From the NCBI RefSeq assembly GCF_020379485.1, contig NC_063438.1:9004335-9068334 (forward strand): 64,000 bases of DNA, read 5' to 3'. The DNA is from Brassica napus (Eukaryota > Streptophyta > Magnoliopsida > Brassicales > Brassicaceae). This document shows, in pieces, positions 1 to 64,000 of the stretch (the first letter of the stretch is position 1; the number at the start of each line of letters is the position of its first letter). The notes beneath the pieces were generated by a model. That model had not been told where the DNA came from. It saw only the letters and a list, made by a program, of their open reading frames with translations, and ran no database searches. A program made the translations under genes and the position numbers.

Positions 1-59
1 AGTATATATGACAATTAATGATTTTGAATAATAAATATTTGATAAAAAAATTAGTGTAT
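1..59 (+). repeat. Helitron fragment flanking the solo LTR
   Basis: These bases closely match the interior of the Helitron at 58027-59048 (around 58237-58290; same run of ggcaattaatgattttga-type sequence followed by taataaatatttgat). This looks like a Helitron copy that was later split by the LTR element starting at base 60. The continuation after the LTR (from 1486) is too diverged to align by eye with confidence. Confidence 0.6.
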
Positions 60-276
60 TGTTGGGGTCAAAATCGGTCACGACGGAATCAATGTCGGAA
101 AGTTCTCTGGAAATGACCTCTTTGAAAAACAGAGATAAAATTCAAAAGAAAAGAGAAGCGGGAAAAACCTAAATCGAGTTTCGTATCAACTCCGAAAAGG
201 ATTCACACGATAAGTCTTCGAGAAAGATTACTCCAGGCCTCGGAAAAACGGATCACAAACAACGAAAAACCCATCG

Positions 277-380
277 TCCAACTCGCCGAAGGGGCGAGTT
301 GGACCGAACGCACCGTCCAACTCGCCAAACGGGCGATTTGGATCGAGCAAGTCGTCCAACACGCCTGTTTGGCGAGTTGG
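277..380. repeat. Three short hairpin repeats inside the LTR
   Basis: Three tandem units each contain an inverted repeat of the type CCAACTCGCC...GGCGAGTTGG (about 277-303, 315-342 and 354-380). The first arm pair is perfect over ten bases, while the others carry substitutions. They lie in the presumed U3 region of the LTR, upstream of its TATA box. Confidence 0.7.
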
Positions 381-904
381 ATCAACTAGCCTGCCTTCGC
401 CCCGTCCTCGTAGCTCCCTCCTTCGGGATTGGATCGAACCTGCTCTTGTTTCATCTCGATCGGAGTCACCGTTCGAATTTTATGATTTAAAAACCGCAAG
501 AGCTCGTTGTCTCGTATGAAGTTCGAGTTGATCGTATAGAACGGCAACAGTTAACTAAACACCTCGAACTGCCTCCACCATACGAGAAATTCGAACCTTC
601 TTCGGAATCGATGTCGTTTCGGAAGCGCTGTTTCGATAAATAGTATAAACGCTCAAGTCGGAAAACGGCCCGAAAGGGCCCAGAACGAAGCTAAAAGTTC
701 ACTCGTGATTTTATATGAAATCAAGCCCAATCATTATGACGGTTTATCTTTAAATCCACAGGAGAAGATAAATGTCAAGTTCGGAGGATAAATGTGAAGT
801 TTTCAAAAATAAACACGAAAATTGAAGGAAAATGGAATATTTTCACAAAGCGATAAACTCGACCGAGGACAGAAAGGGAAAGAGAAAACTGCCTCTAGGA
901 GGAG

Positions 905-912
905 TATATAAG
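905..912 (+). promoter_or_regulatory. TATA box of the LTR
   Basis: The sequence TATATAAG stands alone in otherwise GC-moderate LTR sequence, about 575 bp before the LTR end. That is a plausible place for the U3/R promoter. Confidence 0.55.
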
Positions 913-1485
913 CACGTCGAGGTTGAAGAGATACGGGGGACAATTCTTTCTACTCTTAGAACTCTTTGTACTTAGAAACTTTAGGCATTATTCTCGACAT
1001 GTTATGTTTCTATGACTGGCACTCGATTACTAAACAAACTCGCAAAGGCGGTTCGATCTATTGTTCTACTCTTTCAATCGAACTACGTTCTGCTTGATCC
1101 TCGAAAAGGGTATGTAGACATCCTTTCATAAGATTTAGTTCGAAATCAATCAAAACCCTTTTTGTATGTTTTTTGTCTTCTGTTATCGAGCTGCGACTCA
1201 ACTACGTTTAGGTTTTAAGTTGCTAGAACTAGGTAATTCGCTGACAGCTCTTGTGGGCGAAGCTTTTATATACTCTTGTAATGATCACAACGCTCTTACG
1301 CGGATTGGAAAAAAGATCTACCTTTTCTATAAATTCGTTTTGTTACCTTTTCATATTTTTCGCATTTATTTGGTCATTTGTCGTTGGCTCTTGCAGAGAG
1401 TCCCGGACCTTATGGAAAGTTAGGGTTTCTTTACTTTCCTCTGATTACGGAAATCGACAGTGCGAATTTTGGTTCCTGCATGTAT

Positions 1486-2690
1486 CTTCTATCATATTTG
1501 TTAAATATTTAATTATTAACATAATTACTAAAAATGTTAAAAGTATCGCAATGCAAAAAAAAAATTAATGCAAAAACATTTTCGTCTCTTTATCTTAACT
1601 GTTTAAATTTTTTTTAATATATATTAAAATCCCTAAGATTTCTCAGCCATGAACCCATGATTTTGTAACAGTTACTCTTTTTCTACATAAGTTTCATGCG
1701 CCATGAGCAGTAATAATAATTTTAAAAAATATATTGTTTTCTTAAAAAAAATATTTCAAATAGCTTTTTCAGTAGAAATATAAATATTTTTTCATAAGTA
1801 TATTTATTTTTCCTTATAAAATTTTCTCTTTTTTATTTTCATTAAATTTAAATTCTAAAAATCAAAATATATTATTTCATATTGTAATTATGATTATGTT
1901 TATTTATATATATAATGCATAAATTTTAGTTTTTGAATTTTAGTTAAGACATATTAAAATAATAAAAGAATTTATTAATTATCACAATAAAAATGTAGAT
2001 AATACTTACATTTAAGTGGTATAAAAGTAATTTATTAATTAACTCAATGAATATACTAAAATTGTTAAAGAAACATATTATATGGTGATCATATATGAAT
2101 AAATGTAAAAATATCTGAATATAAAAGATAAATTTTAGAAATTTATATTTTCAACTTTAAGTTATATATATTTATAATGATGTGATTAGTTTAAAATTGT
2201 TATTAATCGTAATACATCTAAGTTATTGTTATATTTTAAGAATTTTACCAAAAATGTAAAAATTCATAAACAAAATTTGACATGTCATTAAAAGAATTAA
2301 AATACGTTGTCATTTTCACAAATTCATGTCACATTTTATTATAAGAATGAATGTGGCAGTAACATATAATATTTTTTAAAAAAAAAATCACTTCGCAAAT
2401 AATGATTAATGGATAGTCCCGGTTTTTTAAAAATAATTTGCATAGGTATATAAGCCCCATAATTGTTTAATAACATTATTTTAAATGTTTTTAATTAAAA
2501 TTGGCAATAACCTTTAAAATAAGAAACTTTCGTTGAGGTGACCAACGAGCATGATTTCATGACAAAGTCAAGTGCGCTGGCAATTAATTCAGCGTCTAAA
2601 ACGGTAGAGACACGTGCATGACGACTAATGCCGAAACCGCCACCGCCAAACGCCACGTCATCAGAGCCGTGCACACCATGTATTCAAAAA
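1486..2690. other. AT-rich non-coding stretch
   Basis: No gene is visible. The sequence is very AT-rich, with many short poly-A and poly-T runs. It is probably decayed Helitron or other transposon sequence continuing from the left flank of the LTR. From about 2530 the base composition becomes more balanced, but no open frame of interest appears. Confidence 0.5.
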
Positions 2691-2699
2691 GGTTTTTGC

Positions 2700-2876
2700 C
2701 TCAAGCCCCCGACAAATATAGTTATTTTCGGGGCCCCATTTTCAAAATATCTATTGCAGTCTAGTGGTTAAGAGGTATGTGTTTTTGAGCAGGAGACCCC
2801 AGGTTCGATTCTTCCTTCTCTATATATTTTTCTTCTGAGAATTGCCTTAGGCCTCATTTTACCTAAGCACGCCACT
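2700..2876 (+). mobile_element. tRNA-derived SINE-like element
   Basis: A pol III-like promoter is visible: an A-box-like TAGTGGTTAAGAG near 2763 and a B-box GGTTCGATTC at 2812-2821, about 47 bases apart as in tRNA-derived SINEs. The sequence cannot fold as a complete tRNA because no acceptor stem is present. It lies directly beside the DUF604 pseudogene. The boundaries are estimates, and no clear target duplication or poly-A tail was seen. Confidence 0.5.
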
Positions 2877-3707
2877 GCATGTCATACACGTGCATCACGT
2901 TCTGCTCGACGCTCTCAGAGCTTCCGCCGATGTACCACATCTGCTCGTGATCGTACTAGGAGAGAACCTTCACGAGATTATCCGTGAAGAAGACGGTGTC
3001 GTCATCTCCCATCACGAACCAACGTACATCCAGAACCCACCCTCGGAAAAAAAAAAGTATAAGCTTCTGGCCGCCAAATAATATTAATATAACTGGCTAC
3101 ATTTTTTGTAAATATGTCTTTAGTATAGTGGTTTAATAGACATGGTTCTTTAAATACACACCAGAGTTTGCTTCCTCCCACCTGCATTATTTATTTTCGG
3201 CCACTTTTTTTTGGACATCTAGCCTTAAAAATTTAGGTCCGGCTCTGCGTACAATGGCAGATTTAGCCTATAACTGTCCCAGATTATCCGGGCGATCCGA
3301 ACCGCAGCTTTTGAGCTGCGAATTTGAATTGAGTCCATCCTGGACCTGATATTTTGATCGGGAGAGAGAAACCGTTATTTCTGAGGACTTTTGCTTGTTC
3401 ATCGAGCCAAACGAAGCCACGAGTGGATTTCCGCCACCCCCAAGGAGGTGTATTGGCTCCACTCGATCCAGCTCTCAACTGATTCGGCGATACAGAATAG
3501 GATGTGAGAGATATTAATTGGTGGGAAGGCTATGGCTTTCAGAGGCACGGTGAGAAAAGGGAGATCACACGAGGAACTGGATGAAAAAGTGGTGCGGAGA
3601 ACGAGAAAGACGGATACAATGACACACGTGAAGATGAAGAAGCGCGCGAAAAGTAATAGGTAGTTACGTGGCCGCTCCGGCATGAAGAAGAAACTTGAAA
3701 ACTTCAT
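2877..3707 (-). pseudogene. Broken DUF604 (fringe-like) glycosyltransferase gene
   Basis: Two pieces of one gene are readable on the minus strand. The first (3707 to about 3260) starts with ATG at 3707 and gives a short cytosolic tail, a membrane anchor (about residues 15-38), and then frameshifted pieces including RGFVWLDEQ, like the conserved start of DUF604 type II membrane glycosyltransferases. The second (about 3045-2877) reads RWFVMGDDDTVFF, with the DDD metal-binding motif, and continues to the family block WYIGGSSESVEQ. It is broken by an in-frame TAG eleven codons after that first block, plus at least two frameshifts. About 200 bases of unrelated, SINE-like sequence separate the pieces. 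Family members act in the Golgi as beta-1,3-glycosyltransferase-like enzymes. No 3' half of the catalytic domain remains. It is clearly non-functional. Confidence 0.8.
3085..3245 (+). mobile_element. Second, degenerate SINE-like insertion
   Basis: The stretch between the two DUF604 pieces contains TAGTATAGTGGTTTAA (A-box-like) and, about 45 bases later, CCAGAGTTTGCTTCC, a degraded B-box. Its end resembles the end of the element at 2700-2876. It probably interrupted the DUF604 gene. The boundaries are uncertain. Confidence 0.35.
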
Positions 3708-3946
3708 CACTGGAGACCACTTAGTTGATATAACAAAAAGATAAAAGATGAATAAGAAGTAGAAGTAGACACGTTAATGAAATACAAATGACGGGGATTT
3801 ATCATATATCAGAAATCATTATAGTTGTATATAAATTTAGTTTTAAAACTCACCTTAGGCCCCAAAATCACAATACTATATACATAAAGAACCACCAACT
3901 TAGTTTTCTTAACATTGGTGTCTTGTTCTTGTTTCAAGAACTTAGC

Positions 3947-4779
3947 TGTAATATCTTGCTTTCTGATATATGATAAATCTGGTATATGATGAAAAGTTTA
4001 AAAGAACTAATTTGGCTACCTATGTCCTCAAAGTGTGCTTATTTTTTTGGCACACATCCGTTTAAAACTCTAGAGTTAAACGTGTTTGAGCTAGAGTAGT
4101 GGAAGGATATGTGAGCTATCGAGAAGTGATTCGCAACATCGTGCAAGTGAAGTCAAAGCACGGGAAAAGGTCATGTGGTCAATAAACATGACTGATGAGC
4201 CTTAACATACTGTCCATCGCGCCGAATGTGGCCCAGGGTCCGAGTGAGCGGGCATGGGTAATCCATTATCCATGGGTGAGCGGGTGTAGGTAATCCATTA
4301 TCTGTGGGCGATCGGGGCGTTACAAGTGGTATTAGAGCTAGTTAGCCATCTCGGTTCTGATTCGAGAGCTGTCTTGAGACATGTTGTGGTGCGTAACGAG
4401 GACATTGCGCTCTGTGAGTAGAGGTGAACTATAACATTCTAATTTCTGGTATATGATGAAAGGCTTAAGATAATTGATTTGGCTATCTATGTCACTATAG
4501 TGCGCTACCTTTTCGGGCATACATCTGTTTAAAATTCCAGAGTTAAGCGTGCTTGAGCTGGAATATTAGAAGGATGGATGACCTATCGGAAAAGGATTCG
4601 CGATATTGTGTGAGTAAGGACAAAGCATGGGATAATGTCATGTGATTATTGCAGGTTCACTAAACATGACTAATGAGCCTCCGAAAAAGTAATACACCCT
4701 CCGTCGCACGGAATGGGGCCCACGGGCCAAGTGAGCATGCATGAATGGCCCATTAGCTATGCGTGGTCGGAGCATTACA
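3947..4779 (+). mobile_element. TRIM-like miniature LTR retrotransposon
   Basis: Two diverged direct repeats of about 350-380 bp (3947-4324 and 4430-4779) share CTGGTATATGATGAAA near the start, AGAGTTAA and GATTCGC in the middle, and ATTACA or GTTACA at the end. Two bases after the first repeat lies TGGTATTAGAGC (4327-4338), one change from the primer binding site complementary to initiator methionine tRNA (TGGTATCAGAGC). Only about 105 bp lie between the repeats, with no coding capacity and a purine-rich tract just before the second repeat. This is the architecture of TRIM elements. No target duplication is visible, so the copy is old. Confidence 0.7.
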
Positions 4780-4784
4780 GTAGT

Positions 4785-5130
4785 CTCTTGGATTCTCAAC
4801 TTCTAATGATGCATTCTCCAGTTCCTCATGCTTCTTTTCAGTCACCAAATTCTGCTTTTAGTTCTTAGAACTATAACCTCAGCTTTCTTCAGCTGGAATA
4901 GAGAAAGACAGAATTTTTTTTACAGAAATACTAACCCAAAGCGCCTAAAACCAGCTACCAAACCGGTGAATGAGTGAAACCCTAACCGACAGCACAAAAG
5001 AGAGACAAAACAGTGAGCCCACTGCCGAATGAAATTCGCCAAAACCATCCTTCACAAAGGCATCCACGTCAACAACAAATTATTGCCAGAGCTAGAACAC
5101 CATACAAAACACTATTCGGAAAAGAGAAGA
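4785..5130. other. Possible gene remnant next to the TRIM
   Basis: On the minus strand an exon-like piece (about 4870-4790) follows a CAG acceptor and reads NLVTEKKHEELENASLEVEN, a charged coiled-coil-like string. Nothing further can be joined to it with confidence. It may be the remnant of a coiled-coil gene cut by the TRIM and by the MITE at 5138. The pre-insertion sequence resumes at 5888 as purine-rich, UTR-like DNA. Confidence 0.3.
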
Positions 5131-5137
5131 GAAGCTA

Positions 5138-5880
5138 GGCATGGGTGTCGGGTGTGTAAAATCGGGTTCATCTCTGGTTCAACTGGGTTTTGGTTTTTCG
5201 GGGGCATGAAATTTGAACCCATTCGGATATTTTTAAAGTTATGTTCAGATCCGGTCGGCGTAGCAACACATCATAAACCCAGTTGAACTCGTTTTAACTT
5301 CTGTTCTACATCGGTTTTGGTTAATATTTATTTGTGATTCAACATTACACACTTTAGTTCACAAACTCAGAAATTTTAAATAATTTTCACTAACAGAAAC
5401 TTCGTGGAATGATTCAGAATTAGTGGCTAAAAGGAGAAAAATATAAAAATTAAATTAGCAACTAACAATTTTATAAAAGTAGAAAACATTATTTTAACTT
5501 GAAAATAAATCAACCTTGTTAAACTTAAAAGCATACTTATTTAAAATTAACCTTCAAAATGCAACTGTCAAAACATAAGAACTTTGATATTTGACCAAAT
5601 ACCAAATATATATTAAACTAAATATTTGAGATAATTATTCATCTAATAAATACTTACTTTGGGTATTCAATAGTATTTTAGAGTATTTTGGGTAATTCGG
5701 GATTTCAAAATTTTGGGAACTTCTCGAATATCTATTCATGTTAGTTTCTGTAAAACATATAATCCGAAATACCGTAGAACAAGACCCATTCGGTATTTAT
5801 GTCGGATTTGGTTCCATTCAAATTCATATTTTTCGGGTCGGGTTCAGTTTTTGAATTTGGTTTATTTTCCACCCCTGGGT
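5138..5880. mobile_element. hAT-type MITE rich in CCGAAC/GGTTCGG
   Basis: The element begins GGCATGGGTGTCGGG and ends TTTTCCACCCCTGGGT, giving imperfect terminal inverted repeats. It is flanked by a direct repeat GAAGCTA at 5131-5137 and 5881-5887. The edges are rich in runs resembling CCGAACCC or its complement and the centre is AT-rich. It belongs to the same family as the copies at 11629, 36913, 56087 and 62786. No protein is encoded. Confidence 0.65.
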
Positions 5881-6063
5881 GAAGCTACTTCTGCTGAGAG
5901 GAAACCGTAGAAACACGGTGGAGTAAAGAAACTACCACCTAATGCAACAGAGAAGCTCACTGGGTGGAAGAAACAACGAAAAGAGCATGCGATTAAAAAA
6001 AAAACATATCTATTGGTTTCACTGGTTTGGAGGGCAATATACAGAATCTACACACAAATCATA

Positions 6064-6172
6064 TCACATTTTGGACATCTCGCTCCGATGGGAACAAAAA
6101 ATAGAATATATACAGAAACGATTGAAAAAACTCAAAAACTTGTGTCCACACTTGTTTTCTTAACCTAATCTT
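6064..6172 (-). pseudogene. RING-finger gene relic A
   Basis: On the minus strand this is a decayed copy of the end of the RING gene at 30380-30709. AACAAGTGTGGACAC encodes NKCGH, and further on GAGCGAGATGTCCAAA encodes ARCPK, where the intact gene has CPNC. Small insertions break the frame. It matches relic B at 28516-28620 over the same bases and continues into shared downstream sequence, so both come from duplication of one locus. Confidence 0.65.
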
Positions 6173-6492
6173 AGTTTCCCGACATATAACGATTTTGTTT
6201 ACTTTGAAACATAAATAATATGTGCTCTGTTTTTGCGTGAAAGAAAAAAGGGAATTATGAAAAAGGTGTTCAGAGATTGAGTTATCCCCTTGGATAATCT
6301 TTGAGACTCAAAATTTTTGTTTCCTAATATTGATAAATTCCTTCCTTGGGTACCTTTTGATAAATTTCAGATTTGAATCATGGGTGCGAGGTCGGAGGTG
6401 TAGACTTTGGAGAACGTGTGGAGTGATAGCCACATGCCCCCCTGGACCAGGTTCGCTTTGTAATATAGGGCTTAAGTTCTTCTTCATTCATT
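6173..6492. other. Duplicated upstream segment, cut by the CACTA element
   Basis: This stretch aligns by eye with 28640-28810 (shared ctttgaaacataaataatatg and a diverged but recognisable stretch ending in an aatatagg/aatattgg-type run). The homology resumes after the CACTA element at 11253. No coding sequence is seen. Confidence 0.55.
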
Positions 6493-7081
6493 TTTTACAA
6501 AAACATATTTTTTACGAGGGCAATATACGTTGTTTTTCTTCGTCGTAAACGGGGTGTTACGACGAATGAACCTCGAAACACGTTTCGTCGTAAAACGTCC
6601 CGTCGTAACCGACGTTTCGTCGTAAATGACTTGTTAAGTTTACGACGAAATTATTCCTCGTAAAGCGCAGGGCAGAGATTCGTCGTAAACGACACGTAAA
6701 TTTCGTGGTAAACTCCACGTAATGGATTCGATAAAGCACACGTAAACATTTTTCGTTGTAACACCCTCGTAAATGTTTCGATGTAAACTCCACGTAACAT
6801 TTCGATGTAAAGACCACGTCAATCTTCGTAATTCGACTCGTAATTATTTTCGACGGTAATCAGTTGTAAATGTTACGTCGAGCCTACATCGACGTTTTCG
6901 TTTTATATATTTTTGAATATGTTTTTAACCTCAAATATATATATATAAATTTGAATTTATTAAAATTCAGAATTTTAAATAATTTAATTTTAAAACGAAA
7001 TATGAAAATAAAAAACATTTATAAAAAGCATTTAAAAGTCATAATATTTAAATTCATAATACAAAACGAAATATTAAAAAA

Positions 7082-8733
7082 CTACATATCATCGAAGTAG
7101 TCGGTGGGGTTGCTCGGCTGTTGACGGGTTGGATCGGACTCTTGGGGATCTCGTACTGGCAACCCAAGAGCGGCTCGTCTCTGACTCAACATTCTCTGCA
7201 TAACCGGGTTTCCCACGGCCATCACGTCTAGCAAATCCTCAAGAGAGTCTAAACGAACCTGCTGGCTATCCATTCGAGCTTTCATCTGAGAAGTCTCTTC
7301 ATCCCGTCTCGAAGTGTATGACGAAGTTGCCCTTGCAACTTGGTTACAGAGCCTTTATACCGACTATTCGTCCCTTCTTTCTAGGAGCCAGCTATAAAAT
7401 TAAAACATATATTAATATAGTTATTAAAAATAATGTAAACAAAAATTTTTAGTTGTACTACCTCTTCGAAGATTCTGTCGGCTTCTTCGGTGGACAATGT
7501 GACGGGTAATCCATCGGGAGACTCCTGAGTTAGTTGCGTCTCCCGTTCTTCAATCCGAGTAGCCACTGCTTGAGCGAGTTTCTCAGATGCAGGATCCACA
7601 AAAACTCCGTCGGATGTGGCGTGAGTCATCTTGAATAGGTCAGACAGAGATGGTAAGACTCCCGTCTTCTCCAACTACAAAAAAAAAATATTAAAAATTA
7701 TATTAATTGAATATTTTAAAATAAATATTTAAAAACAAAACTTACAACTTCTAGACGGATGCCTGCATGTGGTTTTTGGCCGGTTCTGTGAAGCATGGGC
7801 AAATTACCATCTTTATCCTTCGTTCTTCGAGAAGCCGAGCACGAATTGGCCTTTTTGATCGAAGAGGGGTGCTTCCAGTAGGCGATGAGGCCATCCCACA
7901 CATCCTTCGTGAGCTCAGTGGGCTTTCCCTCATACCCGTCGAGCTCCCACTTGTCCTTCCAATCGGAGACTGTGTTGCAGAGGCGGATCTTTGCTTTTGC
8001 AACGAATTCCGCCTTCACCATCTCGGTGATTCCCAAAGACCAATGCCACTTTTGCTGAAACACAAAAAATTTGAAAAAATTACAATTAATATTAATATTT
8101 AAAAATATATACATATTTAAAAGTGAAAATTTAATTAAATTTAAAAATCTTACCGCAAACATTTTAAACCAAGTGATCTTAACGTGATTTGGAGTCTTGC
8201 TCCAGTTCGGATATGCCCCGTCGTAGTAACCCTTAATCGTTTTCGAAACGCTCCGGCCAACACGGTTGTTAGCCCCAAACCTGAAAGGAAAACAATTTAA
8301 CCGTTAAAAAATAAAAATAATTTAAATTTTAATGTAATAAAATTAATAACTTACCAATAAGTTCCTCGGGGTCTATCGGGGTCTAGAACATCCAAACCCT
8401 CCCGTCCAGGCTGGGCAAGCAAATCCTCTACCGTATATCTCGCGAATGGAGCATACGAAGGCACACGCAAATCCGGATGAACTGCACCTTCTGGGACAGG
8501 CTCAGGTGCAGCCGCTGGAGGAGGAGGTGGAGGCATATGCGGTGGAGGCATTTGCGGTGGAGGCATCTGCGGTGGAGGAGGACTCCAAGCAACTCTCTGA
8601 GAAGGCTGAGAGTCTGGAACTGCGGTGGAGGATGATGGACCGGAAGACGATGGACCGAAGAAGATGTACCGGAACCATCGTCGCCAAACAAATCTCTATA
8701 GCTAGGTGCTCTGGATTTTCTTCTAGGAGCCAT
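7082..8733 (-). pseudogene. CACTA TnpA-like protein (PF03004-type), degenerate
   Basis: Five exons can be followed on the minus strand: 8733-8355, 8280-8154, 8054-7746, 7674-7462 and from 7391 down, with GT-AG junctions at each step. The product starts MAPRRKSRAPSYRDLFG, has a proline-rich stretch (PPPQMPPPHMPPPPPP), then the conserved block WSKTPNHVKITWFKMFA/QKWHWSLGITEMVKAEF typical of plant transposase PF03004 (En/Spm, Ptta). A coiled segment and MDSQQVRLDSLEDLLDVM lie near the end. A frameshift near 8650 separates the N-terminus from the proline-rich part, and at least two more break the last exon. Related proteins bind subterminal repeats of CACTA elements. This copy is probably not functional. 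Confidence 0.8.
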
Positions 8734-8785
8734 CTAAAAAAACTAAAATAAATTTAATCAATTACGACATAATAAAAATATTTTT

Positions 8786-8892
8786 CCGTTACCTAACTAA
8801 TCACCTAAACTAATTACCTAACTAATCACCTAAACTAATTCCGTTACCTAACTAATCACCTAAACTAATTTTAAAAAAAAAAAAAAAAAAAG
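8786..8892. repeat. Short tandem repeat CCTAACTAATCACCTAAACTAATT
   Basis: Three to four diverged copies of a roughly 25-30-bp AT-rich unit (taactaatcacctaaact) are followed by a poly-A and GA run. They sit just upstream of the TnpA-like gene, in its presumed promoter or leader. Confidence 0.6.
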
Positions 8893-8999
8893 AGAGAGAA
8901 GAGAGAGTTTACCTTAGAGAGAGCAAAGGAATTTGGGAGGAATGAGCGAGGCAGCCTCGCTCTCGGCGTCTCCTTATGTAGATTAGGATTCGTCGTAAA

Positions 9000-9190
9000 A
9001 GCGACGTAATTTTACGACGAATTTACCAGGCCCGCGTTTTTCCATTTACGACGAATTTACCAGGCCCGCGTTTTTTCATTTACGACGAAATTACCAGGCC
9101 CGTGTTTTTCGTTTTACGACGAAATTACCAGGCCCGTGTTTTTCGTTTTACGACGAAATTACCAGGCCCGCGTTTTTCCATTTACGACGA
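9000..9190. repeat. 35-bp tandem repeats inside the CACTA element
   Basis: About five copies of a unit of roughly 35 bp contain TTTACGACGAAATT followed by ACCAGGCCCGCGTTTTTC. Each unit carries the TACGACGA motif that also fills the element's ends. The repeats sit between the two transposase-related genes, so they may be an internal binding or promoter array. Confidence 0.75.
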
Positions 9191-9385
9191 AATTACGACG
9201 CTTAACCCTAAACACCGAGAATGAAATCCCTAAACCCCAAAGTCACATATCATCTAACATCATATCTTATTTCATACTACTTCTTACTCTTTCTTTTAGA
9301 AAATGTTACAATAGAGAAATCCAACATTTGATACATATATTACATCACTCTAAATCGTTTTCATTCTCATCACTATTACATCAGT

Positions 9386-10213
9386 CTAAATCGTTTTCGT
9401 TCTCATCACTATCATTACAATCATCATCGTCGCTTCTCTCGAACTCGTCTTCACGCAGTTGTCGATGCAAACATCAATCATCTCCGAGGGTAACCCAAGA
9501 CTATAAACCAATTTCTGAATCTCATAATAAGATTCAGCAGACACATTGTCTTCTGGCAAATACTCTTTAAACAACTCCGCCCATGCATCCATGCAATTCT
9601 CAGGTAAATTATGATCCGTTTTAATATTCATCATCCTAGCTGCTAGAGACAATTTAGAGAGACCTTCTCTACAACCAGTGTAGATTGGTTGATTTGCAGC
9701 ATCTAGCATTTCATAAAACCTTTTTGCATCCAAATTAGGTTCTTCTACATTTCCAGTTCCATCTGCTATTGTTGTAGTTGTTTCTAAAAATGCATCACTA
9801 ATCATATCTTGAACCCTATCATGATCTACCATCTGCTCCTCTTGATGATAATTATGTTCATTATGCACATGATTCAGTTCTTCATTATGATGAGCATCCT
9901 CAAAATTAGCATTACTACTACTAGCTTCATTTCCCCCATAACCCTCTCCATGTTGATACCAAATGTAGTACTGTGGTGTAAATCCTCTGTTTACTAAATG
10001 ATTCCATACAGTTTCACTACGTGCAAATTTTGAATTCTTGCATTTTGAACAGGGGCAGAACATCTTACCGTTTTCCTGCGTGATCGGTGTACAGCCCGCC
10101 TGGTGCATGAATGTCTCTAGCCCGTTCAGAAATGCATTCGTCACTCTCCCGTCGGAATCTTTGTGCAAATACATCCAACTTCGTAACTCGTAAATACTAC
10201 CGCCACCGACCAT
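9386..10213 (-). pseudogene. CACTA TnpD-like transposase, N-terminal remnant
   Basis: The ATG at 10213 begins MVGGGSIYELRSWMYLHK, followed by DGRVTNAFLNGLETFMHQA and a cysteine pattern (FCPCSKCKN) ending in HLVNRGF. This is the transposase-associated domain (PF13963-type) that opens plant En/Spm TnpD transposases. The frame continues for about 275 residues, then ends in a degenerate tail (TMMIVMIVMRTKTI). The catalytic part, several hundred residues in intact family members, is absent. The remnant cannot act as a transposase. Confidence 0.8.
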
Positions 10214-10554
10214 TTTTTCTTCTATTTTTTTTTTATTTTTTTTTTCCGTTTGGGTCTTGTGAGGAAGAGAGTTGTGTGTTGTGAGGAAGAGAGTTGTGGG
10301 AAATGACATATATATAGAGAAATTTTCGAGTTGGGTAGTTGAAATATAACAACGATTTTACAATGAAACTTTTACATGGATTTTACATAGTTTTTTATAA
10401 CGATTTTACAACGAACTTCGATAAGTTTTTCACCTAAATATAACGGTAACATGATTCGTTGTAATATCGATGTAAAGTTTTCTTTTCGACGTACTTACGT
10501 CGTAATATTACATGGCGTTTACGATGAAATTTGGTTTCGTTGGGTTCGTCGTAA

Positions 10555-10832
10555 TTGCGTTGTTAACCCACCATTTACTATTTCTAAGACAACGATAAGG
10601 AACCTGTGTCGTTCGTCTGTCTGCCAATTCAGTGGAACGACAAGGAGAAAGTGGACGGAAGTGCAGCTGGTTTGTACTTGAGAGGAACCTTTGACGATAG
10701 TCGGAGGTTCCACTCAAGTATAAACCAACTGCACTTCCCTCCATTTTCTCCTTGTCGCTCCACTGAATTGGCAGACAGACGAATGACTCATGTTCGTTAT
10801 CGTTATCTTCGAAATAGTAATTGGTGGCTGAA
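10555..10832. repeat. Long foldback (inverted repeat) inside the CACTA element
   Basis: Two arms of about 125-140 bp lie head to head with a loop of roughly 12-15 bases (around 10698-10709). The left arm contains CAATTCAGTGGAACGACAAG and the right arm its near complement CTTGTCGCTCCACTGAATTG. Mismatches are few, with near identity in the middle of the arms. The arms carry no coding sequence. This may be a foldback MITE nested in the element or a source of hairpin RNA. Confidence 0.8.
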
Positions 10833-11252
10833 TGAGGAGTTGTGTGTTGTGAGGAAGAGAGTTGTGTGTTGTGAGGAAGAGAGTTGTGGGAAATGACATA
10901 TATATAGAGAAATATGGTAAGTTTTACATGGATTTTACATAGAAAATTTACAACGCGTTTACAACGAATTTAGGTAAGTTAAAGCACATTGAATACACGT
11001 TTTCACCTTTATATAACGGTAACACGATTCGTTGTAATGTCGATGTAACGTTTACAACTATTTCGCATTCCACGTACTTTCGTCGTAAACTTACATTGAC
11101 TTTACGACGAAAACGTTTCGTCGTAAATTACCATGGAGTTTACGACGAAGTTATGTCTCGTCGTAATTGCGTTGTAAAGCGTATGTAAATTTACGAGGAA
11201 ATTATTTCCTCGTAAAACGCCGTTGTTACTGCTACGTTTTCTTGTAGTGATT

Positions 11253-11620
11253 GTGCTTCCAAAATCTAGTTTCAACTTTATTGGGGTCAAAAATAAACAA
11301 AGTCAACTGTTTTATGGAGTTTGATTTCACTTTTGACCAAAACTAGTAATCAATATCTTAAATACATTATCGGCTCGCTCGCCTTGACCACCCGATCACT
11401 TGGCCCATCCGGTAAACCATTTCGCAAGGTCCTTCCCGGATAATGTAACAGAAATTTCTATGAAAACTATTTGATTTGCTGTTTTTGTACTGTCTCATTT
11501 TTTTTTGTACCTTTTGATGTTTACAACACACGCGAAATTGTACCTTTTGTTTATCATTTATAAAAAAAAAATATAGTATCCTCTAGTTCAGAAACAGAGC
11601 TGCGTTAGATCATGATTAAC
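11253..11620. other. Duplicated segment, right of the CACTA insertion
   Basis: The sequence around 11268-11380, including AAAATAAACAAAGTCAACTG and ATCAATATCTTAAATACATT, is nearly identical to 28848-28955. Together with 6173-6492 it shows the empty-site structure of the CACTA insertion. No gene is seen. Confidence 0.75.
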
Positions 11621-11628
11621 GGTAAAAT

Positions 11629-12452
11629 TAGGGCTGGACAAATAAACCGAACCCGAAAATCCGAACCGAATCCCATCCGATAAAAATGAATCCGAACCGA
11701 TCTGAACCCGACATAAATACCGAATGGATCCTGTTTTTTGGTATTTTGGGTTATGGGTATTATCCGAACCGAACCCGGACCTAAATGGATATCCGATAGA
11801 ACCCGAAACATTTAAAATCACAAAAAAAACTTCTACCAAATATGATCTTAATTCTTAATATGTATCAAAAATACTTTAAGATATTATTGAACTTCTAAAA
11901 TAATTATATGTTATATGAAGGTTGATGGTGGAATGTGGCGGTTGATGCCTGAAATTTTTAGATTTTGGTTTTGTTTTTATTGAATAATGTTACTCATTTC
12001 ATGAGAACTTATTTTTTGTTTTGTGATTTCATTTATCTGGTTTTCTTTCTATCACTAACTATGTTTATCTTTCGCTTGATTTTGAATGATCACGTTTGAT
12101 GTTTTTTTATTATTTTTGAATCGATTTTACTTATGTTTTGGCTATTAAGATATGTACAAATCATGTATTTTAAATTCGAAGAACCGATTTCATTTATGTT
12201 TTAGTTACAAAACAGGTACAAATCAAGTATTTTTAAACCGAAGAACCGATTGGGACCCGAACCCAAAAATACAATGGGTTATACCGGTTCTTTGAAGATT
12301 TACTAACCCCGACCCGAACCCGATAGAACCCGAACCGGTCCCGAACCGAACTTTTATATAATCCGAATGGGGTTGATTTTGATAAACCCGAAAAACCGAA
12401 ACCCGAATGGATAAAACCGAAACCCGATTGGGACCCCGAATGCCTATGCTTA
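11629..12452. mobile_element. hAT-type MITE with 8-bp TSD
   Basis: The ends are TAGGGCTGGACA and TGCCTATGCTTA, imperfect inverted repeats. A perfect 8-bp duplication GGTAAAAT flanks it (11621-11628 and 12453-12460), as expected for hAT elements. Both edges are dense in CCGAACCCGA-type runs, with an AT-rich core. No coding capacity is seen. It is the best-defined copy of a family with several members in this window. Confidence 0.85.
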
Positions 12453-12784
12453 GGTAAAATCCAAATGTGGGTTTCTTATTTCTTTTTTTTAATTTTTTTT
12501 ATCTTTTTTTGTTTGAATGAAAAAAATTAAAAGCTGCCATGTATTAGTGGAACCCGCGAACAGTGCAAGAAACCATCAAATAGCGGTTTTTGTTATGGCT
12601 ATTCTTCAACCGGTTTTTGTTTTTTTGTGGCCCCCTCTCCCCCTGATAATCCTGCCCTTAAGTTTGGCCTTACCTTACATGTGGGTCAGCCTAGTAATTT
12701 AAAGACATTTGACTTCTCATTCAGCACACAAAGAGACTTTGAATCCTAAATTGGACAGTGGAAAAGTCGTCCTCGGAAAACGCA

Positions 12785-12792
12785 TATAAATA
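12785..12792 (+). promoter_or_regulatory. TATA box of cysteine-rich peptide gene A
   Basis: TATAAATA lies 73 bases upstream of the ATG at 12865. The preceding region from 12461 holds no gene and is the likely promoter. Confidence 0.55.
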
Positions 12793-12864
12793 CTTTTTCT
12801 TTATAATGTATATCAATACCATATGTGCTCTCATATCATAATCCATAACAATAGCAGAGCATCA

Positions 12865-13186
12865 ATGGCGTTTCACAGTGAAAAGTCCATCTTAGTGAAG
12901 ATCATTGTCTTCTCTCTGCTACTTCTTCTTCCCCTATCACAAAGCAACGCTGCTCGTGTTCCTTCGACCCCCAGAGGTACTGAACTTGTCAAACTATCTA
13001 TATAGACAATCATTAATAATTCCAATGTATAGTTTGATGAAGTATGTGTGTTTTCAGTTCCCATCGCCCCAGGCGACCGATTTGCCCGGCTTGTGTGTGT
13101 TGCGAGCCAGCGCCAATAGGAAGTGCTGCAGATGTTGTGCATCTCCTATCGTCACTCAGACTCATCACCACTCTCAATCTCCATGA
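12865..13186 (+). pseudogene. Cysteine-rich secreted peptide gene A, frameshifted
   Basis: Exon 1 (12865-12976) encodes MAFHSEKSILVKII followed by a hydrophobic core LLLLLPLSQSNAA, a clear signal peptide, then RVPSTPR. A GT donor at 12977 and a CAG acceptor at 13055-13057 define an 81-bp intron. Read in phase, exon 2 stops after 20 codons at 13117-13119. The residues expected from gene B appear in other frames: CPACVCCEPAPIG in one and KCCRCCASP in another, so at least two small indels broke the gene. It is a paralogue of 29458-29781. The family resembles short Brassicaceae cysteine-rich or cryptdin-like peptides (At1g51915 region), named from memory. A shorter peptide could still be made. 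Confidence 0.65.
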
Positions 13187-13268
13187 AAAACATAAAACAA
13201 TAAAGCCCGACTAATGATGAATCATAAATAAAGTCCTTTGTAGTCCATGTTTCTGCTTCCATGTCCTA

Positions 13269-13277
13269 ATAAAATAA
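13269..13277. repeat. Left 9-bp target duplication of the MULE
   Basis: ATAAAATAA here is repeated exactly at 28211-28219, immediately outside the right end. A 9-bp duplication is the hallmark of Mutator-type insertion. Confidence 0.9.
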
Positions 13278-13360
13278 GGGAAGTTTACTAGAATGTTACA
13301 TATTTTAGGTGTATTGACTAGAATGATACAGATCTTTTTTTTATTACTAGAATATTTTCG
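13278..13360 (+). repeat. Left terminal inverted repeat of the MULE
   Basis: This aligns over about 83 bp with the complement of 28128-28210, with roughly three quarters of positions alike. It holds three copies of the motif TTACTAGAATG, and two more copies occur inside the element near 13908 and 14004. Confidence 0.8.
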
Positions 13361-13479
13361 ATACCAAGCGTACCCTTTTTTTACGTTATGAGAAAAAACG
13401 TATTTACGAGAATGCCATTACTTTTCGCTGCCACGTAGGCAAAAAACCGGCGCCACGGAGGAATTCGCGTCCGTATTTT

Positions 13480-14120
13480 CATTAAGTCAGCTGTTAAGCG
13501 ATAGATACGTAGTTACGGCCGATTTATCTTTACGTTACGGCTGACTTAATACATACGACTGACTTAAGTGAAAGTGGCTGACTTAAAACTATAAGTCAGC
13601 TTGCCGATACAACTGATTTACAGAAATCCGGCTGAGTTATGTGACCACGGCTGACTTAATGATACAAATGACGGCTGACTTATACATCGGCGGTTTGATT
13701 TCTGGAAAATTTGGCTGAGTCGTGGTTAAGAAACGGCTGAGAAACTTTTTTTCAGCTGAGTAAAGGAACATGGATGGGCTGGGTTATTGAAGCCACGGCT
13801 GAGTTATGGGATGCTGTTACGACTGGGTTTGTATTAGTCAGCCGTTAAAGCATGGATAAACAGTAAACTCAGCTGCTTTGCGGCTGACGTATGAGCGAAA
13901 GATTAATTACTAGAATGTTCTCGTTTGATGGCTGATTTACGTAACGATACGGCTGACATATGGTTGTTCATCCTTATTGCGGCTGACTTACTGTCAAAAG
14001 ATTAATTACTAGAATGTTTCCATGTATCGGCTGACAAAGTGTAAAATGATGGCTGACTTATTTTGGCTGAGTTACTGATTTGTTTGTCGGCTGATTAACC
14101 GATGTTCCATGTCATCTGCC
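13480..14120. repeat. GGCTGAGTTA/GGCTGACTTA motif array, left block
   Basis: More than twenty copies or near-copies of GGCTGA(G/C)TTA occur in about 640 bp, in both orientations, separated by unrelated spacers. This block lies between the left terminal repeat and the transposase gene, where the promoter should be. Confidence 0.85.
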
Positions 14121-14283
14121 ATGTCATCAACTCGGATTTGACATGTCATCACTAACGGTCGCCCAATTTACAACTGAGTTACGAGACCTTTCAGTTGTCT
14201 TCTTCATCTTATTTTTGAATGATTACACAGCCTTTCTTTTCTTCTTCATCATCTCAGTTATCTATCCTCTTCATCTTTCTCAT

Positions 14284-17088
14284 ATGGTAATGGATCCCGT
14301 TATTATTGTTTCCGGTAAATGGATTATGAAAAAACGATATGTATTCAACGTCGACAGTAGAGGGTGTAGAGTTCTTCATTTAGGTGAGAAAACTAAACTT
14401 GAAGATTTCACAAAGTCTGTCATCGACGATTACGGTTTGAATGATTTGAAGGTTCATATTCTGCTTAGCTACATGTTTTCGAATAAAACATTGAAAACAA
14501 TGGCGCACAACACTCCACCAGTTTACGTGTCCAACACTCGACAATTGCAATGTTTTCTAAGCTTAAAGAAAAGCGAACAACTACGTCTCTGTGTGGAGAT
14601 TACAGAGAAAAAGGATGACAGCTCAGACGTAGAAGCTTCAGAAGAAGAAGCTTCAGAAGAAGAAGCTTCAGAAGAAGACGCTTCAGAAGAAGACGCTTCA
14701 GAAGAAGACGCTTCAGAAGAAGAAGCTTTAGAAGAAGAAGCTTTAGAAGTTGAGTCTATAGAGAATGGGAGTTACGATGGTTGCAGTTTGGAGGATGAAC
14801 AAGATGAAATTGAGAATGACTGCTTTAGTAACGTTGAAATACACGACGTAGCCGGAGAAGATGAAATAGGCAAAGAAAACGAAGAAGATGATGAATTTGA
14901 AAGTCGATTTGATATGTTCGATGACTCGGACGGTGCGTCATCTGAAGATGATAACTTCAGCACATACGGTGAGTCTCCTATCGAAGAAGACGAAGATTCA
15001 CCAACGCTACCTTCCAAGAAGAGATATCAGAACTTCTTGATGAGCGAATCTAAAGGGAATCTGGAGGTTTTGAAGTTGGAGATGTCGTCGTTAGACCTTG
15101 CGGTAGGACAACGATACTTGACTAAAAAGCATTTGAAGAGACGACTGAAACTTTTTACAGTGAGGCATCAATTTGATTTTGATGTAGAAATATCAAACCT
15201 GACAACATACGTTGTTAAGTGTTGGGTTGATGGATGTACATGGAGAGTTCGTGCATCTACCGAAGGATTGTCCCCGCAGTTTTATATTCGTATTTACGAC
15301 TCGGATCATGCATGTTCTGTAACTGAGCGTTCTAATCGATCTCGAAATGCAACACCGGATATTTTAGGAGAGTTGTACAAGAACTTTCTCGGCGACGTTG
15401 GTCCGGCCGTTCGCCCTGAGAGTGTCGGAATAGCTATCACTAAGCAGTTTGGTGTAAAGGTAATTATGTTAAACGGCTGAGTTATGGTAGAGTATAGGCT
15501 GGGTTATTTTATGTTAGAAATGGCTGAGTTACAAAACTATGGTTGAGTTATGTTTACGTTGTGACCGTCTTAATGATATGATGTGGCTGAGTTATGTAAA
15601 TTGTTTTTTCATGTGAGCAGATGGAATATTGGAAATCACACCGGACGCTTAAATGTGCAAGGGAAATCGATGAGGGCACACCTGAGTGTGGTTTTGAACT
15701 CTTGCCTTCTTACTTATACATGATAAGAAGGGCAAATCCGAATACAGTTACGCGTCTTCAAATCGATGAGCTTGGAAGATTCATGTATGTGTTTCTTGCG
15801 TTTGGTGCGAGCGTTAATGGGTTTCCTTTCATGCGCAAAGTTGTTGTCGTCGACGGTACGTTTCTTAATGGTAAATATAAAGGGACGCTACTCACAGCAC
15901 TAGCTCAGGATGGTAACTTTCAGATTTTTCCAATAGCCTTCGCAGTGGTTGACACTGAAAATGATGATTCGTGGAATTGGTTTTTTACGCAACTAAAAGT
16001 GTTGATTCCTGACCAGGAGGGTCTTGCGATAATATCAGATAGGCATAACTCGATAGGGAAAGCAATTACAAATGTGTATCCGTTAGCTGCTCGTGGAATA
16101 TGCACCTATCATTTGTATAAAAACATATTGGGACGGTACAAAGGAAAAGATGTATTTCGGCTGGTGAAGAAAGCGGCGAGATGTTTTAGAATGTCTGACT
16201 TTGATATGATTTTCGAGGAGATTGAAGCACTTAATCCTGATCTCCACGGCTACCTCGAAAGAGCTGATGTCAGACTGTGGACACGTGTTTATTTCCCGGG
16301 CGAGAGGTACAATTTGATGACTACGAACATAGCGGAATCAATGAACAGAGCATTATCGCATGCTAGAGGTCTTAACATTGTTCGAATATTGGAATCGATA
16401 CGGGTTATGATGACCAGATGGTTTGCTGAACGAAGAGTGGATGCCAGATCGCAGTCAACCACACTCACGCGCGGTGTGGAGAAACTATTACAAGTAAGTC
16501 AGTCGTAACAGTAAAATAAGTCAGTCTTTAAATCTAATAAGTCAGTCGTTATATTGCATAAGCCAGCTTTATAAATAATAAGTAAGCCGTTTCACGAATA
16601 TTGGGTTTTGTTAATAGGGACGTGTAAGTGCCTCCCGGGATTGGACGGTTCAAAGGATTGATGACCATCACACTGAAGTTAAATATGGCGCTGCTGGCGA
16701 GTCTTTGAATGTTGTTAATTTGGTTGAGCGAAAGTGCACATGTCGGCGTTTCGATGTCGAGAAAATACCATGTGTACACGCAATCGCAGCTGCAGAGGAA
16801 AGAAATGTTTCTCGTATATCACTGTGCAGTCCTTACTATAAAAGCACTTATTTAGCTAGCGCATACGCTGAATCGGTCATGCCGGTTGACTCAGCGCTAC
16901 CTGTTCCAGATAACGTGGCTAACGTACAGTGCTTTCCACCGTTTATTCGTCAACAACCGGGAAGACCTAAAAAAAATAGGATGAAATCTGCTTTAGAAGT
17001 TGCACTTGCAAACAAACGTCCTAGGAAAGAGCACATATGTTCTCGTTGCAGTCAAAGTGGACATAATGCGAGAACTTGTCCGATATAA
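14284..17088 (+). CDS. MURA-type Mutator transposase
   Basis: Three exons, 14284-15459, 15621-16493 and 16618-17088, join in phase across GT-AG introns to about 839 residues. The N-terminal part has a ubiquitin-like/PB1-like region, then an acidic repeat of EASEE-type units (residues about 120-160). A DBD_Tnp_Mut-like domain follows (LTKKHLKRRLKLFTVRHQFD...YVVKCWVDGCTWRVRA). Exon 2 holds the MULE catalytic core: VVDGTFLNGKYKG (first Asp), IISDRHNSIGKAI (second Asp) and a downstream Glu-rich segment near NIAESMNRAL. Exon 3 has a SWIM zinc finger (CTCRRFDVEKIPCVHAIAA) and a C-terminal CCHC knuckle (CSRCSQSGHNARTC). No stop or frameshift is seen, so the protein may be functional. Both introns contain the element's GGCTGA-type motif. 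An upstream start at 14143 in the same frame is possible but gives a hydrophobic, unlikely leader. Confidence 0.92.
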
Positions 17089-17104
17089 GCAATTGCTTTT
17101 CATG

Positions 17105-17280
17105 TTGTTTTGTAATACGGCTGGGTTTTGTGTTGTAATACGGCTGGGTTTTGTGTTGTAATACGGCTGGGTTTTATTTTCATTGATTTGCACAACGGCT
17201 GGTTTATTATTTGTAATACGGCTGGTTTTTGTGTTGTAATACGGCTGGGTTTTTTTGTATTGTGGTTGGGTTTTTATTTT
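17105..17280 (+). repeat. Tandem TTGTAATACGGCTGGGTTTT repeats
   Basis: About seven units of 20-24 bp, each containing ACGGCTGGGTTTT, follow directly after the transposase stop codon. This is a local amplification of the element's motif in the 3' untranslated or terminator region. Confidence 0.85.
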
Positions 17281-17741
17281 CATTGATTTGCCCGCTTCCC
17301 ATTACTCAAGAGAGACACAGACATCGAAAAACGAAATGTCCGTACTTAATTGCCCTACGTTACGTAATAGCCCCTACGTAATTATTGATTATAAAGTGGA
17401 ATACGAAAGTAGCGAATTAAATTAAGAGAAATTAATCTTCATTGGCTGAGATAATGTTACTCACACGCCTAATAATTGTCGTGATTTCTAATGTCAGCTC
17501 TTTTATTCAAACGCAGTTGAAAAAAACTTCCCCGCTAGAAACACGAAACGTCGCGAAGTCAACTAAGGCTGAGTTATTGTAATACACGGCTGAGTTATGG
17601 ATTAAATTCCCGCTCAAAATAAGAAATAAGAAACGCCGCGATACGAAACTACAACCGTTAACTGCAGATAAATAAGGTACTTCTCAAACAATTACACATC
17701 TTCAACTCTCTATCTTTTACACAACTGTCCTCTCAGAGAAA

Positions 17742-18437
17742 ATGGAATATTTCCCTCTGCTTGAATTGCCTGAAGATCTTCAGGCAATGGTGGTTGAACG
17801 TGTGGCCCGTAACTCCTTCCAAGATCTCTACCGCCTCAGAGCATCGTCCAGGTCGATGAAGGCGTTAGCAGAGATGCGTAGGGTATACCATTATTTCGAT
17901 GTGTTATCCTTTCCCTGGGGTCTCATTATGCCATCTCAGTTGTTGAAAACTTGCTACGCTGAGAACAATCCAAGCACAATTTATGTAAAGGGTGTACAGT
18001 TTTTCTACTCATACGATGAGCAAGATTATGGCCTTTCTCTCCTCAAGCGTGCAGCAGATGCAGGATATGAGCGTGCAGTGTATACACACGCTATGACTCA
18101 AGCAATCTTTTACGGTGATGCGCAGTATTTTCGGAGAATTCCAAGAGCAACTGTTGACAGGGTCGGGAAACTTGTTCGAGATGCGAAATGGGGATGGGGT
18201 TTGTGGCATACTGACGAGTTCCGTCAAATTAAGGCCATGTTCACTTCTACTTATGTTCCGTCCTTCTACCTTTGCCAATGTGCAAATGTTGTGGACCGAC
18301 AATGTCTCTGCCTATGGCACATTGATGTGACTAAGGACGACAACATGTGTGAGCGCTGTTTCTGGATCAAAGAGATTTCCTTGTTCTTTCGTGATTTTGA
18401 ACCGATAAGCCTGTTTAGGGACACAAGTAAGTGGTGA
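17742..18437 (+). CDS. F-box protein carried by the MULE (At2g35280/At1g67623-like)
   Basis: This is a single exon of 231 residues. The first 45 residues fit an F-box: LPEDLQAMVVERVARNSFQDLYRLRAS. The middle part has YGLSLLKRAADAGYERAVYTHAM, a SEL1/TPR-like repeat found in a plant family of small F-box proteins such as At2g35280 and At1g67623 (recalled from memory). The C-terminal part has a cysteine cluster (CQCANVV...CLCLWHID...CERCFW) that could bind metal. F-box proteins pick substrates for SCF ubiquitin ligases; the substrate here is unknown. The gene lies in the same orientation as MURA, 653 bp after its stop, with no sign of decay. It could be a captured host gene or a long-standing cargo of this element type. 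Confidence 0.75.
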   Translation: MEYFPLLELPEDLQAMVVERVARNSFQDLYRLRASSRSMKALAEMRRVYHYFDVLSFPWGLIMPSQLLKTCYAENNPSTIYVKGVQFFYSYDEQDYGLSLLKRAADAGYERAVYTHAMTQAIFYGDAQYFRRIPRATVDRVGKLVRDAKWGWGLWHTDEFRQIKAMFTSTYVPSFYLCQCANVVDRQCLCLWHIDVTKDDNMCERCFWIKEISLFFRDFEPISLFRDTSKW

Positions 18438-18524
18438 AGATGTCTCTGCATCAGAATCTTATCTTTTTTATGTTTTTTGCTATGCCATTATGTATGTCGA
18501 ACAAAAAAATTATATATTCTGTTT

Positions 18525-18830
18525 TTATGGCTGACTTATTTTCTTATGGCTGAGTTATTTTCATCTTATGGCTGACTTATTTTCATCTTATGGCTGAGTT
18601 ATTTTCATCTTATGGCTGACTTATTTTCATCTTATGGCTGAGTTATTTTCATCTTATGGCTGAGTTTTGATTGTTTTTTGATTGTTAGAAATATGACTGT
18701 TTTTTGATTGTTCACCTAAACGTTAAGACTGATATTATTACATGTTACGGCTGAGTTGTTGTTTCGGAAGAAATTAACAACGGCTGAGTTAAATCCGAGT
18801 TACATAAACATAGACTGACTTATGAGTACA
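18525..18830 (+). repeat. TTATGGCTGACTTATTTTCATC tandem array
   Basis: Six near-identical units of about 22-24 bp (18530-18665) alternate TTATGGCTGACTTATTTT and TTATGGCTGAGTTATTTT. Scattered copies of the motif follow to 18830. The array lies between the F-box gene and the first GRF gene, which converge on it. Confidence 0.88.
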
Positions 18831-18872
18831 GAATCTGAGTAAACAAAGAAGTAGTAGTAGCAACTAATACAT

Positions 18873-19169
18873 TTAAGACTTCATCCTAAGACATTCAATA
18901 ATTTTTATGATCTCAGTTATGTCTTTCTTCATATCATCTAATTCTGCTTTTATAGCGGCCAAATCCTGCTCTATCGTCGCGAGTTTGTTTGCCACAACTA
19001 CAAACTCTTCATCATGTGCTTCATCAAGCCATTTGAAAACATGGTTTTGACCCGAATTTGCTCCACATCGATAAAATCTTCTACCCGGATTCTTTATTGT
19101 ACCTGACGTTAACACAATGGTAGCAGCTCCACAGTCGCACGTCCTTGGAATTCCACGCTGTAGATCCAT
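18873..19169 (-). CDS. GRF-type zinc-finger protein 1
   Basis: This is a single exon of 98 residues. It opens with a zf-GRF domain: CDCGAATIVLTSGTIKNPGRRFYRC and HVFKWLDEA, with the GRF zinc ligands (Cys-x-Cys, a later Cys, and the His of the HVFKW block). A charged coiled coil follows (about residues 55-98). GRF zinc fingers bind nucleic acid, often single-stranded, in proteins such as topoisomerase III and APE2. In Brassicaceae, many small GRF proteins of this shape are annotated and may be transposon cargo (recollection). The start at 19169 follows a motif-free leader. The frame is intact. Confidence 0.8.
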   Translation of the reverse strand: MDLQRGIPRTCDCGAATIVLTSGTIKNPGRRFYRCGANSGQNHVFKWLDEAHDEEFVVVANKLATIEQDLAAIKAELDDMKKDITEIIKIIECLRMKS

Positions 19170-19499
19170 CTAATTTATACATCATAGCACACAAAAATAA
19201 TGCAAAATCGAACAAGGCCAAAATACAAAAAATAATTCAAAATCGATTTTGGACGAAAGAGACTTACTTTAGGTTTTAGAAGTCGACTCTGGTTTTTCCT
19301 TTATCTTTTACTTGTAAATATTGGAAATATAATAGGGAAATCATATTAAATATAAAGATCACGCGTGTCCAAATAAAATAAACATATAATGACCTCGATA
19401 TCGTAAATTACTCGGACATGCGTGTCAGGACATAACTCGACACTGAGTTAAATTATGTATGACTCTTTTGGCCAACTTTTATTTTTTCGACATCATTAA

Positions 19500-19640
19500 A
19501 TATTAACAATTTTACGACTGAGGTTTAGTTTTCGGTATTATTAATTATTAACTATGTTACGGCTGAGTTTTATTCTTCGGCATTATTAATTATTAACAAT
19601 GTTACGGCTGAGTTATATTTTCCGGCATTATTTACTTTAC
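19500..19640 (+). repeat. GGCTGAGTTA motif cluster upstream of the B3 gene
   Basis: Three near-copies of a roughly 57-bp unit (TTATTAACAATTTTACGACTGAGGTT and relatives) carry the element motif. They lie between GRF gene 1 and the B3 gene, which diverge from here, so they may be a shared promoter region. Confidence 0.7.
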
Positions 19641-19809
19641 ACAAGGAAAAAAAAAGAAATCATTTTCGTCCCAACGCGAAAAAAAAAAGAAAAGCTCTCG
19701 ACGACAGGCGATTTCGATACGAAGGTAAAACCGAAGCCTCTCTTTTGCAGATTTGTGGATTCAGCTTCGGTTCGATGATGTTTTCTTCCCATTCTTTTCT
19801 TGTTTGCAG

Positions 19810-20725
19810 ATGCCTAATTCGCACAAACCTCATTTCTTGAAGCCTCTGCTTCCCGATTTCCACAGTGGCGTGGTAGACACACACTCTCTATTTCTCATGT
19901 GTATATGTTCCTATTTTAGAGTTTGCTTAACTTTGGCTTTTCTGACCTGCAGACAATACCACTTGGCTTCTTCTCACAGCACATAGAAGGGAAGACAAAC
20001 CGGAAAACATGGAAACTAAGATCGGACGCTACAGATCAAACTTGGGAAGTGATACAAGAAGGCAGGAGACTCACCGGAGGTTGGAAAGATTTCACCACAG
20101 CACATGACCTTCAAATCGGTGACATTGTCATCTTCAAACACGAAGGAGATATGGTGTTTCATGTCACACCATTTGGTCCTAGCTGTTGTGAGATTCAGTA
20201 TACACATCCTCACATCATCAAGGAAGAAGCCGATGCGGATGATGCTCCTTCTTTCTCATTTGACTATTGTTTTCAGGCTGAGGTCACTGCTTCGAATCTA
20301 AAAGAAGACAAACTTGTGAGTCGATTTTCAGTTATAGACCATATTTAGTTAGTTATTAACATATGGTTTGATCTGTTCAGTGTCTTTACGTTCTGTGTTT
20401 GCAGTATTTAGTTAGTTATTAACATATGGTTTGATCTGTTCTGTGTCTTTACGTTCTGTGTTTGCAGTATCTTCCTGAGGGAGCTACGACTTGTACTGCT
20501 TTGAACAAACAATGCCAAGAGATAATACTTGTCAACAAAGAGGGAAATTCATGGACTGTGAGTTTGCGATTTAGCGAAGCAGACGGCATGTATTACATCA
20601 GAAGAGGCTGGAGAAAGTTCTGTCGTGCTAACAGATGCGCCATAGGAGACTTATTTGTGTTCAATGTGGTTGGAGATGGGAAAACTACTCCACTAATGTG
20701 TGTATGTCCGGAAAGGGAAGAGTGA
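19810..20725 (+). CDS. B3-domain (REM-like) protein carried by the MULE
   Basis: Three exons, 19810-19872, 19953-20315 and 20468-20725, join in phase to about 227 residues. The first B3 domain starts HKPHFLKPLLPDFHSGV and continues TIPLGFFSQHIEGK, then WKLRSDATDQTWEVIQEGRR, TGGWKDFTTAHDLQIGDIVIF and HVTPFG. This is the full order of a REM-type B3 fold. A second B3 domain follows (IILVNKEGNSWTVSLRF, GWRKFCRANRCAIGDLFVFN). B3 domains bind short DNA sites, and REM proteins act in flower and embryo sac development. No decay is seen. The gene is flanked on both sides by arrays of the element motif. It may be a captured host gene, or a DNA-binding protein working for the element. Confidence 0.85.
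20342..20467 (+). repeat. 63-bp tandem duplication in B3 intron 2
   Basis: The sequence TATTTAGTTAGTTATTAACA up to GTGTTTGCAG occurs twice in a row (about 20342-20404 and 20405-20467). Both copies end in a usable CAG acceptor. Use of the first would add 63 bases beginning TATTTAG, which stops in frame, so only the second gives the full protein. Confidence 0.85.
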
Positions 20726-20759
20726 TTTTGAACCTAAACTTATGTATGTCGAACCAGAA

Positions 20760-21200
20760 ATTTATGTATGTCTCTTTTTATGGCTGACTAATACTCATAT
20801 AATGGTTGGGTTATTGTTTGATTATGACTTAATTAACGTAACGACTGACTTCCACTGAACGTTATAGCTGAGTTACTAAAACGTTATGACTGACGAATAC
20901 TCATATAATGGCTGGGTTATTGTTTGATATGACTTAATTAACGTAACGGCTGAATTGCAGTGAACGTTATAACTGAGTTATTAAAACATTATGACTGACG
21001 AATACTCATATTATGGCTGGGTTATTGTTTGATAGTGACTTAATTAACGTAACGGCTGAATTGCAGTGAACGTTATAACTGAGTTATTAAAACGTTATGA
21101 CTGACGAATACTCGTATTATGGCTGGGTTATTGTTTGATTATGAATTAATTAACGTACTGGCTGAGTTGCATTGAACGTAATAGCTGAGTTACTAAAAAC
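20760..21200 (+). repeat. About 105-bp tandem repeats holding four motif variants each
   Basis: Four diverged units each contain TATGGCTGGGTTATTGTTTGAT, AATTAACGTAACGGCTGAATTG, GAACGTTATAACTGAGTTA and AACGTTATGACTGACGAATAC. This is a higher-order repeat built from the short motif. It lies between the B3 gene and the converging second GRF gene. Confidence 0.88.
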
Positions 21201-21231
21201 ATTGCGTCTAAATTATGATTACAACACATGA

Positions 21232-21688
21232 CTACGCAAAGAAATAGTGCCAAAATATGGCCATACCAAACCCACAAACCACCACTGGAAACATCAAACA
21301 CTTCATCTTTTCCGCTTTACCGAGTTCTTTCTCCAACCGACCAACGTCTACTCTCAGATCTGATATGCCTTTGGTCATGTCACTCATCACCGATTTCATA
21401 TCTTCTACCTCTTCCACCAAGCACTCGTCCGCCCATTTGAATAAATGTCTCTGATTTCACCAACATGCCCAGCTCTTAGTATCACATTGACAGTATAATG
21501 AATAAAATTAAAAATCAAACCTTAATATATCCTTTGCGACAGCAATAGTACAGTCTTCCTGGATTAGCCCGTGATGCAGATGTACATAATTCAGCGGGTT
21601 CACCACACCAACACTGTTTCGGCGTTCCTCTTTCCACATGCCGGCGGTGAAAGTAAGTGTTACCAGACACAGATGATGAAGAAGACAT
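21232..21688 (-). CDS. GRF-type zinc-finger protein 2, membrane-anchored
   Basis: Two exons (21688-21521 and 21450-21232) join in phase to 128 residues. Exon 1 has a GRF half-domain: CWCGEPAELCTSASRANPGRLYYCC. Exon 2 supplies HLFKWADEC, then a heptad-rich coiled coil (about residues 70-105) and a C-terminal hydrophobic segment CLMFPVVVCGFGMAIFWHYF that looks like a tail anchor. This layout, a GRF finger plus coiled coil plus tail anchor, differs from GRF protein 1, which lacks the anchor. The function is unknown; a nucleic-acid-binding protein held at a membrane is suggested by the sequence alone. Confidence 0.78.
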
Positions 21689-22059
21689 TTTCTTTGAATG
21701 AAAGAGAAATTGGTGTGAAAGACAAAGTTAAAACAATAGTGGTAGTAATATAAAATCATTTTTTTTTTAAATTCAAATAAAGAGGAATAATTTAAATTAA
21801 TAAACTATTAAATGCCTCGATATTAGGTTTGAGCCGTATTTTTCCACACACGTGATGCACTTTAATTATGACGAATACTCAATCAAATCAAGAAATACGA
21901 AAGGTTCTTTATTATTTTATCAAACACTTAAGTTGAATTCGTATTACGGCTGTGTTAGCGTCTATATTTTGGCTGAGTTAACGTAGACGTATTGACTGAG
22001 TTACATTAAAAATAACAATACCTCGATTATGTAAATAATCCGATACATGCGTGCCAGCC

Positions 22060-22275
22060 GTATAATAATGAGTCTCGATATTCTCAATGCAATGCAAACG
22101 AAATTTCTCATGCACATAATAATAAGAGAATAAAGGTCTCTAATAATAGTAGTCTCGATAATGTAATGACGGCCATAATAATGAGTCTCGATATTCTCAA
22201 TGACGATGGAATTTCTCGCACGTATAATAATAAGAGAATAAAGGACTCTAATACTGGTCTCGATTAAGTAATGGC
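22060..22275. repeat. About 115-bp direct tandem duplication
   Basis: Two units share TAATAATGAGTCTCGATATT, ATAATAATAAGAGAATAAAG and a closing run resembling GTAATGACGGCC. They are diverged by a few indels. No coding sequence is seen. Confidence 0.8.
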
Positions 22276-22324
22276 GGCCATAATAATACATTGAAAATAG
22301 CGTTAACTTTGGCTTTGTATTTTT

Positions 22325-22575
22325 ACAATATAAGGCTGAGTTATTAGTATCTTAATTCGTATTACGGCTGAGTTACTTAACTGAAACACTGACGTTTGAC
22401 GCAAACAATTCCGGCTGAGTTAAACAACTTTATAAAACCTTAACGGCTGAGTTAAACAACTTTATAGAAACTAAACGGCTGAGTTAAACAACTTAATAGA
22501 AACTTAATGGCTGAGTTAAACAACTTTATAGAAACTTAACGGCTGAGTTAAACAACTTTACAAAAACTTGACGGC
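22325..22575 (+). repeat. 37-bp tandem array GGCTGAGTTAAACAACTTTA
   Basis: Six units, each GGCTGAGTTAAACAACTTTA followed by a run resembling TAGAAACTTAAC, are almost identical, indicating recent amplification. The array lies immediately downstream of the PF03004-like gene, which points toward it. Confidence 0.9.
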
Positions 22576-22598
22576 TGAATACAAACAAAAACAACAAA

Positions 22599-23144
22599 TC
22601 AATTTCTAAAACCAAAATTATCAGGACCAAATTCTTCAAACATGTGGACAAGATCACGCCAAACTCTAGTTAGCATCCACGCAGGCTTCTCACCCCCATG
22701 TGCCCACCTCCTCTTCAAGAGGCGCATCTGACAACGAAACACCGTTCTGGCCACCAGATTAAAATTTGTCCAAACTTGAAAATTATATCTTCGTGCCCAC
22801 GTGCGTTTGCGCTACAACAAAAAACCAATTTCCAAATGTAAGTGCTGTTATTATGTCTAATATCAAAAACAATTCAAAGATGTTGTCCTTACAGCGAGTT
22901 GAAGAAACCAGCGTTCCTTAAAATGATCGGGAATGGCGCGCCATGTCGGCCAATCATGAACCCATCCTTCTGCTAAAATCGACGGGATGGCCAGGGAGAG
23001 ATCGCTTAGAAATTTAAACCAGATTACGCTGTCAAGCAAGACACCCGGGCCAGGGTATAGAACGGGAAGGTTTTCACGATTTTCAGAGTTTAGTATCTCA
23101 TTGACTCTGTTCTCTAACCTTTCTGAATAACCAGGAACAATCAT
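22599..23144 (-). CDS. Small PF03004-like protein of the MULE
   Basis: Two exons (23144-22893 and 22811-22599) join in phase to 154 residues. The middle of the protein reads WPTWRAIPDHFKERWFLQLA followed by RKRTWARRYNFQVWTNFNLV and MRLLKRRWA. This spacing of tryptophans and basic residues resembles the PF03004 block in the CACTA gene at 7082-8733 (W-x-K-T-P...TWFKMFA...KWHW...RL). Similarity is weak and is my reading, not a search result. The protein is basic and likely nuclear. The frame is intact. It has no other recognised domain. The next gene upstream is the Ulp1 protease in the same orientation. Confidence 0.6.
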
Positions 23145-23299
23145 AACTTTGTAAGGCGATATAGAGATATTGTTTAGGTTTTCTAGTGAGATAAGGCGAG
23201 AAGGTGCAAGAGAAGGGGGCTATATATAGGGGAAGTATAGAACATTAAAGGTCGCGAGATAAAATATCTAAAATTTTCGCGCCATATGTAAATATTAAC

Positions 23300-23770
23300 T
23301 TACACTAACAGGCTGAGTTATTAAGACCTTTACGGCTGATTTGTTGTTTGCCGTTTAGGGTATAGGGTTTAGTTATTTAGGGTTTGGGTTCCGAATAAGA
23401 TTGTTTAGGGTTATGATTTATGATGTACGAACCACAAGATATGATAAATATCACAAATTCATAATAAATAACACAATAACAGTTTACGTGTTTTGAATCA
23501 TGCTCACACCTCATATCACTGCCTAGAGTTTTAGGTACTCGTAAGAGACAACATATACCTCAAGATTATAATCGATTCCAAACTCGTATAGTCAACAAAG
23601 ATCATGCTCACACATTGAGTTATTATTAATTATTTTGATAATTGGACTTTATATATAACATTCGAATGAAAAATTATTAATTATTTTGATTCTAGGGTAT
23701 GTTTGAGGTATGACTGAGTTATCAATGAGTACTGGCTGAGTATTACTAATCGATACGACTGAGTTATTAC
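23300..23770 (+). repeat. Sparse motif copies between two minus-strand genes
   Basis: Scattered GGCTGAGTTA, GGCTGATTTG and GACTGAGTTA copies (about 23310, 23333, 23711, 23733 and 23756) lie in an AT-rich spacer with TAGGGTTTAG-type repeats around 23355-23410. No gene is seen. Confidence 0.6.
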
Positions 23771-23785
23771 AGCAGTTATCCAAAG

Positions 23786-26700
23786 TCAAATAGTTAACAT
23801 AACAACAAACACAGGTTCACAAACAAACACAGTTTCATTTGACAACAAATTGTTCATTCCAACATTTCCTCCTTCCTCGAGGATATCTGCTGCCATCTTC
23901 ACCCGTAACCCTTGAATATTACTATCGTTTATGCCATCAAAAGTTACACCAAGCGCTAGACACTCCACAAACTTCAACGAATAAACCCCACAATCACCTG
24001 ACATGTTGTTTTGTGGAATGTATCTTTTGCTCCTCCGTCTGAATGCGAACCTCTTCCTAGAATGCTTTCGGAGATCGGCAGGAATAAGCTCATTCAACAT
24101 CCAGGGAAGCATCTCCAGTAGAGGTCTAAAAGCATTTAGCATTTTTTGCTCACTTTCGGGTGTTGACTCTCCATAGATTGGATCGTAGCAATCTATCTTC
24201 TCCTTGATCAGATCCACGTGAAACGCCACCCAGTGATTACCGCCGGTTTGAAGACATCCGTACACGTGATCCACATCTGCATACCACTTCAAGTTTGTTG
24301 TAAATTCTTCGGGGAATCTCCCGTTTACCAACGCTTCATAACCACTGTCTTTGAACTTGAACGAAGCAGGTTTCATCCTGAACTGCCTGTAATCGGAAGC
24401 CCAAGAACTTAACAACCAAGGGTCTATGAAACCAATCCGCTTGGACCAGAATGGAGTGGGATCTCGCATGGACCTTTGTATGAGGACGTTCATATACGCA
24501 GCGATATGCTAGACAAAGAAAAATAATAAGTCAGCCGTAATATAATGAATTAAATATATAAGTCAGCCTTTATAGAATATATAAGTCAGCCTTAATAAAG
24601 ACTTACATTATCAAACACCCATCCATATTCTTTGTCAGGCCACGGTCTTTCATGCATGAGTATGCTGTAGAAGTCACTCTCATGATCAGCTGAGGGTTCT
24701 TCTGGTTTATCTTTAGGTGCTGGTGGTTTGGGTGGAATTGCCTTAATGTGTTGCTTCAGTTTTTCCAGTCGCGCCGGATCAACAGGTGCGCAAGGGTCGT
24801 ATATTACTGATGAAGGCGTAATGTTCTTCCTCATGCAAGTCGTCTGTCCATTGTCTCCAATGTACGGAAAAACTGGTGCTGAATCAAGGTTCGTCAATGA
24901 AAACCCTTGTGGAGATAACTTAACTGATTTCTCCCGAAGTTCCTTTATCACGGAAGATCTAATCAATTCAGCTGGCTCGACATCAGACTCCGCCGCCAAT
25001 GCGTTATCTTCCGCAAGAACTTCGTCGTTCGTCACAACACACATTCCTCTTCTTCTTTCTTCTTCTTCGGTAACTCAGCCTCTTTTTCCTTCTTTTTTTT
25101 CGGTAACTCAGCCTCGTCTTCCTTCTTTTTCTTCTGTAACCCAGCCTCTTGTTTCTTTTGTAACTCAGCCGCTTTTCTCTTCTGTTTCTTCTCCTCGTTC
25201 TCTTTTTTCTTAGCCTCTTGCTTCTCCTTCCTCTTCAACGCAGCCTCTGCCCGCTGTGCTTTTTTCTTATCCTCGATAGCCTCATCCTTTACAGTAACAG
25301 TACGCTTGGCCTTGCCCCGTAAGCCGCGTCCATAGGCTGGAACGTTGGCATCCTTACCATCCTTAGCATCCTTAGTAATCTTTGCAGGAGAAACACTGAT
25401 GAAATCAATTTCATTAAAATCATCACCCAAAATCCTTCTCACCACTGTATCCTTCTCAAGCTCCGAATTCTTCTTTGCAGGGGTCTCAGCTAACGCTGGA
25501 CTTTTGACTGACTTCTGCTGTTTCTGCTGCGCCGGCACCGGACTTTTGACAGCCTTCTCCTTCCGCTGCGGCGGCACCGGACTTTTGACAGCCTTCTCTT
25601 TCTGCTGCGGCGGCTCTGGACTTTTGACAGGCTTTTTCTGCTGCCGCGGTTCTGTCACTGGAGTTTTTACAGACTTCTCCTCCTGGGCCTGCGGTTCTAC
25701 CACTGGACTTTTGTCCGACTTTTCCGGTGGCGACCTCCTACGAGGTGATGATGTCACCGATAAAGATTTTTCTACGCCGGCGGAGGAGAGTTTAGCATCG
25801 TTGTCGGGAATTTTCCTTTCCCCCAAAACTTTCAGACTCTGCTGCACTACAGCTTTCACCACGTTATCTAGGGTCTTCTCGTCCATCACTGGCCGGTTCC
25901 GGTCAAAATCGTAAGCGTCAAATTTTGCTGAAATATTCTGCAGAGCACTCACAAGATTCGTCAGAGTCGCTTTGTCCAATACAGCTTCCTCCTCGCTAGA
26001 ACCCTTTCTCGTTTCAGCAGCTTCTTTCTTCTGCTTCTTTGTTGATGGCTCAGCTTCTGATGAAACTCCCTTCGTTTTCTTCTTCTTCTTCTTCTCATTC
26101 CCCTTCCCCTGCTCATCCCTCTGTACTTCCCAGAAACCTTTCACGTATCTACCTGCGTGTATGTCTTCTACCAACCTAACGAGTTGTGGGTCGTCAGGTT
26201 CATCCGACCATACAGGAAACATCTCTTCAATTGACTCCTTCATAACCATTCTCCTCAAACGGACCTGCAACACCAGTTTATCATAAACTCAGCCATCAAA
26301 TAACACAAAACCAAGCCATCAAATAAATTAATTCGGTCACAATATAAAATAAACTCAGCCATCAAATAGACTAATTCGGCAACAATATAAAATAAACTCA
26401 ACCATTAAGTAGCTGTTAACTCAGTCGTATAAGTAGCAGTTAAACATTACCTCGCCATGATCTTTGATTTCGTCAGACAAGACAGTATCAAAACTTGAAC
26501 GTGTACGCCTTCCACCCCATCGCAAAAGAGGAACGTCTTCATTGTTGACCACTCTCCCAAACTTCTCACCGAAACAGACGATGGACTCATACGCCCAAAC
26601 CAATAAAACGTCCTTCATGCCGCTTACTGTGTATGACTTTCCATCTGGAGACAGTGTTTTCAGAGAGTCAACAAGAACTTCGAATGCAGTCCGACCCCAT

Positions 26701-27296
26701 GGATACGACCTCATGGCTTCATCGTCGAATACCCTTATTGCACTTTGAAAGGGTATCCTTGAATTGTGATGCAAACAGTACAGTCCCATGGCTTGAAGAA
26801 ATAACATCCCCAACCACTTACGCTTTTCAAAACTCCAACCAGGACAGAACTCTAATGCTGCCTTCAGCTCATCATACTTGGGTCCCATCCCAAGCGGCAC
26901 CTTCAACTCCTCCCAAAACTCTTTGTATTGATCAGGTTCAAAACTTTCTGTTGGCAATGGACCTGTGTTTAACCCAGTGATCTCACCAAACTCGAGCAAG
27001 CTAAACCTGATAACATCATCAACCACAACAGACCATATCTCCTTTTTATGCACTCGCAGCTGTCTACATAGCAGATAGTGTACGGTCCTACCAGACCAAA
27101 TGCTTTCGCGTGAAAGTAGCCTAGCAACTACTCCAATGGGAGAGTTCACCAGTTCTTCCCACACATCGAGTCCTATTGTTTCTTTAATGTGGGGGAAATG
27201 TCCTGCACGGAAATTATGATTGATATCTTTACCTTCTAGGTTAGAAGGGTAAAGTCTTGGAGGGTAATCACGTGGTTCGACTTGACTAACATCCAT
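23786..27296 (-). CDS. DUF1985-Ulp1 (C48) protease-like protein, one frameshift
   Basis: Exon 1 (27296-26451, start ATG at 27296) encodes a DUF1985-like domain (IWSGRTVHYLLCRQLR, FSLLEFGEITGL) with RSYPWGRTAFEVLVDSL after it. Exon 2 (26264-24607) is a basic linker with Lys-rich runs and KSPVPPQ-type repeats. Exon 3 (24508-23786) is the Ulp1/SUMO protease catalytic domain, with His (GGNHWVAFHVD), Asp (IDCYDP), Gln (IPQNNMSGD) and Cys (GDCGVYSLKF) in the correct order. Near 25040 the frame shifts by one base inside a purine-rich coding repeat, where one reading ends EEEECVL and the next continues VTNDEVLAED. This is a real lesion or a sequencing error. DUF1985-Ulp1 fusions are typical of plant MULEs. 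It may remove SUMO from host proteins. Roughly 1,080 codons in total. Confidence 0.85.
26280..26445 (-). repeat. Motif copies in Ulp1 intron 1
   Basis: AAACTCAGCCATCAAATA occurs three times with variants, i.e. the element motif in the opposite orientation. It fills much of the intron between exons 1 and 2. Confidence 0.75.
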
Positions 27297-27344
27297 CTGA
27301 TCATATAACACAACAATAAATCAGCCACAACATAAAAATAACAC

Positions 27345-27660
27345 AGCCATATCATAATATTAAAATATATTAGGTCATATATATAACTCAGCCATAACAT
27401 AATAATTACTCAGTTATAACATAACCATAACTCAGCCATAACATAATAATTACTCAGTTATAACATAACCATAACTCAGCCACAACAAAAAGCCCTAATT
27501 CAGACACAACAAAAGCCTAGACAATCACATATCTCAGCCGCAACATAACCCTAACTCAGACACAACAAAATCCTCGACAAACCCATAGCACAGTCAACAT
27601 AACCCTAACTCAGTCGCAACAAAAACCTCGACACACCCATATCACAGCCTCAATATATAA
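27345..27660 (-). repeat. TAACTCAGCC motif array upstream of the Ulp1 gene
   Basis: ATAACTCAGCCATAACATAA, ATTACTCAGTTATAACATAA and CTAACTCAGACACAACAAAA units repeat over about 315 bp, all in the orientation opposite to the left arrays. They lie in the presumed promoter of the Ulp1 gene. Confidence 0.85.
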
Positions 27661-28109
27661 CTGACCCACAAACTCAACCAAAATACAATATATAACGTCG
27701 CGACATCTTACCGGAAAAGATGAACTCGTTGATGAGAATGCGGTGAAGGCGATTTCGTACAGACGACGGTTTCTAAAAACTCCGACGAGACAGAGTTCAA
27801 CGACAGAGAGTTATAGAGAGTTCAACGACAGAGAGTTAGAGAGAGTTCGAAGAAGTAAAGAACAATGTCGACGAGGGTTTCGAAGGGTGAGACGATTTCG
27901 GTTTGCGGTTCCTTCTTCGACACAACACAGTTCTTCGTGTTCTTTTCTTTTTTTTTTTTACAAAACCGTATGTATGATAGTGATAGTGATAGTGATAGAG
28001 ACGGTTTGGTTTCAAAAAATAACTGATGTGATGTGGATTTTAAATAACTGATGTGGCTTTGATCTTTAAAATTAGTTTCAGAAAATAAAACATAACAAAA
28101 GCCCCTTAT

Positions 28110-28210
28110 TGTAAATTACTAGGAAAGAGAAAACATTCTAGTAATAAAACAAAGATATACAACATTCTAGTAATAAACCATAAAATGTGTAACATTCTAG
28201 TAATTTTCTC
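28110..28210 (-). repeat. Right terminal inverted repeat of the MULE
   Basis: Four copies of AACATTCTAGTAATAA-type sequence end at 28210, just before the 9-bp duplication ATAAAATAA (28211-28219). It is complementary to 13278-13360. Confidence 0.85.
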
Positions 28211-28219
28211 ATAAAATAA

Positions 28220-28510
28220 TAACACTCTAATTTTAATATCAGCTCTTTCTTTTGTTGGTTGATAATTGAGTTTCTCTATGTTTACGGCTGTGACTTTAGA
28301 GTGTTCATTCAAAAGATTCACAAGGAATAAGAGACGCAAGTCTTCATTAGTACTATACTACTAACATAACTCTTACTATTCGTAACACAACTATTTATTT
28401 GTAATGACAAAAAGTTTCACTTGTAATGACAAAATACAAGCCCAACCCAAGTATTCATTTAGTAGATAAACAAAATCTGTCAATTAATTTAAAGATCAAA
28501 ATCTACATCA
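28220..28510. other. Intergenic stretch right of the MULE
   Basis: No gene is seen. The sequence is AT-rich and probably flanked RING relic B before the MULE inserted. Confidence 0.5.
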
Positions 28511-28515
28511 AATCA

Positions 28516-28620
28516 ACTGAACCACAACAATTTGGACATCTCGCTCCGATCATGTGTAAATCAAGAATATATACAGAAACGATGAAAAACATGTCCACAC
28601 TTACATGAACGCTTAATCTT
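28516..28620 (-). pseudogene. RING-finger gene relic B
   Basis: On the minus strand this reads KCGHVFHRFC and, in a shifted frame, ARCPNC, the second half of the RING finger found intact at 30380-30709. It also matches relic A at 6064-6172. The first half of the gene is gone. It is non-functional. Confidence 0.7.
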
Positions 28621-28639
28621 AGTTTCCAAAGACATACTA

Positions 28640-29370
28640 ACTTTGAAACATAAATAATATGGGCTATGTTTGTTTTTTGAAAAAGAAAAAGGTAATTATT
28701 ATTATTACCTCGCTTTTTGATAAGAGTCATGAGATAATAAAGGGTAAGAGGTAACAAAGAGAGAGAGTGGAGGACATAACCACAACCAACTGGATCAAAT
28801 TCGTTTTGGTAATATTGGCCATGTTGATTCAGTATCCTTACAAAATCTAGTTTCAATTTTATCGACGTCAAAAATAAACAAAGTCAACTGTTTTATGGAG
28901 TTTGATTTCAACTTTTAACGAAAACTATTAATCAATATCTTAAATACATTATCTGCGAAAAAATAGTAAATAATAATCAAGGAGACATTTGAACATTTAA
29001 AAAACTTTGTTAAATTGAAACCACCACGACTAGCCACTTACAAAATGTTCTGGTAGACTTTAAAGAATCAAATCCTACCAGTACAATTTCATAGTCATAG
29101 ACAAAAATTCTGGGAAGAAAAGAATGAGCACTACCAGCAGTCTCAAACAGATTGAATGATCAAAAAAATTATAAACTTCTTCAGATTTGCGTATTAACAA
29201 GAGATCTAAAGTCTCCTCATCATATACATTGAGCCGTCATTCATTCATTCTCGATAGTGTGAATTTTCGGTTGCTTACTTAGTCAATAGTCATATATACT
29301 TGTTTACTCTCTATATTATTTTATTGCTAGACTTCTTGACCAACTTTGCTCCAATTATTTGTTCTTGGCC
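28640..29370. other. Intergenic; holds the intact form of the duplicated segment
   Basis: Bases 28640-28990 are the uninterrupted counterpart of 6173-6492 plus 11253-11400. No coding sequence is seen. The remainder up to the TATA box at 29371 is the probable promoter of cysteine-rich peptide gene B. Confidence 0.6.
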
Positions 29371-29378
29371 TATATAAG
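29371..29378 (+). promoter_or_regulatory. TATA box of cysteine-rich peptide gene B
   Basis: TATATAAG lies 87 bases before the ATG at 29458. A CCAAT sequence lies 20 bases further upstream (29351). Confidence 0.65.
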
Positions 29379-29457
29379 CATCACCTACAATGGTTTCAAA
29401 CTGCAATCAGAAATCATTTTCGTAAGTTTCTAATCATTTTTTAGCAGAACGTTTTCA

Positions 29458-29781
29458 ATGGCAGCCGAGCGATCAAGCTCAGTCATCCTCCTCTCTGTTC
29501 TTGTACTTGCTTTGGTCCTGTCTCCAATCCTTCCATGTCAGGCAGCTCGAGCGCATCTAGATGGTAAGCATATATTTTTAAAAACTAAAATTCCTTCGTG
29601 GTTTTCTGTAAGGTGAATCTTTTGTTTCCTTACAGTTGAAGGGCGTATGCTTCTCCTGCTGGGAGCACAACGAGTACCACCACCGCCACCAATTCGCTTC
29701 TGTCCTGCTTGTGCGTGTTGTGTTTGTGCACCGGCTCCAGCAGGTGCTTGCTGCCCATGTCGATGCACTAATGACCCGTAA
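29458..29781 (+). CDS. Cysteine-rich secreted peptide B
   Basis: Exon 1 (29458-29563) and exon 2 (29636-29781) join in phase across a 72-bp GT-AG intron to 83 residues. Residues 1-30 form a signal peptide (MAAERSSSVILLSVLVLALV, cleavage likely after CQA). The mature part has a proline run (VPPPPPIRF) and a C-terminal cluster of nine cysteines: CPACACCVCAPAPAGACCPC then R and one further Cys before TNDP. The intron sits just after the signal peptide, as in many plant secreted peptides. It resembles, by position and pattern, the cryptdin-like At1g51915 family of Brassicaceae (recalled from memory). Two broken paralogues lie nearby (12865 and 29990). Possible roles are defence or signalling; nothing in the sequence decides. 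Confidence 0.75.
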
Positions 29782-29989
29782 ATGTGGAGTTTGGTTTCAT
29801 CTAATAGCTTTCGATGTGTTTGATATCTATATATTTATATTTACATGTGAATAAGCCATCAAAATATTAGGGTCTGTTTGGAATATGTACCTTTTGTTTA
29901 TCATATGATATATCCTCTGATTAGGAAACAAAACAACGTTATATGTTATCCCTTCGAGGGGCCTGTGACTTCTCATCCACCACACACGG

Positions 29990-30200
29990 TCATTAAAAAC
30001 GCATATAATAAAGCAAAGCATCAATGGTGGTGGCATCCCATCAATCTATCTAAGCTTGAAGTTGTTGCGGATGTAAAAGTATTGCATTCGATCACCACTC
30101 TCAAGTCTCAATATCCATAAAAGTATTGCACAAGGAAAAAAGCTTGAACCGGTGGAAAGTAGACCAATAATAAAAGAGTATTTATGTCCTAATAAAACAA
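29990..30200 (+). pseudogene. Cysteine-rich peptide relic C (3' end)
   Basis: The stretch GATCACCACTCTCAAGTCTC (about 30090) followed by AATATCCATAAAA, and later TATGTCCTAATAAAA (about 30183), match the 3' end of gene A (CATCACCACTCTCAATCTCC, then ATGTCCTAATAAAA at 13261). The cysteine cluster itself is not recognisable. It is a decayed third copy. Confidence 0.5.
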
Positions 30201-30379
30201 ACATAGCTTCAAAGTCAACTTGAGTTCGATTGTGAAACCTTTGACCAAAACTTTGATTAGTATAAAATATTGACAATCTACTCTTCATAACTTTTTTTTG
30301 TCACGATTCAATGAGTCACAAAACTTATAATATTACCTAGTAAATTACTAAAATGATTATAATATGAAGACCAAAAAAC

Positions 30380-30709
30380 TCAAGAATTCAGATCAACAGA
30401 ACGAAGACAATTTGGACAGCTCCGGTGACGTGCAAGCCAAGAGTCCATGCAAAAATGATGAAAAATATGTCCACATTTGTTTAAACGCATAATCTCATGA
30501 TCATCCTCGTACTCTTCCAAACAAATTGAACAAAATTGTTTACCGCCTCCTTCTTCTTCTTGTTCGATTTCTTTGAACACTAGGACTTTCCTCTGTCCAG
30601 TTTCAATGTCTTGTTGAGACTGCTGAGTTTGGTCGATTGTCTCGGCAGGTAATCCTGTGGGACTAGTACTATCGCCGCCACATGAAGAAACGAGTATAAT
30701 TATGATCAT
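30380..30709 (-). CDS. RING-H2 ubiquitin ligase-like protein (At1g51930-like)
   Basis: The last exon encodes 109 residues from the ATG at 30709. A short hydrophobic start (MIIIILVSS) is followed by a polar linker and a complete C3H2C3 RING-H2 finger: FCSICLEEYEDD, then LNKCGHIFHHFCMDSWL and RSCPNCL. This is the ATL/RING-H2 pattern, in which the finger recruits a ubiquitin-conjugating enzyme. A CAG acceptor lies about 10 bases before this ATG (30721-30727), so an upstream exon, perhaps with the rest of a membrane segment, may exist; I could not place it. Two relics of the same gene lie at 6064 and 28516. The position beside the IAA18 fragment fits At1g51930. Confidence 0.75.
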   Translation of the reverse strand: MIIIILVSSCGGDSTSPTGLPAETIDQTQQSQQDIETGQRKVLVFKEIEQEEEGGGKQFCSICLEEYEDDHEIMRLNKCGHIFHHFCMDSWLARHRSCPNCLRSVDLNS

Positions 30710-30961
30710 GCCGATGCTGAACTGTAAGAAAATTTGATCAACAGTTTCAATTTTTCACGCTACGTTTTCGTTTGTTTCTATCAGAAGAAATATCACAATG
30801 GTTTTATTTTTAGATGTAAAAGTGTTTAGAATTTAATATCAAACTTCCTGTTAGGATAAATTTTATATTTTCATATTCCTTGTGTATTTTGGACTTATCA
30901 TAAAATTAAATAAAACTTCTTCAAATATGTAATCCCTGGATTATTTGGAGAAGAAGAGAAA

Positions 30962-31328
30962 CCAACACTGGATTATTGGATGGGAATGGAGAATATACTC
31001 TTACTTATGAGGACATTGAAGGAGACAAGATGCTTGCGGGAGATATCCCATGGCAGTAAGAATCTTTAAAAGTTTGTTTCTTTGTGACTTTTGATATCAA
31101 AGAAATTGATTTTTTTTTTTTGCCTTTTAATTTTCAGTATGTTTGTATCTTCGGTAAAGAGGCTTCGTGTGATTAAAACCTCTGAGATCTCTTCAGCCTT
31201 AACATGTAAGTTTGATATTCCGAATTGAAAACATTCTTCTTGTCTTATGACTCTTTATGTGAGATTATAAAAGAAAATATTTGAATTTTGCAGATGGAAA
31301 TGGTAAGCAAGAGAAGATGAGGAGCTGA
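30962..31328 (+). pseudogene. IAA18: IAA18 fragment: last three exons only
   Basis: Three pieces, about 30962-31055, 31138-31205 and 31294-31328, splice in phase with intact GT-AG sites. They encode [55 protein letters not shown] and KMRS, then stop. This is the end of the PB1 (domain III-IV) interaction fold of an Aux/IAA repressor and is closest to IAA18 (At1g51950) in my memory. The EAR motif, the degron and the first half of PB1 are absent, and upstream sequence is non-coding. The usual PWQMF here reads PWHMF. Without domains I and II it cannot act as an Aux/IAA repressor. A 5' deletion seems to have removed the rest of the gene. Confidence 0.85.
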
Positions 31329-33040
31329 AGAAAAAAAACTTTTACAGCTTAAAGTAGAGATGTTACTATGTTTTGCTTTTGCCTTTTCAACTCTGATGAG
31401 TTTTAGTCTTTGGAAAGTTTATAATTATAATTCAAGTCTGATGTACATCTTTTGAATTTTGAGAATTTCATACTAAATGAGTTATCAATCAAGTTCAGAC
31501 AATGAAAAAGATGATTTAGGTTCTTGAGTATGTTACAGATTCTTTTAGTCGTTATAGTCTCTTCTGTTAAAAGCTTTGCATCATGATTAGTCACACTTAA
31601 TGAACACATTTAAAACTACAATTTTATTAAATATTGAACCTCTCTACTTCTGCATAGCGTCTTTTTTGAAAAGAAGAAACGAAACAATCTTTCTTCTCTG
31701 CAATAGGCAAAAGCTCTGTAGCTTTTATTAACTCTGCAGTGAAAGGTTTTTAAATATATAACAGCTTTTCTTTAAATGAGTTGTAAGGAGAGATTTCTTT
31801 AACCAGTTTCTTTTCTCATCTTAACATATTTGTTTTGGCCAACGAGAATGTTTGATGAGAGTAATAAAGATTTTAAGATCGGTTTGTTGCATACTTGCAT
31901 GCATGCATGTTGATCTCAAATACTATTACTTCTGTATTTCTATCATTTCTTGGAGTGTAGAGATACAAAATAAAGGGCAATTTCTATGTATAAAACTAGA
32001 CAGATTGAATGCAGTGAAGAGTCTTTTTCGTTGAGAGACTTGCCAAACTATTCAAAGCAGCAATAGGCGACACTCACTGCCTACTTTTTCTTTTTGCTCC
32101 AAAATATGTTCATTCTAATGTCTGGTCAAGTATACTACATTGATATGATGGCTTATTATGTTTTCCTCAACGTTTTAGGAACAAAAGATTAGTGTATTCT
32201 GATTAAGATTAAGCCATCTTAACTCATTCATTTGCATATTAAGAATAAGTAAAACCGAATTCTATAGAAATGAAGACTTCAGTGCTAGCACCATGCGTGT
32301 TTTTTAGAAGAAAAAAAATTATATTTTTTGGTACGCAAAAAATAAGTTTTATTCTAACGAAATACTTCAAATTCTACAATATGTCCAATGACCAATCGTC
32401 AAGAAGACGTCAAAATTCTGAGGAAAATGAGGTGAAAGGCTTTTTTTTTCTTTTCTTTTTTAACTCATAATCAACTTTTCATTTAACCACCATGGGAGAA
32501 CATGATTAACACCACTAAGGTTTCAACCACACTTACAAACTGAGGCATCTAGTATCACCTACAATCACTAATTGGACCATACGCTACTAGAAATTGAGCT
32601 CAGTTGTAATTTCCCAATGAGACAAGCTGGTGAAAGGCTTCTCTTAGTGCAACTGGTCCAGTCATAGATAATTAGGAAATAATAAATTTATTTCAATACA
32701 TTTTAATTTTAATAGATATTTATCTGAATGTTGACTGTTTTTTCTATACTGTGAATTTATGTAATTAATTATTGAATTTATAGTGAAAAAAACTGAATGT
32801 GATTGACTACTGAATAATTTTAAAAGTACAAAACGGTCCATTACCCTGTTTAAACCGATCAATCAGTGGCATTAACTGTGTTTAACCATAAAGAAGGAAA
32901 ATATATTACTATCTTAACTAGCACTTTTAATTTTTTTTTTTAAAAATCGGAGTTAAAGAAGGAAATACTTAATTACTGGAATTAGAATAAATGTGATGAC
33001 TTTAGCTTGTTGCTCCATTACATAAAGGCCAGAACAATTT
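31329..33040. other. Intergenic region, no gene seen
   Basis: About 1.7 kb of AT-rich sequence. It has several TTTCTTCTCT-type pyrimidine runs and short decayed repeats, but no convincing exon on either strand. It separates the IAA18 fragment from the IQD27 leader. Confidence 0.55.
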
Positions 33041-33094
33041 TTTATTGTCTGAGCAATTTTGTTGGAGGCAAAGAAACTACTATATCCTTTGAAG

Positions 33095-33888
33095 GTGAGT
33101 TCTACTTTGTACTTATTAAATCGCTAGTAAAAGTTGATATTTATGTTTTATTCTTTGCTTGCATATCATTTCCCCATTGCGTTTGATTTCATAATGCGTT
33201 CCTCGATCCGTATATGATTTTCATAACGGAAGACAAATAAGAACTTGTTTGTTTCTCGAATATGAAAATGATTACAAAGAATTTGTTTTGTCTCTCCATG
33301 ACATCATTTTCTTTTGTCTTGTAATTCACTTTTATATTTTCACGAGGCTGTGTCAGATCCTTTTCTTTAACCTTCCTTTTCTGCAAAACAGTAGTTTGAG
33401 GCCATCCGTTATTTATTCACTACTCAAATTCTACAGGCTGTGAAAAATGAGCATAAATATTCTCCTAATTTTTTTTATAAATTTGAATTTTTACTTTATA
33501 ATTTATGTAAGTATATTTCAAATTATAGGTTTACATGAGTAAGAAAAAATATTATTTTACAGCTTCTAACCATTTTTTTTATATGTAAAGATCTTATCCA
33601 TAGTAATACGATCTTCTTTTAGCTATTTTTTTTTTTTTTGAACTGTTCTTTTAGCTATGTTCATGTCAATATTCTATAGTGGGATGCTTTGTATACTTGT
33701 GAGGAAATAACTATCATCAGAGACATGCTGGAATTCCAACAAGATTAAAATAAAAGCTTTAAGAGTATATATATTTTTAAATCAATACGATGAAATTTTG
33801 TTTTCTTCTCTCCATACAAAACGTTCGTTTTGGGTGTTCGCGAAGTTATCTCATTCTTAGAAAATCTTTCTAAATCATCACATCACAG
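33095..33888 (+). promoter_or_regulatory. Probable leader intron of IQD27
   Basis: A strong donor (GAAG|GTGAGT at 33094/33095) and an acceptor (CACATCACAG at 33888), 41 bases before the IQD27 start codon, define a likely 794-bp intron in the 5' untranslated region. Leader introns often raise expression in plants. This is inferred from splice signals only. Confidence 0.5.
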
Positions 33889-33929
33889 GTTACAAGAAAT
33901 AAAGTTGTTTTAGGTTCTATCACATCGAG

Positions 33930-35140
33930 ATGGGCGGAGCAGTGAGATGGTTTAAAGGATTGTTTAGCACAAAGAAGAGACTCGTTTCCGGCGATGGTTC
34001 CGATAAAGAGAAGGAACAAAACAAGAACGCGATTGCTGTTGCAACCGCAGCAGCTACAGCCGCAGAAGCAGTGGTTTCTGGGGCTAAAGCAGCTGCGGAA
34101 ATGGTTAGACTGACCGGTGAAGGAAGAGCAGGAGATATCATGACGTGGGAGGAACGTTGGGCCGCTATGAAAATCCAAAAGGTCTTTAGGGGCTCTTTGG
34201 TAAATTTCCACATCTTCAAAACGTTTATTTCCAAAGATTTATTAACGTTCGAATCTTTAAATAGAAATAATTGTTTATATGAAATTTTATTTTAATGGTA
34301 AGGCGAGGAAAGCATTACGAGCTTTGAAAGGTATAGTGAAGCTGCAAGCTTTAGTGAGAGGATACTTGGTAAGGAAACGCGCGGCTACGATGCTGCATAG
34401 CATACAAGCTTTGATTAGAGTCCAAACGGCTGTGCGTTCTAAACGCGATCGCCGCCACAAGAAAGAGTACAGCCACATGTTTCAACCACGACACTCCTTT
34501 GTAAAGAACCAACTTACCACTTCTGTTGACTTCTTGTTCTTTAAGCCAAAACCAAGACTTTAAAAGTGTTTTGTCTGATTCATATAATTGATAGGATAAG
34601 TTTGATGAAGTGGCGAGTGAAGAGAGACATCAAAAGATTGTGGAGGTCCATGACATGTTTAAGAGGAGACCTACACCTAGGCAAACGCACAATCTTGTCC
34701 CAATGTCTGAATATGAAGACGGTTTTGTTTACCGAGGGAGTGATTTGGAGTTGAACTTACCAAAGGAGAAGTGGAAGTCTGGGACTGCGCAAAGCACGCC
34801 AAGATTGTCATCTTCATCAAAGTTTGCGACGACACCGAGACTAACCTCTTCATCTCACCATCACACGACTAATAATAATCGCTACTATGTAATGCAGTGT
34901 CCTAGTAAAAGGGTTTGTGGAAATGCTCAGTCTGGCTATGGAATGAACACTCCTGGTCCTGGCTACATGGAGAATACACAGTCGTTTAAGGCGAAGCAAC
35001 GTTCGCATAGCGCACCTCATCGGCTTTCTGAGAGGAACCGGTTGTCGCTAGATGAGGTTATAGCCTCCAAGAATCGCGTTAGCGGCGGCGAGAGTTTGCA
35101 GCAACAACGCTATTCTTGTTCTAGCTACATGATTCTGTAA
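33930..35140 (+). CDS. IQD27: IQ67-domain calmodulin-binding protein IQD27
   Basis: Exons 33930-34199, 34303-34500 and 34595-35140 join in phase to 337 residues. The start MGGAVRWFKGLFSTKK is the typical IQD N-terminus. An alanine-rich helix (about residues 33-55) precedes the IQ67 domain, with IQ motifs KIQKVFRGSLARKALRALKG (about 81-100) and KLQALVRGYLVRKRA (about 103-117), and the conserved intron inside the first IQ motif. The C-terminal part is Ser-rich and basic with a DUF4005-like tail (NTPGPGYMENTQSFKAKQRS and SAPHR). IQD proteins bind calmodulin and associate with microtubules or membranes as scaffolds. Position between IAA18 and ABO5 matches At1g51960. The gene is intact. Confidence 0.88.
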
Positions 35141-35665
35141 AAAAAAAAAAAAAAAAAAAATTCTCTTCAAGAATTTAGCAATGAATTTTCAGTGTTGCCT
35201 GATGCAAATTTAGGGTTATAATTTTCAATAATTAAATCACAAACTAATTATTTTCTTGTACCCTTCTACAATCTTGAAAATTAAAAAGAACAAAGCAAAA
35301 CTGCAAATGGATAAAATAAAATTTGATAATAAATAATCTATAGTCGAGGTTTTGGATACTATAATCTCTCTATAAGACTATGTAACACATTCTTGATCAA
35401 TCTAGGTACATAATCTTATTCTGATCATCCAGCTCTTCTAATTCAACAAGGAGCAAACAATAAGGAACCAATACATTAAAGAACTATGTGATGCAATAAG
35501 CAAACCCTTCAAACATCTGGAGCTTCAGGTACTCTAACCTGATCATCACAATACGGAGAAGACGGTGTTTGTACAGAGTTCACTGAAAAAGCCTCAATAA
35601 AATCTGGAGTTTTCATTCCCCAGCCAAGTGTCATTCTCAAAACCTTGTTTCACTACTTCACGTGA
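35141..35665. other. Shared 3' region of convergent IQD27 and ABO5
   Basis: No gene is seen. A poly-A run follows the IQD27 stop directly (35140-35160). The segment 35400-35660 is balanced in composition and likely holds the ABO5 3' untranslated region. Overlapping transcripts are possible given the short distance. Confidence 0.5.
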
Positions 35666-38251
35666 CTACAAAGGACTGACCACCCAACCAGTTATCGGAT
35701 TCTTCCTACGAATCCGCGACTTTCCATGAGAGCCAGATTGCAACCGTTCAAGAACACTGTAAGTAATGGAATCAGGTGTGAGTCCTTGCTGTTTCATCCT
35801 TGTATACATATCAACTGCTTCCGCGGTTCTTCCACTCTTCTCTAGACAATCAAGCAAAATGTTGTACGTCACAATGTTGGGCTGACACCCTTTAACAAGC
35901 ATCTCTTCGAACAATCTATATGCCATTTCGACTCTCTCCGACTTCCCAAAGCATTCCATCAGAGTGCTGTATGTGACCACATCAGGGTTCAATCCTTTCT
36001 CCTGCATCTCCTTGAACCTCACGTGAGCTTCATCGACATCACCGTTCTTCCCCAAACAATTAATCAAAGAGTTGTAAGAAACAATGTCCGGTTTACAGTC
36101 ACTACTCTCAAGCTCCTCGAAGATTTTGATAGCCTCATCAACTTCTCCTACACGACCGAAACTCGAGATGAGTATGTTGTATGTGAATATGTCTGGACAA
36201 GGACCATCTTTTTTCATTTTCTCAAAGAGATCATGAATATGAGATACTTGCTTTTGCTTCCCAAGGGCAGAGAACACAGTGTTGTACATCATGGTATCCG
36301 TAACCACACCTTTCTCATGAATCTTGCTCAACATCTCTATAGCTTCAACTGTTTTACCCGCACCGCACAAACTCTCAAGCATCGACATGTAACTATCCCT
36401 CTCTCCTTTTACAGGGAAGCTCCACATATCACAGAACAGCCGGTGAGCCTCACTCACATGCCCTAGTTTACTCAGGGTTCTAACCAAATAAGAATATATC
36501 CCCTGAGTCATATACCTCTTGGACATCTCCACAATCCCATCTAACTTCACAAGCTGACCTTCAGCTACCAAAAGATTCAAAACCAGACTGTACGTATACT
36601 CGTTGGGACGACAACCCGTTTCAACCATCTTGGAGAAAACCTGAATAGCCTTATCAACCATCTTTGCTTTTGCGAGAACTTGCATAAGAGTATTGTAACC
36701 AACCACGTTAAGAGTAAGCCCTTCAGTTATCATCTCATTGAATAGATCAACAGCTTTATTGTACTTCCCAATCCTTCCCATTGTCCTGATCATAATCGTG
36801 TAGGAATACTCATCTCCTCTACAATGCTTTCTCTTCATGTCTTCGAAAACTTGGCGTGCTTGATCAATCTGAGCAAAGAATGTACATTTTCATCTTTCTC
36901 TATACACGAAACTAGGCCAGCACATTCCATCTATCCCAAACCCGAAAACAAAACCGGACCAAACTCACAAAAAAAACCCAAATAGTTCCTATTTCTCTTA
37001 ACCAAAACCGAACCAGAACGGAACCAAAAATCGAATGGGTACCCAAAATACAATTCATATCCAAAAAATATTAGTTATATTTAGTTCAAAATAATTATAT
37101 CTAAAATATAATTTATAAACCAAAAATTGTTCAAAAACCCGAATTATCTAATTACTTTATCCAAATTATATGAAATTAACCAATAATAAAATTTGAACAT
37201 CCTGAATTACCCAATATTTTACCTAAAAACATCTTCTTCACCGATATTTTCCTTCCAATTATCGGAAACTACCCAACAAGCTGAAACCAATTCAATCTCG
37301 AACATTTCCATGTTACTAGCCAGTTCCAATATTTTTACCAGAACCAAACCGAATTTTATAGAACCCAAACAGTTCCTATATCTATCTATAAACGAAAGAT
37401 CCAAAAAACCTAAAAATTCAACGGAGCTGAATGCCTATGCCTAGATGAAACTCAACCTTTAGTTTGTGTGAAGGAAATAATGAAGTAAGTACCTTATCAT
37501 CTTTAGCTAAAGCATCAAGCAACATATTGTAAGCGAAGACGTCGAGCTTATGCCCTCCTCTTCTAATCTCGCAGTACACATGGAAAGCTTTCGAAGAATC
37601 ACGAGACCTTAAGTAAGCTTGAAGCAGACACTTGTAAGTGAAAGAGTTCATCTTTAACTCCCATTTCTTCACCAGCCCTAAGCACATTTCTAAATCTTCC
37701 GTGTTCCCCAAGAAACCTATTAAGATATTAACGGTGGAGATGTTGCCACGTACGTTAGACTTCACCATCTGATCGAGAATCGAACGGACGCGATCGAATC
37801 TGTCGGGGAGATTAGACTTGGAGAGGATTAAGATGATGCGGTTGTAGAGGAACGGGTCGCGGTGAGAGCTAGGGCACACGGAGGGGACGAAGTGGAAGAA
37901 ATCGACGGCCAGGCGAGGGCAGTTTAGGGATTTGAGAATCTCTGAAGCTTCGTCGGGAGTTAGGGAGAGTGAGAGGGAAGAGAGGTAATCGGAAAGCTCG
38001 GAGAAAGGATCGGAAGAGGTTTCGTGGCGGAGAAGGAGATTGGTTGCTCGGCAGATGAGGTGACGCCGAGGGAGAGCGTAGCCGCGTACGTCGGAGGGGA
38101 GGGGATTAGGAAGGGAAACTTCGGCGGACAGAGAACGGCCGGAGGGAGATGATGAAGTGACCTTGGCGACATACTTGGTTGCGTATCTTCGCCGGTTGGC
38201 TCCGGAAATTCCATCGGTGAAGATAAAGAAACGGCGGCGAAGAAGCCTCAT
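35666..38251 (-). CDS. ABO5: Pentatricopeptide repeat protein ABO5
   Basis: Exon 1 (38251-37493) and exon 2 (36868-35666) join in phase to 653 residues. The N-terminus (MRLLRRRFFIFTDG, many Arg and no acidic residues) fits a mitochondrial presequence. From about residue 190 come some twelve PPR units of 35 residues, for example FTYNILISSFGRVGEVDEAI, VSYNSLINCLGKNGDVDEAH, VTYSTLMECFGKSERVEMAY and VTYNILLDCLEKSGRTAEAV; the end is SRIRRKNPITGWVVSPL. It is a P-class PPR without E or DYW domains. It matches At1g51965/ABO5, known to be needed for splicing of mitochondrial nad2 intron 3 and for normal abscisic acid response. An in-frame ATG at 38368 would add 39 residues but is less likely. The intron carries a MITE. 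Confidence 0.9.
36913..37443. mobile_element. hAT-type MITE in the ABO5 intron
   Basis: The ends TAGGCCAGCACATTC and GAATGCCTATGCCTA match those of the copy at 11629, and CCGAACC-type runs lie at both edges. The flanking 8-mers are CACGAAAC and GATGAAAC, six of eight alike. It occupies 531 of the 624 bp of the intron and leaves both splice sites intact. Confidence 0.75.
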
Positions 38252-38321
38252 GTTTGCGGCGGAGAAGGGAACGAGTTCTCTTGAGTAGGAAGCGTCGATG
38301 TAGATGACCGTTTTTAATTTA

Positions 38322-38350
38322 AATGGGCCTAAGTTGGGATAAATGGGCCT
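38322..38350 (-). promoter_or_regulatory. Two site II (TGGGCC) motifs upstream of ABO5
   Basis: TGGGCCT occurs at about 38323 and 38343, within 100 bp of the ABO5 start codon. Paired site II elements are bound by TCP factors and are common in promoters of nuclear genes for organelle proteins. Confidence 0.6.
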
Positions 38351-38399
38351 ATAATTGCTACGGTCCACTTATTAACATTTGTGAAGATTATTAATCTCT

Positions 38400-39250
38400 C
38401 CTTAATCGACCACATCAGTGTACGCTGTGTAGCTTACGAGTGTCTCTACCAGATCATGTCTTGAAGTTTATCAAACAAATCCATCTATGTTGTATATAGC
38501 TGAATTAAATACTGAAACGCTTCTAAGTGTGATCCTTCCACTAGATATTTTTAAGGGAAATTGCATCCCATAACCAAACAAAAAACTCAAATTAGCTAAG
38601 TAACCAAAATCTTCTTCTCTCTCTTCCTTTCCCTTCCTATCTCTCTCATCCCTCTCTCTAAAAATCTAATTTTGGTTTTTTTCTTGGTTATTTCACAAAT
38701 TCTCCCTATTTTTAAAATGACATATTACAAGTTTGATAAAACGAACAATAAACTTGAAAATCGAGACAAGAAGAGAAGTGTTTTCACTTTTCAGCATTTG
38801 ATTCTTCCTTTAGAGATGAGGGTTAGAGTTGTGCCCTATTAAATGTAGTCATAGAGTTGCAGATCATCATTCGACGGTCGATAACTGCAGTTCCATAAAC
38901 AAATTTTCGTCGTTACCGTCGGCTACTACTTGTCAAATTACACACGAGCTACCATGTCCAAAAGATATCTGTTTCATGTTCAACCAAGTAAAACAAATTG
39001 TGAAAAATGACATACAGTAAGTAGCATAACTGCATGAAGTTGTGAAAAAATAATTATTGGAATACAAATAATTCTTGAAAGTTGGAGAGACGGACAGGAA
39101 AAATGCCAGCCATTTCAACTGTAGATGGAAACAAAATCCATTTCGTAAGAAATAGAAATTTTAAATGGTCCAGTCTTCTTTTCCCAAACATCCTTCTTTA
39201 TTTTACATGTCCCAAAGTAATGTTGATTTTCTCGCAACTTGTTTGCTGCT
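38400..39250. other. Intergenic between ABO5 and MPP alpha
   Basis: No gene is seen. A CT-rich tract lies at 38610-38660. The right part, from about 39090, probably belongs to the MPP alpha 3' untranslated region. Confidence 0.5.
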
Positions 39251-42193
39251 TCAAGAAAACTTGCTGCTTATGGTGTCGTAGCTAGGAACAGACAACACTG
39301 CCAAAAGAAAGAACACAAAATCTTGACTTTTTTGACATTAAAAACGTATATAAAACTAGTAAGAAAAGAGTGAAAACTTGTTTACCATCTCCGAAGGAAC
39401 CCATTGTCAAAGGCTTTGAGATAATCTTGCTGGTGAAATCTGTAATGTCCTTCAAGGTTAGTCCATCAACTGTCTTCAGGAATTGCTCAACTGGTTTCCT
39501 GCAATATTTATTCATTTATAAACACACGGGTATGCGCAAGAAGAATACTACGCTGTTTTTAATTTTTTTTCTTTTCTAAAAGACATTTGCGTGTACCTCT
39601 CTCCGTATGTAAGAATCTGCCTGCCAATGTCTTCTGCTGCAATCATCTGCATAGGACATACATTAACTCGTTAGTAAAATCTAATCGGTTCGAATCGTAC
39701 AAACATGCTTTTCAAGCAAAACGGTTTGATCGTAGTGAGAATACCCGTGATTCCAAATTCATCAGAACTGCAGATTTTGTGGCTGCCTTGGCGCGATCAA
39801 GATGCTTCTGATTAACTGTCCAAACAAATAAACAGATGTAAACAACGGCTTCGACTTGTTAAGATTATAATAGGAGAAAACAGAAGAAACAAACTGCAAA
39901 CCTTTTCCTCCGGCAACATCTTTCATTTCTTTAGCTGCTAATTCAATTGCTTTTGCAGCGAACTCGGGACTCTGCACTCATGGATGTAAATCGTATCAAA
40001 ATATGTACTAGAACACATATGAAGCAAAGAAGTCGTCAAGTCACACAAACAAGACATAGCCTAATACCCCCACAAAATCGATATTCCTTAAAGTTGAAGG
40101 TATTAATACCCACACAAATTACAACTATAATCAATGAGATTAAGTGGATAGTTGATTTATAAGGAAGAGCATAGATCAGGATTGCTTAAACTAACCGAGC
40201 AACCATAGATTCCAAACAACCCGGTGTTGTTAAAGATGCTACTGAAAGCAGTGCATGACTGCACTTGCTGGTATTCGTTAAGAATACGGAGATCTGTAAA
40301 AACAGACATAGGAATTTTTATCACTATTACTGATCGGTTGAGAACTAATGAACTAGTTCAACAAACGTGAAAACAGAAAGCTCAAGAAAGCGATATAAAC
40401 ACAAGAATTGACTTACATAGCCATGAGTGCATTCCTTTTCCAGGGCCTCCAGCAGAGAACGACCCACCTCCTCCCATAAGCATCTAATAGCAATTCGAAT
40501 TAAATTATATTCAGTCAATAGAATTTGATTAAAACAAGTAAATATTTTTGACACAAGCAAACATTAAATATTCAAGTTAAACCTGGAGAACAGTGGCGAT
40601 GACTGCTTCTTTCTCGTTATTCCAGCCAGGAACCTCAAAGGCGAGAGCAAAGTGCGTAGCCTGAAGATGACAGAACAGAATAAGCTCACGTAGTATTGTG
40701 ACATAAATACACTTTCATCTCAAACACACTTGTTCAATGAAAGCAAATCTGTCATGATTACCTCTCCACCAGTATGTTGGCGGAAATCTCCACCAGTATA
40801 CTGAGATTTTGGTTCCGCCTGGCGCGGTACATTAGGAAGGTCTGAAGTCAACGGCTCAACAACTTTTAAAAGTTCCTCGTGTTCAACTCCACTTGCCGCC
40901 AGCACCATACGTGCAGCAGTGAAATTCTCCTGAAATTCCCATATCAAATGAGTAAGCAAATAAGGACATTAATCACATAGATTCTCAAAAGCTGATGCGG
41001 TCTTACAGCCATAAACTCCTCCAAGAGTTCCCCATTCAATCTGTCCAAAGCAGACTCAGGTGCGTAGAGAGGATTCGCCAATGCACCGGAATAACCAGCA
41101 GAGTGAACGGCCTCCATGAGAAGGCCCATAGGGTTCTTTGCAAGTTCCGCTATCTCTAGCTTCATCTTACGTAGCTGCCAAATAACCACAAGACAATACG
41201 TCACATAAATAATTTCACAAGAGTTACTAAAATAACCACAAAGGAGAAAAAAAGAGAATCACCTCTTCGTTGACTTCCCAATCCAAGAAAGCAGGGTTCC
41301 TCACACTGTCAATAAGAACTTCAACCATTTCAGGGACATAGGTCTTAAGAGCATCAATAGTGTAACTCATCTGCTCCCGAGACGCAGATGCGGAGGTGTT
41401 GCCTCCAATAGCCTCAATCTCCCTCACGAGACGTAGATGGCTCCTGTTTCTCGTGCTCTTGAAAGCCATCCTCTCAAGCAAATGCGTTGCTCCATGGAAA
41501 TAAGGAGCTTCGTAGATAGAACCACAATCAACATACAAACCAATGGAAGCTGCTGGATTCTAACACACCAAGATAATAACTTCGTTCAGTTCATTTACCG
41601 CATTTTAAAAGATTCTATCTTCAGAGAAGTAAACATAAGATTTACTTACGGGAGACATCTCGGAGGCGATTTTGAGACCATTTGGGAGAGTAGTGATCTT
41701 AAGTTTGCTTGGCTCAACAAGGTCAGCAAGTGGTGGAGGAAGAGACACACCCTGTAGTGGCATGTCCAATGAATTAAGCGAAGAAGATGATCCACCAGTC
41801 AACCAGCTGAAGAAACCTGGAGAAGAAGAAGAAGAACTAGTCGCAACGGCACTTGAACTTGCATAACGCGCCGGTCTCAAACTCCGGCTAAGAGATCCCT
41901 ATCACAAAACAAGAATACGATCCATTTGAAACGATAGAGGCAAATCCATTTCTAGTTAGATTTGACTTCAGAAACTGCGAAACAAAGACTCGATCACTCG
42001 TAAGCCTAAGCAGTAATAACAGTCCCATCGTCGCGGGTAATTCAATCGGAATAAGAATAATCCGAATCAGGACGAATCTATTCACTACGCGAAGGTTCCA
42101 GAAGCATACAAAACGAGATCAATCGTGAAACGATGAAAGGCTTAGGTAACAAACCTTGAGAGCCCTGGCTCGTGAAGCTGCCGTGCGATACAT
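39251..42193 (-). CDS. MPPalpha: Mitochondrial processing peptidase alpha subunit
   Basis: Thirteen exons join in phase to 504 residues: 42193-42155, 41898-41650, 41559-41263, 41174-41007, 40930-40763, 40660-40583, 40483-40417, 40293-40196, 39971-39902, 39815-39745, 39646-39597, 39498-39386 and 39297-39251. It starts MYRTAASRARALK with an arginine- and serine-rich presequence. The M16 peptidase fold is clear (TTLPNGLKIASEMSP, FHGATHLLERMAFKSTRNRS). The zinc-binding HxxEH of the beta subunit is replaced by HLLER, as in alpha subunits, so it is not catalytic. The glycine-rich substrate loop GGGGSFSAGGPGKGMHS is present (about residues 337-353). In plants MPP is part of the cytochrome bc1 complex in the inner membrane. 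It is intact and matches At1g51980. Confidence 0.95.
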
Positions 42194-42282
42194 GGCGACT
42201 GTGGAAACCCTAAATCGGAAGGGAACGGAAGAGATGAATTGAGAAGGTGAGAGAGTTTTGCTGCTTACGTATTGCTTATCAT

Positions 42283-42313
42283 AGGCCCAAATGTTTATAT
42301 GGGGTTGGCCCAT
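42283..42313 (-). promoter_or_regulatory. Site II motifs in the MPP alpha promoter
   Basis: On the minus strand ATGGGCCAAC (about 42304-42313) and TTGGGCCTAT (about 42281-42290) lie 90-120 bp upstream of the MPP alpha start. TGGGCC site II pairs are typical of nuclear genes for mitochondrial proteins. Only 168 bp separate the start codon from the Harbinger element, so this short stretch may be most of the ancestral promoter left next to the gene. Confidence 0.6.
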
Positions 42314-43523
42314 CAGATGAATTAGTTCACGGAGCCGACTATATCAGAATAAGAATTTTAAGAGCACGTTTATCTTAGCTTACATTTGATTTTATCATTT
42401 AAAAAAAAGAACAAAACGGTCATTAAGGTAAGACCCTTCACTTAATTAAGCAGTCAAAACAAAAGCATTGGAGAGAAGAGAGGTGGTGTCTCACGGTTTC
42501 GTCTTTTTCTCTCTTTTCCTTCTTTCTCTCTTCCTTCTCTCGTCTCCTTGGCAACGAAAATAGCGATATTTCTCCCGGTCGGTGGCTCTTCTCAACGAAT
42601 CGGCGTCTCTCGAAGTAAAACGGCGTCCCCTCTATCGGTTGCTCTTCTCGACGAAGGATAACAGCGAGATCTCTCTCGTGGAGGCTCTCGGAAACGAAGG
42701 AAAACAGTGATTCGAAAGGTAAAGATGAGTTCATATGTTTTAATGTTTGAATATTTCAATTATGCATGTCTTTGATTGTGCTCTTTCATCGTGAATCTTA
42801 AGAAGTCCAGTCCTCTGATTTGTTTTGATATTTTTTTTCTGTTTTTGTGTCTTGCGAGTGATTGAGAAAGAGGCGCGATCAAGGATAAACCTTTCTCTTT
42901 GTCAGACAAAACTCCACACTTCTTGTTCATAAAGGTAAAACCTTTCTCTTTGATCATTTGAATTGGATTAAACTTTCTCTTGGCTCTGTTGAATTAGATA
43001 AACCATTGCTTAAATTTGTTGTTGGTTTGTGAGTTATGATGCGATTGTTTTTTATTTTAATGGTTGTTTGAAATGAATTTTGAATTGGATTAAACCTTTT
43101 TCTTTGCTATGTTAAATAGGATTAATCATGATAAATATATTGGTTGGTGGTTTGTGAAATATGGTATGATTGTTGTTGATTTTTACTCATGTCTGGATAG
43201 AATTGAATTGTAGTTTTGTGTTAGGTTAGGTATTAAATAGATGTTTAAGTGGTTTGTGTGAGATAATGGTAGGTTTAGGTAATAAATTGATTTGGTGTTC
43301 TGTGTAGAAGGGGGTTGTGTGATGAATGCTTTTAGATATATGTCTACTCGGTTATGGGTGGTTGTGATCAATGCATTGATCCTTCCCTTCCTTACATAAA
43401 TCGTGTCTCTTCTCTTCCTACTTTCTCACCTCACTTCTTTTCTTTATCTCTTCCTTGTTCAAACCGTGTGATTCTCTTCCCACTTTCTTCTTTTTTTCTC
43501 TCTTCCTTGAGCTTACTTCGGAT

Positions 43524-44395
43524 ATGGATTCTTATCCATCTACCCAGAGTTAAAAATATGTTGAACTACTTCATAGTCAACAAAGCATTTCGTTCGGTAA
43601 CTATGAAGATAGTGCCTCACTATCTTCATCACAACCTTTGTTTCAAAGCACGCTAGGAACCGAAGATGGTGGAGAGACTGCTATGGAGCATAGAGAACGA
43701 CGGAAGTGGACGCCAACGAATGATATTCTCCTCATCAGCTCGTGGTTAAACACGAGCAAAAATCCAGTCGTCAACAACGAGAAAAAATCAGGCGCTTTCT
43801 GGACAAGAGTAGCAGCGTACTTTGCGGCAAGACCTCCAGTAGCTGGCTGCGAGCAGAGAGAGCCTAGTCATTGCAAGCAACGATGGTACAAGATCAATGA
43901 TCTTGTTTGCAAGTTTTGTTGAGCCTTTGAAGATGCAAGCAGAGAGAAGAGTAGCGGTCAAAACGATAATGACGTTCTGAAACTAGCTCATCAAATTTCC
44001 TACAATAACCATAAAAAGAAATTCACACTGGAACGCGTTTGGAAGGAGCTCCGGGACGACCAGAAGTGGTGCGACCTTGCTACTGCTAAAAACGATGGGA
44101 TCTCTAAGAAGATGAAGTGTGATGACGGTGCTGCTTCGTCAGGCTCTCAAGCTACTGAGAACAAGCGTCCGCCGGGTGTTAAGGCCGCAAAGGCTCGCGG
44201 TAAGAAGACATTGGCAGAGGAGAATGCACTGAATGAGTTTGAAAGTATGTGGTCTATTAAACAACAAAATTTGACAATGAAGGAAAGGTTGTCGAAGATG
44301 AATCTTCTTGACAGTCTGATTGCGAAAAAGAACCTCTTGTTGACTATGAAGAAGCACTCAAGCAGAAGCTATTCAATGACTTTCTGTCTAGCTAA
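43524..44395 (+). pseudogene. Harbinger ORF1 (Myb/SANT-like), decayed
   Basis: The ancestral start is ATG at 43524 (MDSYPSTQS), followed by an in-frame TAA at 43551, then EHRERRKWTPTNDILLISSW and HCKQRWYKIND, a Myb/SANT-like trihelix region, then a TGA at 43919. A charged C-terminal part follows (KKFTLERVWKEL, TKMKERLSKMNLLDSLIAKK-like). Stops and frameshifts show decay. In Harbinger elements ORF1 is a DNA-binding partner that carries the transposase to the nucleus. Host relatives are often annotated as glutathione S-transferase T3-like or NAM-associated proteins. Confidence 0.8.
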
Positions 44396-44668
44396 TTTAT
44401 ATAAGTATAAGTCTAACTGTTTAAGTTTCTTTGTTTCTGTGTTTAATGTACTTTCTCTATCTCACAACATTTCACACTTTTCTCCATTCTCTTTCTCTAT
44501 TATTCTCTTTCTCGCAACAATTCATACGTCTCTCCACAACAATTCACACAACTCTCCATTCTCTTTCTCTATTATTTTCTTTCCCACAACAATTCACACA
44601 ACTCTACATTCTCTTTCTAAATGTGAAACAATATATAATCTGACACAAGAATCTCAAACAAACCTGTC

Positions 44669-45977
44669 ATGGCATCATCTTCTCACAACACTTTCGAGGG
44701 TAATATTGATGAAACTTTCGATCAATATTTTGATCAAACTTTCAATCAAACTTTTGAGAATTTGTGCAATGTTTATGGTGATCAAGAAGATGAAAGGAAG
44801 ACAAAGAAAAAAAGAATTTTTATCGAAAGAAATCGTGAAAAAGGCCATCTCCGGTTATGGAATGATTATTTCAGTGACACTCCAACATATCCCGAAAATC
44901 TATTCTGACGACAATTTAGAATGAACAAGCCATTGTTCATGCATATTGTTGATCGCCTCTCCAATAGTTCAGTTCTTTTGTCAAAAGAAGGACGGTATCG
45001 GAAGGCTTGGTCTCTCTACACTTCAAAAGTGTACAACAGCTATCCGTGTGTTGGCATATGGTTTTGTACTTGATGCGGTCGACGAATACCTCAGGTTCGG
45101 TGCAACCACTGCTCAGTTATGTGTGGAAAATTTTGTGGAAGCAATCATAAATTTGTTCGGCGATGAATACGTAAGAAGACCAACACCGGCTGATCTTCAA
45201 CGTCTACTTCATATTGGAGAGCTTCGTGGAATTCCCGGGATGATAGGAGCATCGATTGTATGTATTGGAAGTGGAAGAATTGTCCCACCGCTTGGAAAGG
45301 GCAATATTCTCGTTGTTCGAGAAAACCCACAATCGTTTTAGAGGCGGTTGCTTCATATGATCTCTGGATATGGCATGCGTTTTCGGACATCCGGGTACCT
45401 TAAATGATATCAATGCTTTTGATCGCTCACCTGTTTTTCATGACATAATAAATGGTCAAGCTCTGCAAATGAATTTCTCGGTCAACGGAAGAGAGTATAA
45501 TTTGGCTTACTATCTCACTGATGGTATTTATCCGAAATGAGCAACTTTTATCCAATATATTCCGATTCCACAAGGGCCGAAAGCAGTTTTATTTTTTCAA
45601 CGTCAAGAAGCTTCCCGAAAAGATGTGGAGCGTGCTTTCAGAGTCTTGCAAGCTCGATTTGCCATTATTAAAACTCACTTTCTTGGGGTAAAGTCTAGAT
45701 TGGGAAGATTATGAGAGCATGTATCATACTCCATAATATGATAGTAGAAGACGAACAAGATGAATACACTCAATATGATGTTTCGGATTTCCAACAAGGA
45801 GATGACAGCGGAAGTTCACATGTCGATCTCACCTATTCGACATATATCCCTACAAATATCGCCAATCTGATGGGTGTTCAAACAATAATTCGTGATAGAC
45901 AAGCACATCAACAACTGAAAGGTGATTTGGTTGAACATATATGGCGTAAATTTGGACGTGATGAAGACAACAACTGA
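44669..45977 (+). pseudogene. Harbinger DDE transposase (ORF2), decayed
   Basis: The ATG at 44669 opens MASSSHNTFEGNIDETFDQY; a TGA follows at about 44906, then FRMNKPLFMHIVDRL, TAIRVLAYG, RFGATTAQLCVENF, and after more breaks NDINAFDRSPVF, YYLTDGIYPK, GVLQARFAI-like (here RVLQARFAI) and MRACIILHNMIVEDE. These are the conserved blocks of plant Harbinger transposases (DDE_4; host relative ALP1), in the right order. At least five stops or frameshifts make it inactive. Confidence 0.85.
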
Positions 45978-46215
45978 GCTTGAATGCCTTTTTGAAATTA
46001 TTATCATTTATTTTAGTAATCTTTGTATTTATGTTTTCATTTTAAAATCTATGTTTAAGATGTTATGTTTGACTTTGTTTTATTTAATAAATAAATTTAA
46101 TCTTTGTTTAAAATTTTATGTTTAAAAATAAATTTAATATTTTTTTTGTTAAGAACCTTTATTAAGAAACTACCATTAAACCACTAAAATTAAGTGTCTC
46201 TTAGCAATGTTTCTT

Positions 46216-47577
46216 TTTTTTTGTCAGCAACAAACAAATTCATATAGACTCTGTAAACCAAACTGGTAGCTCCGCGTCCATATGGACAACAAAAGACGGT
46301 TGATTTCTTGCATTGCGTGCTAGACTGTCCGTTCTTTAATTTTGCGTCTGTGGTATATGAATGAGCTATGAACTGTTGAAACTTCTCTTCAATAACTTTA
46401 TATCTTCCAAATAACTTGTAAAGACTGGCCACTCTTCAGATTTAGAAACCATCTTCACCAATTGAGAATAATCTGTTGCAAATGTGACGTTTAACTGTCT
46501 TAGATTCCTCATACATTTCATAGCCCAAATAAAAGCTTCTATCTCTGAATGAAGAGGTGATTGACCCGCTCTTGTATTTCTTACTCCCATTAGACCATCA
46601 AAACCTTCTAGCGTACTATACCACCTTTGTCCCAAAAATATTTCCCCGTCTTTCCAAGATCCATCCGTGAAACACCATCTACCTGGGATAGATGGTACTA
46701 TCACGTCCGTTGCAGTCCGAGCTTGGTCAGTTCTCTGTGTTATTGTAATTTGTACCTCAGCCCAGAGTATCAACTCTGTTTCTGTTTCACACGGATCAAT
46801 ATCCAGATTACTGAAAATTTTATTGTTTCTTCCTTTCTATATATACCATAAGATCCATGCAAATTGATGATCCTCCATTTCCGGGGTAACCCTCCAAAAT
46901 AAATGGTCCATATTTGCAAATAGGAATTGTGGGGGAAAAAAGTTCGGATTCAACGGAATTCGTGAAAGTGCCCAAACCTGAATTTCTAGTGGACATTCAA
47001 AAAACACATGATTTATGAACTCTTCTTGTGCTCCACACTGTGCGCAAGTTGTGTCCTCATGGATTCCTCGTGAGCGTAAATTTTTCTTCATCGCTATACA
47101 TCATGTTACCAGTTGCCATAGAAAATATTCTGTCTTGGGTGGACATCGTATCTTCCAACAATGCGCCTTCAAGGGCAAAACCAAAGGACCATACTCTGGT
47201 AATGTTCGCCCACTATCAGGATACACCCGCTCTACTTGATATCTAGATTTAACTGTATATATTCGACTTTTTGTAAAATGCCATCCATCCCGATCTACTG
47301 TCTGAATTCGACTTAAAGGAATACTTTCAATAATTTTTGCATCTTGCGGGTCCACTAGAGTCTGAATAGCCTGTGAATTCCATGTTCTAGATGTTACATC
47401 AATGAGAGAATCCACTGTAAGGTCTGGGTAAAGGTTGTGTTGATTTTTATTTGCTGGTCTCGGGCGAGTAGATGAGAGCCAAGGATCATTCCCTACTGAG
47501 ATAGATGATCCTGACCCCACCCTTTTGATTAGTCCTTTGCTAACGATCTACCAGATACAATACTACGCCAGTCATAA
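46216..47577 (-). mobile_element. 5'-truncated L1-type LINE with 11-bp TSD
   Basis: On the minus strand, three open pieces cover the end of ORF2: a linker with KTEYFLWQLV, a zinc-binding zf-RVT region (CAQCGAQEEFINHVFFECP) and an RNase H domain (WCFTDGSWKDGE, SPLHSEIEAFIWAMK, FATDYSQLVKMV). The reverse transcriptase core is missing, as expected for 5' truncation. The poly-A tail appears as a T run at 46216-46222, and CAATGTTTCTT at 46205-46215 is repeated at 47578-47588 as target duplication. The frame is broken in places, so the copy is inactive. It interrupts the right end of the Harbinger element. Confidence 0.9.
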
Positions 47578-47669
47578 CAATGTTTCTTATCTCTCTTTTA
47601 AGAGTTAAAAATTTACTAAGGACCCTTAAGTGGGTTTTACCAATAAACATGCTCTAAGAGATTTTGAGA

Positions 47670-48320
47670 TTTCATTAATACCCTATGTTATTTAGTCAGT
47701 GATTTTAAATTTCTTTTCAAATCAAGTGTTATTCAATTTGGGATTTGTGCAAAATCACTTAAACTCACTTGCAATCTTCTGTTATTTAATTAATAATTTA
47801 TAAAAAATATATCAAATTCATTGTTATTCAAGTGTAAACAATATTTAGGAAAAATAATTATTGTAGAAATTTTAAGAGACTTGGCTTTCACTTCCGGTTA
47901 AAAATAGTCCTCTTGAAATAATGTCTTTGTAGATGTTATTTGAAGATACCTTTAAAATAAATAACAATAACAAATTCTGAAAATTAGTGTCTTGGGTGGT
48001 GTTATTCGATCAGTGATTTGCAATCCATCAAATTTTAAAATTTTAAATTGTTTAAAGTTCAAGAATTTTAAAATCTATGCAGTAGGCATTGGATTTTGAG
48101 TTCACTCATTTATTCATGCGACTTCATGAGAGATGATTTGAAATCAATTGAAAATACGAAGAATTTTACAAACTTTAAAAATTGAGTAACACTAGATTTT
48201 AAAAAAACTGAATTTAAATAATTCATTGAATAACACCAGATATTAAAATAAAATTTAAAATCATCATTCTGTTTAGATTTAAATTCTATTAAAATACATC
48301 CACAAATAACACCCCTATTT
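47670..48320. mobile_element. AT-rich MITE-like region, possibly nested
   Basis: The phrase GTTATTCAATTTGG and its relatives recur (47690, 47725, 47780, 47820, 48005), and the complement ACACCAGA/AATAACACCCC occurs near 48230 and 48305, giving weak inverted ends around 47990-48318. No target duplication could be fixed. No gene is present. Confidence 0.4.
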
Positions 48321-48552
48321 TTTTCTCAATTGCAGACATAGTGAAGCAGGAGGCTGAGTAATGGCGATCGAGAGTATAGTAAAAGAAGATTCCAGAAAAT
48401 GGATAGAGAAATTATAGCAAGAGTGGAAGAAGACGATCATAGTGCTCTTGTGTTTGAAATTCATGTTTATTCTCTGAGTTTCTTCATCGTCTTCTCCTCT
48501 TATTTTTTTTCTCTCTCTCACGTTAATAAACAGAGAAAATTTATTATTCTAA

Positions 48553-48801
48553 GAGCATGATTATCGGCTGGGACATTTTTTGGTCCTTAAATTTTTTTTT
48601 TTCTTATTAAAAAATAATAATAATAAATATGAACCAATTGCGGGTCGCCACGTGTCAGTGGGGTCTGCAAACAGTGTTGGACAACCCTTGGGCCGTTACT
48701 TAATTAGAGACATTTGAGCAAAGTTTCTAGCAAAAAAGTAGTGGGCCCTATACTAAAAACACTAAGGACCAATGTTAGGACTACCAATAATAAGGTTGTT
48801 C
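48553..48801. mobile_element. Tourist-type MITE (Harbinger-related), TSD TAA
   Basis: The 249-bp element starts GAGCATGATTATCGG and ends CCAATAATAAGGTTGTTC, imperfect inverted repeats that match the Harbinger ends at 42362 and 47654. TAA flanks it at 48550-48552 and 48802-48804. It has no coding capacity and is likely mobilised in trans by a Harbinger transposase. Confidence 0.8.
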
Positions 48802-48804
48802 TAA

Positions 48805-49250
48805 CCATCTTTACATGCATTCTTCAGTTTCTTGTCTTCTCAAAAAATCTAGGTTAACAAATCTCTGTCTCTAGCTTTCAAGAAAAAATATGTCTATCTC
48901 TCAGTGTATTCTTCTAACAATATTAGATGTTTACAATCTATTTTCTCTCTGGTGAATTATCATAATGATTTAAGCTCATCATCAATTCATCATCAATCTT
49001 CTCAATAGTTTTTTCACTTGTAATGTTCTTATGCATCAAGTTCTAGGAGTCTTGTGAAGTACTATGGCTGCCGTGAATGATTTGAATCTTCTTGTTCAGA
49101 CGAAAATGTTGTTCGTGTGTTGGTTACACTGGTAAGATACAAGGTTGCAGTGATTCTAGCTGACTTACAATTTGGTCAACGTAAGAGAAACTTGCTGTTG
49201 TAACAAGTACAAAATCATAGGAAAAACGAACATCACTTTCTGCAGAATAT
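48805..49250. other. Intergenic, no gene seen
   Basis: A short open stretch at 49063 (MAAVNDLNLLVQTKM) could be the start of a gene fragment, but nothing extends it. Otherwise AT-rich. Confidence 0.4.
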
Positions 49251-49255
49251 ACCTT

Positions 49256-49540
49256 TCGCTTGAGACTTTTGTTTCTTGAAAGCAAACTCGACTTTCTTTG
49301 CCTTATTCTCGTTTATGGTTTTCTTGATTATTTCTGTACTATCCTGAAAAGAATCACCAAAACTCCTTTTTAGAGTCATGTCTCAAAAGATGGACACAGT
49401 TAAATGTTTTGGCAAAAGAAAACTAACCGTAGAGCAGCTTTCTGGCTGCATCACGAACATCATACTTTCCTGCTCGCTTTTTTTGAATGATCTCCAAACT
49501 ATCGCCGCCATCGATTGACCTCTAGAGTATGATTCTTGGT
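49256..49540 (-). pseudogene. Two exon-like pieces of an unrecognised gene
   Basis: On the minus strand, a piece at about 49520-49429 reads IDGGDSLEIIQKKRAGKYDV then RDAARKLLY and ends at a GT donor. A second piece (49352 to about 49256) follows a TTTTCAG acceptor and reads DSTEIIKKTINENKAKKVEF then AFKKQKSQAK. Both are free of stops, charged, and joined by good splice signals, so they look like true exons. I do not recognise the family. No start, stop or further exons were found, so this is probably a captured or decayed fragment. Confidence 0.4.
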
Positions 49541-50049
49541 TGCACGTCTACTCTTTTTTCAAGCCTCTTGATAGTAGTTATTAGTAATGAGCGTATCGTT
49601 ACAAAACATGTGTGATAAAAAAACAAATGAATTGGTAAAGAGACCCATAAGCAAAAAAGTGTAGACAAACAAATATTATCATTTGAAATTTTTAGAAAAT
49701 ATCATTACCAAATCACCTATAGATTTCATTTTTCATTTTTTAAGTTTTACTAAAATCACTCAGATAGTCAGCTTTGAACGAAGATCTAACTTGCATGTAA
49801 AGAATTAGATTTAATTTTTAAACTTACATGTAAGCTTTTTAATCGCTCAGCTAGTCAGCTCTGAACGAATATCTAACTTGCATGTAAACGAACGCTACTC
49901 TCTTTTAATGTACAGTTTCGGGAGTTGATTACACTTAGAGACACTTTTTTCACTTTCTCTTACACCTAGAGACACTTCATACATGTGACACACTTTATTG
50001 TGGGCCAGTGATAGATAGTGGACAATTTTACCACCCTTAATAGAAACGA

Positions 50050-50192
50050 CAATTGTGGACGGGTGATGCGTGGATGCGTGATTTATGGACGGAGTATACA
50101 TGGATGAGTGATGTGTGGATGAGTGATTATATGTGGACAGACGATGTTAATGTGTGGACAAACGATGTTAATGTGTGGGCATATGATGTTAA
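50050..50192 (+). repeat. Degenerate minisatellite GTGGA(T/C)GNGTGAT
   Basis: About eight diverged units built on GTGGATGAGTGAT and GTGGACAAACGATGTTAAT occur in a row. It is non-coding. Confidence 0.7.
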
Positions 50193-50346
50193 TGTGTTTT
50201 ATAGTAGATAACTCTCATCAAAAGAAAATTTTTAAAGGTATCAACCAACAGCCTTCGTGTTAAAAATGTTCTACGTCCACAACTAATTTATAATTATATT
50301 ATTTACGCTCTGGTATCCACATCCACATTCACATTCAAATTTGTTA

Positions 50347-50372
50347 ATATATATATAATATATATATATATG
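50347..50372. repeat. (TA)n microsatellite
   Basis: An interrupted run of TA dinucleotides. Confidence 0.85.
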
Positions 50373-50622
50373 AAAATGGATCTTAAAAGATAGATAATTT
50401 TATATATAATTTATTGTAACAATTATTTTTGTTTAATATATTTTAGAATTTGAGATAAATGAAATCATAAAGTGAAATGAGAAAAACAATAAAGTAGAAT
50501 AAGAAGAGGAGAAAGATTAGTGTGATACATAAGAAAGAAAGAGGTTATATGAGTCATTTTCACAAGAAAAAAAGTGTGTCTCAAGTGTGAAGTGTCTTGT
50601 AATATAATTAGAAAGTGAGAAA

Positions 50623-50704
50623 ATGTCTCTAAATGTAAAAAATTCTTACGGTTTTGGTTACACATTGCTTGCTTTGTTTCTTCTGCTGGTCGTTTCTCTC
50701 GCTG
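50623..50704 (+). pseudogene. Orphan signal-peptide exon
   Basis: ATG at 50623 encodes MSLNVKNSYGFGYTLLALFL then LLVVSLA and ends at a GT donor (GCTG|GTACGTAAAG). A signal peptide ended by an intron is the first exon of defensin-like and other small secreted plant peptides. No second exon with cysteines was found in the next 300 bases. It could be a remnant or a gene whose second exon I missed. Confidence 0.4.
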
Positions 50705-51027
50705 GTACGTAAAGTATCTTGTTTAGTTCTTGTTTAGCTCTTTTAGTTGTGTTCCTGTTTAAAAATTAAAGGTAGTAGACTTCAAGTGAAAAAAAAATTA
50801 GGGCTAATAGACTTCAAGTGAAAATCAAATTTAGTTACAAGATTCAAATAAAAACAGATCCAAATGAAAATAAACATAGACATCCTTTATAAAAAAAACC
50901 ACAAGTGACAACACAAACATCGCACTGAAACACAAAACATAAGACATAGCCCATCCGGATATCCACAGGTATGGCTCTGATGTAGCCTTATTCATAGGGA
51001 AATCAAGAAATGAACCCAACAAAGTTT

Positions 51028-52151
51028 TCAGCTGGCGACTGGAGCGAAATAAGCACCAAGAGAATTGACTTGGGAGTCAGCGAATCCATGAAAACCGACA
51101 ATCTTCTTGTCTTTTACTTCAAGTGAAATATCTGTACCTTCTTCTCCAGGAGTTTTTTCAAATCCATAACACTCTGAAGTATTTGTGTTGGTTATGAATT
51201 TAATGCCCACAATCTTGTTGGTTGAATCAGACCAACCCTTCACAGAAAGTAGATATTCGTTGGGACGACTTATCTCAAACTGCATAATCATGAGAAATCC
51301 CACATGAAAAATTTCAGTAATCTCATGATAACATATTTTGATAGAAACATTCTTTGAGAAGAAAAAATTAGAAACACATAATACACACCGTTCTAATGGA
51401 AGATCTGCCCCCCTTCACACCATGGGCAGGTCCTTCATTTGTTTGTCTGTTCTTGAGATAATCAAACCTGATTTGCTCAATGCCTCGGCCAACGGCAACG
51501 TGTATCTTTGTCACTCCGTCGTGATCGCCTCCGTCATCCCATTGATTTCCTCCCTTGCCACCTTGTGCATCAAGTTTTTGAGTACTAAATTCACTGTTAG
51601 ATCCGCTTCCACTGTTTGAGTTGTCGCCAGTACTAAAGTAAGCTCCAATGGCATCAATAGCATTACTACTACGTCCATGAAATCCAATAAGCTTTTCTCC
51701 ATGTTCACCTTTGAACTCGAATTCTGTTCCCTTCATCTCACCGAATAACGGCGAGGTAAATCCTTTAGAGGTTGTGAAGTACAGCGATGTGATAAGCGTT
51801 GTATCATAAGAGTAAATATGCTTGTAGGTTCCACCAACGGCAGTGATACTATCTTTCGGATAATCCACTGAAAACTATATTTCATTTTTTCATTAGAACA
51901 AATGAATTAGTAACGAAAAAACTGATCAGTATTTAACAAAAGTCACCAACACATTTATTTTATACCTCTTTCAGTTCCCCATGAGCCGCTCCATGCTCAC
52001 GGATCTCGACTTTTCCGTTCTTTACGTATTCGATCTTGATATAAGTTATGTTTACGTCTTCAGCTCCCACAGTTATTTTCTTCACACCTTCATAACCAAC
52101 ATCGTTGAATCCTTCTCCTTTGTTACCACCTAGCGGTTCCATCTTGGCCAT
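51028..52151 (-). CDS. Jacalin-related lectin with two domains
   Basis: Exons 52151-51966, 51874-51389 and 51279-51028 join in phase to 307 residues. The first jacalin domain (about residues 1-148) has GGNKGEGFNDVGYEGVKKIT, ITSLYFTTSKG and EKLIGFHGRSSNAIDAIGAY. The second (about 161-307) has GGKGGNQWDDGGDHDGVTKI, IRFDYLKN, GIKFITNTNTSECYGFE-type strands and KIVGFHGFADSQVNSLGAYF. Each ends with the GFHG...LGAYF block that forms the mannose-type sugar site. No signal peptide is present, so it is cytosolic, like Brassicaceae myrosinase-binding and JAL proteins encoded in a cluster next to MPP alpha in Arabidopsis (At1g52000 onward). A leader intron is likely (donor near 52400, acceptor near 52172). 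It is intact. Confidence 0.9.
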
Positions 52152-52451
52152 TTAAATCCGTCAGGTATCTCCTGAAAACACAACACCCTTTTTGGTTATT
52201 TGGCAAATAAACCCTATTTGTTATAGAAAGAAAAAAAAAAGGTAAAAAAATTATCTAGGAAACATAGCCACAAAATGATTTGTTTTATATCAAAACCCTA
52301 CATCTCTTTGATTGGATATACAGAATAATCACGAAAACTAGAAAATGCGTCGCAAATGGTTTGATATTTTTTCGACATAAAATGGTTTGAGAGAGTGTAC
52401 CTGATTGGAAGATGATGAGGAGAAGAGTGAATCGCAATAATTTGGGGGTGG

Positions 52452-52870
52452 CAAATGTTTGATATTTATTGTCATTTTGGCGATAAGGTTACTCAGCCGT
52501 AGAGAATAATTGGTGTAGATATACGTTCGTACAATAATTATATCTGTGGCCACAATGTCAGTGCTATCATTCTCAGTTTCCACCGTCCAGAAAGGCAGAA
52601 ACTAATATGGTCCCGCTGCTAATGACCTACTACCAATTGCTCATAGTCTTAAGTTAGGTCAAGAAAATAAATGTTTGTCAAGTTATCATAATCATAGACT
52701 ATGTGTAAAGATTCTTTTTTGGAAAAGGTATATAATCGGTCAACATGTACGTAGATAAACCGCAGCAGTGAATACTTTTGGTGGAGACCCATTCTCAGAT
52801 ACTGAAGCAGTGAATAAAAATTATACAATACACCGCGTTTTATATTACGTCTAAATAAAACATAAAAATA
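52452..52870. other. Upstream region of the lectin gene
   Basis: No gene is seen. The leader exon of the lectin gene probably lies at 52401-52450, so this stretch is its promoter. Confidence 0.45.
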
Positions 52871-54462
52871 TCAATACTATTAAAAGAGAAGAAGTCCTAA
52901 CAAATCTACTTACAAAAGATTGTTGCACCTATTTATATTTTAGTTCAACCTATTGTATACAACTAAACTAGGTGTTTTCCTGTATCATGTTATTAAAATT
53001 TAAATTATATTTAAAAATAAAATTTATTAACATTATATATTTTACTATGTTGACCAATATTTAATATAAATTTGCTTAAATTAAGCATAAAATATAGAAA
53101 AAATATTTTTTTATTTTAAATTATATTTAAAAATATATATGTATATATTTAAAATCACAATTTTAGATTTTTTTTTTCAATTTCTTTTGGTTAAATTTTT
53201 AGGTGTGTCAGACATGGCATAAAGCTTTGTTAAAAATGATTGCAAAGTTAAAATTTTGTCAACTAACATATTGTGAATAATATATACATACATATATATA
53301 TAACATAGTTGATATTCATTCACGTCATTGAATACATGAATCATATATTTTCCATATTGATTTCCTTCATTTATCACTACAATATAACGAATGTTTTTGA
53401 AAAGACAATCTATCTTTAGTCTATGCAATCCGAAATATATGTTACTTGATATTATGAAAACTCATTAATATTCATATATTAAGTTGTCTATTTAATAATT
53501 GGTACGTGAAAACAAAATATATTGTTAATAATTATTTCATTCCATTCATTGTCAATCATTAATGAGAAAAATATGGACATATCTTGTAGGAAAGGCAAAT
53601 TGTCTTGCAAATAATATATTCATAGATTACTTACGTCATGATTTGTAAACATGGTATCAATTTGCAATAAAGAAAATGGTAGAAACAATGAATTGTTACG
53701 TGGTGCATTTTTTTAAAGATTCTATATTTAAAACAGATGCTAAAAGAACTGAATAAAGAAAGCAACAAAAGCATACAATTGACAATATTCTTCATATCTC
53801 AAATTCTGGTTTCCACGCTTTAGTTTTCGGATCTCACAAAAAAATATTCTTGGCACATCAATCCGAAGACTTGAGTTTTACACTTTCATGACTTAACTTA
53901 TTATTTTCCATTCAAACCGTAAACTTGGATTTAACTTGCTCATGAAGAAATTTGACTGAATGTTTTTCTCTAACTGTAAGTGTCATCATGATGTTATATT
54001 CATACAGTACATCTACTTAAGTCTTGCGAAAATCATCAATTTTGTTGGAGGCCTGAAACATATTTTATCAAATAGGTTAGATTTTAGAGGTACAAAAAAG
54101 TGTTTGACCAAAAAAAGAAAAGATGTACAGAAAAGTAAATTACAGTAAAATAACAAAGAAAAATTACTTACACCATCAAGTTACAAAAAAAAAAATCACT
54201 TACACCATTCACCAAATACGTGACAGTCTTATGCCTTGAAGATGACTCATACTTCCATGTGTACAGATCCTGCATAAAAAACAAAATATGGTCAAACTAA
54301 ATATACAAAAAGCTAACGGAAAGAAGGATTATGAAATACATTTTTCTGAATTGAAGACATATGTGGACGGCTGGATGTTATCACGGGACGACATAATAAG
54401 TTTAGCTAGGTAAAGTTATGAAGCTTTTTCTAAATCGATGTAATACGTTTTGTGTAAGACTC

Positions 54463-54512
<50 letters not shown>
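54463..54512. repeat. (AT)n microsatellite
   Basis: An almost pure AT run of about 50 bp. Confidence 0.9.
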
Positions 54513-54515
<3 letters not shown>

Positions 54516-54547
54516 CTAGAAATAATGTTAGGGTTTTAAGTTTTCAA

Positions 54548-55596
54548 CTAGATTTTGACCAGCGCTTAAAAAGCGCGGGTTTGTTTATATTTCATTTATT
54601 GATCGAAAACTGATTTACAAACTACTATTATTTTTGTTTCGATCCATAACAATTGAGTTTTTAGGTTTTTATCATTTATTTTTTTCTCTTTAAAATATGG
54701 TATTTGTTCGAAATATGGTAGTTGTTCTATAATAATGTTTGAGTTTTAAGATTTGTTTTCATATCCGACTTAGATTCATGGTTAGACCTATAGACCCGAT
54801 ACATTGTATGTAATCCGGTTCAGATTTAATGAAAAATTAGTTAATTAAAAATCGGATATAACCCGGTAAAAAACTCAAAAACTCACTATTAACCTGCGAT
54901 CTGATACCATTGATCCGATAAAACACAAAATATATGATAGTATTTTTTTAAAATGATTAAATTAATCATATATTTTTTAATATTACATAAATTAGTGATT
55001 CTCTAGAATTTGAGGAAATGTTATTATATTATCCAAATAAAAAATGATAATATAAAAAATCTATTGATATGACAATATTAGTTTATTTTCGTTATTAATA
55101 ACCTATTATATGTTTTTGTTTTTATTTTAGATTTAAAATTTGATTTTAAGATAGTTTTAAAAATATTGTTGAACACTCGTAATTGTCATATCAATATTAT
55201 GTATAAATAATATTATATATGGAAAAATGATATTCAAATATGTATATGATATATGGTGTAGGATATATGATTTTGGTTTGTATTGAAAATCTGTATAATA
55301 TTCAAATGATATATTTTGAATATTGATACGTATATTTAAGAAAATAATATTTTCATGTTGTTAATTTATTTATAGTACATAATATATTTATACTTATATT
55401 AAATTTAAAGTTAGTATATCTTTTAAATATATATATAGGCCCATAATTTGTGGTGTATATGTAGGCCCAAAACCAAAAGACTTAAATGCCATTAATGAAT
55501 TTTAATAATCCTTTGTAAAAATAAGGGTATTTTTGAGAAAAATGCAATTTTCATTAAGGATATAATTTGTGAATGATCCTGTTTTAATGGTATTGA
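54548..55596 (-). mobile_element. Non-autonomous Helitron, minus strand
   Basis: Read on the minus strand, it begins TCAATACCATTAAAACAGG at 55596 and ends with the hairpin CCGCGCTTTTTAAGCGC, then TGGTCAAAATCTAG at 54548. It lies between A and T, as Helitrons do. No coding sequence is seen. Confidence 0.75.
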
Positions 55597-56086
55597 TTAG
55601 CCATGTCATCTTTTTTATAAGCCATATCATATATCTAATTGTACCATGTCATGATTTTCTGGTGAAATTGTCTATGAAGATGACACCTAAACAAATTTAA
55701 AAAAATCACTTCTCAAATATAGTTTACGGGATATTATTAACTATCCCCTATTATATAGGAATCATATAATATCCTCTAACACTAAAATAAATTTCACCCA
55801 CTTTAATAAGATCATGAGTACATATACAGAATGTTTCAAATGGTTATTTTACTTAAATCAACTTACTTCAATTTAACATAAATACATTTGATATAAACGG
55901 CACCGAAGTTTCAATACGTAGGGGTCATTATCATCTATACCATCATCCTTTATTAGATCAAAATTTTCTTACGAGATCAACTTTTGAAATGTAAATGAGC
56001 CATGTCTTATTAAACATTATTGATCAAACCTCAAGAATATTTCCACCCAAAATTTTATAAAACAAATCAATGAATTTTGCTAGGTC

Positions 56087-56690
56087 GGGGGTTTTTGGAT
56101 CTAATTAGGTATTTAGAAAAAAATTATTTGGGTTTGGATAGTTTCTTTCGAATCTGGATGGTTTCGGCTCCATAATTCAAATACCTATAAAATATATGTT
56201 ATTTTTTTGTACGTAGCGGGTATGGATCTATTCAGATATTTAGGACTCAAATAATACTCGATAAACATAAAAATACTCGAAACACGAAAAATATCCAAAA
56301 ATCTAAACAAAAACCCAAAAATCTAAAAAAATACTCAAAATACCTAAAATTTTATCTGAAATCTGACCCAAAGAACCAAAGAATACCCAAAATTGTATCT
56401 GAATACCCAAAAATATATTTTTAAAATTTGAATTTTTACTCGAAATTCAAAACTATAACCGGAAATTCAAACCAAAAACTCAAAAATATATGTATACCAA
56501 AAATATATCCAAAATACACAAATATATCTAATATACGCAAACATTTTCGGTACTTTGGCTCCCAAACGGGTTTCGGGTAGGTCTCAGACGCGAACAGAGG
56601 CCCACATTTCCAAAAGAATACGTATTTTCGAGTTAATTTTGGTTTGGTTTTTCGGGGTTCATGTAAAATGCCCATGCGTAAGAGAGAATT
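56087..56690. mobile_element. CCGAAC-type hAT MITE copy, decayed
   Basis: The left edge CTAGGTCGGGGGTTTTTGG and the right edge TCGGGGTTCATGTAAAATGC resemble the edges of the copies at 5138 and 11629. The interior has many TACCCAAAA and ATACTCGAAA runs. No target duplication was fixed. Confidence 0.45.
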
Positions 56691-56938
56691 ACATAAGATT
56701 TATACATAATTCCAAATAAAATAATTCACAAATTATATATATTTTAAAAAATTAATTCTTTTATATAATTTCTATTTATAATATAATAATATAAAACAAT
56801 CACAAAATACTAATTGATATCAAAAAAAATATAACAAAAGAAGTCGCGCTTTCAAGCGCGGATCAAAATCTAGTTCATGTTATGTGGTCGGGTTTTCATT
56901 TTCTGCAAGTGGCATGGTTTTGTAAATTGTCTAGTAAT

Positions 56939-57472
56939 CAATGTTTTTAAACCCGATCCGGACACTGAACCGGACGATCTATCGGGTCGATGGGTCGACC
57001 GCGGGTGAACCGCAGGTTAATAAATGAATTAATTTTATTATATAATAATATATTAGCTATGAAAATAATAATATAGAAACTAAAATTTAATATTTTCTAA
57101 CACATAAAATAATAGTTTGGATATGACTTGTTAATTGGAAACTTAGAATACAAAACATAATTTAATAATAGTTTAAATATTTTCTAACGCATAAAATAAC
57201 TTGTTAATTGGAAACTTAGAATACAAAACATAATTAAAAACTAAAGAAAAGAAGTAAAAGTTATTTATTGGTTCAACCGGTGGTTCAACCGGTGGTTCAA
57301 CCGGTGGTTCAACCGGTGGTTCAACCGGATCGGGTTCCGGATTTTAGTGGGTTTTTTCATGTTTTTGCAGGTTTCTAAATGTTGGGTTTTTCACAAAATC
57401 CAAACCGGATTTTTTCTAGGTCACCGGGTTTACCAGTTCAACCGTGGGTCCGGGTCGGGTTTCAAAACACTG
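56939..57472. mobile_element. hAT MITE with internal minisatellite
   Basis: The ends CAATGTTTTTAAACCCG and CGGGTTTCAAAACACTG are inverted repeats with the hAT CA(A/G)TG terminus. Flanking 8-mers CTAGTAAT (56931-56938) and CGAGTAAT (57473-57480) differ at one base. It is 534 bp long and non-coding. Confidence 0.8.
57270..57329. repeat. 12-bp minisatellite GGTTCAACCGGT, five copies
   Basis: Five perfect tandem copies of a self-complementary-like 12-mer lie inside the hAT MITE. Confidence 0.9.
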
Positions 57473-57480
57473 CGAGTAAT

Positions 57481-58026
57481 TAAAGGGTCTTTCTAAAGCA
57501 TGGCTGAGATTGAATGTAAGCATGACATCTCAGCAGGTTTGTATGTAATTAACTTGCAAAACCAAGATTACTATTTCAAATTGTTTCTTTATTAATAAGA
57601 AAGGGATAAATAAGCTTTAAGTTAAAAAAAAAAACATGAAAAAGAATGGCTATTCGTGGATTTTTTTAAACCATGGGTAATTACCAACTACATGATCATA
57701 TAATTTCTAATCTATTACATACGATGATCAATTAGTTGCAATATATGCGAAATTGATGATCAATACCACAGATAATAATTCCACGATGAAATTCTCCCGA
57801 AAAACTTGGATCGACAGACAGTGTACGACATCTTCGATAGACATGTCCTGTGCGCACTAGACAACCACAACGAGTGGTTTTGTCTGTAGTACTCTAGAGC
57901 CTCTAAAAAGCTTTGCATCATATAATCTTTAAGAAATTGCATAGTCTGTAAGATTCGAACCTCATACCTAGTTGTAGTTATAATTATTTTTTTTCATTTT
58001 ATTGGAGATAGATTAATAACAAGATA
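57481..58026. other. Intergenic, no gene seen
   Basis: AT-rich. A B-box-like GGTTCGAATC on the minus strand near 57950 could mark a SINE remnant, but no A-box was found at the right distance. Confidence 0.4.
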
Positions 58027-59048
58027 TCTTTTATATATTAAAAGAGAAGCATTACAACATATTTTTGTAGTCACGTGTCATCACCATAATCATTCTTAGA
58101 ATCCTTAGAAAAATATGTTGGTCCATATATATATGTAATAAGTTTTTTATTAAACTAACCATAAATTAATAATTAATGCTCCTAATTGTTTCCTTAAATA
58201 AAAATCACGAAATTACCTAATGTAGCTAAAATATATATATATGGCAATTAATGATTTTGAATAATAAATATTTGATAAAAATTAGTCTATTCTTTATCAC
58301 TTTTTAAAATTTTAACTTATTAAAATAAATTAAACAACCGTATTAACTATATAAAAAAATTTAGATTTTTTCATACATGTTATATTTTGAATTTTTAAAA
58401 ACGACTATAAATGACTAAAACTGTTAAAACTGTTAAAAATCTAGCATTGAAATTTTGGTGATCCATGGCTTAAAATTTATGTTATAACAAGATATAAATT
58501 ATTATGAAATTACGTTGGAAGTCTCATTTAATAAATATTATATATATATATTAATATTTTTTTAAAAAATTATATACCATAAAAAATACATAAGTATTTT
58601 AATTTCGAAATTTGCTTTGATTTTTTTTTGATAAACATTTTAAACAAATATTGGCAACTTAAAATTTTGATTTTAAACTTTGCATTGAATGTTTTTAAAA
58701 TTATAAATTACTAAAACTATTAAACATCCCATAATTTTTTTATTATTATTAGTGATTTAAATTTTTTTTATAAAGAAATACAAATGATCAAAAATAATAT
58801 GAGTATAATTTTTTTTAACAGATGTCAACATTAAAAATGTATTATATATCTATGTTAATATCATTTAAACTTAATTTTATACCATATAAAATAGAAAAAA
58901 ATTATTTGTGTGGATAATTAAAATTTATTTATGTATTTGTACCAATTCAATATATATTTATTATTTCATAATATGTAAAAAACATATAATACATAAAAGT
59001 AATTTAGATATAATATTCATTCCGCGCAAGGCGCGGGTCTTAATCTAG
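58027..59048 (+). mobile_element. Non-autonomous Helitron
   Basis: It starts TCTTTTATATATTAAAAGAG and ends GCGCAAGGCGCGGGTC followed by TTAATCTAG, with A before and T after. It is 1,022 bp and AT-rich with no coding sequence. Its interior matches bases 1-59 of the window, so at least two copies of this family are present. Confidence 0.8.
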
Positions 59049-59800
59049 TATATTTGTAAATAAGATTGGTAAATCCTATACAATCTAAAAAGGAAATATT
59101 TGGATTTTAATATAAACCTTTCTATATAAACTTCATATTTTAAATAGTATGCGGGTGTTTGCTTTTACTTTTTATAAATAAATGTTTATTTTGTATAAGT
59201 GAGAATATATATTTTATAATCTACACGTATTAAATAATTGTTTAATATGATATTTCTAAATAAAATAATTTATATTTTACATTGAGTAATTTTATTTTGT
59301 TTTGCAAACCGTCAATTGTATCACCCACATTTTGAGAATATGACCCGTGCATTCGCACAAATCTATTTTTATTTATTTTTGAATTAAATTATTATGATAA
59401 TGTAAAATAAAATATGTATATACTATTTAAAATCTGGTACTATATATTTTATACTCTTCGACATTTATCATATTGAATTAACATTGAGGTATTATTTATA
59501 TCAAAATATACGTACGATAATATATTTATGGTTTTTTTTTTGCAAAAATGACTTAAACTCAAAGTTAAACACAAAACTAACCCATGATTTTTTTGAAACT
59601 TTCGTTTTCCCTATTCACTGTAAAAGTTTGAATTATTCACGTGCCATTATTATTTTATTAATTTTTTTTGAAAATGGTTGTTTCAGTCAATCATCCTCAT
59701 ATTCCTATTTTATTTACAAGATTTCCATTGTTATTAGTACATCAACCAACATGAACAAACAATTTCAATTGTTATTAGTACTAAATTTCCATTGTTATTA
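59049..59800. other. AT-rich stretch, no gene seen
   Basis: No exon or element end was recognised. Two copies of TTTCCATTGTTATTAGTACATCAACCA-like sequence occur near 59725 and 59785. Confidence 0.45.
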
Positions 59801-59807
59801 GTACATC

Positions 59808-60560
59808 AACCACCATGCAAATCCAAAATCGTTCAAGTGGCTTCAAAACAAAAACATGAGTGGAAGATGAAATAGATCTACTTTTAAAGAACACAGAAAA
59901 ATACATATCCAAAAAATTTAGATCTAATTTTAAAGGAGTAGAAGATGAAAACTATGTAATAAGAAACCTGCACAACAAGATGAATTAGTGAGAAAGACAT
60001 GAGATAAAAATTGATAAATTGGTATAAAATTTGGTGTTTTCAAGTTCTAAGAGATTAGAGAGAGGTCGGAGAGTTTTAGTTTGGAAAAACTGTAAGAGTT
60101 TTAAGCAACCAAATGTTACCAACTGAAAAAAAATCAGATAAAAAACTTATCAAAACACTCAGATTTGTTATGAAAGAAGAGACATGAGAGAAGACTCCGT
60201 CAGAAGACTTTAGGAAGTCTTGTAGCGCATTATATGTTAGAAGACTTCCAAAGCCTAACTCAGATCTGAACAACATGTGAATCCAAAACCGTTCAAGTGG
60301 CTTCAAAACAGAGAAATGAGTGAAAAATGCGATAAATCTACCTTTATAGAACACACAAAAATACATATCTAATTAAATTTATAGATATACCTTTAAACGA
60401 ATGGAAGATGAGAACCATGCAGCTAAAAACCTGCAAAAACAAGATAAATTAGTGAAAAAGACATGAGATAAAAAAAATAAAAAATTGATATAAAGTTTGG
60501 TATTTTCAAGTTTAAAGAAATTAGACAGGAGTTGGAGAGTTTTAGAGTACGAAACATTAC
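59808..60560 (+). repeat. Direct duplication of about 300-bp units
   Basis: Two units (about 59808-60110 and 60271-60560) share CGTTCAAGTGGCTTCAAAAC, GAACACA-AAAATACATATC, AGAAAGACATGAGATAAAAA-type text and a closing GGAGAGTTTTAG. They are diverged by substitutions and small indels. Between them is a GAAGACTT-rich piece. No coding function is seen. Confidence 0.75.
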
Positions 60561-60604
60561 ATTTTTGTTTAAGCCATTTGAGATAAAAAGAGAAAATGTG
60601 CAAA

Positions 60605-61215
60605 TCTATACTATTAAAGCAGGATCCTATTGTCATAATTACCTTAGCCTGCCCTTTCCTTCACTAACATTGCATGTTTCATTAAGGGCAATTAAATAAT
60701 ATTAATAACAAATCTATATTGGGTCATTATTTTTGGATCCACCCCACATAAAATCTCTCTTGGGCAATTTGGGCCTATTATAAATCAGATTCAATTCTCA
60801 CTTTTTTTTCCTTTGGGCCATTGAGTCCAAATTCGAATATTTTTTTTTTCAACTATTCTTAATTATTATTTTTTTCTTTTCTTAATATAATTTAAGCATT
60901 CATAAAAATAATTGAATTTTTTTATTGAAAAATATAAATCTTTTTTAAAAGTATATCATTTTTTAATTAAAATATTAACCCCATGATAAAATTAATTTAT
61001 CAGAGTTATACCAACTTAATTCATTAAAAAAATAAAGTTTAATTTCTTAAACATAAATAGTCATTAAATGAAATACGATAAATAAAGATAAATTTTTTAA
61101 GTCTTTTATAAAATAAAACACAAATATATGAAAATGTGACATTTACTAAATATTTGTCAATTGAAAAAAAAAACAAAAATAAATCCGCGCTTTGAAAGCG
61201 CGGGTCAAAATCTAG
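60605..61215 (+). mobile_element. Non-autonomous Helitron, first of a head-to-tail pair
   Basis: It starts TCTATACTATTAAAGCAGG and ends CCGCGCTTTGAAAGCGCGG followed by GTCAAAATCTAG. It is 611 bp, with no coding sequence. The next element starts at the very next base. Confidence 0.85.
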
Positions 61216-61881
61216 TCTAAACTATTAAAACAGGATCGTAGGAGTATAAATAAAATCTGACCCAAAGTTTTACTCAATAATTATAATTAAATGTCACTGG
61301 TCTTATTTTCATTTAATAACAGTAAGTAATCAGCATTAAAGCATAAATTAATTCAGATATTCAATAAAATCTCGAGACTCCTTAAACTAATCATGGAATA
61401 TTACTTTCATATATACATTAATTTTCATTGCTTGGATTTATAATTTTATCTGGACCTCTATCAAAATGCAAAATATACAAAAATTCCAAGAAAGTAAACC
61501 ACATTATTCATATGCTATTATATTGTCATCAAATATCTCTAATCTTAACTACAAATATTATACACTATTAAAATAAAAAAGAACGGTTTTTAATTATTTA
61601 AGAGATACTTATATATTTTTATTTAAACGTGTAAATCACGCTTGGTTAATATTTTGTTAATTTTTCTTTTTAACCTACAGAGTCAGACTAACAAAGCACA
61701 TTAGATTCATATAGCTTCAAAGCAAATTAGATTCATCAAACAACCTAAATATGTCTGCAAAAACAATTTTTGCTTTTTTAAAAAATGCCGAACCTTTTAA
61801 AATCAGACGGTAAATTCAAATAAAAATGATTTATTTGTGTAAATAGTTATTCTATCGTTTCAATGCTAAACCAACAAGATA

Positions 61882-61919
<38 letters not shown>

Positions 61920-62096
61920 TAAAAATTAACATTTCAAAACAATTTATAAAATTTCTGCACATAAACTTTAAAACAATGTTAAACATCGAGAAAATATTGG
62001 TAAGAATTAAAAATAGTTACCAAAAATTATGTTTGATAAATTTTGAAAAACGTAAAATTAAAAAACATGTGTGCATGTGCACGGGTCAATATCTAG
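61216..62096 (+). mobile_element. Non-autonomous Helitron, second of a head-to-tail pair
   Basis: It starts TCTAAACTATTAAAACAGG, directly after the CTAG of the previous element. It ends GTGTGCATGTGCACGGGTC followed by AATATCTAG, with a different terminal hairpin (GTGCATGTGCAC). It is 881 bp and contains a (TA)n run at 61886-61914. Confidence 0.8.
61886..61914. repeat. (TA)n microsatellite
   Basis: A pure TA run inside the second Helitron of the pair. Confidence 0.9.
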
Positions 62097-62149
62097 TTTT
62101 CTTTATAAAGTGAGACAAAAGTTTTCAATTATGTTAAATATTTTCGATT

Positions 62150-62780
62150 CAGAAGACTTTTAGGGAAGTCTTCTAATAGAAGACTTTCGTAAAATCTTTT
62201 AATCCCTAAATTTACTATTCTCCCAAAAGATAGGAAAGTCTTCTAGTGAATTATTCATAAGAAGACTTAACTAACCTAAACCCTAAAATCAAATAACTAA
62301 CTAAACATAAATTAACACTTCACTAAGCTTAAAATTAACTTTTAAAGTATCTAATATACAAAAAACTAAACACATATATGTCAAATTTAGTTTAAAAAAA
62401 AAGAAGTTAAGATTCCAAAATCTAACTCTAAAATACAAACAATACTATGACATATGCTACCAAACCCTAAACCATAGAATATCATGATTCAATCTACATT
62501 CACTCACCTATGTTGAAAACAATTCAATTTTACTATATCTTAATTTCTATCATTTCCAAAATGTTTATAATTACATGAATTCAATTTTTTCCCTAGAACA
62601 ATATTTTTTATAAAATTCATAAATTATTTTTAAGATCAACTATATGAGAAGATTTTCTGGAAGTTTTTCAGAAGACTTACAGAACTGAGCATAGTAGAAG
62701 TCTTAAAATTATTTTTATATGTACTTCTATTTTAATAAGATAGATGTAATAAAAATAGTGTAACACATTTGATTGTATCA
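62150..62780. repeat. GAAGACTT-rich AT sequence
   Basis: Short palindromic phrases such as GGAAGTCTTCTAATAGAAGACTT recur (62158-62190, 62230, 62650-62700), also found at 60190-60250. The phrase occurs in both orientations. No gene is seen. Confidence 0.5.
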
Positions 62781-62785
62781 ATGGG

Positions 62786-62965
62786 CAAGCCTGAGCATTT
62801 TATTTGATACCCAAATCCGAACCCAAAACAAAAATACTCCAACCGAAACTGAACCGTGATATAAAAATACATGAATGGCTTTTAATATGAGTATGTCCGG
62901 ATAACCGAACCCGATGGATTATATCCGATACCCGAAACGTTACCCGAAATATCCAAACATATATT
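62786..62965. repeat. Partial CCGAAC-type MITE copy
   Basis: AAATCCGAACCCAAAAC and CCCGAACCCGATGG-type runs over about 180 bp match the edge of the hAT-type family at 11629. The rest of the element is missing. Confidence 0.5.
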
Positions 62966-63074
62966 GAGAGAGAGAAATCTTAAAAGGTTGAAAAGCTTCT
63001 AACTTTCTTTTTCTTCTTAATCTGATTTCGAGGGTGATATCGAACCATGTGTTTATTTGTGTGAAATGAATATA

Positions 63075-64000
63075 TCTATATATATAAAGTAGAGTTCTCT
63101 CTCTCCAGGGCCCTCCACGTCAGATTCCACCTAAGAAATTCAGGTCTTCTGGTGTCAACACGTGTCTTCCTACAATTCATTTTCTGCTCCACACACTTCG
63201 GGTGATTTCGCCATTAACTTCAACCATTATTTCTTTCTTAAAAACATAGAACTGAGAAAATCACAGAGCACTCTTAGACTTCCCTTATTATTAATGTATT
63301 CATTAGATTCTTCAAGTTTCCTTTACAGCTTCTCCAATTCGTTTTTTTTGCTTCTGGATTTTCGATTTTATAAGAATTCTTCAATCCTCCGATTTCTTTT
63401 GAAGCGCCTGAGACGAAGAAACTGGTGACAAATTCAAAAATTCCTGTGTTAACACGTGTTCTTTTTATTGAACGCTCTGTTTTATTAATCGAAGTGTGCA
63501 TAAGATGTGGGCCTGCGTTTTGTATGTCTTGCTCGACAGCCTCTCAACCATCAGATTTTTCCACTTTTTGTTTTTCGCCATTACACGGATTGAATCGCCG
63601 ACTAACAACTATAGTTCTCCCAACCATCAATGAAGATCGAGTGTTTCATGGGCTACGATTGATTCAATACAAGATCAGATAGAATCCGTTGTCACTGTTT
63701 TGTCGATTCGAGTTCTTCAACCCGGGAAGGAATTCCGGCGCCGTTACGGTACTCGACTCGATTCATGCATTGTCAACATTAGCAACATTAGTTCAATTGT
63801 GTGAAGCTGGTACTATAAATATCTGTGTTTTCTTTCTGAAAAAATATCAGATCATTCCTTTTAATCACTTTGGTTTTGATTCTCTCAGTAACTAGAATGT
63901 CAAACTCCAGTCTGCTACTCGGTGATTTGAAGGCCGCCGGCGTTGACGTTCGTCTCCTGAGATTATGTAGGCTCACTGATGTAAAGAAAGCCGGCGAGGA
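63075..64000 (+). mobile_element. Helitron 5' end, continuing past the window
   Basis: TCTATATATATAAAGTAGAG preceded by A fits a Helitron 5' terminus. About 820 bp later an RPA70-like gene begins, as in autonomous plant Helitrons, which carry RPA-like genes beside the Rep-helicase. No 3' end is in the window. The leader region 63160-63890 has small open frames without recognised product. Confidence 0.55.
63897..64000 (+). CDS. RPA70-like OB-fold protein, start only
   Basis: From the ATG at 63897 the frame stays open to the window edge and reads MSNSSLLLGDLKAAGVDVRL then LRLCRLTDVKKAGE. The LLGDLKA...VRLLRL...VKKAGE pattern matches the first OB fold of plant replication protein A 70-like (DUF223) proteins, many of which are Helitron-borne. 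RPA binds single-stranded DNA. Only 34 residues are visible, so intactness cannot be judged. Confidence 0.65.
   Translation, partial: MSNSSLLLGDLKAAGVDVRLLRLCRLTDVKKAGE

What the first reader, a model, noticed from the sequence alone, without database searches (positions are those of the whole stretch)
13278..28210. A 14.9-kb MULE carrying seven genes, bounded by a perfect 9-bp target duplication
The boundaries are unusually firm: TIRs of about 85 bp and an exact ATAAAATAA duplication. The cargo is broad: transposase, F-box, two GRF zinc fingers, a two-domain B3 protein, a PF03004-like protein and DUF1985-Ulp1. Most MULEs carry one to three genes. Six of the seven genes read without disruption, so the set may be maintained. 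The combination of ubiquitin (F-box), SUMO (Ulp1), DNA-binding (B3) and nucleic-acid-binding (GRF) proteins suggests a self-contained system to transpose and counter host silencing. That role is inference.
Basis: partly seen in the sequence, partly recalled or inferred. Interest (0 to 1): 0.9.

Follow-up and report, generated by a model that had tools for sequence, protein, structure and literature searches.

The report
Multi-gene transposon with anti-silencing target arrays
A young rapeseed jumping gene carries seven genes, including a relative of a protein known to strip silencing marks from transposons, and is studded with over a hundred copies of a short DNA motif that is probably that protein's landing site.

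The parts
13269..13277 (.). left copy of the 9-bp target-site duplication ATAAAATAA
13278..13359 (+). left TIR with three ACTAGAATGTT-like sites at 13287, 13317, 13346
13482..14283 (.). left-arm motif array, 27 sites, mostly +; motif bases more conserved than spacers
14284..17088 (+). MULE transposase, 3 exons (14284-15459, 15621-16493, 16618-17088), 839 aa; intron 1 holds 5 + and intron 2 holds 5 - motif sites
17742..18437 (+). F-box (sub-threshold) / TPR_27 At2g35280-like protein, 231 aa, open in 8 of 8 copies that hold it
18525..18821 (+). motif array, mostly 22-bp tandem units, between F-box gene and GRF1
18873..19169 (-). GRF1 zinc-ribbon protein, 98 aa
19810..20725 (+). two-domain B3 protein, 3 exons, 227 aa; its introns hold no motif site
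20778..21198 (+). 106-bp tandem array, four units, several motif sites per unit
21232..21688 (-). GRF2 zinc-ribbon protein, 2 exons, 128 aa
22333..22578 (+). motif array, mostly 32-bp tandem units
22599..23144 (-). gene X, 2 exons, 154 aa, no Pfam family
23786..27296 (-). DUF1985-Ulp1 (VANC/KIU-like) gene: DUF1985 exon 27296-26451, repeat-rich exon from 26264, Ulp1 exon 24508-23786; frame shifted in the middle in this copy
25070..25171 (-). four motif copies inside the repeat-rich coding exon, where they encode AEL/AGL repeats
27297..27710 (-). motif array upstream of the DUF1985-Ulp1 start codon
28129..28210 (-). right TIR with three ACTAGAATGTT sites at 28132, 28161, 28191
28211..28219 (.). 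right copy of the target-site duplication

Best explanation
The element is a young, multi-copy TIR-bearing MULE that carries its own sequence-specific anti-silencing system of the VANC type. SHOWN: the DUF1985 half of its DUF1985-Ulp1 protein is homologous to the DNA-binding protein VANC21 and has its fold; about 110 copies of GGCTGA(G/C)TTA lie in noncoding DNA, in 12 of 16 noncoding intervals (the four small introns of B3, GRF2 and X have none), in 22-, 32- and 106-bp tandem units among others, mostly oriented inward from both arms with the switch at the 3' end of the DUF1985-Ulp1 gene; the motif is also dense in five related elements whose sequence has diverged. INFERRED: the DUF1985-Ulp1 protein binds these arrays in cis and on sibling and non-autonomous copies, and removes DNA methylation so that the transposase can be expressed and act on the TIRs. 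The Ulp1 half may remove SUMO from chromatin proteins at bound sites. F-box, GRF2 and X are long-standing accessory genes of the lineage; B3 and GRF1 are later additions, and array DNA now flanks them, so that the longer element is covered too.
Against: No binding, methylation or expression data. Homology and fold do not prove that this protein binds this motif. In this copy the DUF1985-Ulp1 frame is shifted, so it would depend on siblings. Five left-arm sites and the five sites of transposase intron 2 point the other way. No clear helical period of sites beyond the favoured 18-25 bp spacing. Part of the motif's contrast comes from fast-changing spacers beside it: the left arm away from sites and their neighbours changed 17-21%. 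In introns and the 5' region the contrast was significant in some comparisons only, and the non-autonomous C262 and C422 show none between themselves (4.3 v 3.7%). The four comparators are relatives of each other, so the tests are not independent. The matrix was trained on the element. VANDALs are described as non-TIR MULEs; this one has TIRs.
Confidence: 0.8

Rival explanations
1. Accidental gene capture: an ordinary MULE picked up unrelated host genes that hitch-hike and decay. (It could be true of B3 and GRF1 while the best explanation holds for the rest.)
For: B3 homologs lie elsewhere in the genome without the motif arrays or the other genes (3 of 3 such places fetched); three diverged relatives lack B3 and a separate GRF1; 5 of 10 fetched copies are deleted to some extent; within the young family substitutions give no sign of constraint for most genes, on few differences.
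Against: All seven genes together in the window and 5 of 10 fetched copies; F-box open in 8 of 8, GRF1 7 of 7, GRF2 7 of 7, X 8 of 8, B3 6 of 7 (window counted, copies without the gene left out); F-box, GRF2-like, X and DUF1985-Ulp1 in the same order and strands in C116x; dN/dS F-box 0.52-0.68 (z 1.9-3.3), X exon 1 0.31-0.40, GRF2 exon 1 0.43-0.45.
Confidence: 0.12
2. The motif arrays are read by another element protein (transposase, F-box or B3), for example to place the transposase, and are not anti-silencing targets.
For: The three larger relatives fetched (C475, C116x, C79x) all encode a transposase and F-box proteins beside the arrays.
Against: B3 is absent from the three relatives, which keep the motif. 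The TIRs carry their own distinct repeated site, ACTAGAATGTT, the likelier transposase site (inference). Arrays far from the ends, in introns and between genes, fit VANC targets and not terminal sites; the DUF1985 protein has a fold solved on DNA.
Confidence: 0.1
3. The arrays are tandem repeats without function that grew by slippage.
For: Clear 22-, 23-, 32-, 45- and 106-bp tandem units and unit-step length variation; no constraint between C262 and C422.
Against: The same 10-bp core recurs in arrays with different spacers; motif bases changed 0.54-0.72 times as often as the rest of the arm, and for G/C bases alone 12-17% v 31-34%; nearly absent from coding DNA and surroundings.
Confidence: 0.05

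Closest known systems
VANDAL21 / VANC21 anti-silencing system (Arabidopsis thaliana)
   Same: MULE with a DUF1985 protein of the same fold; short motif in tandem repeats in noncoding DNA, same orientation within arrays; tandem peptide repeats in the variable part (PMC5735166, passages and sections).
   Different: Motif is GGCTGA(G/C)TTA, not YAGTATTAY; about 85-bp TIRs; an Ulp1 domain; F-box, GRF, X and B3 genes added; Brassica host.
VANDAL6 / VANC6
   Same: VANC protein with short noncoding motif arrays.
   Different: Motif AGTTGTCC/AGTTGTAC.
Kaonashi (KIU) Ulp1-carrying MULEs / Ulp1-type VANCs
   Same: Ulp1 domain in a VANC-type gene of a MULE; motif-directed hypomethylation is reported for KIU-carrying VANDALs (review PMC13317346, passages).
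   Different: Described as non-TIR MULEs with three genes (same passages); here TIRs and up to seven genes. Sasaki et al. 2022 is not held, so its motifs were not compared.
Pack-MULEs (recalled)
   Same: MULE ends around gene-like cargo.
   Different: Here with its own transposase, intron-bearing genes, and most of the cargo kept open and partly syntenic between families.

Membership tests
Mutator-like element (MULE) | MULE/MuDR transposase | tested here: met
   PF10551 E 5.7e-23, PF03108 E 1.7e-9, SWIM E 4e-10
Mutator-like element (MULE) | target duplication of about 9 bp (length recalled) at dispersed copies | tested here: met
   perfect 9 bp in the window and in 8 of 10 other copies, with different sequences
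VANC-type anti-silencing protein | DUF1985/VANC fold | tested here: met
VANC-type anti-silencing system | short motif in dense noncoding arrays of the element family | tested here: met
   genome-wide specificity of the motif was not searched
VANC-type anti-silencing system | protein binds the motif | not testable with these tools
   needs EMSA, ChIP or DAP-seq
VANC-type anti-silencing system | methylation loss in trans at motif-bearing copies | not testable with these tools
   needs transgenic lines and bisulfite sequencing
VANDAL / Kaonashi transposon family | non-TIR MULE (as written in PMC13317346, passages) | tested here: not met
   about 85-bp TIRs, 80% complementary; so it works like a VANDAL but is not filed as one
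KIU (DUF1985 + Ulp1) gene | Ulp1 protease domain in the same gene | tested here: met
   PF02902 E 8.1e-42, same strand downstream of DUF1985; exon joining is my model without transcript
F-box protein | F-box domain above Pfam cut-off | tested here: not met
   16.6 v 20.5 bits; no F-box model above cut-off in any of 7 proteins scanned, one of them the window protein's own cluster; TPR_27 above cut-off in all 7
PF03004 Transposase_24 | Pfam match for gene X | tested here: not met
   exon-1 frame no match; not among the families matched by 17 relatives at E<=1

The most novel reading that the evidence does not exclude
The element is a two-level anti-silencing transposon: the DUF1985-Ulp1 protein clears methylation locally at GGCTGAGTTA arrays, while the conserved, often duplicated F-box/TPR protein (with GRF2 and X as partners) acts in trans to have a host silencing factor degraded, as viral F-box suppressors do (recalled parallel: polerovirus P0). 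Array DNA expanded with the acquired genes so that cargo is kept active.
Probability: 0.25. Interest if true: 0.88.

Novelty: new variant of a known kind. Interest (0 to 1): 0.64.

Why it matters
VANC anti-silencing has been worked out in Arabidopsis VANDALs. This family in Brassica would add a TIR-bearing MULE, a new target motif, a protein comparable with a solved VANC-DNA structure, and a recurrent accessory module with an F-box/TPR gene. It gives a ready test of how DUF1985 proteins change DNA specificity, whether the Ulp1 half matters, and whether transposons also attack silencing through protein degradation. It also suggests that part of what looks like gene capture by a MULE can be a maintained toolkit.

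Tried and rejected
PF03004 for gene X: rejected. X structure: AF2 model too poor (pLDDT 52), not searched. Helical periodicity of motif spacing (a recalled claim for VANC targets): after collapsing similar spacers, 31 of 54 same-strand spacings of <=60 bp fall at 18-25 bp and 11 of 54 at 30-34 bp, but no clear period emerged. dN/dS within the young family: too few differences (pooled ratios 0 to 1.58, two genes without synonymous change), so between-family comparisons were used. Those pairs include branches of dead copies, and several comparator exons hold stops or indels (GRF2 exon 2, X exon 2, C475 DUF1985, one stop in C79x transposase exon 2), so ratios are rough; one X comparison gave 1.14 (second copy in C79x). 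B3 as motif reader: rejected because three relatives without B3 keep the motif. Genome-wide searches for GRF1, X and the right end were asked for and not answered; searches for DUF1985-Ulp1 and for the motif pattern were planned and never sent. Paper searches (listings with abstract starts) showed no paper describing this motif or an F-box/GRF/B3-carrying VANC-type MULE; the most relevant paper (Sasaki 2022) is not held, so I do not claim that it is unpublished. PMC10398659 was seen in passages only.
Full report
Where it is. The window is G000:C116:9004335-9068334 of a 997-Mb genome. Contigs C116 (29,228,566 bases) and C1 (30,963,416 bases) have exactly the lengths of contigs that hold proteins named Brassica napus (P0061, P0011), so I take the host to be Brassica napus. 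Of 40 scored left-end matches, 23 (window included) are at >=98% over the full or nearly full query, 16 at 82-85%, and one is a partial match at 100%. That the two identity groups are the A and C subgenomes is my inference from contig sizes.

Observation. The element runs from 13278 to 28210 with ATAAAATAA on both sides. The TIRs are about 85 bp and 80% complementary, each built of three inward ACTAGAATGTT-like sites 29-30 bp apart. I fetched 10 of the 22 other copies at >=98%. They were chosen by the left end; the right end was found in 10 of 10, apart from a one-base change at one tip. 8 of 10 have a perfect 9-bp duplication of a different sequence, one has one mismatch, one has no exact 9-bp duplication.

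Gene content across copies. Of the 10, 5 span the whole element, 2 have partial deletions and 3 are internal deletion derivatives. Open frames: transposase 9 of 10, F-box 8 of 8, GRF1 7 of 7, B3 6 of 7, GRF2 7 of 7, X 8 of 8; the window copy is counted, copies in which the gene was not found whole are left out. In the window the DUF1985-Ulp1 frame is shifted in its middle; 8 of 9 siblings with that part read open there, though one of these is broken in another exon. Genome-wide, the F-box gene has 151 matches, of which 21 at >=98% identity, all 21 without stops. Comparing coordinates by eye, 20 of these 21 lie 4.4-4.8 kb from a left end (one of those left ends is the partial match). B3 exon 3 has 20 matches at >=99%, none with a stop; 17 of 20 lie within 3 kb of such an F-box, one about 10 kb away, one beside a left end whose F-box is deleted, one with neither. 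Only the best candidates are scored in these searches, so the counts are lower bounds.

The motif. Repeat finding showed CGGCTGAGTTA-like units in many arrays. With at most one mismatch, GGCTGAGTTA has 67 sites in the element and 3 in the other 49 kb; the first 49 are all +, the next 18 all -. A matrix trained on the element finds 117 sites (score >=9): 110 in 6650 noncoding bp, 7 in 8283 coding bp, 12 in 49067 bp outside (coding by my gene models). Because the matrix was trained on the element I used shuffles: at score >=10, 107 sites against a mean of 2.8 and a maximum of 7 in 50 dinucleotide shuffles. At score >=9 the orientation plan is 82 + and 11 - before the switch, 1 + and 23 - after it (my count from the strand string); the exceptions are five left-arm sites, the five sites of transposase intron 2, and one site each in the GRF2 and DUF1985-Ulp1 coding sequence. 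Twelve noncoding intervals that I measured in the six full-length copies hold 2-27 sites each (109-112 per copy in all), and interval lengths differ partly in unit steps such as +44 and +66 (22-bp unit) and -32. I did not measure the four small introns of B3, GRF2 and X there; the site list shows none in them. So the introns of transposase and DUF1985-Ulp1 carry the motif and those of the later-looking genes do not. Four of the coding sites lie in the repeat-rich exon of the DUF1985-Ulp1 gene and encode AEL/AGL repeats.

The motif in relatives. Two 5.1-kb non-autonomous elements (C262, C422) with related ends have 46 sites each, and an element of about 11.8 kb (C475) 89. The stretches fetched around two further relatives (C116x, cut inside the DUF1985 exon; C79x, cut inside the transposase) have 98 and 99. 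In the left arm, motif bases changed in 13.2% (C262), 16.3% (C422), 13.6% (C475) and 13.2% (C116x), against 22.3, 22.6, 24.4 and 24.3% elsewhere (Fisher p 0.0019, 0.04, 0.0004, 0.0002); for G/C bases alone 12-17% against 31-34%. The 10-bp windows 11 bp to either side changed 29-35%, and the arm away from both 17-21%, so part of the contrast comes from fast spacers. These relatives are not independent of each other. In transposase intron 1 the contrast was significant (p 0.04, 0.03), in DUF1985-Ulp1 intron 1 in one of two counts (0.01, 0.15), in transposase intron 2 and the DUF1985-Ulp1 5' region not; between C262 and C422 it was absent (4.3 v 3.7%).

Core and additions. C475: transposase (exon 2 89% identical), two F-box genes, DUF1985-Ulp1; no GRF, X or B3. 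C116x: an extra transposase fragment and F-box gene, then transposase, F-box, GRF2-like, X, DUF1985-Ulp1 in the window's order and strands; no B3, and GRF1 matches only at the GRF2-like gene. C79x: transposase, two F-box genes, X, DUF1985-Ulp1, followed by a GRF2-like gene and a further X, perhaps from a neighbouring element. Window against relatives, Nei-Gojobori: transposase exon 2 dN/dS 0.20-0.27, exon 3 0.48-0.52; F-box 0.52-0.68 (z for pS>pN 1.9-3.3); GRF2 exon 1 0.43-0.45; X exon 1 0.31-0.40 with one outlier of 1.14, exon 2 0.22-0.31; DUF1985 0.36-0.51; Ulp1 0.57-0.67 (z 1.8-2.9). B3 exons 2 and 3 against B3 genes outside the family 0.28-0.48, the small exon 1 0.20, which may reflect selection on the other lineage. 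GRF1 could not be compared. In C475 the F-box-to-DUF1985-Ulp1 spacer is about 0.7 kb; in the window it is 5.3 kb with four more genes and 44 sites in the five intervals between them. This suggests that arrays grew along with the cargo; it is inference.

Family spread. F-box homologs: 143 found, 120 listed; the named ones listed are Brassica, Raphanus and Sinapis, many of about 231 aa at 58-74% identity. X homologs: 35, those named by organism all Brassica. DUF1985 homologs: 65, the named ones all Brassicaceae.

Verdict. Observation confirmed. It works like a VANDAL with a VANC system; I do not file it as a VANDAL because it has TIRs. Novelty: new variant of a known kind. Sasaki et al. 2022 (EMBO J) is known to me only by recall and through the review PMC13317346 (passages); it may already list Brassica motifs.

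Noticed in passing
C422:15347432/15351719, C475:28766791/28762491, C439:2442686/2438508 and others (G000): Related elements often carry two F-box paralogs about 4.2-4.3 kb apart (72-74% and 58-61% identical to the window's), so the F-box gene was duplicated within the lineage.
   Followed up: partly
L035, L036 and the 72% group: B3 exon 3 has 21 further copies with the same score (72% identity, no stops), mostly in the contigs that carry the window's family; the one fetched (L035) lacks the motif arrays: perhaps another amplified element that carries B3, or a young host family.
   Followed up: partly
L029-L032 (C262, C422): A 5.1-kb non-autonomous family with related ends and 46 motif sites per copy but almost no coding sequence, a natural non-autonomous target of the proposed system.
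   Followed up: partly
window:20342-20470: A 63-bp near-perfect tandem duplication at the end of B3 intron 2, which doubles the 3' splice site.
   Followed up: no
window:52001-62000: Very AT-rich stretch (GC 21-31%) with (AT)n and short repeats; nature unknown.
   Followed up: no
window:9011-9196: 34-bp tandem array, 5.5 copies, 94% matches, outside the element.
   Followed up: no
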